Positions 1 through 64,000 of a stretch of 64,000 bases of DNA are shown here, piece after piece. The notes beneath the pieces were generated by a model that had not been told where the DNA came from, ran no database searches, and was given only the letters and a program-made list of their open reading frames with translations. Positions within the stretch are counted from its first letter, which is position 1. Every line of letters begins with the position of its first letter. Source of the stretch: a virus; IMG/VR virus record IMGVR_UViG_3300020182_002648, positions 1-64,000 of that record; one strand, written 5' to 3'. Both the position numbers and the translations under genes were made by a program.

Positions 1-1
1 C

Positions 2-529
2 AGTAATTTTAAATTTCATCGAGATAATAAGGAGGCTCTCAGACAAAACATACATACATTATGTAAACAATCAAAGAGTATACTAGAGATTGGTTTTAAT
101 GCTGGTCACTCAGCTGCTCTTTACACATATGCTAATCCTGAAATAATAATAAGATCATTTGATTTATGTTCACACAAATACTCAAAACCTTGTGGTGAGT
201 TATTAGCTAGAACACTATCAGACTTTAAACTCATTCCAGGTGATAGTCGAGAAACATTAAGAGATTATAATGAAGCACCGGCATTCGACTTGATACATAT
301 TGACGGAGGTCACGGATACAGTGCAGCTAAAAGCGATTTGTATGAATGTAAGAAGTTCTCAACAAAAGAAACAATATTGATATTTGATGATGCTTACCAT
401 ACTTTTGTAGAAAAGCTACTAACTGAAGAAACTTCATCCTCCAATCACACCGGGATGATAAGAGAGGTTAATTATACTGACTATAACTTAATACCCACAA
501 AGTGGCATCGAGTATTTAAGTATGAATAA
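2..529 (+). CDS. class I SAM-dependent methyltransferase, 5' partial
   Basis: The reading frame is open from the first bases of the window to the TAA at 527-529, so the gene starts upstream. The fragment has the glycine-rich SAM-binding motif ILEIGFNAGHSA near residue 29 and a second core motif DLIHIDGGHGY near residue 95, followed by an aspartate-rich strand (ILIFDDAY). This order fits the Rossmann-fold class I methyltransferases of the Methyltransf_24 type. The substrate cannot be told; in phages such enzymes act on sugars, small molecules or proteins. An internal TTG at 290 could be mistaken for a start, but the SAM motif upstream shows it is not. A sigma70-like promoter follows for the next gene, so this is the last gene of its unit. 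Confidence 0.75.
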   Translation, partial: SNFKFHRDNKEALRQNIHTLCKQSKSILEIGFNAGHSAALYTYANPEIIIRSFDLCSHKYSKPCGELLARTLSDFKLIPGDSRETLRDYNEAPAFDLIHIDGGHGYSAAKSDLYECKKFSTKETILIFDDAYHTFVEKLLTEETSSSNHTGMIREVNYTDYNLIPTKWHRVFKYE

Positions 530-535
530 AAAGGT

Positions 536-564
536 TTGACTTTACATGTAAAATATCGTATAAT
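536..564 (+). promoter_or_regulatory. sigma70-like promoter with leaderless start
   Basis: TTGACT at 536-541, 17-bp spacer, TATAAT at 559-564. Only six bases separate the -10 box from the ATG at 571, so transcription should begin at or within a base or two of the start codon. No Shine-Dalgarno sequence is possible in such a transcript. Confidence 0.75.
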
Positions 565-570
565 ATATGT

Positions 571-1155
571 ATGATAGTTGATATTAAAAGTTACGACGGC
601 AATTTATTACATAACCGTTTCGCATATACATTTTTCAAGAAGAGAACATTACCAATTGGTAACATTATCACATTTCGTGGACCTATGCTTGTTGAAGCGG
701 ATGGGATGATCGACCATGAGGATGTTCTTAACAATGATTATATCTATAGTGATGATGCAGTTAATTTTCTCTGGGAGATACCTGACCTAGACACATTCGG
801 AGCAGTAGCATGGCAGAGGTTATTTAACACTGGTATTGCTAATGTGTTACAAAACTTGATCAAAGCTCCTATTGAAGTGGATGGAGATGATCTAATCGTA
901 CATAAAGAATTTACAAGTGGTGGTATCATACAAACCAAAGGTAAGTGTAGCGTTAGTATCACACACAACAAGAGTGGTGCTGCACTAGGTCATACCGGAA
1001 TTAACATTCGTGCTGGTGATAGAGCTCCTAGTTTTGCTTATAGTACTAACTTAACTGATGATCAAGTTAAGATTTTTCAAGATACCGTGGTTGAGATGTT
1101 TTATGCAATGAATGATGATATGTTCCTTGCTACGACTAAGATCATCAGCAAGTAG
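571..1155 (+). CDS. DUF366 family protein
   Basis: A 194-residue protein that resembles the DUF366 family along its length: the SYDGNLLHNRFAY opening, ITFRGPMLVEADGMIDHEDV (residues about 33-52), IYSDDAVNFLWEI, and the later SVSITHNKSGAALGHTGINI block. The family has no assigned reaction that I can state with confidence and is best known from archaea and bacteria, so its presence in a phage is notable. It starts its own unit, with a consensus promoter directly against the ATG, and is followed with a 1-base overlap (TAGTG) by the clamp loader subunit gene. The early-type promoter suggests a role in takeover or nucleotide/DNA metabolism rather than in the virion; that is inference. Confidence 0.7.
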   Translation: MIVDIKSYDGNLLHNRFAYTFFKKRTLPIGNIITFRGPMLVEADGMIDHEDVLNNDYIYSDDAVNFLWEIPDLDTFGAVAWQRLFNTGIANVLQNLIKAPIEVDGDDLIVHKEFTSGGIIQTKGKCSVSITHNKSGAALGHTGINIRAGDRAPSFAYSTNLTDDQVKIFQDTVVEMFYAMNDDMFLATTKIISK

Positions 1156-1556
1156 TGACCATCTTTGATATTCTTAATGATATACTCTTCACCAAGAAGG
1201 GTAATCTATTAAAGAATGTAGATGAAGAAAGTTCTTTCAATAACTATATGGTTAATAGGTGGATCAGCATGCACAGCCCGTCATTAGCTATTGTTATCAA
1301 CAACACAAGCAATTGGCTGTGGAGTGTGTTTGAAACCAAACAAGACTACTACAAGTTTATCAACACAATAATTCCTCGTGTGTCTAGAAAGAGGATACAC
1401 TATATCAAGAAGACCAAACCGGAAGACAAACCAAAAGAGTTAGAGAACGTTGAATTACTCGCAAAGAGACTTGAACTTTCCCAAAGGGAGATTAAATCTT
1501 ATTATGAGTACAGCAGCCAACACAGCACAACTTCAACACGCCCAGACACAACTTAG
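1155..1556 (+). CDS. DNA polymerase clamp loader subunit A (gp62-like)
   Basis: A 133-residue protein similar in size and pattern to the phage clamp loader A family of marine T4-like phages. It opens with TIFDILNDILFTKKGNL, has FNNYMVNRWISMHSP (the PFMINRSLS-type block), a run YYKFINTIIPRVSRKRIHYIKK that matches the usual 'YDYLLNSVRPKKRF' region, and ends with ELSQREIKSYYEYS. The subunit works with the gp44-like ATPase to open the sliding clamp during replication. The start is a GTG that overlaps the stop of the DUF366 gene. The 3' end overlaps the next gene by 53 bases. The ATPase subunit is not in this window. Confidence 0.7.
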   Translation: MTIFDILNDILFTKKGNLLKNVDEESSFNNYMVNRWISMHSPSLAIVINNTSNWLWSVFETKQDYYKFINTIIPRVSRKRIHYIKKTKPEDKPKELENVELLAKRLELSQREIKSYYEYSSQHSTTSTRPDTT

Positions 1557-1944
1557 AGACAAAGTCAAAGGCACTATTCAACTCGACAATTACGTGACGA
1601 GTGAAAATTTTGATCTATTCGGGTACGAACTTTCTAGTGTTCTAGATGATATTATTTTAGTTAAATTTCTAGACTGCAATGACGACGGATCAGAATTGCT
1701 TAAGAATGGTGTTTGGGTACCAATTAATGCCACCACATTCACATGGAGGATTGGTGAAGTTATTCTAGCAGGGCCAAATTGTGAGTATGTCAAACCCGGG
1801 AGTGTGGTTTGCTTCCCCAACGACAAAGGCATTCAAGTAGGTAATTTAGAAATTGATGGTCATGGTAAGCTTAAAAATAGCTGCTTCTTGAACGAAGCTA
1901 GAATATTTGGTATTTGCAAGACAAAGGAAACAGATAGTGAATGA
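1504..1944 (+). CDS. GroES-like co-chaperonin (gp31-type) candidate
   Basis: A 146-residue protein. The part after about residue 35 looks like a GroES-fold beta barrel: LDDIILVKFLDC, then WRIGEVILAGPNCEYVKPGSVVCFPNDKGI, and a last strand ARIFGIC. In GroES the same order is 'hDRVIVK...GEVLAVG...VKVGDIVIFNDGYGVK...DILAIV'. T4 replaces host GroES with gp31 to fold its capsid protein, and such a role would suit a phage with a gp23-type capsid. The N-terminal 30 residues (Gln/Thr-rich) are extra. I prefer the ATG at 1504 (MSTAANTAQ) over upstream in-frame codons because the earlier residues lie deep in the preceding gene. The stop overlaps the next ATG (ATGA). Confidence 0.6.
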   Translation: MSTAANTAQLQHAQTQLRDKVKGTIQLDNYVTSENFDLFGYELSSVLDDIILVKFLDCNDDGSELLKNGVWVPINATTFTWRIGEVILAGPNCEYVKPGSVVCFPNDKGIQVGNLEIDGHGKLKNSCFLNEARIFGICKTKETDSE

Positions 1945-2327
1945 AGGTAGGTATATCAACGCTACGTGTGTTGCTTGAGAATAACGTACTCGAAATAAAG
2001 TTCAAGCGAAGAAGACCAAAAGCTGGAGCACCAGCCACGCGTAGAATGTTATGTACCAACAATCCTGTTGTTTTACAGAGCAGCACAGGCAGACAAACTC
2101 TACACTATAAAACAGCAACTGGTACTCCCAAGTACAGTCCTACAGCAAAAAATTTAGTTATAGCATGGGACATATTCAAACAAGACTACAGGGCTATAAG
2201 CGGAGACAATATAGAAGTGATAAACACTATACCTATCAGTGGTGATGGTAAGGAGTTTTGGCAATATTTTGCAGACACAATACATCCAATGACACCTCAA
2301 CAGAAAGCGAGTTTTTTCAATGTCTGA
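1941..2327 (+). CDS. phage SH3-barrel protein (WYL_2/DUF2693-like) candidate
   Basis: A 128-residue basic protein. The N-terminal VLLENNVLEIKFKRRRP, the MLCTNN strand and the later LVIAWDIFKQDYRAISGDNIEVINTIP match the layout of the small SH3-like barrel proteins common in T4-type phages, where a 'VWDLenn.WRSFR.D.I' strand pair closes the barrel. These are usually of unknown function and may bind nucleic acid. It has a plausible Shine-Dalgarno (AAAGGAAA at 1923-1930) and its ATG overlaps the stop of the GroES-like gene; its own 3' end overlaps the next gene by 8 bases. Confidence 0.5.
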   Translation: MKVGISTLRVLLENNVLEIKFKRRRPKAGAPATRRMLCTNNPVVLQSSTGRQTLHYKTATGTPKYSPTAKNLVIAWDIFKQDYRAISGDNIEVINTIPISGDGKEFWQYFADTIHPMTPQQKASFFNV

Positions 2328-2682
2328 TCTTGTTCAAAAAAAGATGAAGTTGCTGGAACCAATGTTACAAAAGAATGTGATATTCAACATAGGTACCAAA
2401 ACCATAAGAAGAGGTAGATTGCTGTTGTTCAATATAGATGATTATTATATCAAGTTTACTATCAAAACAAACAAGGATGTGATCAAAACATATGACGCCC
2501 CGTATCCGTACGATATAATAGAAGGTGACAACTCTGTTAAATTGTCATATAAACTAGAAGACTTTTGCAGAGGTAACACTAAAAAAGAAGAATTGCTCCG
2601 AGAGCAGATACCAATTGGCAATAATAAACTATATGATACAAAGCTGATAATTACAAATATTGACCCGTTAGTCAATAAGTAA
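2320..2682 (+). CDS. hypothetical protein
   Basis: A 120-residue basic protein that I do not recognise. It is rich in Lys, Ile and Asn, with alternating beta-strand-like runs (VIFNIGTKTIRRGRLLLFNIDDYYIKFTI) and no membrane segment or signal peptide. It is kept as a gene because it sits tightly in the operon, overlapping the previous gene by 8 bases, with normal codon use. The first part reads like a small barrel similar in size to the preceding protein, so a shared origin is possible. Confidence 0.6.
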   Translation: MSDLVQKKMKLLEPMLQKNVIFNIGTKTIRRGRLLLFNIDDYYIKFTIKTNKDVIKTYDAPYPYDIIEGDNSVKLSYKLEDFCRGNTKKEELLREQIPIGNNKLYDTKLIITNIDPLVNK

Positions 2683-2686
2683 TTAC

Positions 2687-2905
2687 ATGGCGCATATAGA
2701 ACCCGTATTTTCACACATCCCTCCAGTTACTGGTGATGTAAACTACTCACCACTAGGTGGCAAAATTGGCTTGGAAGCTGAAGACGTTGCTAATATCAAG
2801 GCTGTCGCTAGCGCAGAAGCAACCGCAGCTATTGAGGCTGGTTACGGTGAAGTTGGTGACGGAGAGGTTTTAGACCATGTACGTAAAAGAAATCTTGGGT
2901 ATTAG
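2687..2905 (+). CDS. small hypothetical protein
   Basis: A 72-residue acidic protein, last in this operon. It is rich in Ala, Glu and Gly in the middle (AEDVANIKAVASAEATAAIEAGYGEVGDGEVLDHV), likely one amphipathic helix. No known family. The stop codon lies inside a small hairpin, GGGTA-TTAG-TACCC at about 2897-2910, which lacks a following T run and so is at best a weak terminator. Confidence 0.55.
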   Translation: MAHIEPVFSHIPPVTGDVNYSPLGGKIGLEAEDVANIKAVASAEATAAIEAGYGEVGDGEVLDHVRKRNLGY

Positions 2906-3231
2906 TACCCAATAAGATTTAAACACAAAAAGTCCCCAAAACGTCTATCATTCGATAGTTATATAATAATATAGCGATACCTACCGCTATCAATGTCTTG
3001 CAAGTAATGGGTAAGGACAAGGTGAGTAATTTTATCCGGCTGATTTGGTACATACACAATGCACCTATGAACTAACATAGATTACATTGAGTATGGTAAT
3101 AATATCCGTATTGATATGTTTTACACAAAAGACGCACTCTTCGAGATATCAATTTTATGGAGAATCCTGACCTAATAAACTCCGGTTATAAATAACCACT
3201 AATATATGCCGACAATAGTCGCAGTTCGGTG
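2906..3231. other. gene-poor stretch with small hairpins
   Basis: No convincing gene or tRNA. It has small inverted repeats CTATC-ATTC-GATAG and TAGCG-(8)-CGCTA around 2945-2995. A late-promoter-like TATAAATA at 3187-3194 lies 11 bases upstream of an ATG at 3206; that frame gives 44 residues (to 3340) with a hydrophobic tail but overlaps the better-supported reverse gene, so I do not call it. Confidence 0.4.
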
Positions 3232-3417
3232 CTATGCGGATTTTAAGCCGCCGTTTTTCACCTGCCGTCTAACAGTTGTGTTTAATTTAGCTACGTTCGT
3301 TCTAGCAGTTCTCTCTGCCAAGTTGAATCCTATCTCTTGAGCTAACCACTGCTCACACTCGTGTACCGAAAATGCCGATAGGCAGCACTGTAGCGTTGTT
3401 TCACACTTTTGTACCAT
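3232..3417 (-). CDS. small hypothetical protein (reverse strand)
   Basis: A 61-residue basic protein, Cys-rich at the N-terminus (KCETTLQCC, HECEQW) with a basic helical C-terminus (AERTARTNVAKLNTTVRRQVK). It is the only reverse gene in the left half of the window. Support comes from a TTGACT...TATTAT promoter placed 5 bases from its ATG, the same geometry as other early genes here. The pattern could be a small DNA-binding protein, but that is a guess. A competing forward frame (3206-3340) overlaps it. Confidence 0.45.
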   Translation of the reverse strand: MVQKCETTLQCCLSAFSVHECEQWLAQEIGFNLAERTARTNVAKLNTTVRRQVKNGGLKSA

Positions 3418-3422
3418 ATATT

Positions 3423-3450
3423 ATAATATAGTATGATAATGAGAAGTCAA
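3423..3450 (-). promoter_or_regulatory. sigma70-like promoter, reverse, leaderless type
   Basis: On the reverse strand TTGACT (3450-3445), 16-bp spacer, TATTAT (3428-3423), then 5 bases to the ATG at 3417. It lies back to back with the start region of the forward gene at 3466. Confidence 0.5.
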
Positions 3451-3452
3451 CT

Positions 3453-3460
3453 GATAAATA
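3453..3460 (+). promoter_or_regulatory. T4-late-type promoter octamer
   Basis: GATAAATA with 5 bases to the ATG at 3466. This placement decides the start of the following gene: upstream in-frame ATGs at 3433 and 3439 would lie before the promoter. Confidence 0.55.
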
Positions 3461-3465
3461 ATATT

Positions 3466-4158
3466 ATGAACAAAGATGACATGTTATTATTTGAAGCCTA
3501 TGAGTTAAGTAAAGCTGATAGAATATTAGAGAGTATATTGCCTGGGTATGGAGATTATATCATCACAGAAAAAGAATATAAACTCCCTAGTAATGTCATT
3601 ACTAAAGATGAATTTGAGAGATCGTCCCAACACCCAGGGAATGCCCCGTGGGATAGCAAATCTACTAACACAATGAATTATAATGCTGACAATCCACTTG
3701 ACGGTAAACCAACAATGACTAAACATCCAGAAGGTGTGGGTGTGTTTGACGGTCCGGAATCATTAATGGATAAACTTGATGCAATACTTGACAAAGTGAT
3801 TGAGTATGGTGGTACATTACTCAAAGCAGCACCAGCTGCAATTGTCACAGGAATTTTAGCTAAACTATTGGGTAAGGGTATCAAATTTTTGCTTAGAAAT
3901 CACGATCCAGAGGCTAGAGAAATCAAAAAACGTGATGAAAGAAACTTGAGAATCACACATGCAATGCAAAAAGGTGATCAGATGGGTGATGATGAGATGG
4001 GTCGTGAGATTGATAGAATAAGTGAAAAGCTTGATATCAAATATGGTCAAGGTGTTTCATGGTGGAAGGAAATGTTGTGGAGAGTTAGTGATTTCTTTGA
4101 TGAAGGAGCAGGTAAATATATCGCTGGTCTGGGTGTTTTAGTGTTAGCGTTCGTTTAA
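3466..4158 (+). CDS. hypothetical protein with hydrophobic segments, virion region
   Basis: A 230-residue protein using the ATG just after the late-type octamer. It has a polar N-terminal half, a hydrophobic helix LLKAAPAAIVTGILAKLLGKGIKFLL in the middle, a charged segment (DPEAREIKKRDERN), and a C-terminal hydrophobic stretch YIAGLGVLVLAFV that ends the protein. This could be two membrane helices or buried helices of a virion-internal protein. It lies 3 bases upstream of the gp15-like gene and is probably expressed with it. I do not recognise the family. An upstream in-frame ATG at 3433 would add 11 residues. Confidence 0.6.
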   Translation: MNKDDMLLFEAYELSKADRILESILPGYGDYIITEKEYKLPSNVITKDEFERSSQHPGNAPWDSKSTNTMNYNADNPLDGKPTMTKHPEGVGVFDGPESLMDKLDAILDKVIEYGGTLLKAAPAAIVTGILAKLLGKGIKFLLRNHDPEAREIKKRDERNLRITHAMQKGDQMGDDEMGREIDRISEKLDIKYGQGVSWWKEMLWRVSDFFDEGAGKYIAGLGVLVLAFV

Positions 4159-4161
4159 GTC

Positions 4162-5268
4162 ATGAGAGAACAACCATTCTATTTCGAGATCAAGGATATA
4201 ATGACCCAATTTGTGGGTGCATTCAATAATATCATCATCAGTCGGCATAACAAGGATAGAGACGTTAGATCGAAGGTTCATGTGAGATATGTATATGCAC
4301 CTAAACAACGTGTTGTACATGATTTAACTAACAAGGCCAAGCATTTAACCTTGCCTGTCGTTGCAGTCAATATTGGAAGTGTCAGTAGAGATGAAAGTAG
4401 AGTGTTTAACAAACTTGAAGGATCGTATTTCGCGAGTGAAGAAACTCACATAAGTGCAGAAAGAACTGAGAAATCTCAGACCACATACAACATGCCCCAG
4501 CCGGTTCCTGTTAACATAGAGGTTAACATGAGTATATTGGCTAGATATCAAACAGACGTTGAGCAAATAATAAGCAATTTCGTTCCTTACAATGATCCGT
4601 ATATTGTGATATCATGGAAATTACCTGAAGGGTTTAGTAGCAAAGATCAGGAGATCAGATCAGAGGTACTATGGAATGGTAATTTGAGTATGAATTATCC
4701 GGATGAATTGAGTAGCACCACACCTTACAGACTAGCATGCGACACGTCGTTCACTATCAAGACATGGTTATTCAAGAAGCACAGAGCTCCTGTGCACAAT
4801 ATATTTCAGATCACAACTAACATGTCTCCTGTACCGGAAATTACAAGCGATTTTTCCTTCATCACACCTTACTACGATGAACTGACCGAAAGTTCGTACA
4901 CATCTGGACTAGGTCCACCACTAACTGCTGCGCCTTTCATAACTCACATAGACACAGAGAGGTACGAGGAGAATGAAATATTAGGTTACAACATGTCATC
5001 AACAACAGGGGTGTACTTATCAAGTAATGATATAAACAGTTTGAGTGGTATGGAGATTGTACCATTCACTGATCCCTACCTATCATCAATATACCCATCC
5101 TTCTCAGGTGTGCCTATCAATTACAATATAGTCAACGACAATAAAATATACTTTGATCTCCCAGAGCTCCCTAAGAACGTGACTTATGACCTGATTGTGC
5201 AAAATATAGGCGGATATGATACAGCACTTAACTCTACACTTCATGGCAAAGGAATATTCCTATCATAA
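4162..5268 (+). CDS. gp15: tail sheath stabilizer and completion protein (gp15-like)
   Basis: A 368-residue protein whose first 210 residues follow T4 gp15. The N-terminal FNNIIISRHNKD, the VHVRYVYAPKQRVVH strand, and the block VNMSILARYQTDVEQIISNFVPYNDPYIVISW align with the gp15 'LSIFTRYEDDMFQIVEQILPYF' region, followed by TSFTIKTWLF. gp15 caps the tail tube and sheath and joins the tail to the neck. This protein is about 100 residues longer than T4 gp15 (272 aa), with an extra Ser/Thr/Pro-rich C-terminal part. Its stop codon is embedded in the late-type promoter of the next gene. Confidence 0.7.
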   Translation: MREQPFYFEIKDIMTQFVGAFNNIIISRHNKDRDVRSKVHVRYVYAPKQRVVHDLTNKAKHLTLPVVAVNIGSVSRDESRVFNKLEGSYFASEETHISAERTEKSQTTYNMPQPVPVNIEVNMSILARYQTDVEQIISNFVPYNDPYIVISWKLPEGFSSKDQEIRSEVLWNGNLSMNYPDELSSTTPYRLACDTSFTIKTWLFKKHRAPVHNIFQITTNMSPVPEITSDFSFITPYYDELTESSYTSGLGPPLTAAPFITHIDTERYEENEILGYNMSSTTGVYLSSNDINSLSGMEIVPFTDPYLSSIYPSFSGVPINYNIVNDNKIYFDLPELPKNVTYDLIVQNIGGYDTALNSTLHGKGIFLS

Positions 5269-5271
5269 ATA
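5264..5271 (+). promoter_or_regulatory. T4-late-type promoter octamer
   Basis: CATAAATA overlapping the stop codon of the gp15-like gene, 6 bases before the ATG at 5278; no Shine-Dalgarno sequence between. Confidence 0.7.
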
Positions 5272-5277
5272 ATTATA

Positions 5278-5802
5278 ATGACCGAGTGTACAAATAACAT
5301 AACCCTAAGTGATTTACCTACTTGCAGTAATATAGATAACCAAGGATATTTAATTGTACAGAATACTGATAGTACATGCAAGGTTAAGATTTCAGACTTA
5401 GTGTTAGGTGTCGAGAATGTAAGTTTCTATCCGGAACTACTCGATATTATATCTCAACTAGAAACATTAACAGCAATCGTACAATCCAAGTCAGCAGAAT
5501 GGGATACATGCTACACAACAACCAACACAAACAGTGCTGCTTGGGGTCAGGTTGACAGCTTAGGTTTAGCTGAAGTTGGTAATATTGTTGAAACAACAAG
5601 TGCAGAATGGAGTGACACAACATCTTTAGTATTAGCGAAAAGCGCTCAATGGGACGCAGCTTATACGTATATGACTGATTACTCTGTAGAGTGGAACGAT
5701 GGACTAGCTACAATAGCATTATATCCAGAGTACTCAACCACTATAGGAATAGTTCAAGAATTATCCGGTCAATGGAATACAGCTTACATGAACTGGCAGT
5801 AA
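5278..5802 (+). CDS. small virion protein with degenerate W-repeats
   Basis: A 174-residue acidic protein. The first 60 residues (TLSDLPTCSNIDNQGYLIVQNTDSTCKVKISDL) resemble the opening of phage fibre proteins that list attribute-like 'GYLIVQ..TDSTCKVKISDL' strands. From residue 70 it carries diverged copies of the motif found in the giant fibre genes (KSAEWDTCY, TSAEWSDTT, KSAQWDAAY, LSGQWNTAY). It is thus a short relative of the 2914-aa and 1367-aa proteins and may be a connector or accessory of the fibre. The next gene begins 6 bases after its stop. Confidence 0.6.
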   Translation: MTECTNNITLSDLPTCSNIDNQGYLIVQNTDSTCKVKISDLVLGVENVSFYPELLDIISQLETLTAIVQSKSAEWDTCYTTTNTNSAAWGQVDSLGLAEVGNIVETTSAEWSDTTSLVLAKSAQWDAAYTYMTDYSVEWNDGLATIALYPEYSTTIGIVQELSGQWNTAYMNWQ

Positions 5803-5808
5803 TTGAAT

Positions 5809-8800
5809 ATGAGAAATGTAAAGATCAAGTCCGGAGAGAATTGGAATTCATTATCCCTAGATTATGAGTTTGATGATAAAATAAAATTCAGTAACAAAGT
5901 AATAACTAGTGCAGATGGTATTTCTCTAAACCTAAGTGATACTCTATCAAATTGTGTGGATATATCTAATAATAATTACAGTACATTGATGATGAGTGAC
6001 TTGTGTAGACTTGACGACTTAATTGACCTAGATGTCAATACAACCGATTACCCAGAACAATTCACTACCACACTTACATTCGATTCATCACCTGTCATAA
6101 CAACCACTAGTAAATATTTAAAAATCCTACCTAGAGTTGATGATAGTGATGAGCGGGATTTAATATTCGGGGAAGATATCATTGACAATGTAGCGTATGA
6201 TAGTTATTATTTTAATCAGACAGAGGATGACAATGATATTTATTTTAGTATAAATCTAATATCACATGATCAACTTACAATCAGTCATAACGATAATTAC
6301 GCAAACGTTTATCTGACGCTCCGGAGCGACGGTACGTTTACATTTCGTGTTGGTACACTAGATGAACCGAGTTCTAGTCAAATATTCAAATATTTTATTA
6401 ATAAAACCACCGGTAGTTTGATATTAATGACGGAGGTCGCCGGTGTGACATCGTATATAGGAACTAAGGCCGGGGAGTTAAGCTTATTGACTCCATCCAT
6501 TGAGGACCCCAAGTATCCACCATCAAGTTTAATTTCAATATTCCCCTACAGTAAGACATCAAAGAGGATGAGTATAATTAACAGTTGGGTCAGTTATAAG
6601 ACGACTGGAGATCTAAATAATTTAAATGTTAATGAGAGTAGAAGTTATAAGGATGTGTTTAATAATTTTATATTCAGTAACCAGTATAGTTGTATAACAG
6701 GATCAAACATGAATCTTGATATAATACAACTAAAGAATCAACTAACATCAGACTCAAACTCAACACGTAATAATCCATTTCCTAATTTTATTGACTGTGA
6801 TCATCGAGAATATGACAGTATATTCACTGGTAGTAATCAGATCAAAGGGACTGATAACATGTACTTAGGTTATAATACATACACGACTGATATTACACTA
6901 CCTACTGACAGCATAACCTACTTCCATACACCTCAAGTGATGTACCCTATAAGTAAGCTAAATGTTAACGATAGTGGTTTGATAGAATCCGGAGCAATTG
7001 GAGGTGATTCGCCTATAGTGTCTGATAAACTCTTCAAAAAGGCATCCAACTATAAATACAACTCTCCTCACGGAGCTCCTTCAGATGAGGAAACTGGTGT
7101 ATGGTTGTGTACTTGGTTGAGGAGTAGTATAGAGTCTATATGGGATGGTGATGTTGAGTACGATAGAGATATACTTGTCAGCTACAACAACTCAGTATAC
7201 AAATCATTGAAAAGAAACTCAAACTCTATACCCTCTAGTGATAGAACATCATGGGTTGAAGTACCAGAAGAAAAACCAGTATGGGTTGACAGGTATTATA
7301 ATCCTGAGTATTATAGTACCCAGCAAGCATTAGAGGTACCAGATCAATATACATCATATGCATCTAAGTTTGAGTATATTGTATCAACTCTCAGTGCAGA
7401 GGAGATATACGTATTTGATAAGAAGAGTGATTTGGTGTTTGAGCCTGGGTGTCTTTACGCGTATTATAGGATAGGTGGTAGTGAGAATAATACTATAATA
7501 GATAGTTTGAGATCAACGTTAATTCATGAAGGTCAGTCACCTGCTTACAGAGATGACAGAACCATATACAATAACCCCAACAGGTCATTAACACTAGATG
7601 GTACTCTATATATAGAAACAGAGTCACTAAACAAGACTAACAACAGTGATTACACCATATCAGTTAATATAGGTTGTGATGACTGGACGAAACCATTTGG
7701 AGGTCAGATAGTAGGTAACTATACTAATCACGGAATCGGTATATTTAACACTATGTACACAACGCCCTTCATAATCATATCAAATGAATCCAGTACAGGT
7801 ATATACAACACTAATCTCGAGTTAATTAAATCAATACCATTATCTGGGATCCAGGTAGTACATGGACCTGGGGCAGAGAATATACACATACTACATACAG
7901 TTAATGGAATATATAACATTGCTCAATACGATCATACTGGATTATTAGTAGAGAACACTCCACTACCGGATATTAACTCTACTATATCTCATATAAACAT
8001 CGATGGAGATTATATGTATATACTCGATGTCACTAACTCAGTTTACAAGTATAATATTAACAATGAAGTACAGGACATATTGTATAAACCTATACCAGCT
8101 GGAGTTATAGGTGACGAGCAATTACTATCTACCAAAACATACATTGAGATATTTGATGAATATCAGTATAAAATAAACTGTGATCAATACACAATAGACG
8201 TAACCGGTAGTATATGGTATAAAAAAGCTGGCAATATTGTCAAGTATATGCCGTCTAATCAATTAGGATCGAACGCGACGTATAGCAATACAATCAACAA
8301 TATAAGTGTATCTCTGATTGCAGAAGAGAGGACACGTGGATCTGATGGCAATAATATTATAATATTTGGGGACGGTATTAACACGTTATCTTTTATAGTA
8401 GGAGAGTGGAATGATCAGAATCCAGCTAATAAAGTTAGGATAATAAGTGGTGATGATAGTAAATCTCTTATTATATCAGACAACGAGCAGATAAGGTTGA
8501 TAGGTGGAATTGATGCCGGATCTTCGACCACTAATATAGCGCTGTCATCCGTTGATTGTGACATTACTGGTATCAAATCTGATATAGATAATAATATATG
8601 GCTCCTGGCTAAAGATAATCAATCGTTGACGGTTTATAAAATCGATAGTAACAGAAACATACTGTATAAGAAATCACTACGTGATATTAACACTATCCTC
8701 AATGACATGGTTGTAGGTAATATCTACTTAGACTTAATTTCTGAATTTAAGGAAGGAGAGCATATTAACAATGTATTAATATTAAATCAAAATCCAACTG

Positions 8801-9600
8801 ATATGACCAGTATAGAAGTCATAAAACTCGATTTGGATTGTAATTTTATAAGTAAAAACAACCAAACCATCCCACAATTAAGCACTACAGATATCAACAC
8901 ACTTCATAACATAACTAACTACGAGACTGTCAAGAGAATGTATAATGATACGATTGAGCGTAATCATATTATATTTAAATCACGATTACAAGGATATTTC
9001 GATACCGACAAGACATACACACAGGAAGTCAAGATCGATGTTTCAGGTCTTTCACCTGGCTACCATCATTTCGCGACAGCATTTGATGCTACAAAAGGTA
9101 TTACTACGGTGTTTTGTGATGGTGAATTGAAGCAGGTTTTAAGATCCGACGACATATATACCGGCGCGGCATATAAATTTAGTAAGACAGTACACGATCC
9201 CTTGTTAGTAGGTACTGAACCATTCTTAAATAACATCACATTAAGCGACCACCTAAATATATCTAACTACTCTACTATATCAGGTGTAAATGTAGATCGG
9301 TTACGTGTATATAATAAATCACTAAATTTTCATAAAATCAGGGCACTTACTAGAGAAGATAAAGATATACAACCAATAACCTTGTCATTACCGACAGGTA
9401 AGAGATCTTATATCGACCAAGTTAAACAGATACATAAACACCGATCAGCCGGCCGCAAATCAAGTGATATTGATATATCTATTACCAATATAACCGTTTC
9501 CGGAGATGATATCAAGCAATTAATAAATCAAAAGATATTTAAAGAGATAACCGATACATTATCTCCAAACTCAACTATCAGAAACATCAACTGGGTATAA
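5809..9600 (+). CDS. large virion protein with split lectin-like domain and propeller-like insert
   Basis: A 1263-residue protein, most likely a fibre or adhesin. Around residues 590-650 is the first half of a concanavalin/LamG-like domain (LTLDGTLYIETES... YTISVNIGCDDWTKPFGGQIVGNY). The second half appears only around residues 1070-1185 (SGLSPGYHHFATAFDATKGI, VFCDGEL, then VDRLRVYNKSLNFHKIRAL). Between them about 400 residues read as repeated four-strand blades (IYNIAQYDHTGLL, MYILDVTNSVYKYN, NIWLLAKDNQSLTVYKID), which fits a beta-propeller. There is no signal peptide. The ATG at 5809 is preferred over the TTG at 5803. The sugar-binding fold suggests host glycan recognition. Confidence 0.6.
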   Translation: MRNVKIKSGENWNSLSLDYEFDDKIKFSNKVITSADGISLNLSDTLSNCVDISNNNYSTLMMSDLCRLDDLIDLDVNTTDYPEQFTTTLTFDSSPVITTTSKYLKILPRVDDSDERDLIFGEDIIDNVAYDSYYFNQTEDDNDIYFSINLISHDQLTISHNDNYANVYLTLRSDGTFTFRVGTLDEPSSSQIFKYFINKTTGSLILMTEVAGVTSYIGTKAGELSLLTPSIEDPKYPPSSLISIFPYSKTSKRMSIINSWVSYKTTGDLNNLNVNESRSYKDVFNNFIFSNQYSCITGSNMNLDIIQLKNQLTSDSNSTRNNPFPNFIDCDHREYDSIFTGSNQIKGTDNMYLGYNTYTTDITLPTDSITYFHTPQVMYPISKLNVNDSGLIESGAIGGDSPIVSDKLFKKASNYKYNSPHGAPSDEETGVWLCTWLRSSIESIWDGDVEYDRDILVSYNNSVYKSLKRNSNSIPSSDRTSWVEVPEEKPVWVDRYYNPEYYSTQQALEVPDQYTSYASKFEYIVSTLSAEEIYVFDKKSDLVFEPGCLYAYYRIGGSENNTIIDSLRSTLIHEGQSPAYRDDRTIYNNPNRSLTLDGTLYIETESLNKTNNSDYTISVNIGCDDWTKPFGGQIVGNYTNHGIGIFNTMYTTPFIIISNESSTGIYNTNLELIKSIPLSGIQVVHGPGAENIHILHTVNGIYNIAQYDHTGLLVENTPLPDINSTISHINIDGDYMYILDVTNSVYKYNINNEVQDILYKPIPAGVIGDEQLLSTKTYIEIFDEYQYKINCDQYTIDVTGSIWYKKAGNIVKYMPSNQLGSNATYSNTINNISVSLIAEERTRGSDGNNIIIFGDGINTLSFIVGEWNDQNPANKVRIISGDDSKSLIISDNEQIRLIGGIDAGSSTTNIALSSVDCDITGIKSDIDNNIWLLAKDNQSLTVYKIDSNRNILYKKSLRDINTILNDMVVGNIYLDLISEFKEGEHINNVLILNQNPTDMTSIEVIKLDLDCNFISKNNQTIPQLSTTDINTLHNITNYETVKRMYNDTIERNHIIFKSRLQGYFDTDKTYTQEVKIDVSGLSPGYHHFATAFDATKGITTVFCDGELKQVLRSDDIYTGAAYKFSKTVHDPLLVGTEPFLNNITLSDHLNISNYSTISGVNVDRLRVYNKSLNFHKIRALTREDKDIQPITLSLPTGKRSYIDQVKQIHKHRSAGRKSSDIDISITNITVSGDDIKQLINQKIFKEITDTLSPNSTIRNINWV

Positions 9601-9603
9601 TAA

Positions 9604-11385
9604 ATGTCAGAACATGTAACACAAACGAGTAGCTTCAATCAATCACTATTAACAGCGATGGATGATAGGGGTATAGTACAAGACCGTCTCCCCGGGGATA
9701 AACTATTATTACCTAACGATATGTACGAAATTAAAGTATCAGTGAATGATTTTGTTACGGCAGAGACCATTAATTATAGTCTTTCTAAGCTATATGATAA
9801 CTGGTTATATTTAATATCAAAATCCATAATACCTAGTAACAATATACCTAATAATGACTACTACACAAAAATAGCTATCGATACTCCTGGAAGTGGATTG
9901 AGATGGACGTCAAAGACTAATTTTCCTAGCTTATCGACAGTATCTAGCAATAATTCCCTGAATGGTATCAAGAATTTTACTAAAGTCATCAACACAGCAG
10001 ATCCTAACAATTATAATATTATCGCGACAACAAATACTAACGTTATACTCCTGAGCGGTAGCAACTCACCGATCGATGATTCTAATATAGATATCATTGT
10101 TAATGAGTTCAACGGATCGTTATCCGATAGTAGTATAACACACCCATCTAATAATATAAATTTTAAGAGTATAATCGACCACACTCTCAATAAATCAAAC
10201 GATCTATTCATACTAGACAACGAAATCAACTCATTATTCAAGTTTGATATTAGTGGTATATTGACTCTTGATACCGCCATCTTAAACAATGATACCCCCG
10301 GGCGATTGATGACAGGGTTAATAGGTGGCCCTGGTGATATATCTGATCGAACTAAATTCAATGATCCTGTATCGGTAGTAAGTGTAGATAATGCAGTTTA
10401 TGTTTTAGATTACTCTAATACTGGCGTGATGGTTAAGATGTATGACTCAGAGTTGAACTGGAAGGAATCGTTTAGCTTAGGTCAGTATGTATCTTCTGGG
10501 CCGATTGATATCGCATATAATCATCAAGTTGATATGTTCTGTATATTATGTCATGAAAGTACATTCAACTCAACAACCGAGCCAACTGTGCCTAGGTTAA
10601 TGATTTTCGATAAAACATTCAACTATATAAGTACAAATGACTTAATGGATGAGTCTAGACACAGCGTTGACATTAAATTAGAAACGTACAAGAAGATCAA
10701 TTTCAGTGTAGAAAACCCAAACATCATGTACATATTAACATCAACCAATATATACAAGAAATATTTATCCAGTCCAGAGATGTTTATAGGTAACTTCTTA
10801 CTAGATGAGAAGCCCATAGGACCTGGTTCTAATGCCGGTCAAGTTTTTGAAGATATAACAATACTACCAACAGTAATAACACATGGAGATGAATCTATTA
10901 TTAAGGATGATATTATAATATATGAATCAACCTTTGAGGTCATACATAAATTTCTAGAAGATAGTAATTATCAACAAAGCCTAGAGACTAAGTTTGATGA
11001 TAAAGTTTTGGGAAAAGAGAGCTTGATGATTAACCCTGATGAAAATGTAAATACATTTGTATACAACAAGACCCTATCAAAACATCTATACAATAATATT
11101 ATACTACTTGAGAATACATCAAGAAAATTTGCTACAACATATGACGTTGCCGGTATATCACAGTATATAGGATTTAAATATCTGACTAAAACAGAATTAT
11201 CGTCTCTAGAGTATCGCCCGGGCATGGATAACTTTATAGGTATTAATGAGATTGTAACAACACATACTGTTAATAGATGCTTAGAGCAGATATACAACCT
11301 ACAGAAAGTCATACTGAATAATTGGCAAGAAAAACCTACAAATGTGTTCCCTTTAATCAACACACCAGTACACATAACAATATAA
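9604..11385 (+). CDS. virion protein with propeller-like repeats
   Basis: A 593-residue protein. Residues about 170-440 contain NHL/propeller-like blades: NDLFILDNEINSLFKFDISGILT, VDNAVYVLDYSNTGVMVKMYD, VDMFCILCHES, PRLMIFDKTFNYI. They resemble the propeller section of the preceding 1263-aa protein, so the two genes probably share ancestry by duplication. The C-terminal 90 residues (TKTELSSLEYRPGMDNFIGINEIVTTHTVNRCLEQIYNLQKVILNN) are helical. The N-terminus (SEHVTQTSSFNQSLLTAMDDRG) may be the virion attachment part. Its start lies 3 bases after the previous stop. No enzyme motifs are seen. Confidence 0.55.
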   Translation: MSEHVTQTSSFNQSLLTAMDDRGIVQDRLPGDKLLLPNDMYEIKVSVNDFVTAETINYSLSKLYDNWLYLISKSIIPSNNIPNNDYYTKIAIDTPGSGLRWTSKTNFPSLSTVSSNNSLNGIKNFTKVINTADPNNYNIIATTNTNVILLSGSNSPIDDSNIDIIVNEFNGSLSDSSITHPSNNINFKSIIDHTLNKSNDLFILDNEINSLFKFDISGILTLDTAILNNDTPGRLMTGLIGGPGDISDRTKFNDPVSVVSVDNAVYVLDYSNTGVMVKMYDSELNWKESFSLGQYVSSGPIDIAYNHQVDMFCILCHESTFNSTTEPTVPRLMIFDKTFNYISTNDLMDESRHSVDIKLETYKKINFSVENPNIMYILTSTNIYKKYLSSPEMFIGNFLLDEKPIGPGSNAGQVFEDITILPTVITHGDESIIKDDIIIYESTFEVIHKFLEDSNYQQSLETKFDDKVLGKESLMINPDENVNTFVYNKTLSKHLYNNIILLENTSRKFATTYDVAGISQYIGFKYLTKTELSSLEYRPGMDNFIGINEIVTTHTVNRCLEQIYNLQKVILNNWQEKPTNVFPLINTPVHITI

Positions 11386-11397
11386 CAGTATACTGAA

Positions 11398-11432
11398 TAT
11401 ATATCTATAACAACCAACAATATAGATATATA
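11398..11432. repeat. inverted repeat between fibre genes
   Basis: TATATATCTATA (11398-11409) and TATAGATATATA (11421-11432) form a 12-bp stem with an 11-base loop. No T run follows, so it is not a classical terminator; it may protect or separate transcripts. Confidence 0.5.
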
Positions 11433-11478
11433 CGTGCCACCTTCTCGTGAAATAGGAGTATAATTATACCGTTGCTCT

Positions 11479-11486
11479 AATAAATA
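11479..11486 (+). promoter_or_regulatory. T4-late-type promoter octamer
   Basis: AATAAATA, 6 bases before the ATG at 11493, followed by ATTACA and no Shine-Dalgarno. It drives the largest gene of the window. Confidence 0.7.
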
Positions 11487-11492
11487 ATTACA

Positions 11493-14400
11493 ATGGCCGG
11501 TAACAGAAAATTTCACAATAAATTCCACTCTGCGAATCATCACACGCTTCCTAGTCCTCATATAATAGATAGCGGGTTAGATCCTATTGCTAGTCATGAC
11601 TTTCCTTTCATTGGAGACTTCGTCCTTAATGGTACAGTTAGCTCTAGTAATAACTACGCTCTTAATAACGGTGGTATTAGAGCAGTAACACTCGACTCAG
11701 TCACTCACGGTTTATCTGCACCGGCAGGTTGGAATGTATTTAGAGATAGTACATACATTGATGGTGATGTCACAATCACGGGTAATCTCAGCGCATTAGG
11801 GCAGTTGACATATTTAAATACTCAGGTTCACGTTACTAGCGCGACTGAGATTGAAGTACAAGCTGATAATAGCAACGGTAAGACAGTAGGACTACTCGTA
11901 GATCAACACGGTAGTAATGACGTTGTACATATCAAAAATGACGGTCAATCGACATTACTGATAACCGGGTCAGCTGCTAATGATGAAGAGCGTGGAGGTT
12001 GGTTAGGTATTAATCTTGCTTCTCTATCTGCTCGTGATATAACACGACCTAATCAAAGAATGACTATAGTCGGTAGTGTATCTGTAGTGCCTGATCCAAT
12101 AGAAGTAGCAGATCAACTAAGTCAAAAGGACCCGGGAACAACTGGCTCACTCTATATAGAAGGTGGACTACATGTTAATGATGCTACATATCTCGATCAA
12201 GTCACGATAGATACGACTGACGGTAAGTTTCTAGTTAGTGGTAATAATAATGACGGTAGTGCTAATATATTTGAAGTAGAAGTACCGACACATTTAGATA
12301 GAACCCATATTGATACAAGTGACGGTGTATTTACGGTCAGTGGTAGCACATCAATGGATGTTGACGTACCGAGTGATTTTTCAGGTCATGCAGATTTAGA
12401 TTCAGTTCATATTGATGTAACAAAAGGAAACTTTGTGGTTAGCGGAAGCAACAACAAAATGTACATCAACACAGCAGGTGGATTAGATGTAAATACATAC
12501 ACTCAACTTGACAAGACGGAGATCAATACAAGTGACGGTAACTTTAATGTTATTGGTCCGAATACGATAACTTTTAATAACTCTGGAGGTCTAGATGTAC
12601 AGCATCACACTAGATTAGATCAAGTAACTATTGATACTACTGATGGTGTATTGTTAGTTAGTGGAACCGGTACACCAGGGCAGGAAAACAAAGTTGATAT
12701 TGATGTACCTATCGAACTCGACCGGACAACAATTGATACGTCTGATGGTGATCTTATTATTACTGGATCAGAAACAGTTTTAATTGACGCAACATCAGGT
12801 GTTTACATTGATTCACATACAAGATTAGACCAAGTAACGATTGACACGACTGATGGTAAGTTGTTAGTTAGTGGTATAGGGGTGCCAGGATTTGAGAATC
12901 CAGTCGATATTGATGTACCTGTCCATATGGATAGAGTAACAATTGACACGACAGATGGTAAGTTGTTAGTTACCGGAAACGGGATTGCTGGATTTGAAAA
13001 CATAGTAGATATTGATGTACCTATTGAACTTGATAGGACTAACATAGACACCACAGATGGTGACTTAACTATCACTGGTGACAATGCTGTTATAATCGAC
13101 TCACTCTCCGGAGTAGATATCGATACTCATACTAGAGTAGATCAACTCACAGTCGATACATCTGATGGTGAGATGTTAATTGAAGGTAGTAATATACTAG
13201 ATGTTGATGTAGATGCCTCTTTCCTTGATAATACTATCTCGGCTAGAAATGTAATAATAGACACCCTACCTGGTACTGGAAATTTATTGATCCGTGGAGG
13301 TGGTAGAGTTGATGTTAATACTGAAACATATTTTGATAATCCAGTTGAGCTAGACAGGGTAACTATTGACACGACTGACGGTGAGTTTATAATAACGAAC
13401 CCTTCTACAGGATTCTTTAATAGAAATAAGATGAGAGTAGAGGTACCACTGCTAGTGGAATCACTAACAGCTACTTCAGATTTATCACCTATATTAATAA
13501 CTGGTAGCAACAATACGATATTCGATACAGAGGTGATTTTTAATCAACCAGTAACAATTAATAATCTTCTAGATATTCCAGGTGATATAACTGCTGGTAA
13601 TATATCAATTTCCGGTACAGCGCTTCTGAGCCGCACCGAGATTGATACCAGTACAGGTACATTTGTAGTTACAGGTAGCAACTCGACCTCAATTAGAACA
13701 GATGCTGAATTCACACAGAATGTCCATATATTAGGAGATTTAAGAGTTGATGGTAATGCATATTTGAGTGCCGGTAGTGGTGGTAATATTAATATCGGTG
13801 ATTCAGATAACGATAATATAATCTTTCATGCTGATGTTAACAGTAATGTACTACCCAACATAACTGATACGTACTCTCTAGGATCAACTAGTAAGAGATG
13901 GATGAGTGTTCATAGTTTATCCTGTTTGGTAGATTACTTAGCTGTTACACAGAACTTCGCATTAGAGGGTGACTTAGATGTAAACGGTACTACGACTTTA
14001 GATGAAGTAGTGATCGATACGACTGATGGAGAGTTTGTTGTAAGCGGATATAATAGATCACATATACACACCAACTTATCAACATACGATGGTATTTCTG
14101 CTTCTGGTGGACCGTGGAGGTTTGGTGACTTTGATGAGATAAAATACGCATCACCTGGTTATGTAAATTATGAAGGTATAGACAACTGGGATACAGGCGC
14201 TGTATTAAACCATCCATTTAGAGTAGATACACGCTCACTTTTTCAACAAGGATTAACAGCGTTCGGACCGGTACAAGTCGGAGAGCTTCCAGCTGGTGTC
14301 ACAGATGAACTAACAGAACCTACATTTGAGGTACTAGGAAACATGCACCTAAGAGGTGGTAATCTGAAAATCACTAGTGATATCAGACATTTAGAGGACG

Positions 14401-17400
14401 AGGATACGTTAATTAGATTCTCACCGGATAAGATAGAACTTCGAGCCGGTGATGCACCTTTGTTAACTTTGGAGGAGAAGCCTGACTCTGTAGGAAACAA
14501 TGCAGTACATATTGGTGCCACTGACCAGCCAGCGGACTTAACATTATATAAAGATTTAAGCGGCGAACAACCTGGTATTTTATATGACAGTACTGATGGT
14601 AGTGTTGAGATACACGGAAATGTTGGCATATTTGGAGCTAATGAATCATCGGAAATTATCGGGGATGGAATTGATGTTCACGGTAGCGTTAGGGTAACAG
14701 AGACGTTATCAGCAAGGAATTTAATAGTTGATTATATAACTGTACAGGAAAGTTCATATGGTAATATAGGTGGTCAAATAGGTGGTGCAGCAGAAATGAG
14801 CACATTGTCTGGTACTGCAGTATTTGGACATGTGACAACAGAGTGGGTGAATGGAGAAACACAGTCCTTTACTGGTACTGACATTGGTATCGAATTTGAT
14901 CTCGAGAACGATGACCAAGGAGACATACAAAAATTATACTCATTCACATTTGAAGCAGTGTCGGCAGACGAGTTGAGAGGTGTTAAGGTAGGTGACACTC
15001 AATCAACAACATATCAATTTGTAGCCAAATGGGATCAATATTACACTCAAGCCTTTGTAAATGAGGTCGAGTATGGTATAATTCATACATCTGAACAGCC
15101 CTTTGTAGACGTCAAGTCTGTGGTATTATCCGCTCACGACGTACCAACAAACGAGAGAATTGTTAAGATAGTACTACAACCATCTGCTGACATTAAGTTT
15201 TGGGCTCATAATATATTAGTTCAAGATAAACCGCAGAGATTAGATACAGTAACTACAGCTGATTTTGACGTCAATGGAGGTTTGACTATTAACGGTCATA
15301 CTTCTGCGGATGGTGACATCGTAGCTACTGGTGATGTGTATGTGAGTGGTGGATCTATTTTTGATAAAGATGTACACATAAGAGGTGATTTAAGAGTAGA
15401 TGGTAATGCATATCTTAGTGCTGGGGCTAGTGGTATAATCAATGTAGGTGATAACGCTAATGACGGTGTAGTATTCAATGCAGATATTCACAGCTCATTC
15501 ATTCCAGACGAGCATCAATTACATGATCTCGGAACAACCGGTGCAGAGTGGAAGAAGTTACATGTCAAGGATATATCAGCATCAAATAGCATTAATTGGA
15601 ATGGTGGTAACTCTTTACAATCAAATAGTGTTTATTCGAGTGTTTGTGCTACTAGTGCGGAATGGGATTCAGTTTACTCGAGTGTGCGTACTACAAGTGC
15701 TAACTGGGACAACGTTTACACAGATGTTTCTGAAACGAGTGCTAACTGGGACAGTGTTTACACAGACGTTTCTGAAACGAGTGCGGAATGGGATTCAGTT
15801 TACTCGAGTGTATGTGCTACGAGCAGTGAATGGGATTCAGTTTACTCGAGCGTTTGTGCTACGAGCAGTGAATGGGATTCAGTTTACTCAAGCGTTCTAT
15901 CAACGAGCGCTGAATGGGATAGCGTTTATACAGATGTTTCTGAAACGAGTGCGGAATGGGATAGCGTTTATACAGACGTATCCAATACTAGCGCTGAGTG
16001 GGATAGTGTTTATACAGACGTATCTGAAACAAGCGGAGATTGGAATAGCGTTTATACAGACGTATCTAATACTAGTGCTGAATGGAATTCAGTTTATTCA
16101 AGCGTTTGTGCCACAAGTAGTGAGTGGGATAGCGTTTATACAGATGTTTCTGAAACGAGTGCGGAATGGGATAGCGTTTATACAGACGTATCCAATACTA
16201 GCGCTGAATGGGATGGGGCGTATAGTTTCGTTAGTAGTGACAGTGCTACCAACAATACCGATTACAATCAAACACACTTTGTTAACGCTAGTGGTGACAC
16301 GATTGTAGGAAGCTTATATATTACTGGAGACCTTAGAGTTGATGGCAATACATATCTAAGTGGTGGTACTGGTGGTGTTATTAATGTGGGAGACGACGCA
16401 GCTGATATCGTATCATTTAATGCGGATATCGGATCAAGTTTAACACCTGATATGCATGGTACATTCGATCTCGGATCAGCAACACAAGCCTGGAGAGACA
16501 TACACACAACTGGGGATATAGTGTGGAACGGTGGTAGTTCGATCAATAGCAATAGTGTATATAGCTTTATCAATACAACCAGTGGAGACGAGGGGTATGC
16601 AACGTTATCTGCGTATAAGGATAATAGATATGTATTGAGACATGATCAGGTACCTGATTTAGCTATCACGAATGTATATCGTGTTTCTAATAGCTCGTTA
16701 GTAGGTACTCTGCAATCCAATATACATCGTGGAGATATTGTACTGGTTAACGACACCGAGGATAATATAATAGCAATCGCGGATCATCCTACAGGAGATT
16801 ATAACTCTGATACTCATGAATATTTCGGGTATGAGAAGCTTTTTGCTCCAGGTAATATGGTTAGGTTTATCAATGGTAAGCAAGGACCTAGTGTAACGTT
16901 CACAACAGATGATTTTGATTTCTCTGCATCAACGAATAAGTTCGTGTTGCAGAGTGATATAGATACATGGAACAGTAACTATAATAGCGTAAATACAACG
17001 AGTGCTGAGTGGGATAGTGTTTATTCGAGTGTTGAGGCAGCAAGTGCTGGTTGGAACAACACACAATCCACTGTAGAACAATTGAGCGCAGCTTGGGAAG
17101 AGAGTGCTGACATTCAATTAGTAGCAGATGATGTTGCTGTGATGGGATCAGTGAGCGGAGATTGGAACCTAATACAATCCACTGTAGAACAATTAAGTGC
17201 TGAGTGGGAAGAGAGTGCTGACATTCAATTAGTAGCAGATGATGTTGCTGTGATGGGATCAGTGAGCGGTGATTGGAATAGTGTTTATACAGACGTATCT
17301 GAAACAAGCGGTGATTGGAATTCGGTTTATACAGACGTATCTGAAACAAGCGGAGATTGGAATAGTGTTTATACAGACGTATCTGAAACAAGCGGTGATT

Positions 17401-20237
17401 GGAATTCGGTTTATACTGACGTATCTGAAACAAGCGGTGATTGGGACAGTGTCCATTCAAGTGTATTATCTACAAGCGGAGACTGGAATTCAGTTTATAC
17501 TGACGTATCTGAGACAAGCGGTGAGTGGAATTCAGTTTATTCGAGCGTCCTAACCACAAGTGGAGATTGGAACTCAGTACATGCAAGCGTTCTAGCTACA
17601 AGTGGAGATTGGAACTCAGTACATGCAAGTGTTTTGACGACAAGTGCTAATTGGGATAGTGTCCATGCAAGTGTTTTATCTACGAGTGCTAATTGGAATT
17701 CAGTTTACACAGACGTTTCTGAAACAAGCGGAGATTGGAATAGTGTTTATACAGACGTATCTGAAACAAGCGGTGATTGGGATTCAGTTTACTCAAGTGT
17801 ACTTACGACAAGCGCTGATTGGAATTCAGTATACACAGACGTTTCTGAAACTAGCGCGGAATGGAATTCAGTATACACAGACGTTTCCGAGACGAGCGGA
17901 GATTGGAATTCAGTATACACAGACGTTTCCGAGACGAGCGGAGATTGGAATTCAGTATACACAGACGTTTCCGAGACAAGCGGAGATTGGAATAGTGTTT
18001 ACACAGACGTTTCTGAAACTAGCGCGGAATGGAATTCGGTATACACAGACGTTTCTGAGACAAGTGGTGAGTGGGATTCAGTTTACTCGAGCGTTTGTGC
18101 TACTAGTGCTGAATGGGATAGTGTTTACAGTTATATTAATGTGGCTAGTGGTGATTACGGTATAGCGACTTTAGGATCTGATGGTAAGTTAGATGAAGCC
18201 TTGGTACCTAATCTTAGTATATCGGATGTATATGTAGTGACGTATGCATCTCAGGTTGAAGCTTTATGTAATGGGTCACTACAAGGTGATGTTAATATCG
18301 AGCGAGGAGATGTTATTATAGTAACAACTGATGAACACAGTCTAATATCACTTGTTGATAATCCAGGAGGTGTATATAATACAGGCTTCGATACATTCAC
18401 AGGCTTTACAAAACTAGCAACAGCTACTGATTTTATAAAGACCATTAATGGTAAGCAGGGTTATAACGTAACTCTTAATCCAGACGATCTTGATGATTAT
18501 CAAACCGCACATAAATTCACCACTCAAGAGCAGAAGGATAATTGGGATAGTACTTACAATAGTGTTTGTGCTACAAGTGCTGAATGGGATAGCGTTTATA
18601 CAGACGTATCTGAAACTAGTGCTGAGTGGGATGGTGCATATAGCTTTACAAGTAGTGATAGTGCTACTAACAATACAGACTACAATCAAACACACTTTGT
18701 TAATGCTAGTGGTGACACGATCACTGGACTTCTTTCAGTAACTGGGTTAACAGATGTCAGAACATTAAGTGCTATTGATATTGGTGTGAGTGATAGTGTG
18801 AGTGTTTCTGGTAACGTACATATCCTGGGAGACTTGACAGTTGATGGTAACGCTTATTTGAGTGCAGGAGCGAGTGGTAGTATCAATGTAGGAGATTCAG
18901 CTGATGATAATGTAATATTTAATGCTGATATCAGTAGTGATTTACTTCCAGACATAACCAACACATACAACCTAGGATCTACATTACAGGAATGGAGTAC
19001 TATTCATGTAGTATCTGCTTATGTGTTAGAACAAGAAATATATAATTTAAATGTAACAGGCACGACTAATCTATCTGGTAAATCGGATCAAGGGCCAGGT
19101 GTAATAATAACAGGTAATCCGACTGGGATATTTGATGAAAACGAACCGGGGTTTTTATATCGTAATGGAGATTATATGCTACCAGATGTTGATATCACTG
19201 GTGATGTAGTATTACATGGCAGTCTATCAGCTGACAATGCACATATATACTCATTAACGGCGAGTAACTTCATGGCAGAGTATCAGCGATTGGTAATCAA
19301 TGATGGAGACTTAGAGCTTTGGAACGGTAATGTACGTCAACGTGGTGGAAATATATTAATCGAGAGTGATATAGGTCATATAGATGATGAGAATACATAC
19401 ATAAGATTTCAACAAGATCAAATAAAAATTGTTGCTCATGATTTGAACATGATTCAATTCAATGAATATCCTGTTGATGATGATATTATTATCATCGGTG
19501 ATAGTGCGGATGCTGTAGACGTCAGGATACAAAATCCAACAGATTTAAATACGTTATTTATCAACGGTGATAACGCATACATCGGTATAGGTACAGACAC
19601 GCCGGAATGTAAATTACATGTAATTGGTGGTATCAAGATTGAAGCAACCGACTACACTAAACCTGGACTTGATGTTTCCGAAACCGGTGCACTCTTATTA
19701 CCTGTAGGTGATACATACGCTCGGTATGATGCTCCTGGATCAATTAGATGGAACAGTGAACTAGAACGATATGAAGGTTGGTGGCAAGACAAAGATGACA
19801 CAGGTTACGGGTACTGGGTTAGCTTGAGTGATCTACAGGATGCGGATGGAGATTCTGGAGTATTAGTCAATCACGGTGGTGAAGACATAGACATGGTCAC
19901 AATATTCACTGCTGGTTGTACTGCGATGACCGTTTATCCTGATCAAACAGTCGCGTTCGCTGGTGATATACAGTTTGATAATATAACGGTTTATGATAGT
20001 GATAGTGTGACAGGTCCATTATCAGCCACTAGTGAATTCATATATCTAAAGGTTAACGGTAAGGACCGAGCTATTAGATTATGGGAAACACCTGCTGATA
20101 CTCGTGAAGATCTAGTAACACTACATGGTGAGAATATAACCGAATTAGGCGATGATTGTGGTCTTGGATTACTCGGAAATATACCAATGCAAACAATAAG
20201 TGCCCAAAACGTTCTAACTTCCCCACCAACACAATAA
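11493..20237 (+). CDS. giant repeat-rich tail fibre or adhesin, 2914 aa
   Basis: One uninterrupted frame. Residues about 230-860 hold some 14 copies of a strand repeat of the form LDxVTIDTTDGKLLVSG, likely a beta-solenoid or triple-beta shaft. Four copies of a 65-residue module (GDLRVDGNAYLSAG ... DLGSTxxxW) begin near residues 748, 1296, 1611 and 2446. Two long blocks of a 14-residue repeat (TSxxWxSVYxDVSE) lie near 1370-1580 and 1833-2220, with a short one near 2351. Between them is a repeated module with the motif NGKQGPSV. The C-terminal part has IGIGTDTPECKLHVIGG, typical of phage fibre ends, but no chaperone domain. Role: very long virion fibre, probably trimeric; specificity unknown. 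Confidence 0.7.
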   Translation: MAGNRKFHNKFHSANHHTLPSPHIIDSGLDPIASHDFPFIGDFVLNGTVSSSNNYALNNGGIRAVTLDSVTHGLSAPAGWNVFRDSTYIDGDVTITGNLSALGQLTYLNTQVHVTSATEIEVQADNSNGKTVGLLVDQHGSNDVVHIKNDGQSTLLITGSAANDEERGGWLGINLASLSARDITRPNQRMTIVGSVSVVPDPIEVADQLSQKDPGTTGSLYIEGGLHVNDATYLDQVTIDTTDGKFLVSGNNNDGSANIFEVEVPTHLDRTHIDTSDGVFTVSGSTSMDVDVPSDFSGHADLDSVHIDVTKGNFVVSGSNNKMYINTAGGLDVNTYTQLDKTEINTSDGNFNVIGPNTITFNNSGGLDVQHHTRLDQVTIDTTDGVLLVSGTGTPGQENKVDIDVPIELDRTTIDTSDGDLIITGSETVLIDATSGVYIDSHTRLDQVTIDTTDGKLLVSGIGVPGFENPVDIDVPVHMDRVTIDTTDGKLLVTGNGIAGFENIVDIDVPIELDRTNIDTTDGDLTITGDNAVIIDSLSGVDIDTHTRVDQLTVDTSDGEMLIEGSNILDVDVDASFLDNTISARNVIIDTLPGTGNLLIRGGGRVDVNTETYFDNPVELDRVTIDTTDGEFIITNPSTGFFNRNKMRVEVPLLVESLTATSDLSPILITGSNNTIFDTEVIFNQPVTINNLLDIPGDITAGNISISGTALLSRTEIDTSTGTFVVTGSNSTSIRTDAEFTQNVHILGDLRVDGNAYLSAGSGGNINIGDSDNDNIIFHADVNSNVLPNITDTYSLGSTSKRWMSVHSLSCLVDYLAVTQNFALEGDLDVNGTTTLDEVVIDTTDGEFVVSGYNRSHIHTNLSTYDGISASGGPWRFGDFDEIKYASPGYVNYEGIDNWDTGAVLNHPFRVDTRSLFQQGLTAFGPVQVGELPAGVTDELTEPTFEVLGNMHLRGGNLKITSDIRHLEDEDTLIRFSPDKIELRAGDAPLLTLEEKPDSVGNNAVHIGATDQPADLTLYKDLSGEQPGILYDSTDGSVEIHGNVGIFGANESSEIIGDGIDVHGSVRVTETLSARNLIVDYITVQESSYGNIGGQIGGAAEMSTLSGTAVFGHVTTEWVNGETQSFTGTDIGIEFDLENDDQGDIQKLYSFTFEAVSADELRGVKVGDTQSTTYQFVAKWDQYYTQAFVNEVEYGIIHTSEQPFVDVKSVVLSAHDVPTNERIVKIVLQPSADIKFWAHNILVQDKPQRLDTVTTADFDVNGGLTINGHTSADGDIVATGDVYVSGGSIFDKDVHIRGDLRVDGNAYLSAGASGIINVGDNANDGVVFNADIHSSFIPDEHQLHDLGTTGAEWKKLHVKDISASNSINWNGGNSLQSNSVYSSVCATSAEWDSVYSSVRTTSANWDNVYTDVSETSANWDSVYTDVSETSAEWDSVYSSVCATSSEWDSVYSSVCATSSEWDSVYSSVLSTSAEWDSVYTDVSETSAEWDSVYTDVSNTSAEWDSVYTDVSETSGDWNSVYTDVSNTSAEWNSVYSSVCATSSEWDSVYTDVSETSAEWDSVYTDVSNTSAEWDGAYSFVSSDSATNNTDYNQTHFVNASGDTIVGSLYITGDLRVDGNTYLSGGTGGVINVGDDAADIVSFNADIGSSLTPDMHGTFDLGSATQAWRDIHTTGDIVWNGGSSINSNSVYSFINTTSGDEGYATLSAYKDNRYVLRHDQVPDLAITNVYRVSNSSLVGTLQSNIHRGDIVLVNDTEDNIIAIADHPTGDYNSDTHEYFGYEKLFAPGNMVRFINGKQGPSVTFTTDDFDFSASTNKFVLQSDIDTWNSNYNSVNTTSAEWDSVYSSVEAASAGWNNTQSTVEQLSAAWEESADIQLVADDVAVMGSVSGDWNLIQSTVEQLSAEWEESADIQLVADDVAVMGSVSGDWNSVYTDVSETSGDWNSVYTDVSETSGDWNSVYTDVSETSGDWNSVYTDVSETSGDWDSVHSSVLSTSGDWNSVYTDVSETSGEWNSVYSSVLTTSGDWNSVHASVLATSGDWNSVHASVLTTSANWDSVHASVLSTSANWNSVYTDVSETSGDWNSVYTDVSETSGDWDSVYSSVLTTSADWNSVYTDVSETSAEWNSVYTDVSETSGDWNSVYTDVSETSGDWNSVYTDVSETSGDWNSVYTDVSETSAEWNSVYTDVSETSGEWDSVYSSVCATSAEWDSVYSYINVASGDYGIATLGSDGKLDEALVPNLSISDVYVVTYASQVEALCNGSLQGDVNIERGDVIIVTTDEHSLISLVDNPGGVYNTGFDTFTGFTKLATATDFIKTINGKQGYNVTLNPDDLDDYQTAHKFTTQEQKDNWDSTYNSVCATSAEWDSVYTDVSETSAEWDGAYSFTSSDSATNNTDYNQTHFVNASGDTITGLLSVTGLTDVRTLSAIDIGVSDSVSVSGNVHILGDLTVDGNAYLSAGASGSINVGDSADDNVIFNADISSDLLPDITNTYNLGSTLQEWSTIHVVSAYVLEQEIYNLNVTGTTNLSGKSDQGPGVIITGNPTGIFDENEPGFLYRNGDYMLPDVDITGDVVLHGSLSADNAHIYSLTASNFMAEYQRLVINDGDLELWNGNVRQRGGNILIESDIGHIDDENTYIRFQQDQIKIVAHDLNMIQFNEYPVDDDIIIIGDSADAVDVRIQNPTDLNTLFINGDNAYIGIGTDTPECKLHVIGGIKIEATDYTKPGLDVSETGALLLPVGDTYARYDAPGSIRWNSELERYEGWWQDKDDTGYGYWVSLSDLQDADGDSGVLVNHGGEDIDMVTIFTAGCTAMTVYPDQTVAFAGDIQFDNITVYDSDSVTGPLSATSEFIYLKVNGKDRAIRLWETPADTREDLVTLHGENITELGDDCGLGLLGNIPMQTISAQNVLTSPPTQ
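15640..16215 (+). repeat. 42-bp tandem repeats, block 1 (about 14 units)
   Basis: In-frame 42-bp units encode TSxxWxSVYxxVxx. Units differ mainly in two versions of the second half (YTDVSE and YSSVCA/YSSVLS). The period of exactly two heptads with W and V at regular positions points to a coiled-coil-like stalk. Confidence 0.85.
16990..18140 (+). repeat. 42-bp tandem repeats, block 2 (about 25 units)
   Basis: Same unit as block 1, with runs of nearly identical copies (for example 17880-18000). An interruption near 17060-17270 has a duplicated longer segment (STVEQLSAxW, ADIQLVADDVAVMG). Near-identity at the DNA level suggests recent expansion. Confidence 0.85.
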
Positions 20238-20240
20238 ATA
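20233..20240 (+). promoter_or_regulatory. T4-late-type promoter octamer
   Basis: AATAAATA overlapping the stop codon of the giant fibre gene, 9 bases before the ATG at 20250. Confidence 0.65.
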
Positions 20241-20249
20241 TATACACAT

Positions 20250-21608
20250 ATGGCTAAGAACTTTACAGATTTTCAAGAAATGGTCGGATCCTTCATCCCA
20301 TCCGGAGCGACACACCTAACTGGACTCACAACAACCGATACGACTACAGGAATGCATCTTGTTGGATATGAAAATGTTGAACCTCACGGCGAACGGCGGT
20401 TTACAGTTGAGAGTGTGTTATTAGCTGCTAGTGCCTATCACGTTGGTTTAGAGAATGTAGAGAATATATCTACAGCCGACTTGCTCAATGACACTACACT
20501 AACTGGAAATACATCCGCAGATAACCTGATGATCCTCGGTAACTTAATTGTTGAGGGTGACACAGTACAGTTAAATACAGAAAGTTTTGCTACTAGCGCT
20601 TTTGAAGTAGAGAACAGTGGAACTACAATTGCCTTCTTAGTACGACAAACCGGTACTCAGCCAATAGCTAGATTTTTAGATGACCAAGACTTAGTGCTTG
20701 ATGTCGCAGATGGTGGTTGGGTTGGAATTGGTGTTGAAGGTCAACAAAATGTACCATTGACCATAGCTGGTAATGTTAGCGCTACTGGTGAGATTTATGT
20801 CGGTGGTGAGGTTGACGGAAGGCATGTATATGAAGACGGATTGAAACTTGATGATATACAGAACCATGCCGATGTTACATCATATATGTTAAGTTCAGTT
20901 AGTACTAGACTGACAGAGTTGTCTTTAGAGCCAGAGTATCAAGGTATAACAGTAGCGAAAGGCTTTGATCTATTAGAGGACGGTGACAACTTCAAGAAAG
21001 TACCAACTTTATCAAGCTCTGATATCACCTTCAGCAAGGAAAAGATTGTCAGTATAGAAGACAATGCAGACGTTACAGGAGACCACAGTCAAGACATAAC
21101 TTATAACTTAGTACCAGACGGTCCTTGGACCGGTGATATAGATACCACATTCGTAAAAATAACTAGTGCTGAGAAGATTAGACTAACAACAGTACGTGGT
21201 GTATCCGCCGGTGCAGGAGCTTTGTATAATGGTGATGGAGGTCAAGCGGATATAGGACCTAATGATATAGTACAATCTTATCATCAGGAATATCCTGATT
21301 TTTGGAGTACAGCAAACGAGATTGAGTACAGAACAACAGTTGTTCCTCAAGCAAGCGCAGCTGTTAAGAATATCGGAGGTACTGATGAAGGATTAGCAGA
21401 CGGACATGCAAATTTAAGCCATGTAACTGTTACAGACTCTTTAACGGCAGAAGACTTTACCGCCACCGGTGATGTCAAACTAGGATCAACAGTGAGTGTT
21501 GTGAGTGGAGGAGAATGGGTACAAGGACTGACCCAGGATTTTGATATTGGTGGTACGGTTTTAAGATTTATAGACGGGATATTAGTTGATAGTTGGGACA
21601 ATACATGA
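20250..21608 (+). CDS. virion structural or fibre-associated protein, 452 aa
   Basis: The N-terminus (GATHLTGLTTTDTTTGMHLVGYENVE) and a block like that of the giant fibre (LIVEGDTVQLNTESFATSAFEVENSGTTIAFLVRQTG, compare its 'LTYLNTQVHVTSATEIEVQADNSNGKTVGLLVDQHG') show common ancestry. It contains GWVGIGVEGQQNVPLTIAGNVSATGEI, another fibre motif. The C-terminus WVQGLTQDFDIGGTVLRFIDGILVD recurs in the 1367-aa protein as a GITQDINIGGHVLHIVNGLIVE end. It lacks the 14-residue repeats. Probably a shorter fibre subunit or a connector; the exact position in the virion cannot be told. Confidence 0.6.
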   Translation: MAKNFTDFQEMVGSFIPSGATHLTGLTTTDTTTGMHLVGYENVEPHGERRFTVESVLLAASAYHVGLENVENISTADLLNDTTLTGNTSADNLMILGNLIVEGDTVQLNTESFATSAFEVENSGTTIAFLVRQTGTQPIARFLDDQDLVLDVADGGWVGIGVEGQQNVPLTIAGNVSATGEIYVGGEVDGRHVYEDGLKLDDIQNHADVTSYMLSSVSTRLTELSLEPEYQGITVAKGFDLLEDGDNFKKVPTLSSSDITFSKEKIVSIEDNADVTGDHSQDITYNLVPDGPWTGDIDTTFVKITSAEKIRLTTVRGVSAGAGALYNGDGGQADIGPNDIVQSYHQEYPDFWSTANEIEYRTTVVPQASAAVKNIGGTDEGLADGHANLSHVTVTDSLTAEDFTATGDVKLGSTVSVVSGGEWVQGLTQDFDIGGTVLRFIDGILVDSWDNT

Positions 21609-21654
21609 CCCAACTAAGTAGCTAGTATTGCCGTTATGTGGAAAGTGAAGCATA

Positions 21655-23826
21655 ATGAGCGATAGAGAACCAGTATTAAAAAATTGTTTTAAAATAAAGC
21701 AAGGCCTGTGTGTAACGGGTGATGCAGCTGTATATGGTGCCGCATGGATTAGTTCGGACTTATCACTAGGCGCTAACCTGTACTTTGAGGATCCGAATGC
21801 TTTGCTGGAGGTACCTAGTGTAAATACAGTCGACTTATCAGCCTCTAAGATATATAGTAGTCGCGAAGAGTTAATTTCTGTACCCTTCGCACCAGACTAT
21901 TTATACACACATCCAATTTCTGTAATTGATCGAATTGTTTTTGAGCGTGCAGTATTCATGGATAATGATATGTATGTTAGTGGTGAGTCAGTCTTCGCTA
22001 ACACTATTGATGCATTATCTGGAGTGACATTACATAGTGAATTGAGCGTTGGGGGATCTTCGACGTTTACTAGCTCTGCTAGGTTTATCGATGATGTGTT
22101 AATGGAGAGTGATTTAGATGTAAGCGGTCATCTCTCTATCGCTGGCGGAATGACATTAAGTGGAGGATTGACAGTATTTGGTCCTATATCAGCAGTAAAT
22201 GATTTATATGTAGATGGTAATGTGTGGTTTAAGGGTGATAATAACACAACTCTGTATATAGGCTCCGACGACTTAGATAATGTTGTGTTCGTCTCAGATG
22301 TAAGTAGTAACATACTCCCTGATAGTAACGATACATACGATCTAGGAAAGCCAGAGAGTGAGTGGCGATCACTCTATGTAGATGACATTAACGCAACTGG
22401 AGTGATCAATGCTATAGGCTGGTCACCAAAAGATGCTAATGCAGTGTCTTGGATAGACGCTAGTGATTTAAGCACTGTAGAGTATACAGTTAATACCTCC
22501 TGTATCTCTAGTGTAACAGACAGGATCGATCCTAATAGAAAATTGACTAACACCACAACATCCAGCCAACCAATGTCAAGTGTTATTAGTAATCGACACG
22601 CTATGGCGTTTGATGGTATTGATGATAACATGTATTATACTGATAGTCCGCTAGGATCAGTTGCGGTTAGTTCTAGCTTTGTAAATATTTTCATATTATA
22701 CAGAATAGAAGACACATCAATCAACGGTGTGTTGTTTCAGAACAGCCAAAGACAAGGAGGAACAGCATTCCAGGCTCATGCCCCATGGGGAAGCGGAACA
22801 TGTCTTTTTGACGCCGGTGGATCTTCCGGACATAACAGAGTAAAAAAGACAGATTGGGCAGAGAATGGTGAGGTCATGCTTGCTGGGTTTAGATCTGCCC
22901 GGGGTGGTCAAGCCAATCTACAGGAGATATGGAAGAATGGTGAATTGGTCGCCGGTGATAATTCCGGAGTGGATATTGCGTCAGGTGAATTTTTTAGTAT
23001 AGGCGGAGTAGAGGGACCTCTAACAGATCAGTTTGCAACAATAGGTGAGGTTATAATAACAACTGATGAACTAACTGATGATATCAGATTAAAAATTGAA
23101 GGATACTTGGCACATAAATGGAATTGTGAGAGCCTGTTACCCGCTGATCATCCATACAAGGATAGATTTGTAATTGATGGAAATATTGAAGCCGCAGCTG
23201 TTGATGTCGATGGTAATATATCCGCTCGAGGTGACCTGACTACCGAAGGTACAATAATATACTCTGATGGTGTAGGCACAGATGTAGAGACATGGTCAAA
23301 AGATGATGTGATAGCAACCAGGAGTATACAAACAGCTGTAGAGAGTAATAGTGCTGTGTGGTTACAGGCAGCCGGTGTAAGCAATCAGCTACACACACTC
23401 ACTAGAGGAGCGTTAGTATTATCAACTCCTGATAATGAACGAGAGTTTATAGCGATTGCAAGTGACAATCCAGCTGGTGATGCTATATGGAATGATGTGT
23501 CGTATGCTCACGCCATGGTGTTACCGTACAACACTAATGTTAAGCAAATAATACTCAGATCAACTGCGAGTCAAAACGCGGATATAATAGTAGGTATTCA
23601 TACGAATAGTGGTATACAAAATACATCTACCCTAGAATATAAATATTTTGCCGAGCAGCCAATGGAAGAAGTATCCAATACATACACTTACAACAATCAA
23701 CCTAAAATATATACATTTAATAACACAACATCTGCTCTTGCAGGTGAAACTCTAGGAGTTAGTATATCCGCATCAAAACCAATCGGGACAACTAATATAT
23801 CAATAGTGCTCGCGTACAATTCATAA
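21655..23826 (+). CDS. virion protein with LamG/concanavalin-like domain, 723 aa
   Basis: Residues about 180-245 carry one copy of the 65-residue fibre module (DLYVDGNVWFKGD...TYDLGKPESEWRSLYV). Residues about 265-505 form a lectin-like jelly-roll: HAMAFDGIDDNMYYT, FVNIFILYRIED, EIWKNGELVAGDNSG, FFSIGGVEG, and the ending KIEGYLAHKWNCESLLPADHPYKD, which is typical of LamG-like domains in marine bacteria and phages. The C-terminal 200 residues are beta-rich without known motifs. The lectin domain suggests binding to a host or particle-surface polysaccharide. The start at 21655 follows a purine-rich stretch rather than a late octamer. Confidence 0.65.
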   Translation: MSDREPVLKNCFKIKQGLCVTGDAAVYGAAWISSDLSLGANLYFEDPNALLEVPSVNTVDLSASKIYSSREELISVPFAPDYLYTHPISVIDRIVFERAVFMDNDMYVSGESVFANTIDALSGVTLHSELSVGGSSTFTSSARFIDDVLMESDLDVSGHLSIAGGMTLSGGLTVFGPISAVNDLYVDGNVWFKGDNNTTLYIGSDDLDNVVFVSDVSSNILPDSNDTYDLGKPESEWRSLYVDDINATGVINAIGWSPKDANAVSWIDASDLSTVEYTVNTSCISSVTDRIDPNRKLTNTTTSSQPMSSVISNRHAMAFDGIDDNMYYTDSPLGSVAVSSSFVNIFILYRIEDTSINGVLFQNSQRQGGTAFQAHAPWGSGTCLFDAGGSSGHNRVKKTDWAENGEVMLAGFRSARGGQANLQEIWKNGELVAGDNSGVDIASGEFFSIGGVEGPLTDQFATIGEVIITTDELTDDIRLKIEGYLAHKWNCESLLPADHPYKDRFVIDGNIEAAAVDVDGNISARGDLTTEGTIIYSDGVGTDVETWSKDDVIATRSIQTAVESNSAVWLQAAGVSNQLHTLTRGALVLSTPDNEREFIAIASDNPAGDAIWNDVSYAHAMVLPYNTNVKQIILRSTASQNADIIVGIHTNSGIQNTSTLEYKYFAEQPMEEVSNTYTYNNQPKIYTFNNTTSALAGETLGVSISASKPIGTTNISIVLAYNS

Positions 23827-23891
23827 AAAAATTGAAACACTAGTGGATTCTATAGGGATTGAATAAGTATATTTAACAATCTCTTAAGAAA

Positions 23892-24419
23892 ATGGCTAGA
23901 ACTAAAATAGAATTATACAATCTGGATAAATATAGTCCGTATATACCAGCTCCTGTAATAGACAGAGTGGAGGGTGATGCAGATGAAATTATACTAAGCG
24001 CAGATGGATACGAGGATTCCGCAAGCAGTGGACTCCCCGGGTCTTTGACTATAAACGCATCAGGGGGTGTATGGACTGATACAAATTACATGGTTACATG
24101 CGAAACGTCTCATAAATATACTACTACTACTGAGTTAACACAAGAGACATTTCTCTCGTTTGATAAACAGGACTTTCGTAGTGCGATTATTGATATAACT
24201 ATCCAGAAAGGTAACAACTTTACAACTAAGAGACTGACAGTCATACATAACAATAGCCTTGTGACAGTTCACGAGGGAACAAGTGTGAGTGTACCAGAGA
24301 TCACGATATGGAATGAACAGATTTCCGGTAATATCAATGGTAACAATATAAACCTACATGTGTCAGGTTTAACAAGTAACAGTATAATTAGTTGTATATG
24401 TAAATATACGCTAGTCTAA
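23892..24419 (+). CDS. hypothetical virion-associated protein
   Basis: A 175-residue beta-rich protein without known motif. It opens with ARTKIELYNLDKYSPYIPAPVIDRVEGDADEIILSADGYEDS and ends in alternating polar/hydrophobic strands (NGNNINLHVSGLTSNSIISCICKYTLV), which resembles small fibre-tip or decoration domains. It sits between lectin-bearing fibre genes and another small beta protein, and an AATAAGTA octamer variant about 20-30 bases upstream may serve as promoter. Function unknown. Confidence 0.55.
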   Translation: MARTKIELYNLDKYSPYIPAPVIDRVEGDADEIILSADGYEDSASSGLPGSLTINASGGVWTDTNYMVTCETSHKYTTTTELTQETFLSFDKQDFRSAIIDITIQKGNNFTTKRLTVIHNNSLVTVHEGTSVSVPEITIWNEQISGNINGNNINLHVSGLTSNSIISCICKYTLV

Positions 24420-24442
24420 AAAACACAGTTACAAATTAGTCT

Positions 24443-25120
24443 ATGACTAAGAGGCTCATATTTAAGCAAACCGGAGTTATCACTAGAGTAACTATCCGTG
24501 CAGCTATAGAGCCAGAAAAGCACCCACCAAAAGGTAACGGTATTGATGGTGGTTATCCTAGAGTTTTAGACCTTGATATATGTACTGGATCAGATCACAT
24601 AACATACAATAAAATTAACAACTGGTCTGTAACACAAGGAACTTTTGATCCATTTTCTCTGTTCGATGCTACTCTTAAGAGATTGGAGGCAGTGACCACA
24701 GAGGTAACCCAAGCCGGTGTGAGCTTTACATTAGACACATATAGTGTAAAGCTCGCCGGCAAGGGTTCAATTTCATTTACTGGCGGGAGCGAGGAGAACG
24801 GGTATAGTTGGTCAACAGGCAATTCAACAAATACTGAGATTATCGATAACGATGAAGTGACAGTAACTTTCACAGGTACTCCTCCAACTGGAATTTCTAT
24901 CCAAATGCAGAATAATGTAGACGAGGTGCAATCAATAAGTATAACGCTTGAATCAACTGATGAGGAGGTGTTAGTCAATGGTGATTTTACAGATATTGAA
25001 GTACAGTTTTATGATATAGAGAGCTGGTACGGAGATGCTTATTCCGGAGTTATTCCTAGAGATACCCTAGGCTGGCTGCAGGGCTTCAATGACAGCATAA
25101 TTTACACCATTTTTGAATAA
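24443..25120 (+). CDS. hypothetical virion-associated protein
   Basis: A 225-residue protein of unknown family. It has an N-terminal basic part (TKRLIFKQTGVITRVTIRAAIEPEKHPPKG) and a beta-sandwich-like middle with Gly/Ser/Thr-rich loops (GKGSISFTGGSEENGYSWSTGNSTNTEI). The C-terminus is aromatic (IESWYGDAYSGVIPRDTLGWLQGF). It is the last gene of the fibre block; its stop codon is part of the late-type promoter of the sugar cluster. Confidence 0.55.
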   Translation: MTKRLIFKQTGVITRVTIRAAIEPEKHPPKGNGIDGGYPRVLDLDICTGSDHITYNKINNWSVTQGTFDPFSLFDATLKRLEAVTTEVTQAGVSFTLDTYSVKLAGKGSISFTGGSEENGYSWSTGNSTNTEIIDNDEVTVTFTGTPPTGISIQMQNNVDEVQSISITLESTDEEVLVNGDFTDIEVQFYDIESWYGDAYSGVIPRDTLGWLQGFNDSIIYTIFE

Positions 25121-25123
25121 ATA
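25116..25123 (+). promoter_or_regulatory. T4-late-type promoter at the head of the glycan cluster
   Basis: AATAAATA overlapping the stop of the previous gene, 7 bases before the ATG at 25131. It places the first nucleotide-sugar gene under late control. Confidence 0.65.
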
Positions 25124-25130
25124 AAATTAT

Positions 25131-26039
25131 ATGAAGTTAAAATGTTTAGTAACTGGAGGAGCGGGATTTATTGGAAGTCACTGCGTGGATAGACTTAAAG
25201 AACTCGGCCATGACGTTGTCGTAGTTGATAACGAATGTGCACCTGAGAATGACAATTTCTATTGGAGAGATGATACTGATAACCATAAAGTCAATATCAT
25301 GGATTATGATGCATTGGCTCCCTTGTTCAAAGGAGTTGATTACGTGTTTCATTTCGCCGCTGAGAGTAGAATACAACCAAGTATCATAGATCCTAGATAT
25401 GCCATCAATGTTAATGTCGTTGGCACCACGAATGTACTTCAAGCTTCAAGGGAGGCTAACGTCAAAAGGGTTATGTATTCAGGTACAAGTGCTAGTTACG
25501 GTCTAGCTAACACACCACCTTTAACAGAGGATATGCCAACTGATTGTTTGAATCCATACTCAGTCGGTAAAGTAGGTGGTGAAGAGGTGTGTAAGATGTA
25601 CACTCGCTTGTTTGGAGTTGAAACCACACGATTCAGATACTTCAATGTTTACGGAGATCGTAGTCCTACAAAAGGTCAATATGCTCCCGTGATTGGATTG
25701 TTTTTTCAACAAAAGATTGCCAAGAAACCTATGACAGTTGTTGGAGATGGTGAGAGAAGAAGAGATTACACGCATGTGTCAGATATTGTTGAGGCGAACA
25801 TACTAGCAGCAACATGCAAGAACATGCGCGCGGTAGGTGGATTGTTCAATTTAGGAAATGGTGTAAATTATAGTGTGTTAGATTTAGTCAAGATGATAGG
25901 CGGTCCTTACGAGCATATCAAAGACAGATTAGGTGAAGCGGATGCAACGTTAGCCGACAACACTAGAGCTAAAGAAATATTAGGTTGGGACCCCAAGATC
26001 GATCTACCGGAATGGATATACAATAACAAACCTGGGTGA
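25131..26039 (+). CDS. NAD-dependent sugar epimerase, GalE/WbpP-like
   Basis: A 302-residue extended short-chain dehydrogenase. It has the NAD-binding GGAGFIG at residues 9-15, VFHFAAES, the catalytic region YSGTSASYG and YSVGK (Tyr-x3-Lys), and the C-terminal RRDYTHVSDIVEAN typical of UDP-sugar 4-epimerases. The likely reaction is interconversion of UDP-glucose/UDP-galactose or their N-acetyl forms, which would feed UDP-galactopyranose to the mutase encoded at 41.5 kb. A dehydratase is less likely. It is the first gene of the cluster. The next gene starts with GTG overlapping its stop (GTGA). Confidence 0.8.
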   Translation: MKLKCLVTGGAGFIGSHCVDRLKELGHDVVVVDNECAPENDNFYWRDDTDNHKVNIMDYDALAPLFKGVDYVFHFAAESRIQPSIIDPRYAINVNVVGTTNVLQASREANVKRVMYSGTSASYGLANTPPLTEDMPTDCLNPYSVGKVGGEEVCKMYTRLFGVETTRFRYFNVYGDRSPTKGQYAPVIGLFFQQKIAKKPMTVVGDGERRRDYTHVSDIVEANILAATCKNMRAVGGLFNLGNGVNYSVLDLVKMIGGPYEHIKDRLGEADATLADNTRAKEILGWDPKIDLPEWIYNNKPG

Positions 26040-26377
26040 GTGTAACCACAGGCAAGCTGTTCGATCAAGCTCATCCAGATCTATATAAGAAATGGGTGAT
26101 AGGTGGCTTCGTTCAGGATCATAAATTCAATAGTGATCACTTTGAGTTTAAGTTTCAAGAGGATAAAAAAGGAATGTTAAGAGAGCCAAAGACAGTGATC
26201 AATCCTGATACAAATACTCTCGCTATATTGATTCATGGAGAGTTACGTTTAAACTTTGGCGAAGATGACATAATCTTACGTGATAGGGGTGATTATGTAT
26301 GGTGGTCACCTGATGAACCTCACCTGTTCGAATACATTGAGGATAGTCTCGTAATAACTTTGAGATGGTATAAATAA
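26036..26377 (+). CDS. cupin-like protein
   Basis: A 113-residue protein that reads as a single small cupin barrel: AILIHGELRLNFGEDDIILRDRGDYVWWSPDEPHLFEYIEDSLVITLRWYK has the usual 'G.l.l.fg.....l..GDy..w.P..pH....' spacing with one His. Such small cupins in sugar clusters can be epimerases, isomerases or regulators; no specific role can be assigned. It starts with GTG overlapping the preceding stop, so it is translationally coupled to the epimerase. The next late promoter overlaps its stop codon. Confidence 0.6.
   Translation: MSVTTGKLFDQAHPDLYKKWVIGGFVQDHKFNSDHFEFKFQEDKKGMLREPKTVINPDTNTLAILIHGELRLNFGEDDIILRDRGDYVWWSPDEPHLFEYIEDSLVITLRWYK
26369..26376 (+). promoter_or_regulatory. T4-late-type promoter octamer, exact consensus
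   Basis: TATAAATA overlapping the end of the cupin gene, 7 bases before the ATG at 26384. Confidence 0.75.
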
Positions 26378-26383
26378 TTATAT

Positions 26384-27094
26384 ATGAGTAATAGTACGTA
26401 TATTATGTTTGGTGATAGTCATTCACGTGCTTTCATGAGAACATTTAAAACGAACTGGTTCCGAGCTAGCTCCGCCCGGGGGTTATGTAATAAAGAATCT
26501 AGAACTAAAATCGGACCAAAGATTCACGACATGTTAAGTTCTATCAATGATGATACAAATGTTATTTTTTATTTCGGTAAGGTTGATTTAGATTTTATTA
26601 TAAACTATAAATACAACTCACAGGACTCAAGTCTAGCTGAACTGAGTGAACACATAACAGAAACTGCTGATATGTATATTAACTACATAAAGAGTACTGG
26701 TATGAGAAATATTTTAGTATTTGAACCACCAGTTGTACATTTAAGTGAAGCAGACATGCTAACAACATTACGAATTGACGGTCATAGAAGTAATGCATCT
26801 AGCCATTTAACTGATAAAGATAAAGTAGAGTTACACCGTGTGGATATACATGAGAAAATGATCCCTCGAGAAGATCACATAACGTTATATGATTTGTTTA
26901 ATACTCGACTGAAATCATTATGCTCATCGAACGGCTTCACGTTTGTTGAGATAAATAAATATTTTAAACAACCATCCGGAGAGTATATTGTACCATCTAG
27001 ATATATTAAAGATACAACCGATCATCACCTACATGACAATTGTACTGAATTATTTTTAAAGTCTATGGAGACACTTGGATATATAATTGAGTGA
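26384..27094 (+). CDS. SGNH/GDSL-like hydrolase
   Basis: A 236-residue protein with GDSHSRAF at residues 9-16, the GDSx nucleophile block. It also has FYFGKVDLD around residue 64, which resembles the third SGNH block with the oxyanion glycine, and near the C-terminus DTTDHHLHDNCTELF, which can supply the Asp-x-x-His pair. In surface-glycan clusters such enzymes add or remove O-acetyl or other acyl groups on sugars. No signal peptide is visible, so it would act in the cytoplasm. The next gene begins with a GTG that overlaps its stop. Confidence 0.6.
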   Translation: MSNSTYIMFGDSHSRAFMRTFKTNWFRASSARGLCNKESRTKIGPKIHDMLSSINDDTNVIFYFGKVDLDFIINYKYNSQDSSLAELSEHITETADMYINYIKSTGMRNILVFEPPVVHLSEADMLTTLRIDGHRSNASSHLTDKDKVELHRVDIHEKMIPREDHITLYDLFNTRLKSLCSSNGFTFVEINKYFKQPSGEYIVPSRYIKDTTDHHLHDNCTELFLKSMETLGYIIE

Positions 27095-27810
27095 GGTTAC
27101 AATCATTTATATTCAACTGGCCCGGGCAGTCTGAAAACGTCAATAAAATATATAATGATATTGACGGTAGTGTTGTTATAAATAGTGGTGATACTGATAT
27201 TGTTGACCGCTGTCATAACATAGGAGATCATTCATACTTCAGTGCTCAGTTCAAGAAGATGTTATCACTACATGACGGAACTAGCACAATACTACACATA
27301 CAAGGTGACGCTAGATATTATGATTGGTCTAAACTGATAAAAGACGCTGGTCATTACATGTCAAGATATTCCGCTGGTATATATTACCCTGTTGTAAAAA
27401 ATACATCATGGACTGCCGATAAAATGGCTGTGACAAAATCATCATCTCGTGATGACAATATAAGTTATGTTGCAGATGGTGATGAAACTGTATGGTTTAT
27501 ACATCCAGATGTAATCAATTATTTTAATGATCATAATTTAATAGACATATTACATGATAATAAGTATGGATTTGGATGGGACTTAATACTCTGCTCTATA
27601 TGTCATCTAAAACAAATTCCAGTCATTAGAGATAGCAATCACATAATAGAACACCCTCGAAGCAAAGGATATGACTTTCATGAAGCATGGATAGAATTCA
27701 AGGATGTGATGAACCAACTCCCGGGAGATCTGAAGATAATTGCAGAAATGGTACATAACAACCACAAGATAGATGATCTTAAGAATCATGTTGATAAGTA
27801 TTGTATATGA
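27091..27810 (+). CDS. putative glycosyltransferase-like protein
   Basis: A 239-residue protein without a clear family name. The pattern SVVINSGDTDIVDR, then TILHIQGDARYYDWSKLIKDAGHYM, then AGIYYPVV resembles GT-A folds in which the QGDARYYDW segment would carry the metal-binding acid. The C-terminal GFGWDLILCSICH block resembles the region of GT-A enzymes that holds the catalytic acid. It sits between an SGNH hydrolase and a clear family-2-type glycosyltransferase with 3-4 base overlaps on both sides, which supports a role in the same glycan. Confidence 0.45.
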   Translation: MRLQSFIFNWPGQSENVNKIYNDIDGSVVINSGDTDIVDRCHNIGDHSYFSAQFKKMLSLHDGTSTILHIQGDARYYDWSKLIKDAGHYMSRYSAGIYYPVVKNTSWTADKMAVTKSSSRDDNISYVADGDETVWFIHPDVINYFNDHNLIDILHDNKYGFGWDLILCSICHLKQIPVIRDSNHIIEHPRSKGYDFHEAWIEFKDVMNQLPGDLKIIAEMVHNNHKIDDLKNHVDKYCI

Positions 27811-28433
27811 ATGTTTCCGTAGTGTGTGCTGTTATGAATCGACCTTACAGGGTGATACCTTGTCTCCGTTCGTGGGTTGATTTGAAAATCGCTAATGATG
27901 TTGTTGTGGTAGACTGGTCATCCGATAAGCAGATCAATGATATAATAGCAGAAGAAGAATTCAATCACAGCAAATTAACTGTAGTCCGAGTAGACAATCA
28001 AGAAAAATTTAACTTCGGTAGAGCGTACAATATAGCAATTGATAGATGTGAGAGTGACATTGTCGTGAAGGTTGATATAGATTATATTTTAACAAATCAA
28101 GTCAAACTAACAGAAGTCGTGGATGGTATCAATTTTGATAAACAATTTCTACACGGAGGTGGTACCGGTGCTCATTACCTGGGCTTCAGTTGTTTTGACA
28201 AGACACATGGTGAGAGGTACAATGAAAATTTTAATGGATATGGATATGAAGATGGTGACCTGTACAAAAGATTTCAGAACATAGGTTTAGAAAAAATGAT
28301 TATACCTGATATACGTGAGATATTTTATCATATACCTCATGACAACAGACTCAGAGTGCAAAATTTTGATGTTAAGGATATAGCGGAATCAACAAAAAAT
28401 AATATGCAAATTGCAGACACCAATGATGAGTGA
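27807..28433 (+). CDS. GT-A glycosyltransferase (galactosyltransferase/GT7-C-like)
   Basis: A 208-residue protein. The N-terminal part VSVVCAVMNRPYRVIPCLRSW is the nucleotide-sugar-binding start of GT2 enzymes, VVKVDIDYIL provides the DxD motif, and FDKTHGERYNENFNGYGYEDGDLYKRF matches the Glyco_transf_7C pattern (GYGYEDGDL), where the E-D pair is catalytic. It likely transfers galactose or an N-acetylhexosamine. The ATG at 27807 overlaps the previous stop (ATGA), so I prefer it over an upstream TTG. Confidence 0.75.
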   Translation: MNVSVVCAVMNRPYRVIPCLRSWVDLKIANDVVVVDWSSDKQINDIIAEEEFNHSKLTVVRVDNQEKFNFGRAYNIAIDRCESDIVVKVDIDYILTNQVKLTEVVDGINFDKQFLHGGGTGAHYLGFSCFDKTHGERYNENFNGYGYEDGDLYKRFQNIGLEKMIIPDIREIFYHIPHDNRLRVQNFDVKDIAESTKNNMQIADTNDE

Positions 28434-30243
28434 TATAGAGTCAGAGGTAAAGTGGCGTATGGGTCGGTTGTATAGTGAGAGATTAGAGCTAAGAGACTTA
28501 ATTGATGACAAGCAGGATTTAGAAGCAATGAAAGTGAAGCTATTGTATGAGTTAGATAATATTAGAAACAATAAAGAATTATTAAATGAGAAAAAGAGAT
28601 TATCTGATGAGTTGGAGGAATGTAAGAACAACGAGACATTATTAAAGAGGAAGGATAAATTAACCGATCTTACAAATAATAGAAATAAACTTATACAAGA
28701 ACTTGATAAGCATATAACTAACAAAGTGTTATTAAAGAGAAAGATCGAACTGACCGAATTGAAAAATAATAGAGACCAGCTCATACAAGAACTCAACAAA
28801 CATAAAAATAATAGTACAATATTAAAGAAAAAGAATGAATTGATCAAATCAAGTGAAGAGAGAAATAATCTCATACAAGAACTCAACAAACATAAGAACA
28901 ACGAGACATTATTAAAGAGGAAGGATAAATTAACTACCTCACTAGATGTAATGAAATATAATAAAGCATTACACACTATTGAAGCTAGTAACATAACTTT
29001 AGAACTAAAATCAATACAAGAACAATTATATCCACTAACATTAACAACGAAAATATCTGACCTTGATTACGTTCAAGCTGAACTAAAATCAATACAAGAA
29101 CAACTAACACCATCATCATTAACAACGAAAATATCTGACCTTGATTACGTTCAAACTGAACTAAAATCAATACAAGAACAACTAACACCATCATCATTAA
29201 CAACGAAAATAGCTGACCTTGATTACGTTCAAACTGAACTAAAATCAATACAAGAACAACTAACACCGGCAGAGACTCTGAATAAGCTAACAACTATACA
29301 ACAGGAGATAGATAAAACCAATCATATAAGCGCTGAACTGAAGAGTATCCAAAACCGGTTAGACATGGCTCAAGGAACATATCGACACGTGACCATTCCT
29401 GGGGAATATGCTTTAGAACAACAGAAGACATGTCACGGTAGAGATAGCTACCCTAGAGAAGGCTTTTTATTTGACTTTATGATCAACAACAACATCGACA
29501 CTCAGTTGATAATCGGAGGAGAACGCTCATTTGGATTTAATGGTGTGTTGTTTTCTCAAGCACGAACAATTGGAGATGATCAAGTGATATTATATCCGGA
29601 TCATAACCTGTACCCAACACCAGCTGTTGATTTTCTGTTGAATAAAAATTTTAATCAAACTATTGAGTCTGTACCCTTTGAAGACAAACCTGATATAGCT
29701 GTATGGAGAGGTGGAGACACTGGTGGACAAGGCCCGGTACCAGGACAGGTTGAGTTGGGTCTGGATAAAGTTAAAATAAACAGACAGCATTTTGTTAATA
29801 AATTTAAGAATACAAAGTGTATAGACGCTGCTATAATTGATAGTGATATCGGCCCTAGTACGCCAGAGATCAAAGGAGATCCTAATTGGTTGATGCCACA
29901 TGAACAGGCTAATAACTACAAATATATAATATCACTTGAGGGTAATGATGCTGGTAGTAATCCTAGATGGGTGTTCTCAACACAATGTGTAGTGTTCATG
30001 TCTGACAAACTGACATCCGAACTCACATGGCATTATCATCTGAAACCATGGGTCAATTATATTCCATTCAAACATGATCTTAGTGACCTGGAGAATAAGA
30101 TAAAGTGGGCTAATGATAACATTGATGAATGTAAATCGATAGTCAAACGAGCTAATGAAATGCATGGACTGGTAACTGACGTGGAGCGTGAATATAAAAT
30201 ATTAACATTAATGTTCGATAGATACAAGACAAATATTAAATAA
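28423..30243 (+). CDS. GT90-like glycosyltransferase with long N-terminal coiled coil
   Basis: A 606-residue fusion. Residues 1-320 are a coiled coil, with repeated NNRNKLIQELNKHKNNETLLKR-type segments and then near-identical 26-residue repeats (ELKSIQEQLTPSSLTTKISD, DLDYVQ). Residues about 330-606 resemble the GT90/CAP10 catalytic domain: DIAVWRGGDTGGQ, DAAIIDSDIG, HEQANNYKYIISLEGNDAGSNPRWVF, and the ending LKPWVNYIPFKHDLSDLENKIKW. GT90 enzymes transfer glucose, xylose or related sugars, in some cases to serine on proteins. The coiled coil may give an oligomer or dock it to a fibre; that is inference. Two adjacent ATGs (28423, 28426) are possible starts. Confidence 0.7.
   Translation: MMSDIESEVKWRMGRLYSERLELRDLIDDKQDLEAMKVKLLYELDNIRNNKELLNEKKRLSDELEECKNNETLLKRKDKLTDLTNNRNKLIQELDKHITNKVLLKRKIELTELKNNRDQLIQELNKHKNNSTILKKKNELIKSSEERNNLIQELNKHKNNETLLKRKDKLTTSLDVMKYNKALHTIEASNITLELKSIQEQLYPLTLTTKISDLDYVQAELKSIQEQLTPSSLTTKISDLDYVQTELKSIQEQLTPSSLTTKIADLDYVQTELKSIQEQLTPAETLNKLTTIQQEIDKTNHISAELKSIQNRLDMAQGTYRHVTIPGEYALEQQKTCHGRDSYPREGFLFDFMINNNIDTQLIIGGERSFGFNGVLFSQARTIGDDQVILYPDHNLYPTPAVDFLLNKNFNQTIESVPFEDKPDIAVWRGGDTGGQGPVPGQVELGLDKVKINRQHFVNKFKNTKCIDAAIIDSDIGPSTPEIKGDPNWLMPHEQANNYKYIISLEGNDAGSNPRWVFSTQCVVFMSDKLTSELTWHYHLKPWVNYIPFKHDLSDLENKIKWANDNIDECKSIVKRANEMHGLVTDVEREYKILTLMFDRYKTNIK
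29000..29270 (+). repeat. 78-bp in-frame tandem repeats in the coiled-coil part
   Basis: Three to four units of 78 bp (26 residues) are almost identical at DNA level, with the phrase GAACTAAAATCAATACAAGA recurring. Unit number is likely to vary between relatives. Confidence 0.8.
30235..30242 (+). promoter_or_regulatory. T4-late-type promoter octamer (variant)
   Basis: ATTAAATA overlapping the stop of the GT90-like gene, 7 bases before the ATG at 30250. Confidence 0.55.
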
Positions 30244-30249
30244 TTATAC

Positions 30250-30930
30250 ATGAAATTTAGATTCGTTACCATCACCAATAAAGGATATTACCACTACACG
30301 CAGAACTGTATGGAAAGCTTAAAGGTATCTCCAAATGCTCCTCAGTTAGAATGTTATTTTACCGACAAACTCGGATATGATCAATATAAAGCCGATAATA
30401 ATGTTCACTACATTGGCGACAAGTCTAGTGAGAATGAATGTGAGCATATTGAATTCCGTAAAGGTAATTGGATAAGTCTAGTTGGTAAGAAGATTAACGT
30501 AATCTCAAAAATACTTAAAACTGGTGATTGTGTAATTATTACCGATGGTGATATAGTATACAAGCATCCACAATGGTTCGACTACATCAAGGGAAGAATG
30601 ACCAACCCGGAGGTAGAATTCATGTGTATGAATGATATGTTATCGGATGATGATCATAGCATGCTTTGCTCCGGATTTATGGTTTTGAAACCTACTGTAA
30701 ATAACATGAAATTTTTTAATGATAATATTGATATCAGTGATCTTCCCGGTGATCAAGTGTATGTCAATAATATCAAGAGTGATTTAAAATATGAAATGCT
30801 ACCGCTAGATAAGTTCCCTAACGGTCGGTTGCATCAAGCTGCGAGCGACCCACACACTCTTCATTACAATTTCATGATAGGTAAGACCAAGGAACAAAAA
30901 ATGAAGAAGTCCGGAAACTGGTTGATATAA
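30250..30930 (+). CDS. nucleotide-diphospho-sugar transferase (GT-A)
   Basis: A 226-residue protein of the Nucleotid_trans type (PF03407-like). It has a start FRFVTITNKGYYHYTQNCMESL, the metal-binding IITDGDIVY near residue 98, CSGFMVLKPT near residue 138, and a C-terminal LHYNFMIGKTKEQKMKKSGNW, which is typical for these enzymes. The acceptor and sugar are not predictable. It follows a late-type promoter and is 5 bases from the next glycosyltransferase gene. Confidence 0.75.
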   Translation: MKFRFVTITNKGYYHYTQNCMESLKVSPNAPQLECYFTDKLGYDQYKADNNVHYIGDKSSENECEHIEFRKGNWISLVGKKINVISKILKTGDCVIITDGDIVYKHPQWFDYIKGRMTNPEVEFMCMNDMLSDDDHSMLCSGFMVLKPTVNNMKFFNDNIDISDLPGDQVYVNNIKSDLKYEMLPLDKFPNGRLHQAASDPHTLHYNFMIGKTKEQKMKKSGNWLI

Positions 30931-30935
30931 TCACA

Positions 30936-31832
30936 ATGAAGGCAATTCTAGTATCCGTAAAATACGATGACTACCTGTCACTCGCATTAAAATTCAACCA
31001 ACATATATTCGAAGAGATAATTGTTGTCACTACTAACACTGACCACGATACAATCAAGGCGTGTGACGAGATTGATAATGTCCATTGTGTTCGTGTTGAT
31101 GATAGTGAAGTAACCAAAGGAGGAGCAGTATTCAACAAGGGTCATCTCTTAAACTTCGCAGTGAAATATCTAGAGGATCAACAATACAAAGGATGGATAT
31201 GTTCGACAGATGGTGATATAATGTTCTCATCTGGATTCGATAAAAAATTTGATGAAATAAAAGAACAAGTAGATTCCTATGGAGTTAATAGTAACCGAAT
31301 TATATTCACAGCTCCTAGGTATTTTATGCCACAGAATATAGAGTGGGTAGAAAGTTTTATGAGTAATCCAGATGTATCGTCAACACGAGATGAATATGGA
31401 AACTATACAGGCGTTAAATATAAAGGACTAACTAGACTCCCAAATGAAGGTAAGGAGAGAATAGGACTAGGGTATTGTCAGATGTATTATATAGATACAG
31501 TCACACGAATCAAACCTCATCAAGCCGCGGAACATCCTTATTATTATCAAGCGAGTGACTTGAAATCAACTATGGGTCTCGACACAAAATTGATCGGAAA
31601 TTTTAAATGCACCGCCACTCGTAAAACAACACCAACTAAACAACTTCTCGATGTTTCAAATGTTATGGACCAGAGTGGTAAGGGTGAAGTTAAGCCTGGC
31701 TTCAATATAGAGCTCACATTTCGAAACGAACATGTATTCTGTTGTCATTATGAATCTGATGACTTTTACTGTCTGCATATTGGTAGATCTTGGATCAACC
31801 AGAAGGGTAGAGTAAGTGCTAGAATTTCATGA
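30936..31832 (+). CDS. putative glycosyltransferase (GT-A)
   Basis: A 298-residue protein. It shows IIVVTTNTDHDTIKACDEIDNVHCVRVDDSEV, KGGAVFNKGHLLNFAVKY, and ICSTDGDIMFSSGF, in which the DGD is the likely metal-binding motif. The protein at 37050-37793 shares the same order of motifs (IIVVTKKDDIDTIKVCEGYNNV, FNKGGGLRLGQQ, ILDCDIVL), so the two are paralogues. The C-terminal half is longer here (ERIGLGYCQMYY, HIGRSW). Its stop overlaps the ATG of the next gene. Confidence 0.65.
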   Translation: MKAILVSVKYDDYLSLALKFNQHIFEEIIVVTTNTDHDTIKACDEIDNVHCVRVDDSEVTKGGAVFNKGHLLNFAVKYLEDQQYKGWICSTDGDIMFSSGFDKKFDEIKEQVDSYGVNSNRIIFTAPRYFMPQNIEWVESFMSNPDVSSTRDEYGNYTGVKYKGLTRLPNEGKERIGLGYCQMYYIDTVTRIKPHQAAEHPYYYQASDLKSTMGLDTKLIGNFKCTATRKTTPTKQLLDVSNVMDQSGKGEVKPGFNIELTFRNEHVFCCHYESDDFYCLHIGRSWINQKGRVSARIS

Positions 31833-32824
31833 ATACCGAGTATATACCAGTACACATACCGTCAGTACCTATATATGATATCTTTAAAGACCCTAGAGGA
31901 AACATACATGTAATATCACCACCTCCGGCTGAAGACAGAGAGATTGACGAAGTGTTAGACATAAGACTTTATAGAGAAGGAACCAGTGATTTAAGGTTTG
32001 AACCTATACGATGTGCACACGGAAACACCCGGAGATATACTCTATATAATCATGACCTACATGTACAGACTACTGAGATTACATTAACTGTGGGAGGTAA
32101 TAAAATTAAGACGAGAATAAACGTACCGCCAAAGTTTGAGAATGAGATAGTGATAACCACGCTATGTAAAGACAGACAAGAGTGGGTCACGACGTGGGCT
32201 AATTATCACTTCGATTTAGGAGTGGATAGGATAATATTATATGATAACTCTAAAAATAATAATCTTAGAGATTCACTAGCACCATTAATATCATCCGGAA
32301 AAGTGTTTTATATAAGATGGTCATATCCCTTCAAAACAAGTTCATTAAAAGCCACTGGAAGAAAACGAAACAGCTTATCATGTCAAACTACTTCTCAAAA
32401 TCATTCGCTAAATCTTTTATCAAACTGTCGGATAGTAGGTAACTTAGATGTGGATGAGTTTATTAATCTACAAAAACATAAAAATGTTATGAGTTTTTTT
32501 GATGAGTATATAAGAAGAGAGGAATATTACATCCGCATCCCCAGCAGGACATTTTTTAATAGCTCAAACAAACCCTACACTGGTAAGAAGTTCTTCAAAA
32601 TATTCGAGTGTAACAGGACTACAGAGACACATAATGGAAAGCTATTTATACACCCAAAATCAATACCCGTAATTTCTGTACATCTACTGACTGACAACAA
32701 TGTGATCACCGAGGTGAATCCTATCACTGCTTACTTCAATCACTACATCTATCTCTCTAATACTAACATATCTAGACGAACACGCACTGATACAACAACC
32801 GATAACTCAATACTAAATATATAA
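31829..32824 (+). CDS. GT92-like (DUF23) glycosyltransferase
   Basis: A 331-residue protein. Residues about 105-140 (EIVITTLCKDRQEWVTTWANYHFDLGVDRIILYDNS) follow the GT92 signature of a kinked E-W...YH..LGV..I.LYDN segment. It then has IVGNLDVDEFI, the acidic metal-binding segment, and YFNHY at the C-terminus, where the family has a conserved His. GT92 members are mostly beta-1,4-galactosyltransferases that act on fucose or other glycans. The first 100 residues are extra and unassigned. An ATGA overlap couples it to the gene before. Confidence 0.75.
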   Translation: MNTEYIPVHIPSVPIYDIFKDPRGNIHVISPPPAEDREIDEVLDIRLYREGTSDLRFEPIRCAHGNTRRYTLYNHDLHVQTTEITLTVGGNKIKTRINVPPKFENEIVITTLCKDRQEWVTTWANYHFDLGVDRIILYDNSKNNNLRDSLAPLISSGKVFYIRWSYPFKTSSLKATGRKRNSLSCQTTSQNHSLNLLSNCRIVGNLDVDEFINLQKHKNVMSFFDEYIRREEYYIRIPSRTFFNSSNKPYTGKKFFKIFECNRTTETHNGKLFIHPKSIPVISVHLLTDNNVITEVNPITAYFNHYIYLSNTNISRRTRTDTTTDNSILNI

Positions 32825-32829
32825 TATAA

Positions 32830-33561
32830 ATGAACATCAATGAAATAGAAAAATCTCTCCGGGATAACACTCGCCACGAATACAGACTTGGTGATTATAT
32901 CAAACAAATGATGTCTGGGGTATCTAATAAAAATGAAGAACTCAGACCACAATTACGTTCTCTGCGAGATAAACATAACGGAACAATGGGAGATGATCTA
33001 CTATCATACGTACAGTCAAAAAATATAAAAGGAACAAAGAATGTTCGGCAAGCTATCTTAAATTTTTTTAGAAATGCAGCCAAGTCAATAGCTGACCCGC
33101 CATACATGACAATACATCTACGACTAGGGGATGTGCTTGACCCCATCGGTGGAATTAAATCACGAGGGGAAGTTCATGGGTATTTAACACCTCTGAGTAT
33201 ATATAGTGATATGATTCAAGACTTAAAGAAACTCAATCCAGACCATCACATAGAGATCCAAACCGGTATTCATAAGTTTGGTGCTACTGCGACTGCAAAG
33301 TATCTATATGAGTTGAATGAACTCCTTGATAATAACGGTTTAAAACCAACTGTCAATATCACAGATCCAGATACTGCGTTTCTCCGGTTGATCTCATCCA
33401 AAACATTGATATACTGCAAGGGTGGATATTCACAGATAGCAGCAGTAATTTGTCAGGAGATGGGAGGCGATGTGTTGTATGCTGAGGATCTTGACAAGCG
33501 TAACCACTTCCCATATGCTGGGGACATCAGTATATTTGATTGCCCTCACTTGTATAAATAA
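32830..33561 (+). CDS. putative fucosyltransferase with HxRxGD motif
   Basis: A 243-residue protein with MTIHLRLGDVLDP near residue 98. H-x-R-x-G-D is the GDP-fucose-binding signature shared by alpha-1,2-, alpha-1,6- and protein O-fucosyltransferases. A later block DTAFLRLISSKTLIYCKGGYSQIAAVIC resembles the C-terminal GDP-binding part of GT11 enzymes ('D..lm..c...i..nSsfswwaa'). The cluster makes GDP-fucose (Gmd and Fcl), so a second fucosyltransferase besides the GT10 enzyme fits. The family is not certain because overall similarity cannot be tested here. Confidence 0.55.
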   Translation: MNINEIEKSLRDNTRHEYRLGDYIKQMMSGVSNKNEELRPQLRSLRDKHNGTMGDDLLSYVQSKNIKGTKNVRQAILNFFRNAAKSIADPPYMTIHLRLGDVLDPIGGIKSRGEVHGYLTPLSIYSDMIQDLKKLNPDHHIEIQTGIHKFGATATAKYLYELNELLDNNGLKPTVNITDPDTAFLRLISSKTLIYCKGGYSQIAAVICQEMGGDVLYAEDLDKRNHFPYAGDISIFDCPHLYK

Positions 33562-33569
33562 CGCATATC

Positions 33570-33577
33570 TATAAGTA
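33570..33577 (+). promoter_or_regulatory. late-promoter-like octamer (variant)
   Basis: TATAAGTA, 6 bases before the ATG at 33584. An exact TATAAATA also lies at 33553-33560, overlapping the stop of the previous gene. Either or both could serve the sulfotransferase gene. Confidence 0.5.
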
Positions 33578-33583
33578 ATACTG

Positions 33584-34222
33584 ATGATCAACCACAAAGA
33601 GAAATTTATATATGTACATATACCAAAAACCGGTGGGCATAGTATTGATAAATACTTTATGTCACGTAATCTAGTTGATGATAAGTTGTGGCACTGTACT
33701 GCGCGTCAGCTACACGATCATCTAGGAGCAGATAAATGGTCCGAATACACAAGTTTCACTGTGGTACGCAATCCATGGGACCGGATGGTTTCTGAGTTTT
33801 GCTGGCAATCCGGAACAGGTGATAAACAAATAGCTACTCCATGGGGAAATAAAACAGCCACGTTCAAGGAATTTTTATTGATGGTAAAAGACTCTCCTAC
33901 TGATCATCACAATCTTAATCAAGTGCGTCAATTCGACACATGGTACAGGACACAAGAAGTTAAGGACGGTCACCTGAACACACAAGCTAGTTTTGTGTTG
34001 AGCCCATCTGGTGAAAAACTAGTACAGCATATCATCCGCTTCGAACAACTGAGCGAAGAGTTTTTACAAATATTATCAAAACTAAATCTTCCCATAGAAC
34101 CATTACCACACTTAAATAAATCCTCTCGGACGAAATATCAGGATTATTATGATCAAGAGAGTATAGATATTGTAGCTACTCGATTTAAAGATGATATCGA
34201 GTTGTTCAACTACAATTACTAG
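33584..34222 (+). CDS. carbohydrate sulfotransferase (Sulfotransfer_2-like)
   Basis: A 212-residue protein with the 5'-phosphosulfate-binding loop YVHIPKTGGHSIDKYF at residues 10-25 and the 3'-phosphate motif FTVVRNPWDRMVSEF near residue 58. Both are diagnostic of PAPS-dependent sulfotransferases of the HNK-1/chondroitin type. It would transfer sulfate from PAPS to a sugar hydroxyl of the glycan made by this cluster. No signal peptide or membrane anchor is present, unlike the Golgi enzymes, so it acts in the cytoplasm. PAPS would come from the host, since no kinase or sulfurylase is in the window. Confidence 0.85.
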   Translation: MINHKEKFIYVHIPKTGGHSIDKYFMSRNLVDDKLWHCTARQLHDHLGADKWSEYTSFTVVRNPWDRMVSEFCWQSGTGDKQIATPWGNKTATFKEFLLMVKDSPTDHHNLNQVRQFDTWYRTQEVKDGHLNTQASFVLSPSGEKLVQHIIRFEQLSEEFLQILSKLNLPIEPLPHLNKSSRTKYQDYYDQESIDIVATRFKDDIELFNYNY

Positions 34223-34224
34223 AC

Positions 34225-35244
34225 ATGATTAAAACTCCTTCTCTACCGGGTCATATTCGTGATTTCGTTCTGAAGTGGATATTATCAGACGATACAATAC
34301 AACACTATGCTAAGCAACAAAACATATTTGTAAAACCACTGCAAATAGACAAATCGAAAAACTGTATTAGTAGTATTATAGCGAGGGATAATGGTAGATT
34401 GAAACTACCATCACCTACATTGTATGTCGGTTTCGAACCGTATATTGTAGGTTCACATCTAGACCCTGAACGTAATGGATTCTCCATACAGTCAGCTAGA
34501 GGTTCCGCTGGTGACATACCATTAGGTTTCGGATATGATCCTATTGAAGGTATAACATCAAGAACACAGCTCTTAGATAGAAATATATTAATAACAACTT
34601 GTGATAAACAAGAACATTGTCATTACTTACCTTTCATCTCGACACACCCTAGTATTATTGATAGTACTGAAAATATAAAGAAGCATAGTAACATAAACCG
34701 GAGATTTAAAGTAGGTTATATGAACAGAGTTAAATGTAATCGTAGAGAACAAATGTTTAATAATCTAGTGTATAGATTCGGAGTGAATCAGTGCCATGCT
34801 CTAGGTGAGAGGTGTGGTACATATCCAGAGACATTACAACCTAGTAACAATCCTCGATCAGGCCAAGATTGTTGGTATAATGATAAGCTACATCAACTAT
34901 ATTCAAACTATACATTCATGATAGCTATGGAGAATACAATTTCACCTGGATATATAACTGAGAAGATTTTAAACTCATTCATCGCTGGCGCGATTCCTAT
35001 ATATTATGGTACTGATGAAATCAAGGACGTATTTAACACTAAGGCTTTCATCCATGTAACTGACTACAAGTCAATCGAAGATTGTGCAGAATATATATCC
35101 AGTATGAATAATAAAGAAATCCTCCAGATGCAAAGTCAACATATATTCAAAAAACCACTACATGGCATGTTCAAAGAAACATCCGAGATGTATAGCAATA
35201 TACGAAATGATATTATAAGTATGTGTAATCATGAGAGACCGTAA
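34225..35244 (+). CDS. alpha-1,3-fucosyltransferase, GT10 family
   Basis: A 339-residue protein with the family signature near residues 230-255: FMIAMENTISPGYITEKIL followed by AGAIPIYYG, where the Glu-Asn and the Thr-Glu-Lys are the GDP-fucose contacts. The N-terminal half has FKVGYMNRVKCNRREQMFNNL, the usual start of the second Rossmann domain. It uses GDP-L-fucose, which the Gmd/Fcl pair at 42.5-44.8 kb makes. It starts 2 bases after the sulfotransferase gene and overlaps the next by 14 bases. Confidence 0.88.
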   Translation: MIKTPSLPGHIRDFVLKWILSDDTIQHYAKQQNIFVKPLQIDKSKNCISSIIARDNGRLKLPSPTLYVGFEPYIVGSHLDPERNGFSIQSARGSAGDIPLGFGYDPIEGITSRTQLLDRNILITTCDKQEHCHYLPFISTHPSIIDSTENIKKHSNINRRFKVGYMNRVKCNRREQMFNNLVYRFGVNQCHALGERCGTYPETLQPSNNPRSGQDCWYNDKLHQLYSNYTFMIAMENTISPGYITEKILNSFIAGAIPIYYGTDEIKDVFNTKAFIHVTDYKSIEDCAEYISSMNNKEILQMQSQHIFKKPLHGMFKETSEMYSNIRNDIISMCNHERP

Positions 35245-36004
35245 TATCTTAATCAATTTTGCAGATCATGCATATCATAACAGCCAGGTACGTAATTCAA
35301 CTTCCGGGTTGATGTACGGGTTTAACACCGTACATCAATACAATCCCCGGGATATTGATAAGGATTTTTATAACAAGAATAAAAAGATATTAGACCAACC
35401 CCGAGGTTGTGGGTATTGGTTGTGGAAGCCTTACTTTATATATAAAGAGTTAGTTGATCTATCTCCTGGGGATATATTATTTTACTCAGATTCCGGCTGT
35501 GACTTCATTAAAGACTTCACTCCGGTGATACGACATATTAGAGAGTCTGAACATGGTATATGCCCCTTCAAGCTTGCAGGAAAACATAAGGAGTTTATAT
35601 TTACGAAAAGAGACTTATTTATTGAGACAGAAACCGATACAGAAGAGTATACACAAACACCTCAGATAATGGCATCATTCATAGGGATACGAAAAACAGA
35701 TTTTACGGTTGACTTTTTTAAGAACTATCTACAGTACGCTCAAACCGAACAATTGATAACAGATTGTCCTAGTAAATCTAAAAATTACGATGGGTTTAAA
35801 GATCATAGACATGATCAATCAATCTTCAGTTTACTCTGCAAAAAACATAAAATACCAACTCTAGATGATCCTACACAATGGGGACTAAAGCATAAGGAGT
35901 CAAAACCCGGTTGTACATATATCTGGCATCGCCGGAATAATAATAGAATCAAGACAGAGATGAGAGACCTAGAAGGAATGAGAGTTCCGTTGATAGTAGG
36001 ATGA
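35231..36004 (+). CDS. putative glycosyltransferase (GT-A like)
   Basis: A 257-residue protein. The segment RGCGYWLWKPYFIYKELVDLSPGDILFYSDSGCDF near residues 57-92 is typical of a group of bacterial and phage glycosyltransferase-like proteins in which the DSG plays the part of DxD. Later IMASFIGIRKTDF and RHDQSIFSLLCKKHKI match the acceptor-side blocks of GT8/GT32-like enzymes. No exact activity can be assigned. It starts inside the end of the GT10 gene and ends with an ATGA overlap. Confidence 0.6.
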   Translation: MRDRNILINFADHAYHNSQVRNSTSGLMYGFNTVHQYNPRDIDKDFYNKNKKILDQPRGCGYWLWKPYFIYKELVDLSPGDILFYSDSGCDFIKDFTPVIRHIRESEHGICPFKLAGKHKEFIFTKRDLFIETETDTEEYTQTPQIMASFIGIRKTDFTVDFFKNYLQYAQTEQLITDCPSKSKNYDGFKDHRHDQSIFSLLCKKHKIPTLDDPTQWGLKHKESKPGCTYIWHRRNNNRIKTEMRDLEGMRVPLIVG

Positions 36005-37053
36005 ACCGGAAATTAAGAATATATACCCCAATGAAGAAGGCGACCTCTGAGGAGAACGCACAGGTACTTCAACCCGGTATAAAAAACAGCAAACATTGTG
36101 AATCTGTAGACTTACCAGATCAGGTACGTACTTTAGATCACCCAGATGGTCCTTATGTAGAAAAATTGGCACCTCAAACACGAGGTACTCCAAAAGATAT
36201 TGATCTCATGATACTACACGGATGCATGCAGCCAGATCAAGCAAAGGTATGGAGAGAACAATACCCTGATATACCTGCTATTGTCATGGATTATAAAGAT
36301 GAACTCGAACTATATCACCCGGAACTTCGAGTGTTAGCTCACTTCAAGCGTAATATGGCTATAAGAAAATGGGGTAAACCGCTAGGAGTCAATGACTACA
36401 AACCACACAACGTTCATTTTTCACCATATTGTGTGCGTGAGGATATTGTAGCTGAGATGTCCCAGTATAAAAATACAGCAAGAGATAAGGATGTCTGTTG
36501 CTTTTTTGAGCCTAATGATGACAACTGGAGCAAGCACATTCCCATGCACTATGAACGTGGTGTAGGTTTACGATCTGTAATTGAGAATCATGTTGGTTGG
36601 TGTGGTACCCGCCGGCTAGTTGCATCAACATTACAGGCAGCTAAGAAGTGGTATGGTTGTGGATATGATATGCATATAGGTAAAACAGGTGGTGGCCAGA
36701 CTGACGGTAGGAGATCACCACAACAGGACTATTGTCGATTAATGGCCACGACCAAGATAATAGTGACAGCGACTCCTGACGGATGGGAGGGTGACTATAG
36801 GTTGATGGAATCTATTAGCAGTGGTGCATTAGTATTACATAACCGAATGGCATTACCTCCAGCTGGATTAGTCGATGGTAAGCACTGGATAATATATGAC
36901 GATCATCAGGATATGCTAGAGAAGGTATATTATTACAACACACATCCAGATCAAGCAAGAGTGATAGGAGAGCAGGGAAGAGATTACGTGATGAACAACC
37001 ACAAACCAGAGCACCGAGTCGAGAGTTGGCTTCGAATTATAGGTTTGTTATGA
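36001..37053 (+). CDS. putative GT-B glycosyltransferase
   Basis: A 350-residue protein. Its C-terminal third has the layout of GT-B enzymes of the Glyco_trans_1_2 type: IIVTATPDGWEGDYRLMESISSGALVLHNRM, then LVDGKHWIIYDDHQDMLEKVYYYNTHPDQARVIGEQGRDYV, followed by a His-rich end. The E of the RLMES segment would be the donor-binding acid. The N-terminal half (DLMILHGCMQPDQAKVWREQYPDIPAIV) fits the acceptor-binding Rossmann domain. ATGA overlaps on both sides keep it in the coupled chain. Confidence 0.65.
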   Translation: MNRKLRIYTPMKKATSEENAQVLQPGIKNSKHCESVDLPDQVRTLDHPDGPYVEKLAPQTRGTPKDIDLMILHGCMQPDQAKVWREQYPDIPAIVMDYKDELELYHPELRVLAHFKRNMAIRKWGKPLGVNDYKPHNVHFSPYCVREDIVAEMSQYKNTARDKDVCCFFEPNDDNWSKHIPMHYERGVGLRSVIENHVGWCGTRRLVASTLQAAKKWYGCGYDMHIGKTGGGQTDGRRSPQQDYCRLMATTKIIVTATPDGWEGDYRLMESISSGALVLHNRMALPPAGLVDGKHWIIYDDHQDMLEKVYYYNTHPDQARVIGEQGRDYVMNNHKPEHRVESWLRIIGLL

Positions 37054-37793
37054 AATTTGTAGGTATAACAGTTTGTGTTAATTATGCACCTATTTTGAGA
37101 TTAGCCTTACAAGAAACAAGCCAAAGACTAGATCGCATTATCGTTGTAACCAAGAAAGATGATATTGACACAATAAAGGTTTGTGAGGGATACAATAATG
37201 TGGATACAGTCTTCTTTGATTTTAGCGTTGATGAGAGGTGGTTTGAGACACACATGAAGCGATTTAAAAATGGGGAGATGAACAATCCGCCTGATATGAG
37301 AAAGCAATATTGGTCTAAGCGTTTATCTGATGCTAATGTCAAGGGATTTAATAAAGGTGGAGGGTTGCGTTTAGGTCAGCAACATGTAGTAAAAAACTAT
37401 CCAGGATCTGTACAAATCATTTTAGATTGTGATATAGTTCTCCCACCTGAATTCAAAACCGCGACGACTAGCATGGATTATATTAATGATGTTTTATATG
37501 TACCTAACGAGCGTCGTGATTACACATCATATACATTATACAAACAGCAAAAAACATTTAAGAACTACTCCACCGCTGGATGGGGATATTTTCAAATGTA
37601 CAGACCGTCAATAGAATCTAACAGAGTGTTTTATGATGACTGGCCAGATGCAGCGAAGACTGATGTTTGGTTCCGTAACGATATATTAAAGGGTGATTTC
37701 AAAAAAAAGATAAAACTCAATACACATGTAGATCACTTAGGACAGGAAGGTGGCTCAATACATTTAACTAAATACAACTTCGACTTTAACTGA
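37050..37793 (+). CDS. putative glycosyltransferase (GT-A), paralogue of the 30.9-kb gene
   Basis: A 247-residue protein. It has IIVVTKKDDIDTIKVCEGYNNV, FNKGGGLRLGQQHVV, and ILDCDIVLPPEF with the DCD as likely metal site, matching the order of motifs in the protein at 30936-31832. Tandem domains are absent. The ATG at 37050 overlaps the stop of the preceding gene, so I prefer it to a TTG 24 bases upstream. The start of the second sulfotransferase follows 1 base after its stop. Confidence 0.65.
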   Translation: MKFVGITVCVNYAPILRLALQETSQRLDRIIVVTKKDDIDTIKVCEGYNNVDTVFFDFSVDERWFETHMKRFKNGEMNNPPDMRKQYWSKRLSDANVKGFNKGGGLRLGQQHVVKNYPGSVQIILDCDIVLPPEFKTATTSMDYINDVLYVPNERRDYTSYTLYKQQKTFKNYSTAGWGYFQMYRPSIESNRVFYDDWPDAAKTDVWFRNDILKGDFKKKIKLNTHVDHLGQEGGSIHLTKYNFDFN

Positions 37794-37794
37794 A

Positions 37795-38790
37795 ATGATA
37801 GTATCACACAAACATAAATTTATATTCATTAAGACACACAAGACGTCAACACAGACGTTTATGAAGTTTATCAAACCACATCTAGGGACAGATGATGTTA
37901 TGGCAGGTGATTCATCTAGTGACGTCAATGAGGATACGAAACTCAATGTAGATAAGAAATTTGAATCCACCGGCAAGAGTGCTCACGAGTATGTTGAAGT
38001 TTACGGAAACCATCTCCCGTGGTTTATGATCAAGGAAATAGTAGGTGATGATATATGGAGCAATTATACAAAGATCACTATTGAGAGAGATCCTTACGAT
38101 AGACTAGTATCACTATTTCATTTCCTTAATAATATTCTCATAAAACCCGGTCTATTCCAGCCCAGCCCGGGTTATCGTTCTCAATTGAAAGGTCCAGAGA
38201 TTAAAGACATGCTACAGAACAGTCTACTTGATCTATATCCAGAAGAGATACGAACCTATTTCGAGGAGCTTACACTCATGCAACTATCCTCACCGGTTAT
38301 GAATCTCATGGATCATGATACGTATGGTCCGATTGGAGTCGAAAAAGAGAGATCATTATATAAGAACACCGCGCGTGATTTAAATCTCAGAATATATGAA
38401 GTCGATAATAGCCCGTTGATCATCAATAACAAGCTCGGACCTTTTCCTTATCTAAACACTTCTGATATATGCATTCGATTAGAACCTTTTCAGAAACATC
38501 AAGCTAGTGAAGGTCAATGTAGATTTCTCAACTATGGATATTACTACGATGGTGATCGATTGCAGGTCGACGAAGTTATAGATTTTAAGGATGTGGGTAA
38601 CAATATAGGTGATACGTTTCAAAAATACGGAATCAATATTAAATGTGATGAGAGTTTATATAATGACAACAGCCAAAACACACACTACAGATCAACTACA
38701 TCCAGTTATAGTACTGATTGGTGGTATGAAGGCCTTAAGGGTTTCATGATCAAGGAATTAATTAATGAGAAACTCATTACGCGCACCTAA
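37795..38790 (+). CDS. second sulfotransferase, distinct subtype
   Basis: A 331-residue protein. The 5'-phosphosulfate loop reads FIFIKTHKTSTQTFMKF (residues 9-25) and the 3'-phosphate motif ITIERDPYDRLVSLFHFL lies near residue 98. The KTHKTSTxT form resembles the galactose-3-O-sulfotransferase and cytosolic-type loops more than the HIPKTGG form of the enzyme at 33.6 kb, so the two are not simple duplicates and may sulfate different positions. The C-terminal 120 residues (RFLNYGYYYDGDRLQVDEVIDF, STDWWYEGLKGF) are not assigned. Confidence 0.75.
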   Translation: MIVSHKHKFIFIKTHKTSTQTFMKFIKPHLGTDDVMAGDSSSDVNEDTKLNVDKKFESTGKSAHEYVEVYGNHLPWFMIKEIVGDDIWSNYTKITIERDPYDRLVSLFHFLNNILIKPGLFQPSPGYRSQLKGPEIKDMLQNSLLDLYPEEIRTYFEELTLMQLSSPVMNLMDHDTYGPIGVEKERSLYKNTARDLNLRIYEVDNSPLIINNKLGPFPYLNTSDICIRLEPFQKHQASEGQCRFLNYGYYYDGDRLQVDEVIDFKDVGNNIGDTFQKYGINIKCDESLYNDNSQNTHYRSTTSSYSTDWWYEGLKGFMIKELINEKLITRT

Positions 38791-38795
38791 TTACA

Positions 38796-38803
38796 TATAA
38801 ATA
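38796..38803 (+). promoter_or_regulatory. T4-late-type promoter octamer, exact consensus
   Basis: TATAAATA, 9 bases before the ATG at 38813. An ATG at 38805 is out of frame and leads to an early stop. Confidence 0.7.
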
Positions 38804-38812
38804 TATGTATAT

Positions 38813-40651
38813 ATGGAAGAAGAGATGATTGTCAATTTATGCACCTTTATGGGACGAAAGAATAATGTTAAGATATTACTTGTATACGTGGAAGAAGCGC
38901 TCAAGATAAATGCTATTGATAATTATTATATGATAGATATGACTCGTAATCATAAGGATCACGAATATATATTTAGCGAACAACAACGACTCAATGAATT
39001 ATATCCAGAGCGAGTCCACGTTGTGAATAGGGAGATCCGGAGGAAACAGTTAGACGATAACACGGCTATGGACACAATCGGTAGTTGGGCACCATTCTAT
39101 GAGTTCTGTAGTCAATTTAGTGACAATGATGTAATTATAAAGTGTGATGATGACACTACATACTTTGACGTAGAGACTATTAGAGCTGCAGCAGAGGTAA
39201 GATTTAAAAACAAACACCCGTTCCTGATGCATGGTAATACTATTAATAATGGTATATGTGCTTTTCATCAGCAACGCAAAGGGATATGGACGTTTGAAGG
39301 TAATGATGTACTAGACAATTACCCTACAAGTGGACTAACAGGTCCCTTGTTTTCTCACCCGGAAATTGCATGCGGGTGTCATGAACAGTTCACACGAGAC
39401 TTAATAGCAGATGAGAGTAATATTAGTAAATATGCCTTAAACTCAAATCCATACTTCACAGCAAGAGTGAGTATTAATATGATATTCATGTTGGGAAGTG
39501 ATAGAGACATTATCAGCAAGATTGACACGCAAGATGAGTATGTTAGTAGCAGTAAGATAGGACAACAAACAGACCGCCCTAACATGTTGATTGGTGATTT
39601 TACGTGCGCTCATCACACATACGGAGTTCAAGAACCAGTAATGGAGGAGTTAGGTACATACAAAATGTACAAGGAGTTGGCGGATAAATACTACAGTAAC
39701 GACACAGTACGTACTAACAAGAGTATCACCCAACCAGAAGGACAATCACTGACACTCAAGTCTGATGATATATATTTGGCTAGATACTGGAGTGGTGAAA
39801 ATAGTATAACTATCAAGAACAACAGGACTGATAAATATATCAATTTAGATTGGGTCAAGACAGAGAGAGTTAAGTTTATCGAGGATAAACCCGGGCAGAA
39901 AGAACGAGTAGGAACAGGAGTGTACTGGTATAAGGCAGAGTTGTCAGCTAGTGACAAGCCAATGGTATTTAATCTAGATGATAAAGAGAAAGGAAACCTA
40001 CAAATACAGGATTGCACAGAGATATTTAAAACATCTCAACCAGGTAATAAGGCTGAACGGTTCATGACATTTCCTGTTAAGAAGTGGTTCCAACAGAACT
40101 ATAAAAAACAATACGTCAAGATCAATAACATAGGTACAGATGAAGCACAGATAGAGACTCCTCATCACCCTGGATTCAATTTAGTTGCAGATGATCGTAA
40201 TCCTGACAAGACTTTATACTTCTTTACAAACGGTGGAGAAGATACATGGACCGTAGAGGATCTGAGCAATACAAATAATCTAATCGTACCTATTTCAATT
40301 GATCGTGGTAATCAGGATGAGTGTGAGAATGACCCTACTACCGCCCGGGTTGTTAATGATGACAGTTTACCGGAGTGTAGGAATTTTAGAGAATTCTACT
40401 GGATGGTTAATGGGTATATTTGGGAAATGGTACCTCAAGGAGATAATGAATGTCATGTAAAGTTGATAGCAGATGATCTAGATGATTTGTATCTCTCCGG
40501 AGAAGCTTCCGGTAAAGTGAGGTTGAGTGCCAATAAGGATCTCTGGAAGTTAAGCACCGATAAGTTTTTAGTCCACAACTCGACAAAATTAAAGTTATCT
40601 ATATCACCCACTGGAGTTGAGATTAACTTAACTGGAACTAAATTATCGTAA
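38813..40651 (+). CDS. two-part protein: GT-A glycosyltransferase with C-terminal beta domain
   Basis: A 612-residue protein. Residues 1-300 look like a GT-A enzyme: VNLCTFMGRKNNVKILLVYVEEAL, an acidic VIIKCDDDTTYFD near residue 113, and LTGPLFSHPEIACGCH and RVSINMIFMLG in the acceptor part. Residues about 310-612 are beta-rich with repeated phrases on the theme 'D.YL......G.V.LS...D.WKL', similar in feel to beta-trefoil or ricin-like carbohydrate-binding domains, though I cannot name the family. Such a domain could hold the enzyme on its growing glycan. The stop overlaps the ATG of the dehydrogenase gene. Confidence 0.6.
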   Translation: MEEEMIVNLCTFMGRKNNVKILLVYVEEALKINAIDNYYMIDMTRNHKDHEYIFSEQQRLNELYPERVHVVNREIRRKQLDDNTAMDTIGSWAPFYEFCSQFSDNDVIIKCDDDTTYFDVETIRAAAEVRFKNKHPFLMHGNTINNGICAFHQQRKGIWTFEGNDVLDNYPTSGLTGPLFSHPEIACGCHEQFTRDLIADESNISKYALNSNPYFTARVSINMIFMLGSDRDIISKIDTQDEYVSSSKIGQQTDRPNMLIGDFTCAHHTYGVQEPVMEELGTYKMYKELADKYYSNDTVRTNKSITQPEGQSLTLKSDDIYLARYWSGENSITIKNNRTDKYINLDWVKTERVKFIEDKPGQKERVGTGVYWYKAELSASDKPMVFNLDDKEKGNLQIQDCTEIFKTSQPGNKAERFMTFPVKKWFQQNYKKQYVKINNIGTDEAQIETPHHPGFNLVADDRNPDKTLYFFTNGGEDTWTVEDLSNTNNLIVPISIDRGNQDECENDPTTARVVNDDSLPECRNFREFYWMVNGYIWEMVPQGDNECHVKLIADDLDDLYLSGEASGKVRLSANKDLWKLSTDKFLVHNSTKLKLSISPTGVEINLTGTKLS

Positions 40652-41481
40652 TGAAAGTCGGAGTTATTGGAGCAGGATTCGTTGGAAACGCGATGAGTCA
40701 ATTAAGCCCAGGAGTGGATATAATCGTATGGGACACTGACGAGAGCAAGAGGGTACCAGTTGACATAACATTCGAAGATTTTGTTAAACAGTCTGAAATA
40801 GTCTTTATAGCAGTACCTACACCGATGGATAAAGATGGTAGATGTCATACTGATATCGTTGAGAGTGTAGTTAGCGACGTACGTAGGATTGATAATGAAC
40901 AGCACATAGTAATAAGATCAACAGTACCTCCTGGTACATGTGCTCGATTAGGTGTTAGTTTCATGCCAGAGTTCTTGACAGAGAGATATTGGAAGACTGA
41001 TTTTATACGAACAACAAAGTGGATTATCGGTACAAATGATAATATACTATTCGAATTGATGACAACCATGTTCAAACTAGCGAAAGATCGAGGATGTATC
41101 GATAGCTGTGTGACTGAACAATACACACCTAGTGAAGCTGAGATGATGAAGTATACCGCTAATTGTTTTCTAGCGACCAAGATAAGCTTCTTCAATGAAG
41201 TTAGCGAGTTATGTGACACAATTGGTATTGATTATAATAATATCATCAAATTCTGTGGTGGTGATCCTCGAATTGGTAACAACCACACCCGCGTGCCTGG
41301 TCACGACGGAAAGAGAGGATATGGAGGTACATGCTTTCCAAAGGATATGAACGCATTAGCGCATGAGTTTGAAGCGAACGGTTTAGAGTCATATATAATA
41401 AAAGCATCAATCGAACGAAATGAACATCATGACCGGCCTGAACGCGATTGGAAGTCGGATAGTGGTAGAGCAGTAATTTAA
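40651..41481 (+). CDS. UDP-glucose/GDP-mannose 6-dehydrogenase family, short form
   Basis: A 276-residue protein with NAD-binding GVIGAGFVGNA at residues 4-14, VFIAVPTPMDKDG, IRSTVPPGT, the FMPEFLTE motif, and the catalytic cysteine in GYGGTCFPKD near residue 231. It would oxidise UDP-glucose to UDP-glucuronate (or a related sugar). The usual enzymes have about 390-440 residues; here the C-terminal UDP-binding domain is missing, with only about 35 residues after the catalytic motif. The missing domain may make it a specialised, short phage form. Other family members (UDP-N-acetylmannosamine dehydrogenase) cannot be excluded. Confidence 0.75.
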   Translation: MKVGVIGAGFVGNAMSQLSPGVDIIVWDTDESKRVPVDITFEDFVKQSEIVFIAVPTPMDKDGRCHTDIVESVVSDVRRIDNEQHIVIRSTVPPGTCARLGVSFMPEFLTERYWKTDFIRTTKWIIGTNDNILFELMTTMFKLAKDRGCIDSCVTEQYTPSEAEMMKYTANCFLATKISFFNEVSELCDTIGIDYNNIIKFCGGDPRIGNNHTRVPGHDGKRGYGGTCFPKDMNALAHEFEANGLESYIIKASIERNEHHDRPERDWKSDSGRAVI

Positions 41482-41483
41482 TA

Positions 41484-42500
41484 ATGAAGGTAAATATATT
41501 TGGATGCGGGATGAGCGGCACAGTCGCGGCGATCTTATTTAAAGAACAAGGACATGATGTTGAGATATTTGAGACTAGGTCTCATGTTGCTGGCAATTGT
41601 TTTGATAAAAAGAATGAGGATGGTTGCACAGTACATGAGTATGGTTCGCATATCTTCCATACCAACGATAAAGAGGTATGGGACTTTTTAAACCGGTACA
41701 CAAAATTTAACGACTATCAGCACCGTGTCAGAGCGAACACCAAGGAAGGATTATTGAGCATTCCATTCAGTAAAAAGACAGAACAAGAACTCGGACGTGA
41801 TCTGTCACCTAAAGAGATACAAGAGTTGTTATTCCGTGATTATTCCGAACGTCATTGGGGCATACCATGGGAGGAATTACCCAAGAGTATAAGCGGCAGA
41901 GTACCTAACAAACGTGACAATTTCGACGACCGATACTTCACTGACACATATCAAGGTATACCAGAGAAAGGATATACTACCATGTTTAATAATATGTTAG
42001 ATGGTATCAAGGTTAACGTTGGTGTAGATCGTGATTTACGCAAACGTATCAAAGGGGACCTTACAGTTTGGACCGGAAAGATATCTGAGTATTTCGACTT
42101 AGCATACGGTCATCTCCCTTATCGTTCCCTTAGATTTGAACACACACGCGTAAAACGAGACCCGATGTACACATGGGACAAAGGATCAGTTATTAACGAA
42201 TGTAACACCAAGCCTTTCAACCGTACTATGGACAACAGTGTGTATCTCAAGGAGGATGTGACTCACACTATTCATACACGTGATCATCCAGAGGAATATC
42301 AACCAGGTGTCAATGATCCAATTTACCCAAAGACATTCGGAGAAGGTCCAGAGGTATATAAGAAATATTTACAAGCCGCCGAAGCAGATAAGAATACTAT
42401 ATTCTTAGGCCGATTAGCCACATACAGATACTTGGATATGTGGATGGCAGTAAAACAAGTTATAGCTAAACTTGAAACTAGTGATAAATTAAAACGATGA
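41484..42500 (+). CDS. glf: UDP-galactopyranose mutase
   Basis: A 338-residue flavoprotein. The FAD-binding start VNIFGCGMSGTVAAILFKEQGHDV is followed by the family signature VAGNCFD and HEYGSHIFHTN (residues about 33-58), then LFRDYSERHWGIPWEELPKS and, near the end, FLGRLATYRYLDMWMAV, the conserved substrate and flavin region. It converts UDP-galactopyranose to UDP-galactofuranose. Galf is a sugar of bacterial surface glycans and absent from animals, so a Galf residue in the phage glycan is predicted. A 4-base ATGA overlap joins it to fcl. Confidence 0.9.
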   Translation: MKVNIFGCGMSGTVAAILFKEQGHDVEIFETRSHVAGNCFDKKNEDGCTVHEYGSHIFHTNDKEVWDFLNRYTKFNDYQHRVRANTKEGLLSIPFSKKTEQELGRDLSPKEIQELLFRDYSERHWGIPWEELPKSISGRVPNKRDNFDDRYFTDTYQGIPEKGYTTMFNNMLDGIKVNVGVDRDLRKRIKGDLTVWTGKISEYFDLAYGHLPYRSLRFEHTRVKRDPMYTWDKGSVINECNTKPFNRTMDNSVYLKEDVTHTIHTRDHPEEYQPGVNDPIYPKTFGEGPEVYKKYLQAAEADKNTIFLGRLATYRYLDMWMAVKQVIAKLETSDKLKR

Positions 42501-43423
42501 AATTGTTAATAACAGGTGGTACTGGTTTGGTAGGAACCGGAATTAAATCAATCGCAAGTGAATTTCCAGAGCTTGATATATCTTATATGTCTTCGAAGGA
42601 TTGTAACTTGCTTGATTACGATCAAGTGTTGGAATATTTCTGGAACGAAGAACCAGAATGTATTATTCACTTGGCTGCAAATGTTGGTGGGTTGTACAAG
42701 AACATGAACCAAAAAGTGGAGATGTTTGATGATAATATTCAAATGAATCTCAACGTGATAAAAGCTGCATTCTCAAATGATATCAAGAACTTGATAGGTA
42801 CTTTATCAACATGCATCTTTCCTGACAACACAACATATCCTATCAACGAGACCATGCTTCATGATGGAGCACCACACACATCAAATGACGCATATGCGTA
42901 TGCAAAAAGAATGATCAAGGTTCAATGTGACGCATATAGCGCTCAGCATGATGTGAATTATTCGTGCATAATACCTACGAACATATACGGAGAAGGTGAC
43001 AATTTCTCATTAGAGGATGGACATGTGATACCCGCATTGATCCACAAATGCTTTAACGCTGTTAAAAATGGTACTGATTTTGAAGTGTATGGTACAGGTA
43101 AGCCGTTGCGTCAGTTTATATACTCAAAGGACCTAGGTAGATTGATACTAAAATCAGTATACAAACTAATGCAAGAAAGTATAATACTGGCACCTCGTGA
43201 GGAAGTCGCGATTGGTGATGTGGCTCGTTACATCGCTAGAGCGTTTGACTACGAAGACCGTATGATATTCAATGATAGCTTTAGTGATGGTCAATACAAG
43301 AAGACAGCTGATAACTCCAAACTAATGGAGTTGTTCCCGGATTTTGAATTTATGAAAATCGAGGAAGGTATAGCTGAGACCGTTAAGTATTTCAAACATG
43401 AGTACCCAAATTTAAGACTATGA
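42497..43423 (+). CDS. fcl: GDP-L-fucose synthase
   Basis: A 308-residue short-chain dehydrogenase with NADP-binding GGTGLVG (residues 7-13), VIHLAANVGGLYKN in the family form, LSTCIFPDNTTYPINE, and YAYAKRM as the Tyr-x3-Lys pair. The TNIYGEGDNF and VYGTGKPLRQFIYSKDLGR blocks are highly typical of Fcl. It carries out epimerisation and reduction of GDP-4-keto-6-deoxymannose to GDP-L-fucose. Together with gmd two genes downstream it gives the complete two-step pathway from GDP-mannose. Confidence 0.92.
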   Translation: MKLLITGGTGLVGTGIKSIASEFPELDISYMSSKDCNLLDYDQVLEYFWNEEPECIIHLAANVGGLYKNMNQKVEMFDDNIQMNLNVIKAAFSNDIKNLIGTLSTCIFPDNTTYPINETMLHDGAPHTSNDAYAYAKRMIKVQCDAYSAQHDVNYSCIIPTNIYGEGDNFSLEDGHVIPALIHKCFNAVKNGTDFEVYGTGKPLRQFIYSKDLGRLILKSVYKLMQESIILAPREEVAIGDVARYIARAFDYEDRMIFNDSFSDGQYKKTADNSKLMELFPDFEFMKIEEGIAETVKYFKHEYPNLRL

Positions 43424-43773
43424 ATAACAACACAGATGAATCTATCCGCCCATGGGGTAACTACGAGATCTTACTAGATACAGACTACTGTAAGGTTAAG
43501 AGAATTTATGTAAAGCCTGGTCAACGATTGAGTTACCAGTACCATCACAAGAGACAAGAAGCATGGACTGTGGTTAGTGGTGTGGCACGTATAACAATCG
43601 ACGACGAGACTAATGACTACAAACCAGGCGAGACTGTGCTGATTCCATTAGGAGCAAAGCATCGGATGGCCAATCCAGAAACTGATGAGATGATGATACT
43701 TGTTGAGGTACAGACAGGTACGTATTTTGGTGAGGATGATATTGTCCGTGTGCAGGACGATTACAACAGATAA
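43420..43773 (+). CDS. mannose-6-phosphate isomerase type II cupin domain
   Basis: A 117-residue stand-alone cupin equal to the C-terminal domain of bifunctional mannose-1-phosphate guanylyltransferases. Motifs: [45 protein letters not shown] (metal-binding His), [13 protein letters not shown] and [12 protein letters not shown]. It converts fructose-6-phosphate to mannose-6-phosphate, the entry to GDP-mannose. The guanylyltransferase domain is not in this window; phosphomannomutase and GDP-mannose formation would rest on host enzymes or on genes elsewhere. It lies between fcl and gmd with overlaps. Confidence 0.88.
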
Positions 43774-43777
43774 TTTT

Positions 43778-44824
43778 ATGAAAATAGCACTTATAACAGG
43801 AGTCAATGGACAAGACGGCTCTTATCTAGCAGAATTATTATTAGATAAGGGTTATGATGTGTGGGGAGTAGCAAGACGCGCATCAGATATAAACACACAA
43901 CGCATAGAACATCTTTACTCGAACAAGAAATTGTTTCTCAGATACGGTGACATGACTGATGGTATCAATCTTGTCAACATATTGTATGAAATAAAAACTA
44001 CATATCCAGATATGAACCGGTTAGAGATATACAATCTAGCTGCTATGAGCCACGTCAAGGTGAGTTTTGACATGCCTGAGTATACAGCGAACGCTGACGG
44101 TACTGGTGTGCTAAGATTGTTAGAGGCTGTGAGGTCTACCGGACTGATGGATGTCACAAGATTTTATCAAGCAGCTACATCAGAACTATACGGACTGGTT
44201 CAAGAGGTACCTCAAAAAGAAACCACGCCATTTTATCCTAGATCTCCTTATGGTGTTGCTAAACTGTATGGATATTGGATAACCAAAAATTACAGAGAGT
44301 CATACGACATGTTCGCCGCTAATGGTATTTTATTCAATCATGAGAGTCCCAGAAGAGGTCCAACATTTGTGACTCGTAAGGTCACTAGAGGGTTGAACAT
44401 GATATTGACTGGTGAGCGTGATAAGTTAGTGATGGGTAATATTGATGCCAAGCGAGACTGGGGGCATGCTAAGGATTATGTTGAAGGCATGTGGCGTATA
44501 TTACAAGCTGACAAACCAGATGATTATGTGCTGTCAACTAATGAATTTCATTCAGTTAGAGAGTTTATCGAGAAAAGCTTCTCTATGAGAGGTTTTGACA
44601 TTCGATGGAAAGGCACTGGAGTAGATGAGATCGGGTATGATTATAATAACGGTAGAGAGTTGATACATATCTCAGATAAATACTTTCGACCAGCTGAAGT
44701 TGAAGAACTGTTAGGAGACTCAACAAAAGCCAGAACAGAACTAGGTTGGGAGCCTCAATATTCATTTGATCAACTAGTAAAAGAGATGGTCGATCATGAT
44801 TGCCCACCGAATAATACTGATTAA
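43778..44824 (+). CDS. gmd: GDP-mannose 4,6-dehydratase
   Basis: A 348-residue extended dehydrogenase: [30 protein letters not shown] at the N-terminus, [14 protein letters not shown], the catalytic ATSELYG and [12 protein letters not shown] blocks (with YGVAK), and [18 protein letters not shown], which are hallmarks of Gmd. It forms GDP-4-keto-6-deoxy-D-mannose, the substrate of Fcl. The start is the ATG at 43778, 5 bases after the cupin stop; an upstream in-frame ATG at 43700 lies inside the cupin gene and would add unrelated residues. It closes the glycan cluster. Confidence 0.93.
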
Positions 44825-44856
44825 GTTTCAAGTTGCTATATATTCTGAATGAATGT

Positions 44857-44864
44857 CATAAATA
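44857..44864 (+). promoter_or_regulatory. T4-late-type promoter octamer
   Basis: CATAAATA, 12 bases before the ATG at 44877. Confidence 0.6.
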
Positions 44865-44876
44865 ATTATGTAAGTT

Positions 44877-47800
44877 ATGACATTTGAGCACACAAATTTA
44901 GACGAATTAAAAGGTAAATTCGAAGACGGGGACAGGCCTATAGGTGAAGATTTTGCAAGGCTATTAGATAGCTGCCACAATACCCTACAGGATACCGACG
45001 TTGGTATAACCAGGACATTAACTGTAAGTGGAGAGACATCATTTAATAGTAGTGTGGGTATATCATCTAGTTTATCAGTCGGAGGCGCGTTAGGAGTAAC
45101 CGGTTCGACTGTTCTGCACAGTACATTAGGTGTATCTGATACGGTTAGTTTCAATGGAGCATTAGGTGTGGTTGGAGCAGTTGGGTTTGGATCAACACTA
45201 TCAGTATCAGGCCCAGTTAATTTAAGTAACTCGCTTGTGGTGAGTGGATCCACTAGTCTACATGACGGTTTAGCAGTAATTGGGGCAACTCTTCTACGTG
45301 ATTCACTAGATGTATTAAGTGATACTAGGATTATATCTTTAACAGCCTCAGGTAGTACAGTACTAACAGACACATTATCAGTCACAAAAGGTGTTGTACT
45401 TCAGGATACAGTAGATATAGCAGGACACACGGCTATCAATGCTCCGTTAGACGTATTGGGGCTTACTGAGCTTAGTGGTACTACAATCAACGGGACACTA
45501 CAAACCAAAGGATTCGCGACGTTTGACAGTAATGTTCATATCAAAGGTAACTTACGTGTTGATGGAAACGCATATCTGAGCGCCGGCAGTGGTGGTAATA
45601 TACATGTAGGTGATACAGATGAGGATAATCTTATATTCAATGCTGATATTGCGAGTGATGTTAACTTGGATTCAGACAAAACGTACGATTTAGGTTCAAC
45701 TACCAAACGATGGAAGAATGTTTATGTAGCTGATATTGATGTTGATGGTCTAGTTGATGGTAGAGATATTTCAGATGATGGTCAAAAACTAGATAGTGTC
45801 AGCAGTACAGTTGACACAGGTAGTGCAAATTGGACTGATACATACACTAACGTTTCATCTTTTAGTGCCAATCGTGATAGTGTTTATTCTAGTGTCAACA
45901 ACACCAGCGCTCAATGGAACTCAGTATATACAGATGTTAGTGACACCAGCGCTCAATGGAACTCAGTATACACAGATGTTAGTGACACCAGCGCTCAATG
46001 GAACTCAGTATACACAGATGTATCAGAAACAAGTGGAACATGGAATGATGTTCATACGAACGTTAATGTTAATAGTGCTAATTGGGATGAATTATACACC
46101 ACCGCTCAAGCTAATAGTTCAGCTTGGTATGCAGACACAATAGCTGAACTTACTGATGTTGATGTGACCGGAGCATTAAATGACTCGATATTAGTGTACA
46201 GTAGCAGTATCGACAAATGGGTTGTCACAACACAATCGGATAACGATCTCAGAGCCACCGCCACCTTAGAAGCAATCACGCATAACGGAAGCAACATCGA
46301 TCTAGATAATAAAACATTAATTCTAACTGATAATGATCGAACGATAGCAGCACGTACTGTGACGTTCACAACATCTGCTGCTTTGGTTACTGGTACATAT
46401 GTTGAGGTGGATGATTCATCATATGTATATGGTGTATCCGGGTTGGATCGGAGCAATTTAAACGGGATAGCAGAGATAACAACAAATGTTATCGAGCTTG
46501 CTAGGATCAATGGTGATATAAGTATCGCAGCTAGCGTCACTGATGCTAAGATCAGATTAACACAACTGACCGGAGGACCAGGAGGCAACACTGAGATCGC
46601 TGGTACTGCTACCGGTAATACCAATGACGCGCTCTTCCATGGAGTAGACGGCACGAACAATCACAACCCAAAATTCACCGGAGGAGAGTCTGTAGATAAT
46701 TTTGAATCACTAAACGACACACCTGGTAGTTACGCTGGTAATGCTGGTAATTTCGTCAAAGTCAACACCGGTGAGGACGCGCTAGAATTTATATCACACC
46801 CGACAGATGAATGGGATTCAGTTTATAGTTTCGTGAATGGTGATAGTGCCACCAACAATACTGATTATAATCAGACAGTATTTCTCAAGCTTAGTGGTGA
46901 TGTGATGACCGGTGGATTGACAGTACAAGGTGATATATCTGCTACTGGTGATATCTATCTATCCAACGATAGTTTAAACTTCGCTGATGGCGAAACATTT
47001 TCTAGTACTGATAGTGTCAATGTGAAGGGTACGTATGCTAGTGTTACAGCCACTAGTGGTGAGTGGGATAGCGTTTATGCTAGCGTTACAGCCACGAGTG
47101 GTGAGTGGGATTCAGTATATTCAAGCGTATCATCTACAAGTGCTAATTGGGATTCTGTTTACTCTAGCGTTACAGCTACAAGCGGTGAATGGGATTCAGT
47201 TTACACAGATGTATCCGAAACAAGTGGTGAGTGGGATTCAGTATACTCAAGTGTTACTGCTACAAGTGGTGAGTGGGATAGCGTTTATACAGACGTATCC
47301 GAAACAAGTGGTGAGTGGGATAGCGTTTATGCTAGCGTTTCATCTACAAGTGGTGAGTGGGATAGCGTTTATACAGACGTATCCGAAACAAGTGGTGAGT
47401 GGGATAGCGTTTATACAGACGTATCTAATACAAGTGGTGAATGGAATTCGGTTTATAGTTATATCAACACAGCATCTGGTTTCGGTCTAGCTACTGTAGA
47501 CGCTCAAGGTAAATTGTTAACAACACAGATACCAGAGCTTAGTATAACTCGCGTACATGCGGTTACCAGTCCATCAGAAGTCGCTGTGTTAAACCCCGGG
47601 AATGGTATTCAATCAGGAGACGTTGTTGTCGTATCATCTACACATGATAACCTAATAGCAGTAGTTGATTCACCTACAGGTACATATACGAGTGGTACAG
47701 GAGATTACGTAGGGTATGCTAAGCTAGCTCTACCGGATGGCTTAGTACAGACTGTTAATGGTAAGCAGGGTCCTAGCGTTGTTCTTAACTCAGATGATTT

Positions 47801-48980
47801 TGATGATGCAGTCACTGCACATAAGTTCGTGTCAGCTGTTGATAAGACAAAATGGAATTTAAATAACACAACAGTGCATGCTAACAGCGGTTCTTGGATA
47901 GGTGGTAACAGTGTTTACAATAGCGTGCTTGCCACAAGTGCTGATTGGAACAGTGTTCATGCAAGTGTCTTAGCTAACAGCGGTTCTTGGATAGGTGGTA
48001 ACAGCGTTTACAATAGCGTGCTTGCCACAAGTGCTGATTGGAATAACGTTCATGCAAGTGTCTTAGCTACGAGCGCTGAATGGGATAGCACACATACATC
48101 AGTTTTAGATACAAGTGCTAATTGGGATAATGTCTATACGGACGTATCTAATACAAGTGCTAAATGGAATGATGTTTACAGTTTTGTTAATAGTGATAGC
48201 GCTACCAACAATACAGATTATAACCAGACACACTTTGTTAATGCTAGTGGAGATACAATAACCGGTAAGTTGGAGATTGAATCTAGCGAACTAGAGGTAG
48301 GTGGTAATATAACAATGGCGGGAGATTTAATACACCAAGATGATACAGGTACTAAGATATCATTTAATACAGATATAATAACACTAGAAGCAAATGGACA
48401 GGAATTCATAACCATAGACGGTACTGCTCCAACACCTGATACAGTTATTATTAATGAAGCTGCGACTACACCAGTGAATTTCATAATTAAAACTCCAAGC
48501 AATCACCCAGCATTGTACTTTAGAGGTAGTGATGGTTCTCTAGGTCTAGGAACTTCCTCCATGAATGTTAAGTTAGCAGTAGTGGGTGGTATATCCGCTA
48601 GTGAGGGTATTGAGATAGAGGAGCATGCTACTATAAAAGGGAACACTACACTAAGTGGTAGTGTTGATGTAAAGAGTACACTAACCGGTGTTAGTGCTGA
48701 GTTTACCGGTAGTTTATCCACCACCGGTGAGATGATCAGTGCTGGTGTTCCTCTACATGAGATATTCTCAACGGACGTGGATATATGGAACGACTTGACT
48801 GTACATGGTAGTATAAGTGCTACTGAAAGTTTATCAGCTACAGATATAGTAGCGAAAACCGGTTATCATACTTTAACTGGAGCCGATGTAAAAGTCACAG
48901 GAATTACACAAGATATTAACATTGGTGGTCATGTATTACATATAGTGAATGGATTAATTGTTGAGGTGACTGATGAGTAG
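44877..48980 (+). CDS. giant repeat-rich fibre or adhesin, 1367 aa
   Basis: Residues 40-205 are short strand repeats of the form GSTxLHxxLxVSG, likely a solenoid. One 65-residue module (GNLRVDGNAYLSAGSGGNIHVGD, ending in DLGSTTKRW) is near 220-287. Blocks of the 14-residue TSxxWxSVYxDVSE repeat are near 315-395, 720-862 and 1002-1102, with NGKQGPSV near 960. The phrase SATNNTDYNQT occurs twice, as in the 2914-aa protein. The C-terminus GITQDINIGGHVLHIVNGLIVE matches the end of the 452-aa protein. This is a shorter paralogue of the 2914-aa fibre, placed on the other side of the sugar cluster. The last 8 bases overlap the neck-type gene. Confidence 0.7.
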   Translation: MTFEHTNLDELKGKFEDGDRPIGEDFARLLDSCHNTLQDTDVGITRTLTVSGETSFNSSVGISSSLSVGGALGVTGSTVLHSTLGVSDTVSFNGALGVVGAVGFGSTLSVSGPVNLSNSLVVSGSTSLHDGLAVIGATLLRDSLDVLSDTRIISLTASGSTVLTDTLSVTKGVVLQDTVDIAGHTAINAPLDVLGLTELSGTTINGTLQTKGFATFDSNVHIKGNLRVDGNAYLSAGSGGNIHVGDTDEDNLIFNADIASDVNLDSDKTYDLGSTTKRWKNVYVADIDVDGLVDGRDISDDGQKLDSVSSTVDTGSANWTDTYTNVSSFSANRDSVYSSVNNTSAQWNSVYTDVSDTSAQWNSVYTDVSDTSAQWNSVYTDVSETSGTWNDVHTNVNVNSANWDELYTTAQANSSAWYADTIAELTDVDVTGALNDSILVYSSSIDKWVVTTQSDNDLRATATLEAITHNGSNIDLDNKTLILTDNDRTIAARTVTFTTSAALVTGTYVEVDDSSYVYGVSGLDRSNLNGIAEITTNVIELARINGDISIAASVTDAKIRLTQLTGGPGGNTEIAGTATGNTNDALFHGVDGTNNHNPKFTGGESVDNFESLNDTPGSYAGNAGNFVKVNTGEDALEFISHPTDEWDSVYSFVNGDSATNNTDYNQTVFLKLSGDVMTGGLTVQGDISATGDIYLSNDSLNFADGETFSSTDSVNVKGTYASVTATSGEWDSVYASVTATSGEWDSVYSSVSSTSANWDSVYSSVTATSGEWDSVYTDVSETSGEWDSVYSSVTATSGEWDSVYTDVSETSGEWDSVYASVSSTSGEWDSVYTDVSETSGEWDSVYTDVSNTSGEWNSVYSYINTASGFGLATVDAQGKLLTTQIPELSITRVHAVTSPSEVAVLNPGNGIQSGDVVVVSSTHDNLIAVVDSPTGTYTSGTGDYVGYAKLALPDGLVQTVNGKQGPSVVLNSDDFDDAVTAHKFVSAVDKTKWNLNNTTVHANSGSWIGGNSVYNSVLATSADWNSVHASVLANSGSWIGGNSVYNSVLATSADWNNVHASVLATSAEWDSTHTSVLDTSANWDNVYTDVSNTSAKWNDVYSFVNSDSATNNTDYNQTHFVNASGDTITGKLEIESSELEVGGNITMAGDLIHQDDTGTKISFNTDIITLEANGQEFITIDGTAPTPDTVIINEAATTPVNFIIKTPSNHPALYFRGSDGSLGLGTSSMNVKLAVVGGISASEGIEIEEHATIKGNTTLSGSVDVKSTLTGVSAEFTGSLSTTGEMISAGVPLHEIFSTDVDIWNDLTVHGSISATESLSATDIVAKTGYHTLTGADVKVTGITQDINIGGHVLHIVNGLIVEVTDE
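45820..46060 (+). repeat. 42-bp tandem repeats in the 1367-aa fibre gene, block 1
   Basis: About six units; three consecutive copies (TSAQWNSVYTDVSD) are nearly identical in DNA. Confidence 0.8.
47035..47460 (+). repeat. 42-bp tandem repeats in the 1367-aa fibre gene, block 2
   Basis: About ten units encoding TSGEWDSVYxxVxx, with the same two alternating half-units (YTDVSE, YSSVTA) as in the 2914-aa gene, showing common origin. Confidence 0.85.
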
Positions 48981-50106
48981 TTGCGATGACGGTGGTCCAC
49001 ACACACCACCTCCTGTAAAGCCATTACATGAATTTTACAGCTCTAATTTAAATCCTAAAGTAACGACCTATGAGAAGCTAGCGACTCGTATTGCGTATAC
49101 ATTAGGTTACCCGCAAATCAATATAGAAGCTCATCAGAATCAAGTGTTTGAGAACATTAGTATCGCGATTGAGATGTTCAGTAAGTTTGCCGGATACACC
49201 GAAGAGTATTTAACATTCCATTCTAGCTTGTATGAGCCGGGTAAAGGACTTCGGATGGATGTACTGATGACAGCGACAGAACAGTTGGCTGGATCTTATG
49301 AAGCTAATCCAAATGAAACGACTCTCGACAAATCGTTATATGAGATTGGTAGTAGTATTATAGGTGGTGGTCCGATTGATATGGCTGTAAATTATAAAGG
49401 ATATTCAGATGGAGAGTCAAAATGGGAAGGTACCAAGACACGAAAATCTCATGGATCGCGTGCTAGTAGCCGCCCTGATGAATCTCAACGTGATCAATTA
49501 AACGAAAAACTAGCCAAACCACTCCCTAACATGAAGGGGTATGATTATCTAACTGATAGTTACAGGAAGGTTATAGATATTTTCGCATTTGAAGAAGGTA
49601 CATCTACTGGTATCAACACTCTATTCACAATAGAACAAACATTAGCACAACAGACATACTTTAGTTATGCGTTAGGAAAGTACGGGTTTGATTTAGTAAG
49701 CTGGTACACAATGAAGAATTGGTTAGAAGACAGAAGAAAAATGCTATCACAAGACTACTATTGCAGATTTGATGACAGAAAACAAACACTCTACTTGACA
49801 CCCGAACCTAACAGAGGTAACAGACGCACACAGTTCTACGGTCTTATAGGAGCATACGTTGAGCGACCTGTATGTGAATTAGTATCTGAAGCATGGGTAT
49901 ATCAATATGCATTGGCGTTAACTAAAATAGTGATCGCTCGAGTGCGTGGTAAATATTCCGGTACGAATTTATTCGGTGGTGGTTCTCCTAATTACAATGA
50001 ATTGTTAAGTGAAGGTAATACTGACAAGAAGGAGCTCGAGACCAAGTTGTATGAAGGGGTTCCTGGATTCGGTGATGGTGAACCTCCGATGTTCTTCGTA
50101 GGGTGA
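48973..50106 (+). CDS. T4-like neck or head-tail connector structural protein
   Basis: A 377-residue protein. The N-terminal third (LHEFYSSNLNPKVTTYEKLATRIAYTLGYPQINIEAHQNQVFENISIAIEMFSKFAGYTEEYLTF) is like the conserved start of a structural protein of marine T4-like phages often called gp13-like neck protein. The C-terminal part (LYLTPEPNRGNRRTQFYGLIGAYVERPVCELVSEAWVYQYALALTKIVIARVRGKYSG) is also typical of it. A neck protein joins the filled head to the tail, and the neighbour coding for a gp4-like head completion factor fits. The name gp13 is uncertain since T4 gp13 itself is not obviously alike. Confidence 0.55.
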   Translation: MSSCDDGGPHTPPPVKPLHEFYSSNLNPKVTTYEKLATRIAYTLGYPQINIEAHQNQVFENISIAIEMFSKFAGYTEEYLTFHSSLYEPGKGLRMDVLMTATEQLAGSYEANPNETTLDKSLYEIGSSIIGGGPIDMAVNYKGYSDGESKWEGTKTRKSHGSRASSRPDESQRDQLNEKLAKPLPNMKGYDYLTDSYRKVIDIFAFEEGTSTGINTLFTIEQTLAQQTYFSYALGKYGFDLVSWYTMKNWLEDRRKMLSQDYYCRFDDRKQTLYLTPEPNRGNRRTQFYGLIGAYVERPVCELVSEAWVYQYALALTKIVIARVRGKYSGTNLFGGGSPNYNELLSEGNTDKKELETKLYEGVPGFGDGEPPMFFVG

Positions 50107-50573
50107 AGAAGAAACCTTACAAGAAATTTACTAAATTTCGACAAGGCATATACAAACCAGTTCACAGCGAGAAGTACGACGGTTCAAAATACCCTAGATA
50201 TCTAAGCAGCTGGGAATTAAAGTTTTTTAAATGGTGCGATATAAACCCTACAGTATTGAAATGGTCCAGTGAGTCGGTATGTGTACCTTATATATCACCA
50301 GTAGACGGTAAGATGCATCGGTACTTTGTTGATAATGTGGTACATATACAAGAAGGAGCAAAGGTTGTTAAATATCTAATAGAGATAAAGCCATACAAAC
50401 AAACAAAGCCACCTGTAACAACCGGCAAGAAAAAACGAACCACGTTAGTACATGAGGCTGCTACATGGGGTGTCAATCAAGCTAAATGGCAGGCAGCAAT
50501 GAAGTGGGCTGATAAAAACGGCTACATCTTCCAACTAGTGACTGAGAAAGATTTTACATTATTCTCTAGATAG
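50103..50573 (+). CDS. gp4: head completion protein (gp4/gp50-like)
   Basis: A 156-residue basic protein clearly like T4 gp4. It has FRQGIYKPVHSEKYDGSKYPRYLSSWELKFFKWCDINPTVLKWSSE, VPYISPVDGKMHRYFVDNVV, YLIEIKPYKQTKPP, then TWGVNQAKWQAAMKWADKNGYIFQLVTE. The D of YFVDN and the E-x-K of IEIKP fit a PD-(D/E)xK nuclease-like core. gp4 is needed to finish DNA-filled heads before tail joining. It starts with GTG overlapping the stop of the neck gene (GTGA). Confidence 0.88.
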   Translation: MKKKPYKKFTKFRQGIYKPVHSEKYDGSKYPRYLSSWELKFFKWCDINPTVLKWSSESVCVPYISPVDGKMHRYFVDNVVHIQEGAKVVKYLIEIKPYKQTKPPVTTGKKKRTTLVHEAATWGVNQAKWQAAMKWADKNGYIFQLVTEKDFTLFSR

Positions 50574-50614
50574 TAGTAGAATTTCTAGTTTTAGAGATAA
50601 GTAATTAGAATCAT

Positions 50615-51301
50615 ATGCACGCTAACCTATTAATAGAGACAACAGATCCAAGTGATTTTGAATACATTATTGAAGAACGTAATGCTAAAGGTGATCAGAA
50701 TGTTTATATCAAAGGACCTTACGCAATGGCAGGAGCTTCTAATAAAAATGGCAGAATATACTGCGAGAAGGAGATGGCTAAAGAGGTTAAAAGGTATACA
50801 GAGCAGATGATCGACACTAAAAGAGCTTTAGGTGAGTTGAACCATCCAACTAGTGCTGATGTCGATCTAGAGAGAGCATGTCATATGGTGACTGAGTTAA
50901 ATGCATGTCCTCACAATAGAGGTGTATACATCGGAAAGTCCAAGGTATTAAGCACACCGACCGGGGCAATCGTCAAGTCTTTAATCAATGATGGATGCAG
51001 TGTAGGAATGAGCACAAGGAGTCTGGGTAAGTTGGTTCAATCTGAAGACAATTCTGGAGAGAATCACGTACAAGACATGCGCTTAGTAGCTATCGATTGT
51101 GTTGCAGATCCTAGTTTTGGAGAAGCGTTTGTTAATGGTATTCTAGAAAGCAAACAATTTATTCTCAACCAGTCTGGTATGTACGTGGAAGCGTACGATA
51201 AATTTGAAAAAGGATTAGCTAACATGCCGAAGAATGATGTACAGGATTATTTAAAGAACAATATTTTAACGTTTATTGAATCAATCAAACAAAAACTATA
51301 A
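50615..51301 (+). CDS. gp21: prohead core protein protease (gp21-like)
   Basis: A 228-residue protein of the T4 prohead protease family. It shows NVYIKGPYAMAGASNKNGRIYCEKEM, GELNHPTSADVDLERACH (the catalytic His is in GELNHP), VKSLINDGCSVGMSTRSLG (the nucleophilic Ser) and DCVADPSFGEAF. It processes the core and capsid proteins during head maturation. The order gp21, small core protein, gp22, gp23 fits other T4-like phages. A GATAAGTA late-like octamer lies about 11 bases upstream of the ATG. The stop overlaps the next ATG (TAATG). Confidence 0.9.
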   Translation: MHANLLIETTDPSDFEYIIEERNAKGDQNVYIKGPYAMAGASNKNGRIYCEKEMAKEVKRYTEQMIDTKRALGELNHPTSADVDLERACHMVTELNACPHNRGVYIGKSKVLSTPTGAIVKSLINDGCSVGMSTRSLGKLVQSEDNSGENHVQDMRLVAIDCVADPSFGEAFVNGILESKQFILNQSGMYVEAYDKFEKGLANMPKNDVQDYLKNNILTFIESIKQKL

Positions 51302-51474
51302 TGACCAGACCTAACAACAACCCAAATGAACGCCAACCAGTCATGAAATTTATCAGCGATATTGGCAATAAAAACTACGCAGCTGCGAAGGATTCACTCA
51401 AGGTGGCGATAGAAAAAAAGCTATTTAACAAGATAAATGCTAACAAAAACATAAATATATTTAGAGATGAGTGA
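51301..51474 (+). CDS. small prohead core-type protein, 57 aa
   Basis: A short frame easily missed. It starts at the ATG inside TAATG at the end of gp21 and overlaps the first bases of the gp22 gene. Its middle, MKFISDIGNKNYAAAKDSLKVAIEKKLFNKIN, resembles the 'kdy..Ak..l...l..k....i' helix of small T4-type head core proteins (gp67/gp68 kind). The place between protease and scaffold genes supports this reading. Codon use is normal. It would be a helper of the internal scaffold. Confidence 0.6.
   Translation: MTRPNNNPNERQPVMKFISDIGNKNYAAAKDSLKVAIEKKLFNKINANKNINIFRDE
51450..51457 (+). promoter_or_regulatory. T4-late-type promoter octamer inside the small core gene
   Basis: CATAAATA, 9 bases before the gp22 ATG at 51467, allowing gp22 and gp23 to be transcribed apart from gp21. 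Confidence 0.65.
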
Positions 51475-52384
51475 AAAACAAATTAATAACCAACTTAAAG
51501 ATCTAGGCGACGGAATCCTCACAGAGGAAACTCTAGCAGAACTAGAAACATCATTCCATGAATCAGTAGACGAGTTAGCTCAATTACGTGTTGAGAAAGC
51601 ACTAGTTGAACAAGACGAAGAACATGCTGTTAAACTCGAGAAGCTTTTAGAAGCTATCGATAGTGATCACACTAACAAACTTCAAAAGGTTGTAGAGGCT
51701 ATCGACAAAAATCACTCAGAAAAATTAGTCGCTCTCGTAGAGAAGTTCAAAACGGAAATTGATGGAGACGCTAAAGTGTTTAAAGAAGGCTTAGTAGACA
51801 ACATCAGCAACTACTTAGACTTGTATGTTGAAGAGACTTTACCAGTAGCAGACATTCAAGAGGCTATTAAGAATAAACATGCAGTAACAGTATTAGAAGG
51901 ATTAAGAAAAGCATTATCAGTTGACAATGCGCTTTCAAATGAGTCAGTACGGGAAGCTGTTATGGACGGTAAACGTCAAATCGATGAGGCTTCTACTACA
52001 GCAATCAAGTTAGCTGAAGAGAACAAAGTTTTAAAAGAAAACTTAAGTGCTCAACGTGCTGAATTAGCACTGGACAAGCTCACAGAAGGTCTACCTGCTA
52101 GCAAAAGACGTCACATGTACAAAGTACTTGAAGGCAAGTCCGCACAATTTATTAACGAGAACTTCCAATACACATTGGACATGTTCGAGAAAAATGAAAA
52201 ATCTAAACTAACCGATCTCAAGGCAGAAGCCACTAGTGGCAAGAGAGTCATCGATCGTCCAGTTTCAAAGCAAGCACCTGTTATTAAAGAGAGTGTTGAA
52301 TCCCAAATCGAGCAAGTAGAACCTGACAACAAACAAGACGGTCATCTATTTAACAATTATATGGGTGAGCTTAAGAAATGGTAA
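51467..52384 (+). CDS. gp22: prohead core scaffolding protein (gp22-like)
   Basis: A 305-residue, highly charged and mainly helical protein. It has long coiled-coil segments (ELAQLRVEKALVEQDEEHAVKLEKLLEAIDSDHTNKLQKVVEAIDKN) and ends in an acidic, Gln-rich tail. LTEGLPASKRRHMYKVLEGKSAQFINENFQYTLDMFEK is the part that is well conserved in gp22 relatives of marine T4-like phages. It forms the inner core of the prohead and is cut up by gp21. It sits between gp21 and gp23 as expected. A duplicated 'EKLLEAIDSDHTNKLQ/EAIDKNHSEKLV' segment is visible. Confidence 0.85.
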   Translation: MSEKQINNQLKDLGDGILTEETLAELETSFHESVDELAQLRVEKALVEQDEEHAVKLEKLLEAIDSDHTNKLQKVVEAIDKNHSEKLVALVEKFKTEIDGDAKVFKEGLVDNISNYLDLYVEETLPVADIQEAIKNKHAVTVLEGLRKALSVDNALSNESVREAVMDGKRQIDEASTTAIKLAEENKVLKENLSAQRAELALDKLTEGLPASKRRHMYKVLEGKSAQFINENFQYTLDMFEKNEKSKLTDLKAEATSGKRVIDRPVSKQAPVIKESVESQIEQVEPDNKQDGHLFNNYMGELKKW

Positions 52385-52436
52385 CATCAATTTTAAATGA
52401 GGCTTCACAGCCTGAGTATGTAAGGAAATTAATAAT

Positions 52437-53894
52437 ATGTCACAGGTAAAACCCGCACAATCATATATTGATGAGGAAAGAGCTGGAACACTTCTTGAGA
52501 AGTGGGCACCAGTTTTGGATTACACATCCGATAACGTTAAACCTATCACCGATGATCATTCTCGTTTGAACACCGCTATTCTCTTGGAAAACCAAGAGTC
52601 ATGGTGCTTGAAAGAAAATTCAGCTGGTGGTGGAGCAGGCGGAGTCTTCGGATCTGCTGGAAGCATGGGTCAAGGAGGCGCAATGACGCCTGCTCAAGAC
52701 TTTTACGCTACTGGCGATGCACGTCTTCCAAAAATTCTCATCCCAATGATTCGTCGTACATTCCCTGAACTAATTACTAATGAGATCGTAGGCGTCCAAC
52801 CTATGAGTGGTCCAGTAGGGCTTGCTTTTGCAATGCGTTACAAATACGAAAATGAATCTTTGGGTTCAACAGGTATTGACGGACACACTAATGGGTCAAC
52901 AACTACTGGTAAAAACGGCCAACCTCGTACAGCAGGAAATGCTCCTGATAACGAAGCCGGATACCAGAAGTTAGACACACGTTTCACAGGTGCATCTTCT
53001 GCTGCTTTAAGTGGAGACGCTGGACTCGGAATCGACTTTGTCGATAACGATGCTGGTATCGCTGCTAAACTAGCTGATTATGAACTTACTGGTAACATCC
53101 CACAGATGGTAGTCTCTTTTGAGAAGACCGCTGTTGAGGCTGGAACTCGTAGGCTCGCTGCACGTTGGAGCGTAGAGCTTGAACAAGACCTCAAGAACAT
53201 GAATGGTATTGATATCGATACTGAATTAACAAACGCTATGTCGTATGAAATTCAGGCCGAAATTGACCGTGAAATGCTCATGAGAATGGTTCAAGTCGCC
53301 GCCAATGCTGGAAGTGGAAAAGGTGTTAGCACCTGGTCCCCCGCTAGTGCTGACGGACGTTGGATGGCTGAACGTAATCGTGATCTTTACGCCAAAATTA
53401 TCGTAGAAGCAAATCGTATTGCTATTCGTAATCGCCGTGGAGCAGCTAACTTTTTAGTTGCTACTCCTCGCGTTTGCGCTATCTTGGAAATGCTCCCTGA
53501 ATTTCAGTGGATGCAAGTTCAAGGTAATGTCAATACCCAACCCGTTGGAATTGCTCGCGTCGGTAACTTAGGTGGAAGATTTAACGTTTACCGCGATACA
53601 CGCACAGAAGCTCAATACGAAGACGGACAAAGGTCCGGCGGACGTATGGAGTATATTCTTTTAGGCTATAAAGGACCTGAGTTTTACGACACAGGAATCA
53701 TTTATTGCCCATACATCCCAGTGATGGTACAAAGAACTGTAGGTCCTAATGATTTTGCTCCACGTGTTGGACTGCTCACCCGTTATGGTGTAGTAGACAA
53801 TATCTTCGGTGCAGATCTTTATTACCACGTTATCGTAATCAAGAATCTCGGTGATTCGTTCACACCCGGCACTCAGTCGGTGTACTTCGGATAA
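52437..53894 (+). CDS. gp23: major capsid protein (gp23-like)
   Basis: A 485-residue protein with the gp23 layout. An N-terminal region to be cleaved contains LLEKWAPVLDY and TAILLENQESW. It continues with DARLPKILIPMIRRTFPELITNEIVGVQPMSGPVGLAFAMRYKY, TRRLAARWSVELEQDLKNMNGIDIDTELTNAMSYEIQAEIDREML, NFLVATPRVCAILEML, GLLTRYGVVDNIFGADLYYHVI. Unlike most genes here it has a clear Shine-Dalgarno (AAGGA, 10 bases before the ATG) and its codons carry more C at third positions, as expected for a very highly made protein. A strong terminator follows. Confidence 0.95.
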   Translation: MSQVKPAQSYIDEERAGTLLEKWAPVLDYTSDNVKPITDDHSRLNTAILLENQESWCLKENSAGGGAGGVFGSAGSMGQGGAMTPAQDFYATGDARLPKILIPMIRRTFPELITNEIVGVQPMSGPVGLAFAMRYKYENESLGSTGIDGHTNGSTTTGKNGQPRTAGNAPDNEAGYQKLDTRFTGASSAALSGDAGLGIDFVDNDAGIAAKLADYELTGNIPQMVVSFEKTAVEAGTRRLAARWSVELEQDLKNMNGIDIDTELTNAMSYEIQAEIDREMLMRMVQVAANAGSGKGVSTWSPASADGRWMAERNRDLYAKIIVEANRIAIRNRRGAANFLVATPRVCAILEMLPEFQWMQVQGNVNTQPVGIARVGNLGGRFNVYRDTRTEAQYEDGQRSGGRMEYILLGYKGPEFYDTGIIYCPYIPVMVQRTVGPNDFAPRVGLLTRYGVVDNIFGADLYYHVIVIKNLGDSFTPGTQSVYFG

Positions 53895-53956
53895 ATCATT
53901 TAAGATGTTTTAGAAGCCGTTGAAATGATACACACGGCAAGAAGTTTTTAACTCAC

Positions 53957-53992
53957 GGTCTACCGATTGATTTCGGTAGACCGTTTTTTTGT
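53957..53992 (+). terminator. rho-independent terminator after gp23
   Basis: Perfect 12-bp stem ACGGTCTACCGA / TCGGTAGACCGT with loop TTGATT, followed by seven T. It closes the late structural unit. Confidence 0.95.
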
Positions 53993-54007
53993 GTATATAC
54001 GGACAGA

Positions 54008-54038
54008 CAAAAAAGGCCGCCCTGTGTAGAGCGACCTT
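54008..54038 (-). terminator. rho-independent terminator of the reverse operon
   Basis: Read on the reverse strand: AAGGTCGC, 10-base loop, GCGGCCTT, followed by T residues (A run at 54008-54014). One G-T pair in the stem. It faces the gp23 terminator and ends the queF operon. Confidence 0.85.
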
Positions 54039-54064
54039 GTTAGTTTAGTTAGGGTTAAATTGTA

Positions 54065-54997
54065 TTATTGTTTGCTTGTCTTGACGTGAGGTATCTTCAC
54101 GTCAATCAAAGCAGGGCATGCCCAATCAATTGAGCTCTTATCATTAGCACGAACAGGATTGATATCAATACCACCTCGACGAGCATACAGACAGGTTACC
54201 ACGAGCTTCTCCGGAGACAATATATCATGTAGACGTTTGTATATTGTCTCACATATCTCTTCATGAAAGTGACATTCATCCCTAAACGAAATGATATACT
54301 TGAGCATGCTCTCAGGTGTCACGTGGTTCTGTCCTTTGATAGCAATCCATACATCACCCCAATCTGGTTGACTTGTGACACGACAATTACTCTTGAGCAA
54401 ACCACTATGAAACTTAGACCAGCTAGTGACAATACCACCCTCTGGTAGATCTTCTAGTTCTAACAAGTCTGGTGTCTCCGTGTATGTTTCCACATTCATA
54501 TCGGTTAGTAATTGAGGATCTAACACTTCCTCTAATGTCGTGTATCCTTTCCTGCTGAACAAAGGATCTCCACTAGCTTTGATATTAGATGGTATCACGT
54601 GTACCTCTACATGAGTCTCTAGCAACTTGCTCAAATCATCTGATGCATGTAAAGAGATAAACTCTAACACGCTTTCTTGACTGTTTCCGCATTTGAACAT
54701 GTTGAAACTATTGAAATACAACTTGATACTCTTGCTCTCAACAATGTACTTACTATCACACGGATACACGATTTTAGCCACCCCAGCAACAGGTAACCCA
54801 CCATTAGTCAACCCACTCACTTCATATGCATTCCATGTATCATATCCCACGAACGGTAGATCATCATCACTGATATCTAGATGCTTTCTATTGTTACTTC
54901 TAGGTTCTCTGACCAATAAATTACTATCGTATTGGTCCTTGTATTGAGATGTTTGTCCTAAATGAACTGATATATTACTATTGTCTAATTTTGTCAT
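54065..54997 (-). CDS. queF: NADPH-dependent 7-cyano-7-deazaguanine (preQ0) reductase, long form
   Basis: A 310-residue protein of the long, two-domain QueF type. The substrate and NADPH motif reads ESKSIKLYFNSFN (residues about 86-98). The C-terminal domain has the catalytic cysteine in KSNCRVTSQPDWGDVW, with the Asp seven residues later as in E. coli QueF (Cys190/Asp197). It then has LKYIISFRDECHFHEEICETI and TCLYARRGGIDINPVRA. It reduces preQ0 to preQ1. Bacteria use preQ1 for queuosine in tRNA, but here the gene shares an operon with a DpdA-like transglycosylase and a formyltransferase, so the product more likely goes into DNA. Its ATG overlaps the stop of the P-loop gene. Confidence 0.92.
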   Translation of the reverse strand: MTKLDNSNISVHLGQTSQYKDQYDSNLLVREPRSNNRKHLDISDDDLPFVGYDTWNAYEVSGLTNGGLPVAGVAKIVYPCDSKYIVESKSIKLYFNSFNMFKCGNSQESVLEFISLHASDDLSKLLETHVEVHVIPSNIKASGDPLFSRKGYTTLEEVLDPQLLTDMNVETYTETPDLLELEDLPEGGIVTSWSKFHSGLLKSNCRVTSQPDWGDVWIAIKGQNHVTPESMLKYIISFRDECHFHEEICETIYKRLHDILSPEKLVVTCLYARRGGIDINPVRANDKSSIDWACPALIDVKIPHVKTSKQ

Positions 54998-55545
54998 TTT
55001 ATGTGCTTTAAAATTGTTTCCATCCTCTCTTCTACAGATCCACTTAACTTAACTATTCTATCCCTCCATGAATTCACACCTGGTAAGCTAACCGGAGATG
55101 TGAGAATCTCGTTGTATATATCTAGTATATTGTTACGAAACTGCATGTCAGTGCTCCTCACACCATCATCCTCGAATGGTATCTCATCAGGACATGTATA
55201 GAATATAACATCTAACTTGTTACCTAGAAACGATAGCATGTTCCGCGAGAACTCTCTCACCCAGGTTTCTACTAATCCTTGATCTGATAACCATTTTGTA
55301 TACACATAGCCATCCAATATACATCTATCGAGAATGACATTACCTGTCATACAGTGATTGTCTAGATGTTCTTTGAGAATATGTAACTGTGTCATATCAT
55401 TACCAGATGTATTTATATCATGACCTTCTCTAGCTACTTTTCTAGTAACCTCATCAACAAACTGCCAGTTGTTGAGATGTTTCTTACATTCAGCGAGTAA
55501 GGTTGACTTACCTGTACATTGTGCTCCTGTGAATCCTACTAACAT
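54994..55545 (-). CDS. P-loop ATPase/kinase, NadR-like (AAA_28)
   Basis: A 183-residue protein with Walker A GAQCTGKST at residues 7-15 and VILDRCILDGYVYTKW as the Walker B/DRx region, typical for the AAA_28 group near NadR and nucleotide kinases. Later IFYTCPDEIPFEDDGVRS and FRNNILDIYNEIL match the lid and C-terminal helix of these enzymes. In phages they may phosphorylate nucleosides or NAD precursors; in this operon a role in nucleotide supply is possible. It has its own promoter, with the -10 box six bases from the ATG. Confidence 0.7.
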   Translation of the reverse strand: MLVGFTGAQCTGKSTLLAECKKHLNNWQFVDEVTRKVAREGHDINTSGNDMTQLHILKEHLDNHCMTGNVILDRCILDGYVYTKWLSDQGLVETWVREFSRNMLSFLGNKLDVIFYTCPDEIPFEDDGVRSTDMQFRNNILDIYNEILTSPVSLPGVNSWRDRIVKLSGSVEERMETILKHIK

Positions 55546-55551
55546 ATTCTA

Positions 55552-55580
55552 ATTATATCCTATTTGTTTGGATAGTTCAA
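55552..55580 (-). promoter_or_regulatory. sigma70-like promoter, leaderless type
   Basis: Reverse strand TTGAAC (55580-55575), 17-bp spacer, TATAAT (55557-55552), then TAGAAT and the ATG at 55545. The string TATAATTAGAATAT is also present at the two promoters near 63.4 and 63.8 kb. Confidence 0.75.
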
Positions 55581-55895
55581 CTTGTCATTCATGTTATCTA
55601 AATTTTTTTCTGTCCACATTGCACACATCATGTTCCATACCACTGCAGCGGCATGATCTTCACTCTCATCTCCTTGCCACCATTGCATCATGTGTCTATT
55701 AGCACTATCGTAATACACACTAAGCGGCATGCCTTTGGTCCAATTGTTGTCTCCATACTTTGCCCCACCGGAGCGGTACCTCTCCATCACTCTCTCAAGT
55801 TCCTTAATAGGTACTAAGGACATGCATAATTTACCGTCTCCTGTGTCTCTCTGAGCCCCGGAGTCGAATTGTCTGTTGTTAGATGTATCTGTCAT
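55560..55895 (-). CDS. dATP/dGTP diphosphohydrolase-like protein (DUF5664 type)
   Basis: A 111-residue protein, reading from the ATG at 55895 (MTDTSNNRQFDSGAQRDTGDGK). The motifs FDSGAQRD, ELERVMERYRSGGAKYGDNNWTKGMPLSVYYDSANRHMMQWWQGDESEDHAAAVVWNMMC match the phage dATP/dGTP pyrophosphohydrolase family, where the Glu/Asp/His residues of the helical core bind metal. In some phages members alter the dNTP pool for base replacement (MazZ in Z-genome phages). Here it may shift purine pools or clear a nucleotide; the specificity cannot be read. An upstream TTG start at 55934 is less likely. Confidence 0.7.
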   Translation of the reverse strand: MTDTSNNRQFDSGAQRDTGDGKLCMSLVPIKELERVMERYRSGGAKYGDNNWTKGMPLSVYYDSANRHMMQWWQGDESEDHAAAVVWNMMCAMWTEKNLDNMNDKLNYPNK

Positions 55896-56061
55896 ATCTT
55901 GAATTGAATGTTGAAACACCACACAATGCAGCAACAGTTGTTGATAATATGGCTTCTCCAGTCAACCCATGCATGGTCATCAGCACCGCTACCATCAGAT
56001 TGACAACACACATCACTATCAAAATCTGTCCTGCTAAATTAACATTGCTCCAACGTCTCAT
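55879..56061 (-). CDS. small membrane protein
   Basis: A 60-residue protein with two hydrophobic helices, ILIVMCVVNLMVAVLMTMHGL and EAILSTTVAALCGVSTF, and charged ends (MRRWSN, NSRYDRYI). No known family. It overlaps the next gene by 17 bases. A TTGATA...TATTAT promoter lies upstream. It could act at the inner membrane, for example in exclusion or lysis control, but nothing in the sequence decides this. Confidence 0.5.
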   Translation of the reverse strand: MRRWSNVNLAGQILIVMCVVNLMVAVLMTMHGLTGEAILSTTVAALCGVSTFNSRYDRYI

Positions 56062-56089
56062 GCTACAAGTACAATTAGTATGTCTCTGT

Positions 56090-56117
56090 ATAATATGACA
56101 GATAGATCTAATATCAA
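56090..56117 (-). promoter_or_regulatory. sigma70-like promoter candidate
   Basis: Reverse strand TTGATA (56117-56112), 16-bp spacer, TATTAT (56095-56090); 28 bases to the ATG at 56061. Confidence 0.5.
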
Positions 56118-56133
56118 TAACGTCAATATAAAT

Positions 56134-56382
56134 TTAATTCGTCCCATTGCTCTCTATACTGTCTATATTTGAGATGATATCACTCATTGTCAGTGATTGT
56201 GTTTCAATTCTACTAGAACCATTATTGTCAATGCGTTTATGAGTCAATCCTATGTTAAAATTGTTCACGTTGATATTAACATTATGATCAATGATCACAT
56301 GGTGAGATGTTTTAATTGTATTGCATCCAGTCAACCCAACAATCGTCATGGCTGTTCCTAATATCACGTTTATAATTTTCAT
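56134..56382 (-). CDS. small lipoprotein
   Basis: An 82-residue protein with a lipoprotein signal peptide: MKIINVILGTAMTIVGLTGC, with the lipobox VGLTGC and Cys at position 20. The mature part (NTIKTSHHVIIDHNVNINVNNFNIGLTHKRIDNNGSSRIETQ) is polar and Asn-rich. It would be anchored to the envelope of the host during infection. Phage lipoproteins in other systems serve as superinfection-exclusion factors or outer-membrane spanins. It sits 7 bases after the formyltransferase gene in the DNA modification operon, where an envelope protein is unexpected. Confidence 0.65.
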   Translation of the reverse strand: MKIINVILGTAMTIVGLTGCNTIKTSHHVIIDHNVNINVNNFNIGLTHKRIDNNGSSRIETQSLTMSDIISNIDSIESNGTN

Positions 56383-56389
56383 TTTTACT

Positions 56390-56917
56390 TTATGTTTTTA
56401 ATAGTTGTATCCATAATTGTGTAGCCATTTCATGTAAACGGCAACTTAAATCATCTTCTCCATAAAAGTTATTGGAAGTTGATATCTCTGCTAAGACTTC
56501 ACCGGCATCTACCTCTGAAATCACTTCATGAATCACACAGCCTACTCTCTTGTACTTCTCATCTCCAGTGTTCGCTACACGCTTCTGAGGATCAGCGCCT
56601 TTTAGCTCCGGGTACAGTGTTATCAAACCGGGATGTAGGTTGTATATTTTATATTCTCTACATATCTTTGGTGGTATGATTCTCATCCATCCATGGAGAG
56701 TGACAATATCCACATCCTTGAGAACATTTCTGTAGTCCTCAACAGATGGTTTCTGTTGAACATATACATTGTCTCTGATACCTTCATGTATTCGTTCACT
56801 TCCTGGTGTGTTGTTTGTTATGATCACATCTGGATCACGTCCTATGATGTTAGATATATTCACGATCTCTGATCCTGTGTGACTGAACAACGCAGCCCAT
56901 CTTTTGTTTTTTAGCAT
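56390..56917 (-). CDS. dpdN: formyltransferase-fold enzyme, candidate dPreQ1 formyltransferase
   Basis: A 175-residue protein of the formyl-folate transferase fold (PurN/Fmt N-terminal type). It has a GxxG-like loop FSHTGSEIVNI near residue 11, then VTLHGWMRIIPPKI, the catalytic Asn-x-His in IYNLHPGLI near residue 94, and the Asp in ISEVDAGEVLAE near residue 140. These match Asn106, His108 and Asp144 of PurN. A purine-synthesis PurN is one reading. It starts 1 base after dpdA and shares an operon with queF, so I favour DpdN, the predicted enzyme that formylates the aminomethyl group of preQ1 in phage DNA. The fold is well supported; the DpdN role is inference. Confidence 0.65.
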   Translation of the reverse strand: MLKNKRWAALFSHTGSEIVNISNIIGRDPDVIITNNTPGSERIHEGIRDNVYVQQKPSVEDYRNVLKDVDIVTLHGWMRIIPPKICREYKIYNLHPGLITLYPELKGADPQKRVANTGDEKYKRVGCVIHEVISEVDAGEVLAEISTSNNFYGEDDLSCRLHEMATQLWIQLLKT

Positions 56918-56918
56918 A

Positions 56919-57734
56919 TCATCTTTTGATTATTTTTTTAAACATTTTCGTGTTATACTCCAGTAGTTCCATGTCGATATCGTCAGCCTTATAGTCTATA
57001 AGATCTGCCAGGAGTGTTGAAGGTTTACTATGTAGTCCATGTATATCATTATATCTATAGTTCTTGATTGTGGCAACTACTGGGTTGCTCGTGTCAAGGC
57101 TCTTTATGTTATAAACATTGTTATCCACGTACCATCTAAACTCCTTCGCTAGACTACAACCTAATAGATGATGAGGTTTGTTCCAGTTCCAATGTCCCTC
57201 GTCAATCAATTGTCTTATAAACCGCTGCCTTCCTGAACACCATTTCTCTAAAGTAGGATTAGCTAATCCTGACTTCACACCAGTGTATCCATAATATTTG
57301 TAATCAAAACTAATAGCTATATAGTCAGCATGGTCACTCATGAACTTATAACACTTGAGTAGATGATCCCAATCCTTTCCCTGTACTACACCTATACGCA
57401 AAGCATCAGTAGTGTCAGTGTACTCATTCGTGAAACTCTTCCAGCTCTGTATTGTGTCCGCTGCATCTTCTAATACATCAGGTACTATATACCAGTTGGG
57501 TTGTAACTTGTCAATCCATTCAGCATATTTGATTGGATTGAAGCTCTTTCCTAACTCAAATATACTATTATCTAACAAAACTGAACATTTATTTTCATCA
57601 ACTAAATTCTTAAAAAATTTATAATAGTCAGGATGCGTTTCAAACAAATGTACTAATGCATAAGCGTAATCATTGTATTCTAGTGATTTGTCTAGAATTG
57701 AGATTGGACTCTCGTGTGATACTTCTATTACCAT
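56919..57734 (-). CDS. dpdA: DpdA-like DNA guanine transglycosylase
   Basis: A 271-residue TGT-fold protein similar in order of blocks to phage DpdA. CSVLLDNSIFELGKSF near residue 58 holds acidic and substrate-loop residues, followed by NWYIVPDVLEDAADTIQSW, LRIGVVQGKDWDHL, DYIAISFDYKYYGYTG, HHLLGCSLAKEFRWY and IKSLDTSNPVVATIKNYRYND. DpdA swaps guanine in DNA for a 7-deazaguanine base, in the manner of tRNA-guanine transglycosylase. The start is the ATG at 57734: a GTG at 57749 lies over the -10 box. Co-transcription with formyltransferase and queF supports the call. The subfamily cannot be assigned by eye. Confidence 0.75.
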   Translation of the reverse strand: MVIEVSHESPISILDKSLEYNDYAYALVHLFETHPDYYKFFKNLVDENKCSVLLDNSIFELGKSFNPIKYAEWIDKLQPNWYIVPDVLEDAADTIQSWKSFTNEYTDTTDALRIGVVQGKDWDHLLKCYKFMSDHADYIAISFDYKYYGYTGVKSGLANPTLEKWCSGRQRFIRQLIDEGHWNWNKPHHLLGCSLAKEFRWYVDNNVYNIKSLDTSNPVVATIKNYRYNDIHGLHSKPSTLLADLIDYKADDIDMELLEYNTKMFKKIIKR

Positions 57735-57740
57735 ACACTT

Positions 57741-57769
57741 ATTATACACTCAAACGTTGCATATGTCAA
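57741..57769 (-). promoter_or_regulatory. perfect sigma70 consensus promoter for the dpd operon, leaderless
   Basis: Reverse strand TTGACA (57769-57764), 17-bp spacer, TATAAT (57746-57741), then AAGTGT and the ATG at 57734. The promoter places transcription start at the start codon and rules out the upstream GTG. Confidence 0.9.
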
Positions 57770-57790
57770 CGAAAATGTTTATAATAATAG

Positions 57791-57798
57791 TATAAATA
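57791..57798 (+). promoter_or_regulatory. T4-late-type promoter for clpC
   Basis: TATAAATA, exact consensus, 5 bases before the ATG at 57804. The ATG at 57798 lies on the last base of the octamer and is unlikely to be used from this promoter. Confidence 0.7.
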
Positions 57799-57803
57799 TG
57801 AGT

Positions 57804-60290
57804 ATGAAGGACTTACCTGATTTAACAGTTGCCGGTCGCCGCGCAATGATGACAGCAAAGAAAATTGCAGTAGATTATAAGCATGATTTCATTACAACCG
57901 AACATGTGTTACTAGCTATATTAGACTGTGATAAGATAACGCCTGGATTAAAAGCCATTTCTAAGCAGTATGTCCAGATAGACGACTTTAAATCCTTTGT
58001 TATAACCAATTTACAAAAATACACTGGCCCGGAGAACATTGATATAGGCCTGGTCGAACCATCACCACGTACATTACAGATGCTAGCATTCGCTAGTGGA
58101 ATCGCCGGTGAGATGGGATCATCTCTTATTGATGTGGATCACATGTTACTAAGTATACTAGTAAGCGATTCAGGTAGTGGTAACAATTTATTCAGACTCA
58201 AAAATATAAATGTTGATGACCTTTACGAGATCATATATGAAGCTATCACTCCACGAGGAGTGAGGAAGAAACAAGACCAAAAACAAAAATCCGGTATTGG
58301 TGGCAGTCATACTAACACGGACACTGATGAGATCTATGAAGAGAGTATCATCGATAAATACGCAGCAAATTTAACTCAATTAGCGTTTAATGGTGAGATT
58401 GACCCTGTGATAGGTCGTGATGACGAAGTGCAAGATGCAATTCAGATACTATCTAGACGTACTAAGAATAACCCTGTGCTAGTAGGGGAGCCCGGTGTTG
58501 GTAAGACAGCTGTAATAGAACTACTAGCTCACAGAATAGTCAATGGAGACGTACCGCAAAACTTGAGAGGTAAACAGATATACACATTAGATTTAGCCGC
58601 TCTGGTAGCTGGTACTATCTACAGAGGTCAATTTGAGGAGAGGTTGAAGGAAGTTATATCATACGTCACACAACGAGAGGATCTAATTATATTTATTGAT
58701 GAGTTACACATGCTTGTTGGAGCTGGTGCAAGTACTGGTAGTATGGATGCTAGTAACATATTGAAGCCAGCGTTAGCAAGAGGCAAGTTGTCATGTATAG
58801 GAGCCACTACCACTAGTGAATATAAGGAGTTTATAGAAGGTGACGGAGCATTAGAGAGACGATTTCAATCAATACATGTAGGAGAACCTGGGACAGAAGA
58901 TTGTATTGCAATACTTCGTGGTATCAAAGAGAAATACGAAGACTATCACAATGTAAAATATAACAAATCCGTGATAAAAGAGATTGTAACATTGTGTGAA
59001 CGTTATATTGTCGATAAAAACTTTCCTGACAAAGCGATTGACATACTAGATGAATCTGGAGCAGTAGCAAAAGTGTCTAGATATCATGGTAATACGGAGG
59101 TACAGGCTCTTATAGATGATTTGTTACATGTTAGCAGAAGCAAGGAAAAGGCTGTAGAGACAGGTGAATATGATTTAGGCTTAGGATACAGAGAAACAGA
59201 GGAACAATTGGCTGTTAAGTTAGAAGAATGTATCGAGGAGAGAGAAGCTGGTGAACTATCTAGAAACATAAAGCCTTCCAGGATATCAATTGAAGATATC
59301 AGAGAGTTGATATCTAATAAATGTGGTGTTCCTGTTAGTAGCATGGAGGCTGATGAGCTGAAAGTGCTGTCAAATCTTGCTATCAGTATGAAGAACAAGG
59401 TGATCGGACAAGAAGATGGTATAGACAAGATATGTAATGCTATCAAAAGGTCTAGAGCTGGTGTGAGCAACCCTGATAAACCTATATGTTCGTTATTATT
59501 TTTAGGACCAACAGGCGTAGGCAAGACCTATCTTGCACATCAACTAGGAAAAGCTATGTTTCATGACGGTAATTTCAAACAATACGACATGTCTGAGTTC
59601 AGCGAGAAGCATGCCACTAGTAAATTGATTGGATCTCCTCCCGGCTACGTCGGATATGGTGAGGGAGGGAGCCTAACGGAGTATGTTAGACACAACCCGT
59701 ACTGTGTACTACTGTTCGATGAGATCGAAAAAGCTCATCCTGAGGTGCTACAACTGTTTCTCCAAGTGTTTGAGTACGGTTGCTTGACTGATAGTGAAGG
59801 ATTAGAGGTAAATTTTAAAAATACTATAATAGTACTGACAAGTAACATAGGTGCTCACAAGTTTGAGAAGCGACCTAATGTAGGATTTGGTACAGGAGAG
59901 ACATTAGAAGAAGGAGTAGTGGCGGAACTCAAGAAGATGTATGCTCCAGAATTTATAAATCGCCTTGATGAGGTGGTTATATTCAACAAATTGACAGACA
60001 AAGACATCACATCTATTTGTACCGGGCTGTTAAAGGGTGTGAAACGTACTCTCAAGAATAACAATGGCAAGATAATTAACTTTTCTAAGGATATCGCTGA
60101 TCATATTCTATCTAAATCAAGAGACGCAGCATATGGTGCTCGTCCTTTGAAGAGAATCATCACAGAATTTATAGAGACACCACTAGCTGAGTTCATTATA
60201 TCTAACGATTCATCCATCCGCAAGATAAATGCTGAGGTTGTTGATGAAGATATACAGTTTACTGCTGCTTCTGTTGTTCAGCGTACTTGA
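57804..60290 (+). CDS. clpC: ClpC-type AAA+ unfoldase (Hsp100)
   Basis: An 828-residue, full-length two-ring-domain ATPase. The N-domain has two Clp_N repeats (AKKIAVDYKHDFITTEHVLLAIL; LAFASGIAGEMGSSLIDVDHMLLSIL). D1 has Walker A GEPGVGKT near residue 228, Walker B LIIFIDELHML and the arginine finger in LERRF. A short middle domain (SKEKAVETGEYDLGLGYRETEEQL) is as in ClpC, not the long one of ClpB. D2 has GPTGVGKT near 569, VLLFDEIEKAH, EFINRLDEVVIF and sensor-2 GARPLKR. RPNVGFGTG near residue 690 corresponds to the VGF loop with which ClpC docks on ClpP. It likely unfolds proteins for the host ClpP or for a phage protease elsewhere; none is in the window. Confidence 0.9.
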   Translation: MKDLPDLTVAGRRAMMTAKKIAVDYKHDFITTEHVLLAILDCDKITPGLKAISKQYVQIDDFKSFVITNLQKYTGPENIDIGLVEPSPRTLQMLAFASGIAGEMGSSLIDVDHMLLSILVSDSGSGNNLFRLKNINVDDLYEIIYEAITPRGVRKKQDQKQKSGIGGSHTNTDTDEIYEESIIDKYAANLTQLAFNGEIDPVIGRDDEVQDAIQILSRRTKNNPVLVGEPGVGKTAVIELLAHRIVNGDVPQNLRGKQIYTLDLAALVAGTIYRGQFEERLKEVISYVTQREDLIIFIDELHMLVGAGASTGSMDASNILKPALARGKLSCIGATTTSEYKEFIEGDGALERRFQSIHVGEPGTEDCIAILRGIKEKYEDYHNVKYNKSVIKEIVTLCERYIVDKNFPDKAIDILDESGAVAKVSRYHGNTEVQALIDDLLHVSRSKEKAVETGEYDLGLGYRETEEQLAVKLEECIEEREAGELSRNIKPSRISIEDIRELISNKCGVPVSSMEADELKVLSNLAISMKNKVIGQEDGIDKICNAIKRSRAGVSNPDKPICSLLFLGPTGVGKTYLAHQLGKAMFHDGNFKQYDMSEFSEKHATSKLIGSPPGYVGYGEGGSLTEYVRHNPYCVLLFDEIEKAHPEVLQLFLQVFEYGCLTDSEGLEVNFKNTIIVLTSNIGAHKFEKRPNVGFGTGETLEEGVVAELKKMYAPEFINRLDEVVIFNKLTDKDITSICTGLLKGVKRTLKNNNGKIINFSKDIADHILSKSRDAAYGARPLKRIITEFIETPLAEFIISNDSSIRKINAEVVDEDIQFTAASVVQRT

Positions 60291-60561
60291 AATAATAAGC
60301 CATCATCTCATCTTTTACATTGTCTGTAATACGTTGAGAGAAATCTTTAAGTTCCACCGGGAATTCGCCATGTTTTTCTTTATATGCGCGTAATCCGGTC
60401 TCCACTTTGAGTGTTTTGTAACAGTCTATCATGTGCCTCATGTTATTCTCCTTGCTATCTGACATGACATCTTCATAACACACAGGGCACCATATCTCAT
60501 CCACACTTCTGATATCTAAATATTTGTCAATATAGTCGTGTAAATTTAAAGTTAGTCTCAT
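60259..60561 (-). CDS. small putative zinc-binding protein
   Basis: A 100-residue protein with WCPVCYEDVMSDSKENNMRHMIDC: two Cys pairs/His residues spaced as Cys-x2-Cys-x(16-17)-His-x3-Cys, which would form a C2HC-type zinc site. The rest is helical and charged (KEKHGEFPVELKDFSQRITDNVKDEMMAYYFKYAEQQKQQ). No family is recognised. Its 3' end overlaps the end of clpC by 32 bases in convergent orientation. A small DNA- or protein-binding regulator is plausible. Confidence 0.55.
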   Translation of the reverse strand: MRLTLNLHDYIDKYLDIRSVDEIWCPVCYEDVMSDSKENNMRHMIDCYKTLKVETGLRAYKEKHGEFPVELKDFSQRITDNVKDEMMAYYFKYAEQQKQQ

Positions 60562-60577
60562 TCGCCTAAGTACTTAT

Positions 60578-61012
60578 ATGGGTCCAGTAATAAACACAAT
60601 CATTGGCGCAGGTATTAAGCTAGGCGTCGTATTAATCAATGCATGGTTAGAAGGTAAACAGCAGAACCAGCTGTTGTTAGCAGCGAGAGACGAGAAAATG
60701 GTAGAGGCCATAATGAACAACCAAGACAAACAAGCTAGTGATCCATTTGTCAAGATGACTAGACGTATATTGTTCACTTGTATAACGTTTACATTATGCT
60801 ATCTCATGTTGTATTACGCTCTCAATCCTCACATAACATACGATGTGATTGTACCAAAAGGAGAGTCCCATCGATGGGGCATATTCTCATGGATAATAGG
60901 TGGTAAAGATTATGACGTTATAAAAATGACCGGAGGTTTGTTGTTAACCAGCTTCTTTGACTTGTGCTTCATGGTTATAGGTTTTTATGCTATACCTAGC
61001 AAGCGTAGATAG
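60578..61012 (+). CDS. holin-like membrane protein
   Basis: A 144-residue protein. An N-terminal hydrophobic helix (VINTIIGAGIKLGVVLINAWL), a charged linker and two further helices (ILFTCITFTLCYLMLYYAL; GGLLLTSFFDLCFMVIGFYA) end in a basic tail (IPSKRR). The layout resembles three-helix phage holins such as the GTA_holin type, but the similarity is loose. If it is the holin, an endolysin must be elsewhere. It is a lone forward gene among reverse ones, its ATG is 16 bases from the start of the divergent gene, and its stop directly abuts the stop of the next reverse gene. Confidence 0.5.
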   Translation: MGPVINTIIGAGIKLGVVLINAWLEGKQQNQLLLAARDEKMVEAIMNNQDKQASDPFVKMTRRILFTCITFTLCYLMLYYALNPHITYDVIVPKGESHRWGIFSWIIGGKDYDVIKMTGGLLLTSFFDLCFMVIGFYAIPSKRR

Positions 61013-61564
61013 TTACTTCTTCTTCTCAGCACTAGCACCAAACACTGCTACCAATTTGGCAATGATAGCTTCGCCATCACCTAGATCAGTAGGAGGTGCA
61101 ACAGGCATGACCAACTCATCACCATCATCCCAATCCTCATCACCATATCCATAATCCTGGTATATGTCAGCTCCTTGAGCATCAGCATCAATCTCTAACA
61201 CTTCTGTGGCTGCTGGTTCTGGTGGAGGTGTCCAATCTTCAGCTTCCAATTTATAAATGTCACTGAATATGATCCAGAGCAATTGCCTGGTGTGATCTTC
61301 ATCTTTAGTACGGGCAACGAAGTCTATAATGTCCCCCTTGGAGAACGCGCCATGCAAGGTTTGTATAGGATTGTCAATACTAGCGTAACACTTGTGTGCA
61401 ATATAATCATGAGCTAACGTGGCGCAATCTCTGATAACATAATAAGCACTCTTCTTTTTGATCTCCACACCTGTGTCAGGCTTGACCATGGCAATAGCAC
61501 TCGGTCCAACAAGGTTACGTTCCTTGATAGTACTCAACTCTAAGATCTTGCTCTCGAACTTCAT
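61013..61564 (-). CDS. hypothetical acidic protein
   Basis: A 183-residue protein. The N-terminal 110 residues look folded (KFESKILELSTIKERNLVGPSAIAMVKPDTGVEIKKKSAYYVIRDCATLAHDYIAHK...LLWIIFSDIYKLE). The C-terminal part is disordered and very acidic (DADAQGADIYQDYGYGDEDWDDGDELV). The acidic, aromatic tail is of the kind seen in DNA mimics or in protein-binding tails, but no family is recognised. Its ATG sits in the overlap TAATG with the end of the frameshifted gene upstream, which suggests that the two were once translated in a coupled way. Confidence 0.6.
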   Translation of the reverse strand: MKFESKILELSTIKERNLVGPSAIAMVKPDTGVEIKKKSAYYVIRDCATLAHDYIAHKCYASIDNPIQTLHGAFSKGDIIDFVARTKDEDHTRQLLWIIFSDIYKLEAEDWTPPPEPAATEVLEIDADAQGADIYQDYGYGDEDWDDGDELVMPVAPPTDLGDGEAIIAKLVAVFGASAEKKK

Positions 61565-61847
61565 TACTTAGACTTCTTGTTATACTGCCTGGTTGGCTTG
61601 GTTTCTACACACTTGCATTTGAACTCTTCTAACTTGACCAACACATCCTGTATCGCTCCAGCCACCTGGTCCAATCGATCAGCAAAGCGATCCATTCGCT
61701 CATCCAACTCACTGGCACCACAACTGCCAGCCTCTTTAAGTTTATTATTCTCATTCTGCAGGGCATCATTGCGCTATTATTCTCATGCTGCAGGGCATCA
61801 TTGCGCTTGTACAGTTCATTCACTTGATTAATTTCCCAATCTTTCAT
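61564..61847 (-). pseudogene. coiled-coil gene broken by a 32-bp tandem duplication
   Basis: The frame from the ATG at 61847 gives MKDWEINQVNELYKRNDALQ and then shifts. The segment encoding RNDALQ.ENN occurs twice (61743-61774 and 61775-61806) as a 32-bp tandem duplication with one mismatch, and 32 is not a multiple of three. Removing one copy restores an 83-residue protein that continues NENNKLKEAGSCGASELDERMDRF and ends KPTRQYNKKSK, with its TAA overlapping the next ATG. The restored protein is a short coiled coil. As it stands the product is cut to a 72-residue frame with an unrelated tail. An assembly error is possible. Confidence 0.7.
61743..61806. repeat. 32-bp tandem duplication
   Basis: Two adjacent 32-bp copies (61743-61774, 61775-61806) differ at one position (T at 61755, G at 61787). 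The duplication shifts the frame of the gene it lies in. Confidence 0.95.
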
Positions 61848-61885
61848 ATAATAGATACTTAGTCTATCTGTATTGAAAATCCATG

Positions 61886-61943
61886 TAGCGCCGTAGGCGC
61901 TAAAAAAATCAGAAACCGCTAGCCGCCGGAGCCGTAGGCTCCG
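61886..61943. repeat. pair of GTA-loop hairpins
   Basis: TAGCGCC-GTA-GGCGCTA (61886-61902) and CGGAGCC-GTA-GGCTCCG (61927-61943): two GC-rich hairpins with the same three-base loop in an AT-rich genome, just downstream of the EF-hand gene. They are not followed by a proper T run on either strand at the expected distance. Confidence 0.7.
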
Positions 61944-61965
61944 CTAACCACCGCTGACCAACCGT

Positions 61966-62418
61966 TCAGTCTTTTCGGATGTTGTGCCCGATCAGATCTT
62001 CTGACTCTACCATGGCTTCTGCTGCTGCCCTGTTTATGGTGTCTTTGCGACTGGTCCTGTTGGCCATCCAGGCACATACCAGAATAGATAAGAATACAGA
62101 TCCAGTGATAACACCAAAGGTGAGTAACACGTCTGGACCATTGGAGGTTATGATTGCCTGTTCTGTGGCGTCTAGCATGCCATTGTTGTTCAGGTCTATC
62201 TGATTTAAGTCTATCTGATCTACTGGTATTTCAGAACCTTTGCCGGCTTGGCTATAAGATGTAGAGAAATTTTGCTGCTTCGCAGGACCGTCACCTGTTC
62301 TTAACTTGGCGCATCCTCCAAAGGCTCCTAACAACAACATCAACGCTCCCCATATCAGAGTTATGGTGCACAACTCTAGTGCCAGGTCAACTAATGTTCG
62401 GGTGTTATTCTTCTTCAT
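61966..62418 (-). CDS. membrane protein with EF-hand-like loop
   Basis: A 150-residue protein. The N-terminal hydrophobic helix (LALELCTITLIWGALMLLLGAFGGC) could be a signal anchor or an imperfect lipobox (FGGC). The middle has DLNNNGMLDATE, a canonical 12-residue calcium-binding EF-hand loop (D1, N3, N5, G6, L8, D9, E12), preceded by a duplicated DQIDLNQIDL. A second membrane helix follows (VLLTFGVITGSVFLSILVCAWMA), then a charged tail. It would span the inner membrane with the loop in the periplasm. No known family. It follows a 33-residue membrane peptide gene. Confidence 0.65.
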   Translation of the reverse strand: MKKNNTRTLVDLALELCTITLIWGALMLLLGAFGGCAKLRTGDGPAKQQNFSTSYSQAGKGSEIPVDQIDLNQIDLNNNGMLDATEQAIITSNGPDVLLTFGVITGSVFLSILVCAWMANRTSRKDTINRAAAEAMVESEDLIGHNIRKD

Positions 62419-62422
62419 ACTA

Positions 62423-62524
62423 TTATTTACAATTGGTCAACACATAAATGATACCTGCTGTTAATATAATGTATATAATTAAATCTTTTATTAGTCCTAA
62501 ACCTTCTGTTATTTTGTCGCGCAT
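62423..62524 (-). CDS. 33-aa single-span membrane peptide
   Basis: A short frame, MRDKITEGLGLIKDL followed by the membrane helix IIYIILTAGIIYVL and TNCK, ending 4 bases before the EF-hand membrane protein gene. The clean charged-hydrophobic-charged layout and the tight spacing support a real gene. A pinholin-like or regulatory peptide is possible. Confidence 0.5.
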   Translation of the reverse strand: MRDKITEGLGLIKDLIIYIILTAGIIYVLTNCK

Positions 62525-62745
62525 GTTAATGTTACTTATATCTTCTCAGTCACCAACCCGGGTGCACACAGGAAAGCGTTTCTGATTCCGCGAAAAAAAT
62601 TTGCGCAAAAAATAGGAGCATGCGTATCTGCAGGTACCTTATATCGCGCTCTATATAGGTGTGTCTCGCACGCCCATGTTCTCTATACACCGCCCGCTCT
62701 CTGAGCCCCGGTCGGCTTTCAGAAACCCACTTGCGTTTCAGAAAC
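62525..62745. other. GC-richer non-coding region with repeated TCAGAAAC
   Basis: No convincing gene; a 65-residue reverse frame (62550-62747) has unlike composition. The octamer TCAGAAAC occurs at 62719-62726 and 62738-62745, inverted at 62578-62585, and again outside this stretch at 61909-61916. The stretch also has the palindrome TTTGCGCAAA-like centre near 62600. An origin, operator or packaging site is possible. Confidence 0.4.
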
Positions 62746-62778
62746 AAAAAGGCGAGCCGCTAACAACAACGACCCGCC
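62746..62778 (-). terminator. rho-independent terminator
   Basis: Reverse strand GGCGGGTCG, 10-base loop, CGGCTCGCC, followed by TTTTT. Two G-T pairs in a 9-bp stem. It ends the unit with the gene at 62802. Confidence 0.75.
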
Positions 62779-62801
62779 TGGATTATATTATGGTATAAAG
62801 T

Positions 62802-63164
62802 TTATCCTATCTCTACTAGAGTGTCTACAGTCTGTTCTTCTGCTATCACATCGTTCAATGTGTCACGTTCAGTCTTTAATAGTCTGATCTGATTGTATAG
62901 ACTATCTATCTTGTTCTTGATCTGTTCTACTCTCTTACCTTTATTCTTTTGTGCTAAGCCTTCTCTACTTACATATGTATCACAGAACTTATCGAAGTTG
63001 TTATCATACTTATTTGTTATCATATTGGCTAGATAGGTATGATGAAATTGTTTAGGTTGTTTAGTTACTGTGCAAATGGCTCGGTAGTGTTTCAGTTCGA
63101 TATCGGCCATTGTACCTTCGTCAGTGAGGAATGAATAAATTGTGGTGCTTGAGTTGTTGTCCAT
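62802..63164 (-). CDS. hypothetical coiled-coil protein
   Basis: A 120-residue protein. The N-terminal 70 residues are mixed (DNNSSTTIYSFLTDEGTMADIELKHYRAICTVTKQPKQFHHTYLANMITNKY). The C-terminal 50 form a coiled coil (KNKIDSLYNQIRLLKTERDTLNDVIAEEQ). No family is recognised. It has its own terminator and a promoter-like TTGACC...TTATTC region, with a CAACA-rich leader, and so is a single-gene unit. Confidence 0.6.
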   Translation of the reverse strand: MDNNSSTTIYSFLTDEGTMADIELKHYRAICTVTKQPKQFHHTYLANMITNKYDNNFDKFCDTYVSREGLAQKNKGKRVEQIKNKIDSLYNQIRLLKTERDTLNDVIAEEQTVDTLVEIG

Positions 63165-63195
63165 AATAGTGATGTTGTGTGTGTTGTTAATTTCC

Positions 63196-63225
63196 GAATA
63201 AGGTGGGTAAAAAAGTGAGGGTCAA
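63196..63225 (-). promoter_or_regulatory. weak sigma70-like promoter candidate
   Basis: Reverse strand TTGACC (63225-63220), 18-bp spacer, TTATTC (63201-63196), followed by an A/C-rich leader to the ATG at 63164. Confidence 0.4.
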
Positions 63226-63227
63226 CT

Positions 63228-63398
63228 TTACTTTTGAGTTGTGATAGTCACTGGACCTTTTGGAGCCAATCCGATTGTGTATGGGCTATGCTGAACGTTC
63301 CTGTCTAAATTGCTCTCTAGACTTTTCATGAATACTACTGCTGTGTCCATGTCTTGAGCGTTGATAAGAAGTTTTCCGTTTTTTAATATTTGATACAT
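63228..63398 (-). CDS. small hypothetical protein, 56 aa
   Basis: A short frame starting MYQILKNGKLLINAQDMDTA and ending APKGPVTITTQK. The sequence has a sensible fold-like pattern (VVFMKSLESNLDRNV helix) and is preceded by a strong promoter with a CAACA-rich leader. It is too short for many gene callers. No family is recognised. Confidence 0.6.
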   Translation of the reverse strand: MYQILKNGKLLINAQDMDTAVVFMKSLESNLDRNVQHSPYTIGLAPKGPVTITTQK

Positions 63399-63433
63399 AA
63401 TATAGTGTTGTTGTCGATTGTTGTTATATTCTA

Positions 63434-63462
63434 ATTATAGTCTAGTTTGTTTGATCAGGCAA
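63434..63462 (-). promoter_or_regulatory. sigma70-like promoter
   Basis: Reverse strand TTGCCT (63462-63457), 17-bp spacer, TATAAT (63439-63434), continuing TAGAATATAACAACA. The leader of about 30 bases is rich in CAACA and has no Shine-Dalgarno sequence. Confidence 0.75.
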
Positions 63463-63787
63463 CTAATGTCTTATGCTCTCCGGAAGCTAATTCTTTGATC
63501 ATTCCTTCACCAACGAATCCGTGAGTGTGTCTGATTATGTCTTTATGAATTCTCATCTCACCTAACAATCCTGCTTGTTTGATCTCGCTGGTCACATCAC
63601 ATTCACCTCGTGCGTTGTAGCTTTCTTCCAAGCTTCTATCCAGTTTCAATATCTGCTGAGCTGAATTGGTCACAAGCTTTTGACTATGTTTGAGAAGATC
63701 TTTGTAATGCTTTTCCCACATTTCGCTTTGATTCTGCCACATGTTGGCGTGATGAGAATGAATGTCTAGAGTGTTGTTAGGTTCCAT
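63455..63787 (-). CDS. hypothetical helical protein
   Basis: A 110-residue, His-rich and mostly helical protein (HSHHANMWQNQSEMWEKHYKDLLKHSQKLVTNSAQQILKLDRSLEESY). No known family. The 3' end overlaps the promoter of the following gene. It has its own sigma70-like promoter with the shared TATAATTAGAATAT core and a CAACA-rich leader, so it belongs to a row of singly transcribed small early genes. Confidence 0.6.
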   Translation of the reverse strand: MEPNNTLDIHSHHANMWQNQSEMWEKHYKDLLKHSQKLVTNSAQQILKLDRSLEESYNARGECDVTSEIKQAGLLGEMRIHKDIIRHTHGFVGEGMIKELASGEHKTLVA

Positions 63788-63818
63788 AATATGTGTTGTT
63801 AATTGTTGTTATATTCTA

Positions 63819-63847
63819 ATTATAAGCTATTCACGTCGATTGCGCAA
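63819..63847 (-). promoter_or_regulatory. sigma70-like promoter
   Basis: Reverse strand TTGCGC (63847-63842), 17-bp spacer, TATAAT (63824-63819), followed by TAGAATATAACAACA, nearly the same as the promoter at 63434-63462. Confidence 0.75.
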
Positions 63848-64000
63848 CTAGTTTCTTTTCAACTTGTAAATCCATCAAGCTAGCAACATACTCATGAGCA
63901 TTCATCAAGCATTCTGCTGGTTCATCTTCGTCATGTAGTTCGTTGTCGAATCCTGTTCTGCTGATCACCACTCTTTCTCCTTTTTCTAGTAAAGATTGAA
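63831..64000 (-). CDS. hypothetical protein, C-terminal part only
   Basis: An open reverse frame runs from the window edge to a TGA at 63833-63831. The visible part reads LLEKGERVVISRTGFDNELHDEDEPAECLMNAHEYVASLMDLQVEKKLVAQST. The start lies beyond the window. No family can be named from this fragment. Confidence 0.5.
   Translation of the reverse strand, partial: QSLLEKGERVVISRTGFDNELHDEDEPAECLMNAHEYVASLMDLQVEKKLVAQST

Follow-up and report, generated by a model that had tools for sequence, protein, structure and literature searches.

Which modified base does this marine T4-like phage place in its DNA, and does that base enter before or after replication, a standing question since 2019 together with the route to 100% replacement? 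In the window, the 64,000-nucleotide stretch of the IMG/VR record IMGVR_UViG_3300020182_002648 that we analysed, a single minus-strand operon (57734-54065) carries six genes, in the order DpdA-type transglycosylase, formyltransferase, lipoprotein-like ORF, dATP/dGTP-diphosphohydrolase-like protein, deoxynucleoside-kinase-like protein and QueF. We consider it probable that through this operon 7-(formylamino)methyl-7-deazaguanine (fdPreQ1) takes the place of guanine in the phage DNA, perhaps at every position. A sequence-only reading had proposed fdPreQ1 or preQ1 DNA, an interpretation that our sequence comparisons support. It had located the QueF, transglycosylase and formyltransferase genes correctly on the minus strand, but it did not list the other three genes of the operon (lipoprotein-like ORF, diphosphohydrolase-like protein and kinase) and overlooked, with the kinase, the gene that accompanies dpdA most constantly. 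Dozens of related aquatic phages have the cassette, and we compared 92 related IMG/VR loci. The cassette takes two forms with overlapping genes, dpdA-dpdN-kinase-queF (dpdN present in 54) and dpdA-kinase-queF; with about 90 IMG/VR loci sharing it, its arrangement is not a matter of chance.

The 271-aa product of dpdA (56919..57734, minus strand) shares 44% identity with a protein of Flavobacterium phage vB_FspM_immuto_2-6A (immuto, NC_055915; E 3e-54) whose annotation reads 'DNA guanine transglycosylase, DpdA', and 41% with the homologue in Campylobacter Firehammervirus CP220 (E 8e-45), in alignments spanning 93-96% of its length. It matches phrog_19058 (E=2e-50), and a Pfam search gave no match. 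Conserved residues include D55, D86, Q118-G119, H189 and D214, with D55 and D214 invariant. The structural model, of modest confidence (pLDDT 68), had TGT as its top PDB fold match, and its fold matches in BFVD included viral queuine-ribosyltransferases and a likely nt-1 DpdA2. These fold matches reject an unrelated TIM barrel, the grouping that the sequence-only reading had set against its own assignment. In addition, two catalytic motifs line up with those of the experimentally tested DpdA of Escherichia phage CAjan (LDSGAF / CDSSSW <-> LDNSIF / LDTSNP), in a weak alignment (hhalign E 5e-4, probability 31%). We preferred the start at 57734 over a GTG at 57749, because the relatives begin there and a promoter box lies 6 nt upstream. 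Judged by its sequence, the protein belongs to the small, DpdA3-like DpdA group, with a predicted role in inserting 7-deazaguanine into DNA. The names DpdA3 and DpdN reportedly come from a 2023 study in NAR; we take the DpdA3 label to apply to the small DpdA proteins and to be tied to complete replacement.

The queF gene (54065..54997, minus strand), encoding the predicted preQ0 -> preQ1 reductase, begins in a 4-nt overlap with the kinase stop. Its product is of the two-domain type, with QueF_N and QueF domains both above the Pfam cut-off (PF14819, E=3e-32; PF14489, E=1e-21) and a full-length match to QueF in the PDB (E=7e-67). The catalytic Cys and Asp that had been read from the sequence are C205 and D212, which, together with H245 and E246, are invariant in 13 homologues. 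The protein misses the equivalog cut-off of NCBIfam TIGR03138 (251.9 bits vs 293.45); it seems to represent a divergent phage branch of QueF, whose predicted function rests on the catalytic residues and the full-length PDB match. The genes for preQ0 synthesis had been described as missing from the window, and QueC, QueD and FolE were likewise not found in the entire 146.8 kb record, which is possibly incomplete. Most long relatives carry QueC and/or QueD. The radical SAM genes at 99-107 kb yielded a single weak QueE-like match and no support for a QueE there; we also rejected a Vut_1-family transporter as the source of preQ0, since none was found in the phage record or in 14 relatives.

The formyltransferase gene (56390..56917, minus strand; 175 aa) starts 1 nt past the dpdA stop. 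Its product matches PF00551 (E=4e-13) and is 45% identical to the immuto homologue, and the Asn-x-His and Asp residues pointed out from the sequence, N93-x-H95 and D137, are invariant in 14 homologues. Its context suggests that it formylates preQ1 or dPreQ1, as DpdN.

Starting from what the sequences show, namely the genes present, their operon layout, their homology and the conservation of both catalytic residues and cassette, we infer a pathway in which substrates, step order, chemistry and protection would be as follows. PreQ0 would be supplied by the host or by phage genes outside the record, and QueF would reduce it to preQ1. The small DpdA would swap guanine for preQ1 via a covalent aspartate intermediate, by default in DNA, by analogy with other DpdA proteins. 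The DpdN-like enzyme would then move a formyl group from 10-formyl-tetrahydrofolate onto the aminomethyl nitrogen, and the modified DNA would be protected from host restriction. A pathway to formylated 7-deazaguanine, so far reported in very few cultured phages, would thereby extend to a large uncultured aquatic T4-like group.

Two alternatives bear on the final product. The cassette might stop at dPreQ1, with the formyltransferase acting in purine synthesis or on another amine, a reading that we regard as unlikely. The closest solved structures to the formyltransferase by sequence are indeed PurN, PurN-like genes occur in cyanophages, and 37 sister loci have the order dpdA-kinase-queF, uninterrupted by dpdN. 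However, 45 cassette formyltransferases, including that of immuto from a cluster of the same gene order, form a clade apart from bacterial and cyanophage PurN (3 PurN rows) with 100/100 support, and the PurN model TIGR00639, a profile search that the sequence-only reading had suggested, gives only 49.5 bits against a cut-off of 150.1. This split and this score rule out PurN, the grouping which that reading had named as incompatible with its proposal. Moreover, the protein is shorter than bacterial PurN (175 vs 209 aa) and has another residue where the GxGSN loop of PurN has its Asn, and dpdN lies within 20 nt of dpdA in 50 of the 54 dpdN-bearing loci. It is far less probable still that the genes increase host tRNA queuosine instead of modifying phage DNA, a notion that draws on QueF being a queuosine enzyme and on the relationship of DpdA to TGT. 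Once formylated, preQ1 could no longer be carried through to queuosine. The 41-44% identity of the transglycosylase is to phage DpdA-type proteins, while its search against PDB sequences returned no TGT match, and in the homologue-bearing CP220, 100% of dG is replaced by dADG (PMC8306585). FdPreQ1 in the phage DNA stands as the favoured product.

The kinase gene (54994..55545, minus strand; 183 aa) encodes a match to PF13521 (E=4e-15) with the P-loop motifs GAQCTGKST (Walker A) and DRCILDG (DR motif). The top PDB folds for its model (pLDDT 86) are dCK, dAK and dNK, at a TM of about 0.7, then TMK, and its sequence profile is divided between dNK and TMK; the modelled fold points to a deoxynucleoside or dNMP kinase-like P-loop protein. 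It adjoins dpdA in 89 of the 92 related loci, whereas dpdN does so in 54, and it also adjoins dpdA in immuto, in Campylobacter phages lacking QueF and DpdN beside dpdA, and in three of four loci from bacterial assemblies. A tblastn search of the phages collection gave strong hits for the family in Campylobacter phages and immuto only, all with small DpdA, and weak ones in Streptomyces phages. The kinase profile found no match in 9g, Dp-1 or the dpdA locus L295 and scored at chance level in CAjan and nt-1, and no Walker A gene adjoins dpdA in the phiST-type relatives L279-L281. The kinase is therefore not a universal neighbour of all small DpdA (L279-L281 and L295 are without it). For other DpdA subfamilies, the control comprises a handful of named phages and one annotated neighbourhood, that of CAjan, because IMG/VR-wide controls with phiST, BSTP12 and CAjan DpdA yielded few loci. 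Since the kinase accompanies dpdA even without queF and dpdN, it probably serves the exchange step or the surrounding nucleotide supply. As a near-constant partner it hints at how the base swap is made; a limited literature search found no discussion of a conserved kinase beside dpdA.

A kinase tied to the exchange step would keep a nucleotide-level, pre-replicative route in play, to which we give a smaller but substantial chance. Here the substrate of the small DpdA would be a free deoxyguanosine nucleoside or nucleotide, whose base it would exchange; the kinase would phosphorylate the product, and the polymerase would insert the modified dNTP, so that replacement would be complete. The dATP/dGTP diphosphohydrolase-like protein (55560..55934, minus strand; start uncertain, perhaps 55895), which matches PF18909 (E=8e-21) and phrog_801 (E=4e-21) and nothing among PDB sequences, would supply dGMP and lower dGTP. 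The recurrence of the kinase beside small DpdA, its distribution among phages and its resemblance in modelled fold to deoxynucleoside kinases are consistent with such a route, as is a GMP reductase in 8 cassettes, and a modified dGTP route has been suggested for Campylobacter phages (PMC6884629). However, the diphosphohydrolase is present in only 18 of the 92 dpdA loci, and in L279-L281 the neighbours of dpdA include no Walker A gene. Furthermore, Crippen 2019 reportedly did not find dADG phosphates in infected cells, and the NAR study is said to have argued for a post-replicative event. If the nucleotide-level route were true, DpdA-type enzymes would include a nucleotide-level branch and not a DNA-level one alone, and the DNA would be wholly G-free. 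The dpdA-kinase pair makes the timing of entry testable with two purified proteins, exchange in DNA being our default.

Among known systems, immuto is the closest in layout: its dpdA, formyltransferase, kinase and queF follow the order seen here (44, 45, 31 and 48% identity, respectively). Next to these four lie, in addition, folE, queD and queE (upstream) and a pyrophosphohydrolase; unlike the present operon, the cluster has no PF18909 protein, and immuto lacks the leaderless promoter pattern described below. CP220 shares the adjacent dpdA-kinase pair (kinase 34% identical), but has no queF or formyltransferase alongside, carries an HD plus AAA_33 protein upstream and makes a different final base. 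Phages with QueF carry dPreQ1 (PMC6884629; PMC12028318). Two of these, Streptococcus phage Dp-1 and Vibrio phage 6E35.1a, share QueF with the present phage (41% identity for 6E35.1a), and dPreQ1 was measured in the DNA of both. Their DpdA belongs to another subfamily, beyond the reach of our DpdA profile, no kinase of the present family reaches a significant score in them, and their replacement is incomplete (15% of dG in 6E35.1a). CAjan, a dPreQ0 phage, differs in its full preQ0 pathway, its partial modification and an annotated neighbourhood without a kinase.

The small lipoprotein-like ORF (56134..56382, minus strand; 82 aa) has no Pfam or phrog family match and is confined to close relatives (5 of 92 loci). 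Downstream of queF, a terminator-like hairpin (54013..54038, minus strand) consists of an 11-bp stem and a trailing T run; the scan of the region found 2 hairpins against 1.7 expected by chance. The dpdA promoter, TTGACA-N17-TATAAT (57732..57769, minus strand), matches the consensus at 12/12 positions and its box ends 6 nt before the ATG, a TATAAT spacing shared by most of 80 related loci. A second pattern match, TTGAAC-N17-TATAAT-N6-ATG (55543..55580, minus strand), precedes the kinase gene. The position of TATAAT 6 nt before the ATG implies leaderless early mRNAs, those of dpdA and the kinase included. Counting these two sites, the record holds 20 rigid promoters of the form TTG-N20-TATAAT-N6-ATG.

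The genes of the predicted modification pathway that the window carries lie on the minus strand and in a single direction, as the sequence-only reading had placed QueF, a DpdA-like transglycosylase and a formyltransferase in one reverse operon. Six co-directional ORFs are bounded upstream by a promoter with perfect TTGACA-N17-TATAAT (57769-57741) and downstream by a terminator-like hairpin (54038-54013). They encode, in order, the DpdA-like protein (271 aa), a DpdN-like formyltransferase (175 aa), a lipoprotein-like ORF (82 aa), a dATP/dGTP-diphosphohydrolase-like protein (PF18909), a P-loop kinase-like protein (183 aa) and QueF (310 aa). The junctions are tight, with 1 nt between the dpdA stop and the dpdN start and a 4-nt overlap between the kinase stop and queF. 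The whole IMG/VR record, G000 (146,809 bp), represents a T4-like phage with a gp23-type major capsid protein at 52437-53894, and may be incomplete since its last ORF runs off the record end.

We then considered the three enzymes. QueF is of the two-domain type, scores 229 bits to a solved QueF and has catalytic residues invariant in its homologues, which upholds its earlier assignment; its score under the curated NCBIfam cut-off is that expected of a divergent phage branch. In the formyltransferase, the active-site N93-x-H95 and D137 are invariant across 14 homologues, and the solved proteins closest to it in sequence are PurN. A firm grouping with PurN had been named as one outcome that would count against the earlier proposal. 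Our results argue against such a grouping, because a maximum-likelihood tree splits 45 cassette formyltransferases, including that of Flavobacterium phage immuto, from bacterial and cyanophage PurN by a 100/100 branch, the protein falls short of bacterial PurN in length, and a different residue stands in place of the PurN phosphate-loop Asn.

The 271-aa transglycosylase gave no match in a Pfam search. Its closest phage homologues are immuto DpdA (44%) and proteins of Campylobacter Firehammervirus (41%), with remoter ones in Cellulophaga phiST, Chryseobacterium MA9V-3, Rhizobium RHph_I1_18 and Bacillus BSTP12; preQ0-pathway genes lie close to most of these phage homologues. Sixteen proteins of this group share D55, D86, G119, H189 and D214 (271-aa numbering). 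The top two PDB matches of the transglycosylase's AlphaFold model are TGT, among many barrels, and are to be read with care at a pLDDT of 68; in BFVD it matches queuine-ribosyltransferases of phages as well as an nt-1 protein of 464 aa, probably nt-1 DpdA2. Both catalytic motifs align, at a low score in profile comparison, with DpdA of CAjan, which has been tested by deletion (PMC6884629). A profile built on the small DpdA family of the window did not find DpdA of 9g, CAjan, nt-1, Dp-1 or 7-11, and the protein thus belongs to a subfamily other than theirs. We take this subfamily to be DpdA3, the one tied to complete guanine replacement. Such replacement is known in CP220 and CPt10 (cited in PMC8306585). 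In RHph_I1_18 (L276 5019-6287) the dpdA-like gene is fused to DUF3310, a domain occurring in phage nucleotide kinases too.

Surveying the neighbours of related dpdA genes in 92 IMG/VR loci, we found the kinase in 89, queF in 87 and dpdN in 54; the three kinase-less loci comprise two truncated contigs and L020, which apparently has no such gene. Two cassette forms occur, dpdA-dpdN-...-kinase-queF and dpdA-kinase-queF, and in the latter dpdA and the kinase gene overlap or lie at most 20 nt apart in 37 of 37. By established enzymology, the former should yield fdPreQ1, 7-(formylamino)methyl-7-deazaguanine, and the latter dPreQ1. Conversely, 71 of 77 loci retrieved via the kinase contain dpdA, and the remaining six start near the cassette; in bacterial assemblies, kinase and queF follow dpdA in three of four loci. 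QueF is only about 36% identical to that of the window in four loci (L012, L013, L016 and L019), compared with about 57-69% in the rest, and the cassette order is kept in these four, which suggests from sequence that queF was swapped for a different QueF with the set of functions retained. An 830-aa ClpA/ClpB-like AAA+ gene, divergent from dpdA (57798-60290, plus strand), is close to the cassette in 16 of the 92 loci.

The kinase model (pLDDT 86) best matches deoxynucleoside kinases and next thymidylate kinases, and the sequence profile is likewise split between the two. In a tblastn search of a phage collection, strong hits to the family came only from Campylobacter phages and immuto, and Streptomyces phages gave weak ones. 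The profile clearly matched Streptomyces phage IchabodCrane (E 1e-24), in which a profile search found no dpdA of the window's family; it had no match in 9g, Dp-1 or 7-11, its scores in CAjan, nt-1 and 6E35.1a did not rise above chance level, and the annotated dpdA neighbourhood of CAjan holds no kinase. Other small P-loop kinase-like genes immediately precede dpdA in MA9V-3, phiST and BSTP12; none does so in three phiST-type relatives (L279-L281). Unlike in the window, Campylobacter phages keep the dpdA-kinase pair with queF and dpdN not beside it. Since the kinase follows dpdA even without queF and dpdN, its action is expected at the base-exchange step or close to it. In CP220, an HD and AAA_33 kinase-like fusion lies just upstream of dpdA, and a second kinase-family copy lies elsewhere (L022 4886-5917 and CP220 record 5419-5922).

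By default, QueF would reduce preQ0 to preQ1, DpdA would put preQ1 into DNA in exchange for guanine, and formylation by DpdN would follow; published work does not decide between the free base and DNA as the substrate of QueF, and it notes an earlier proposal of a modified dGTP route for Campylobacter phages (PMC6884629). Modification at the nucleotide stage, rather than in DNA, is made plausible here by the kinase beside dpdA, by the diphosphohydrolase-like gene that close relatives carry and by a GMP reductase gene between dpdN and the kinase in eight cassettes (for example L086:9393-10352 and L017:9414-10370), whose product is suggested to adjust guanine nucleotide pools. We nevertheless consider this route rather unlikely: dADG phosphates were reportedly looked for in infections by Campylobacter phages but not detected, and a 2023 paper is said to favour post-replication modification. 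The preQ0 synthesis genes were noted earlier as missing from the window; QueC, PTPS and FolE are absent from the whole 146,809-bp record as well. Among 14 long relatives, QueC is present in 10 and QueD in 11; preQ0 is therefore supplied by a missing part of the genome or by the host.

In addition, G000 contains 20 sites of the form TTG-N20-TATAAT-N6-ATG, where other offsets give 0-3 and shuffled sequences 0-1. They form a set of rigid promoters, AGTTGC-N19-TATAAT-N6-ATG; one lies at the dpdA start (57769-57732), another at the kinase start (55580-55543), and the other 18 mostly at 64-91 kb on the minus strand. Most of 80 related loci conserve the TATAAT box of dpdA at a distance of exactly 6 nt from its ATG. 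In contrast, T4 has one such site, and no site of this kind occurs in immuto, CP220 or CAjan. Because the 6-nt spacing would set the transcript start at the ATG, the pattern implies leaderless early mRNAs in this phage, with those of dpdA and the kinase among them. Neither the modification nor the enzyme types are novel, and the operon occurs in immuto in the same gene order; what is new is the placement of a known pathway in a different phage group. For the near-constant dpdA-kinase partnership and the leaderless-type promoter pattern, we found no account in the literature examined. Elsewhere in G000, a minus-strand gene run adjoining tail-fibre genes (99324-107121; for example L027:282-7121) encodes at least five radical SAM proteins.
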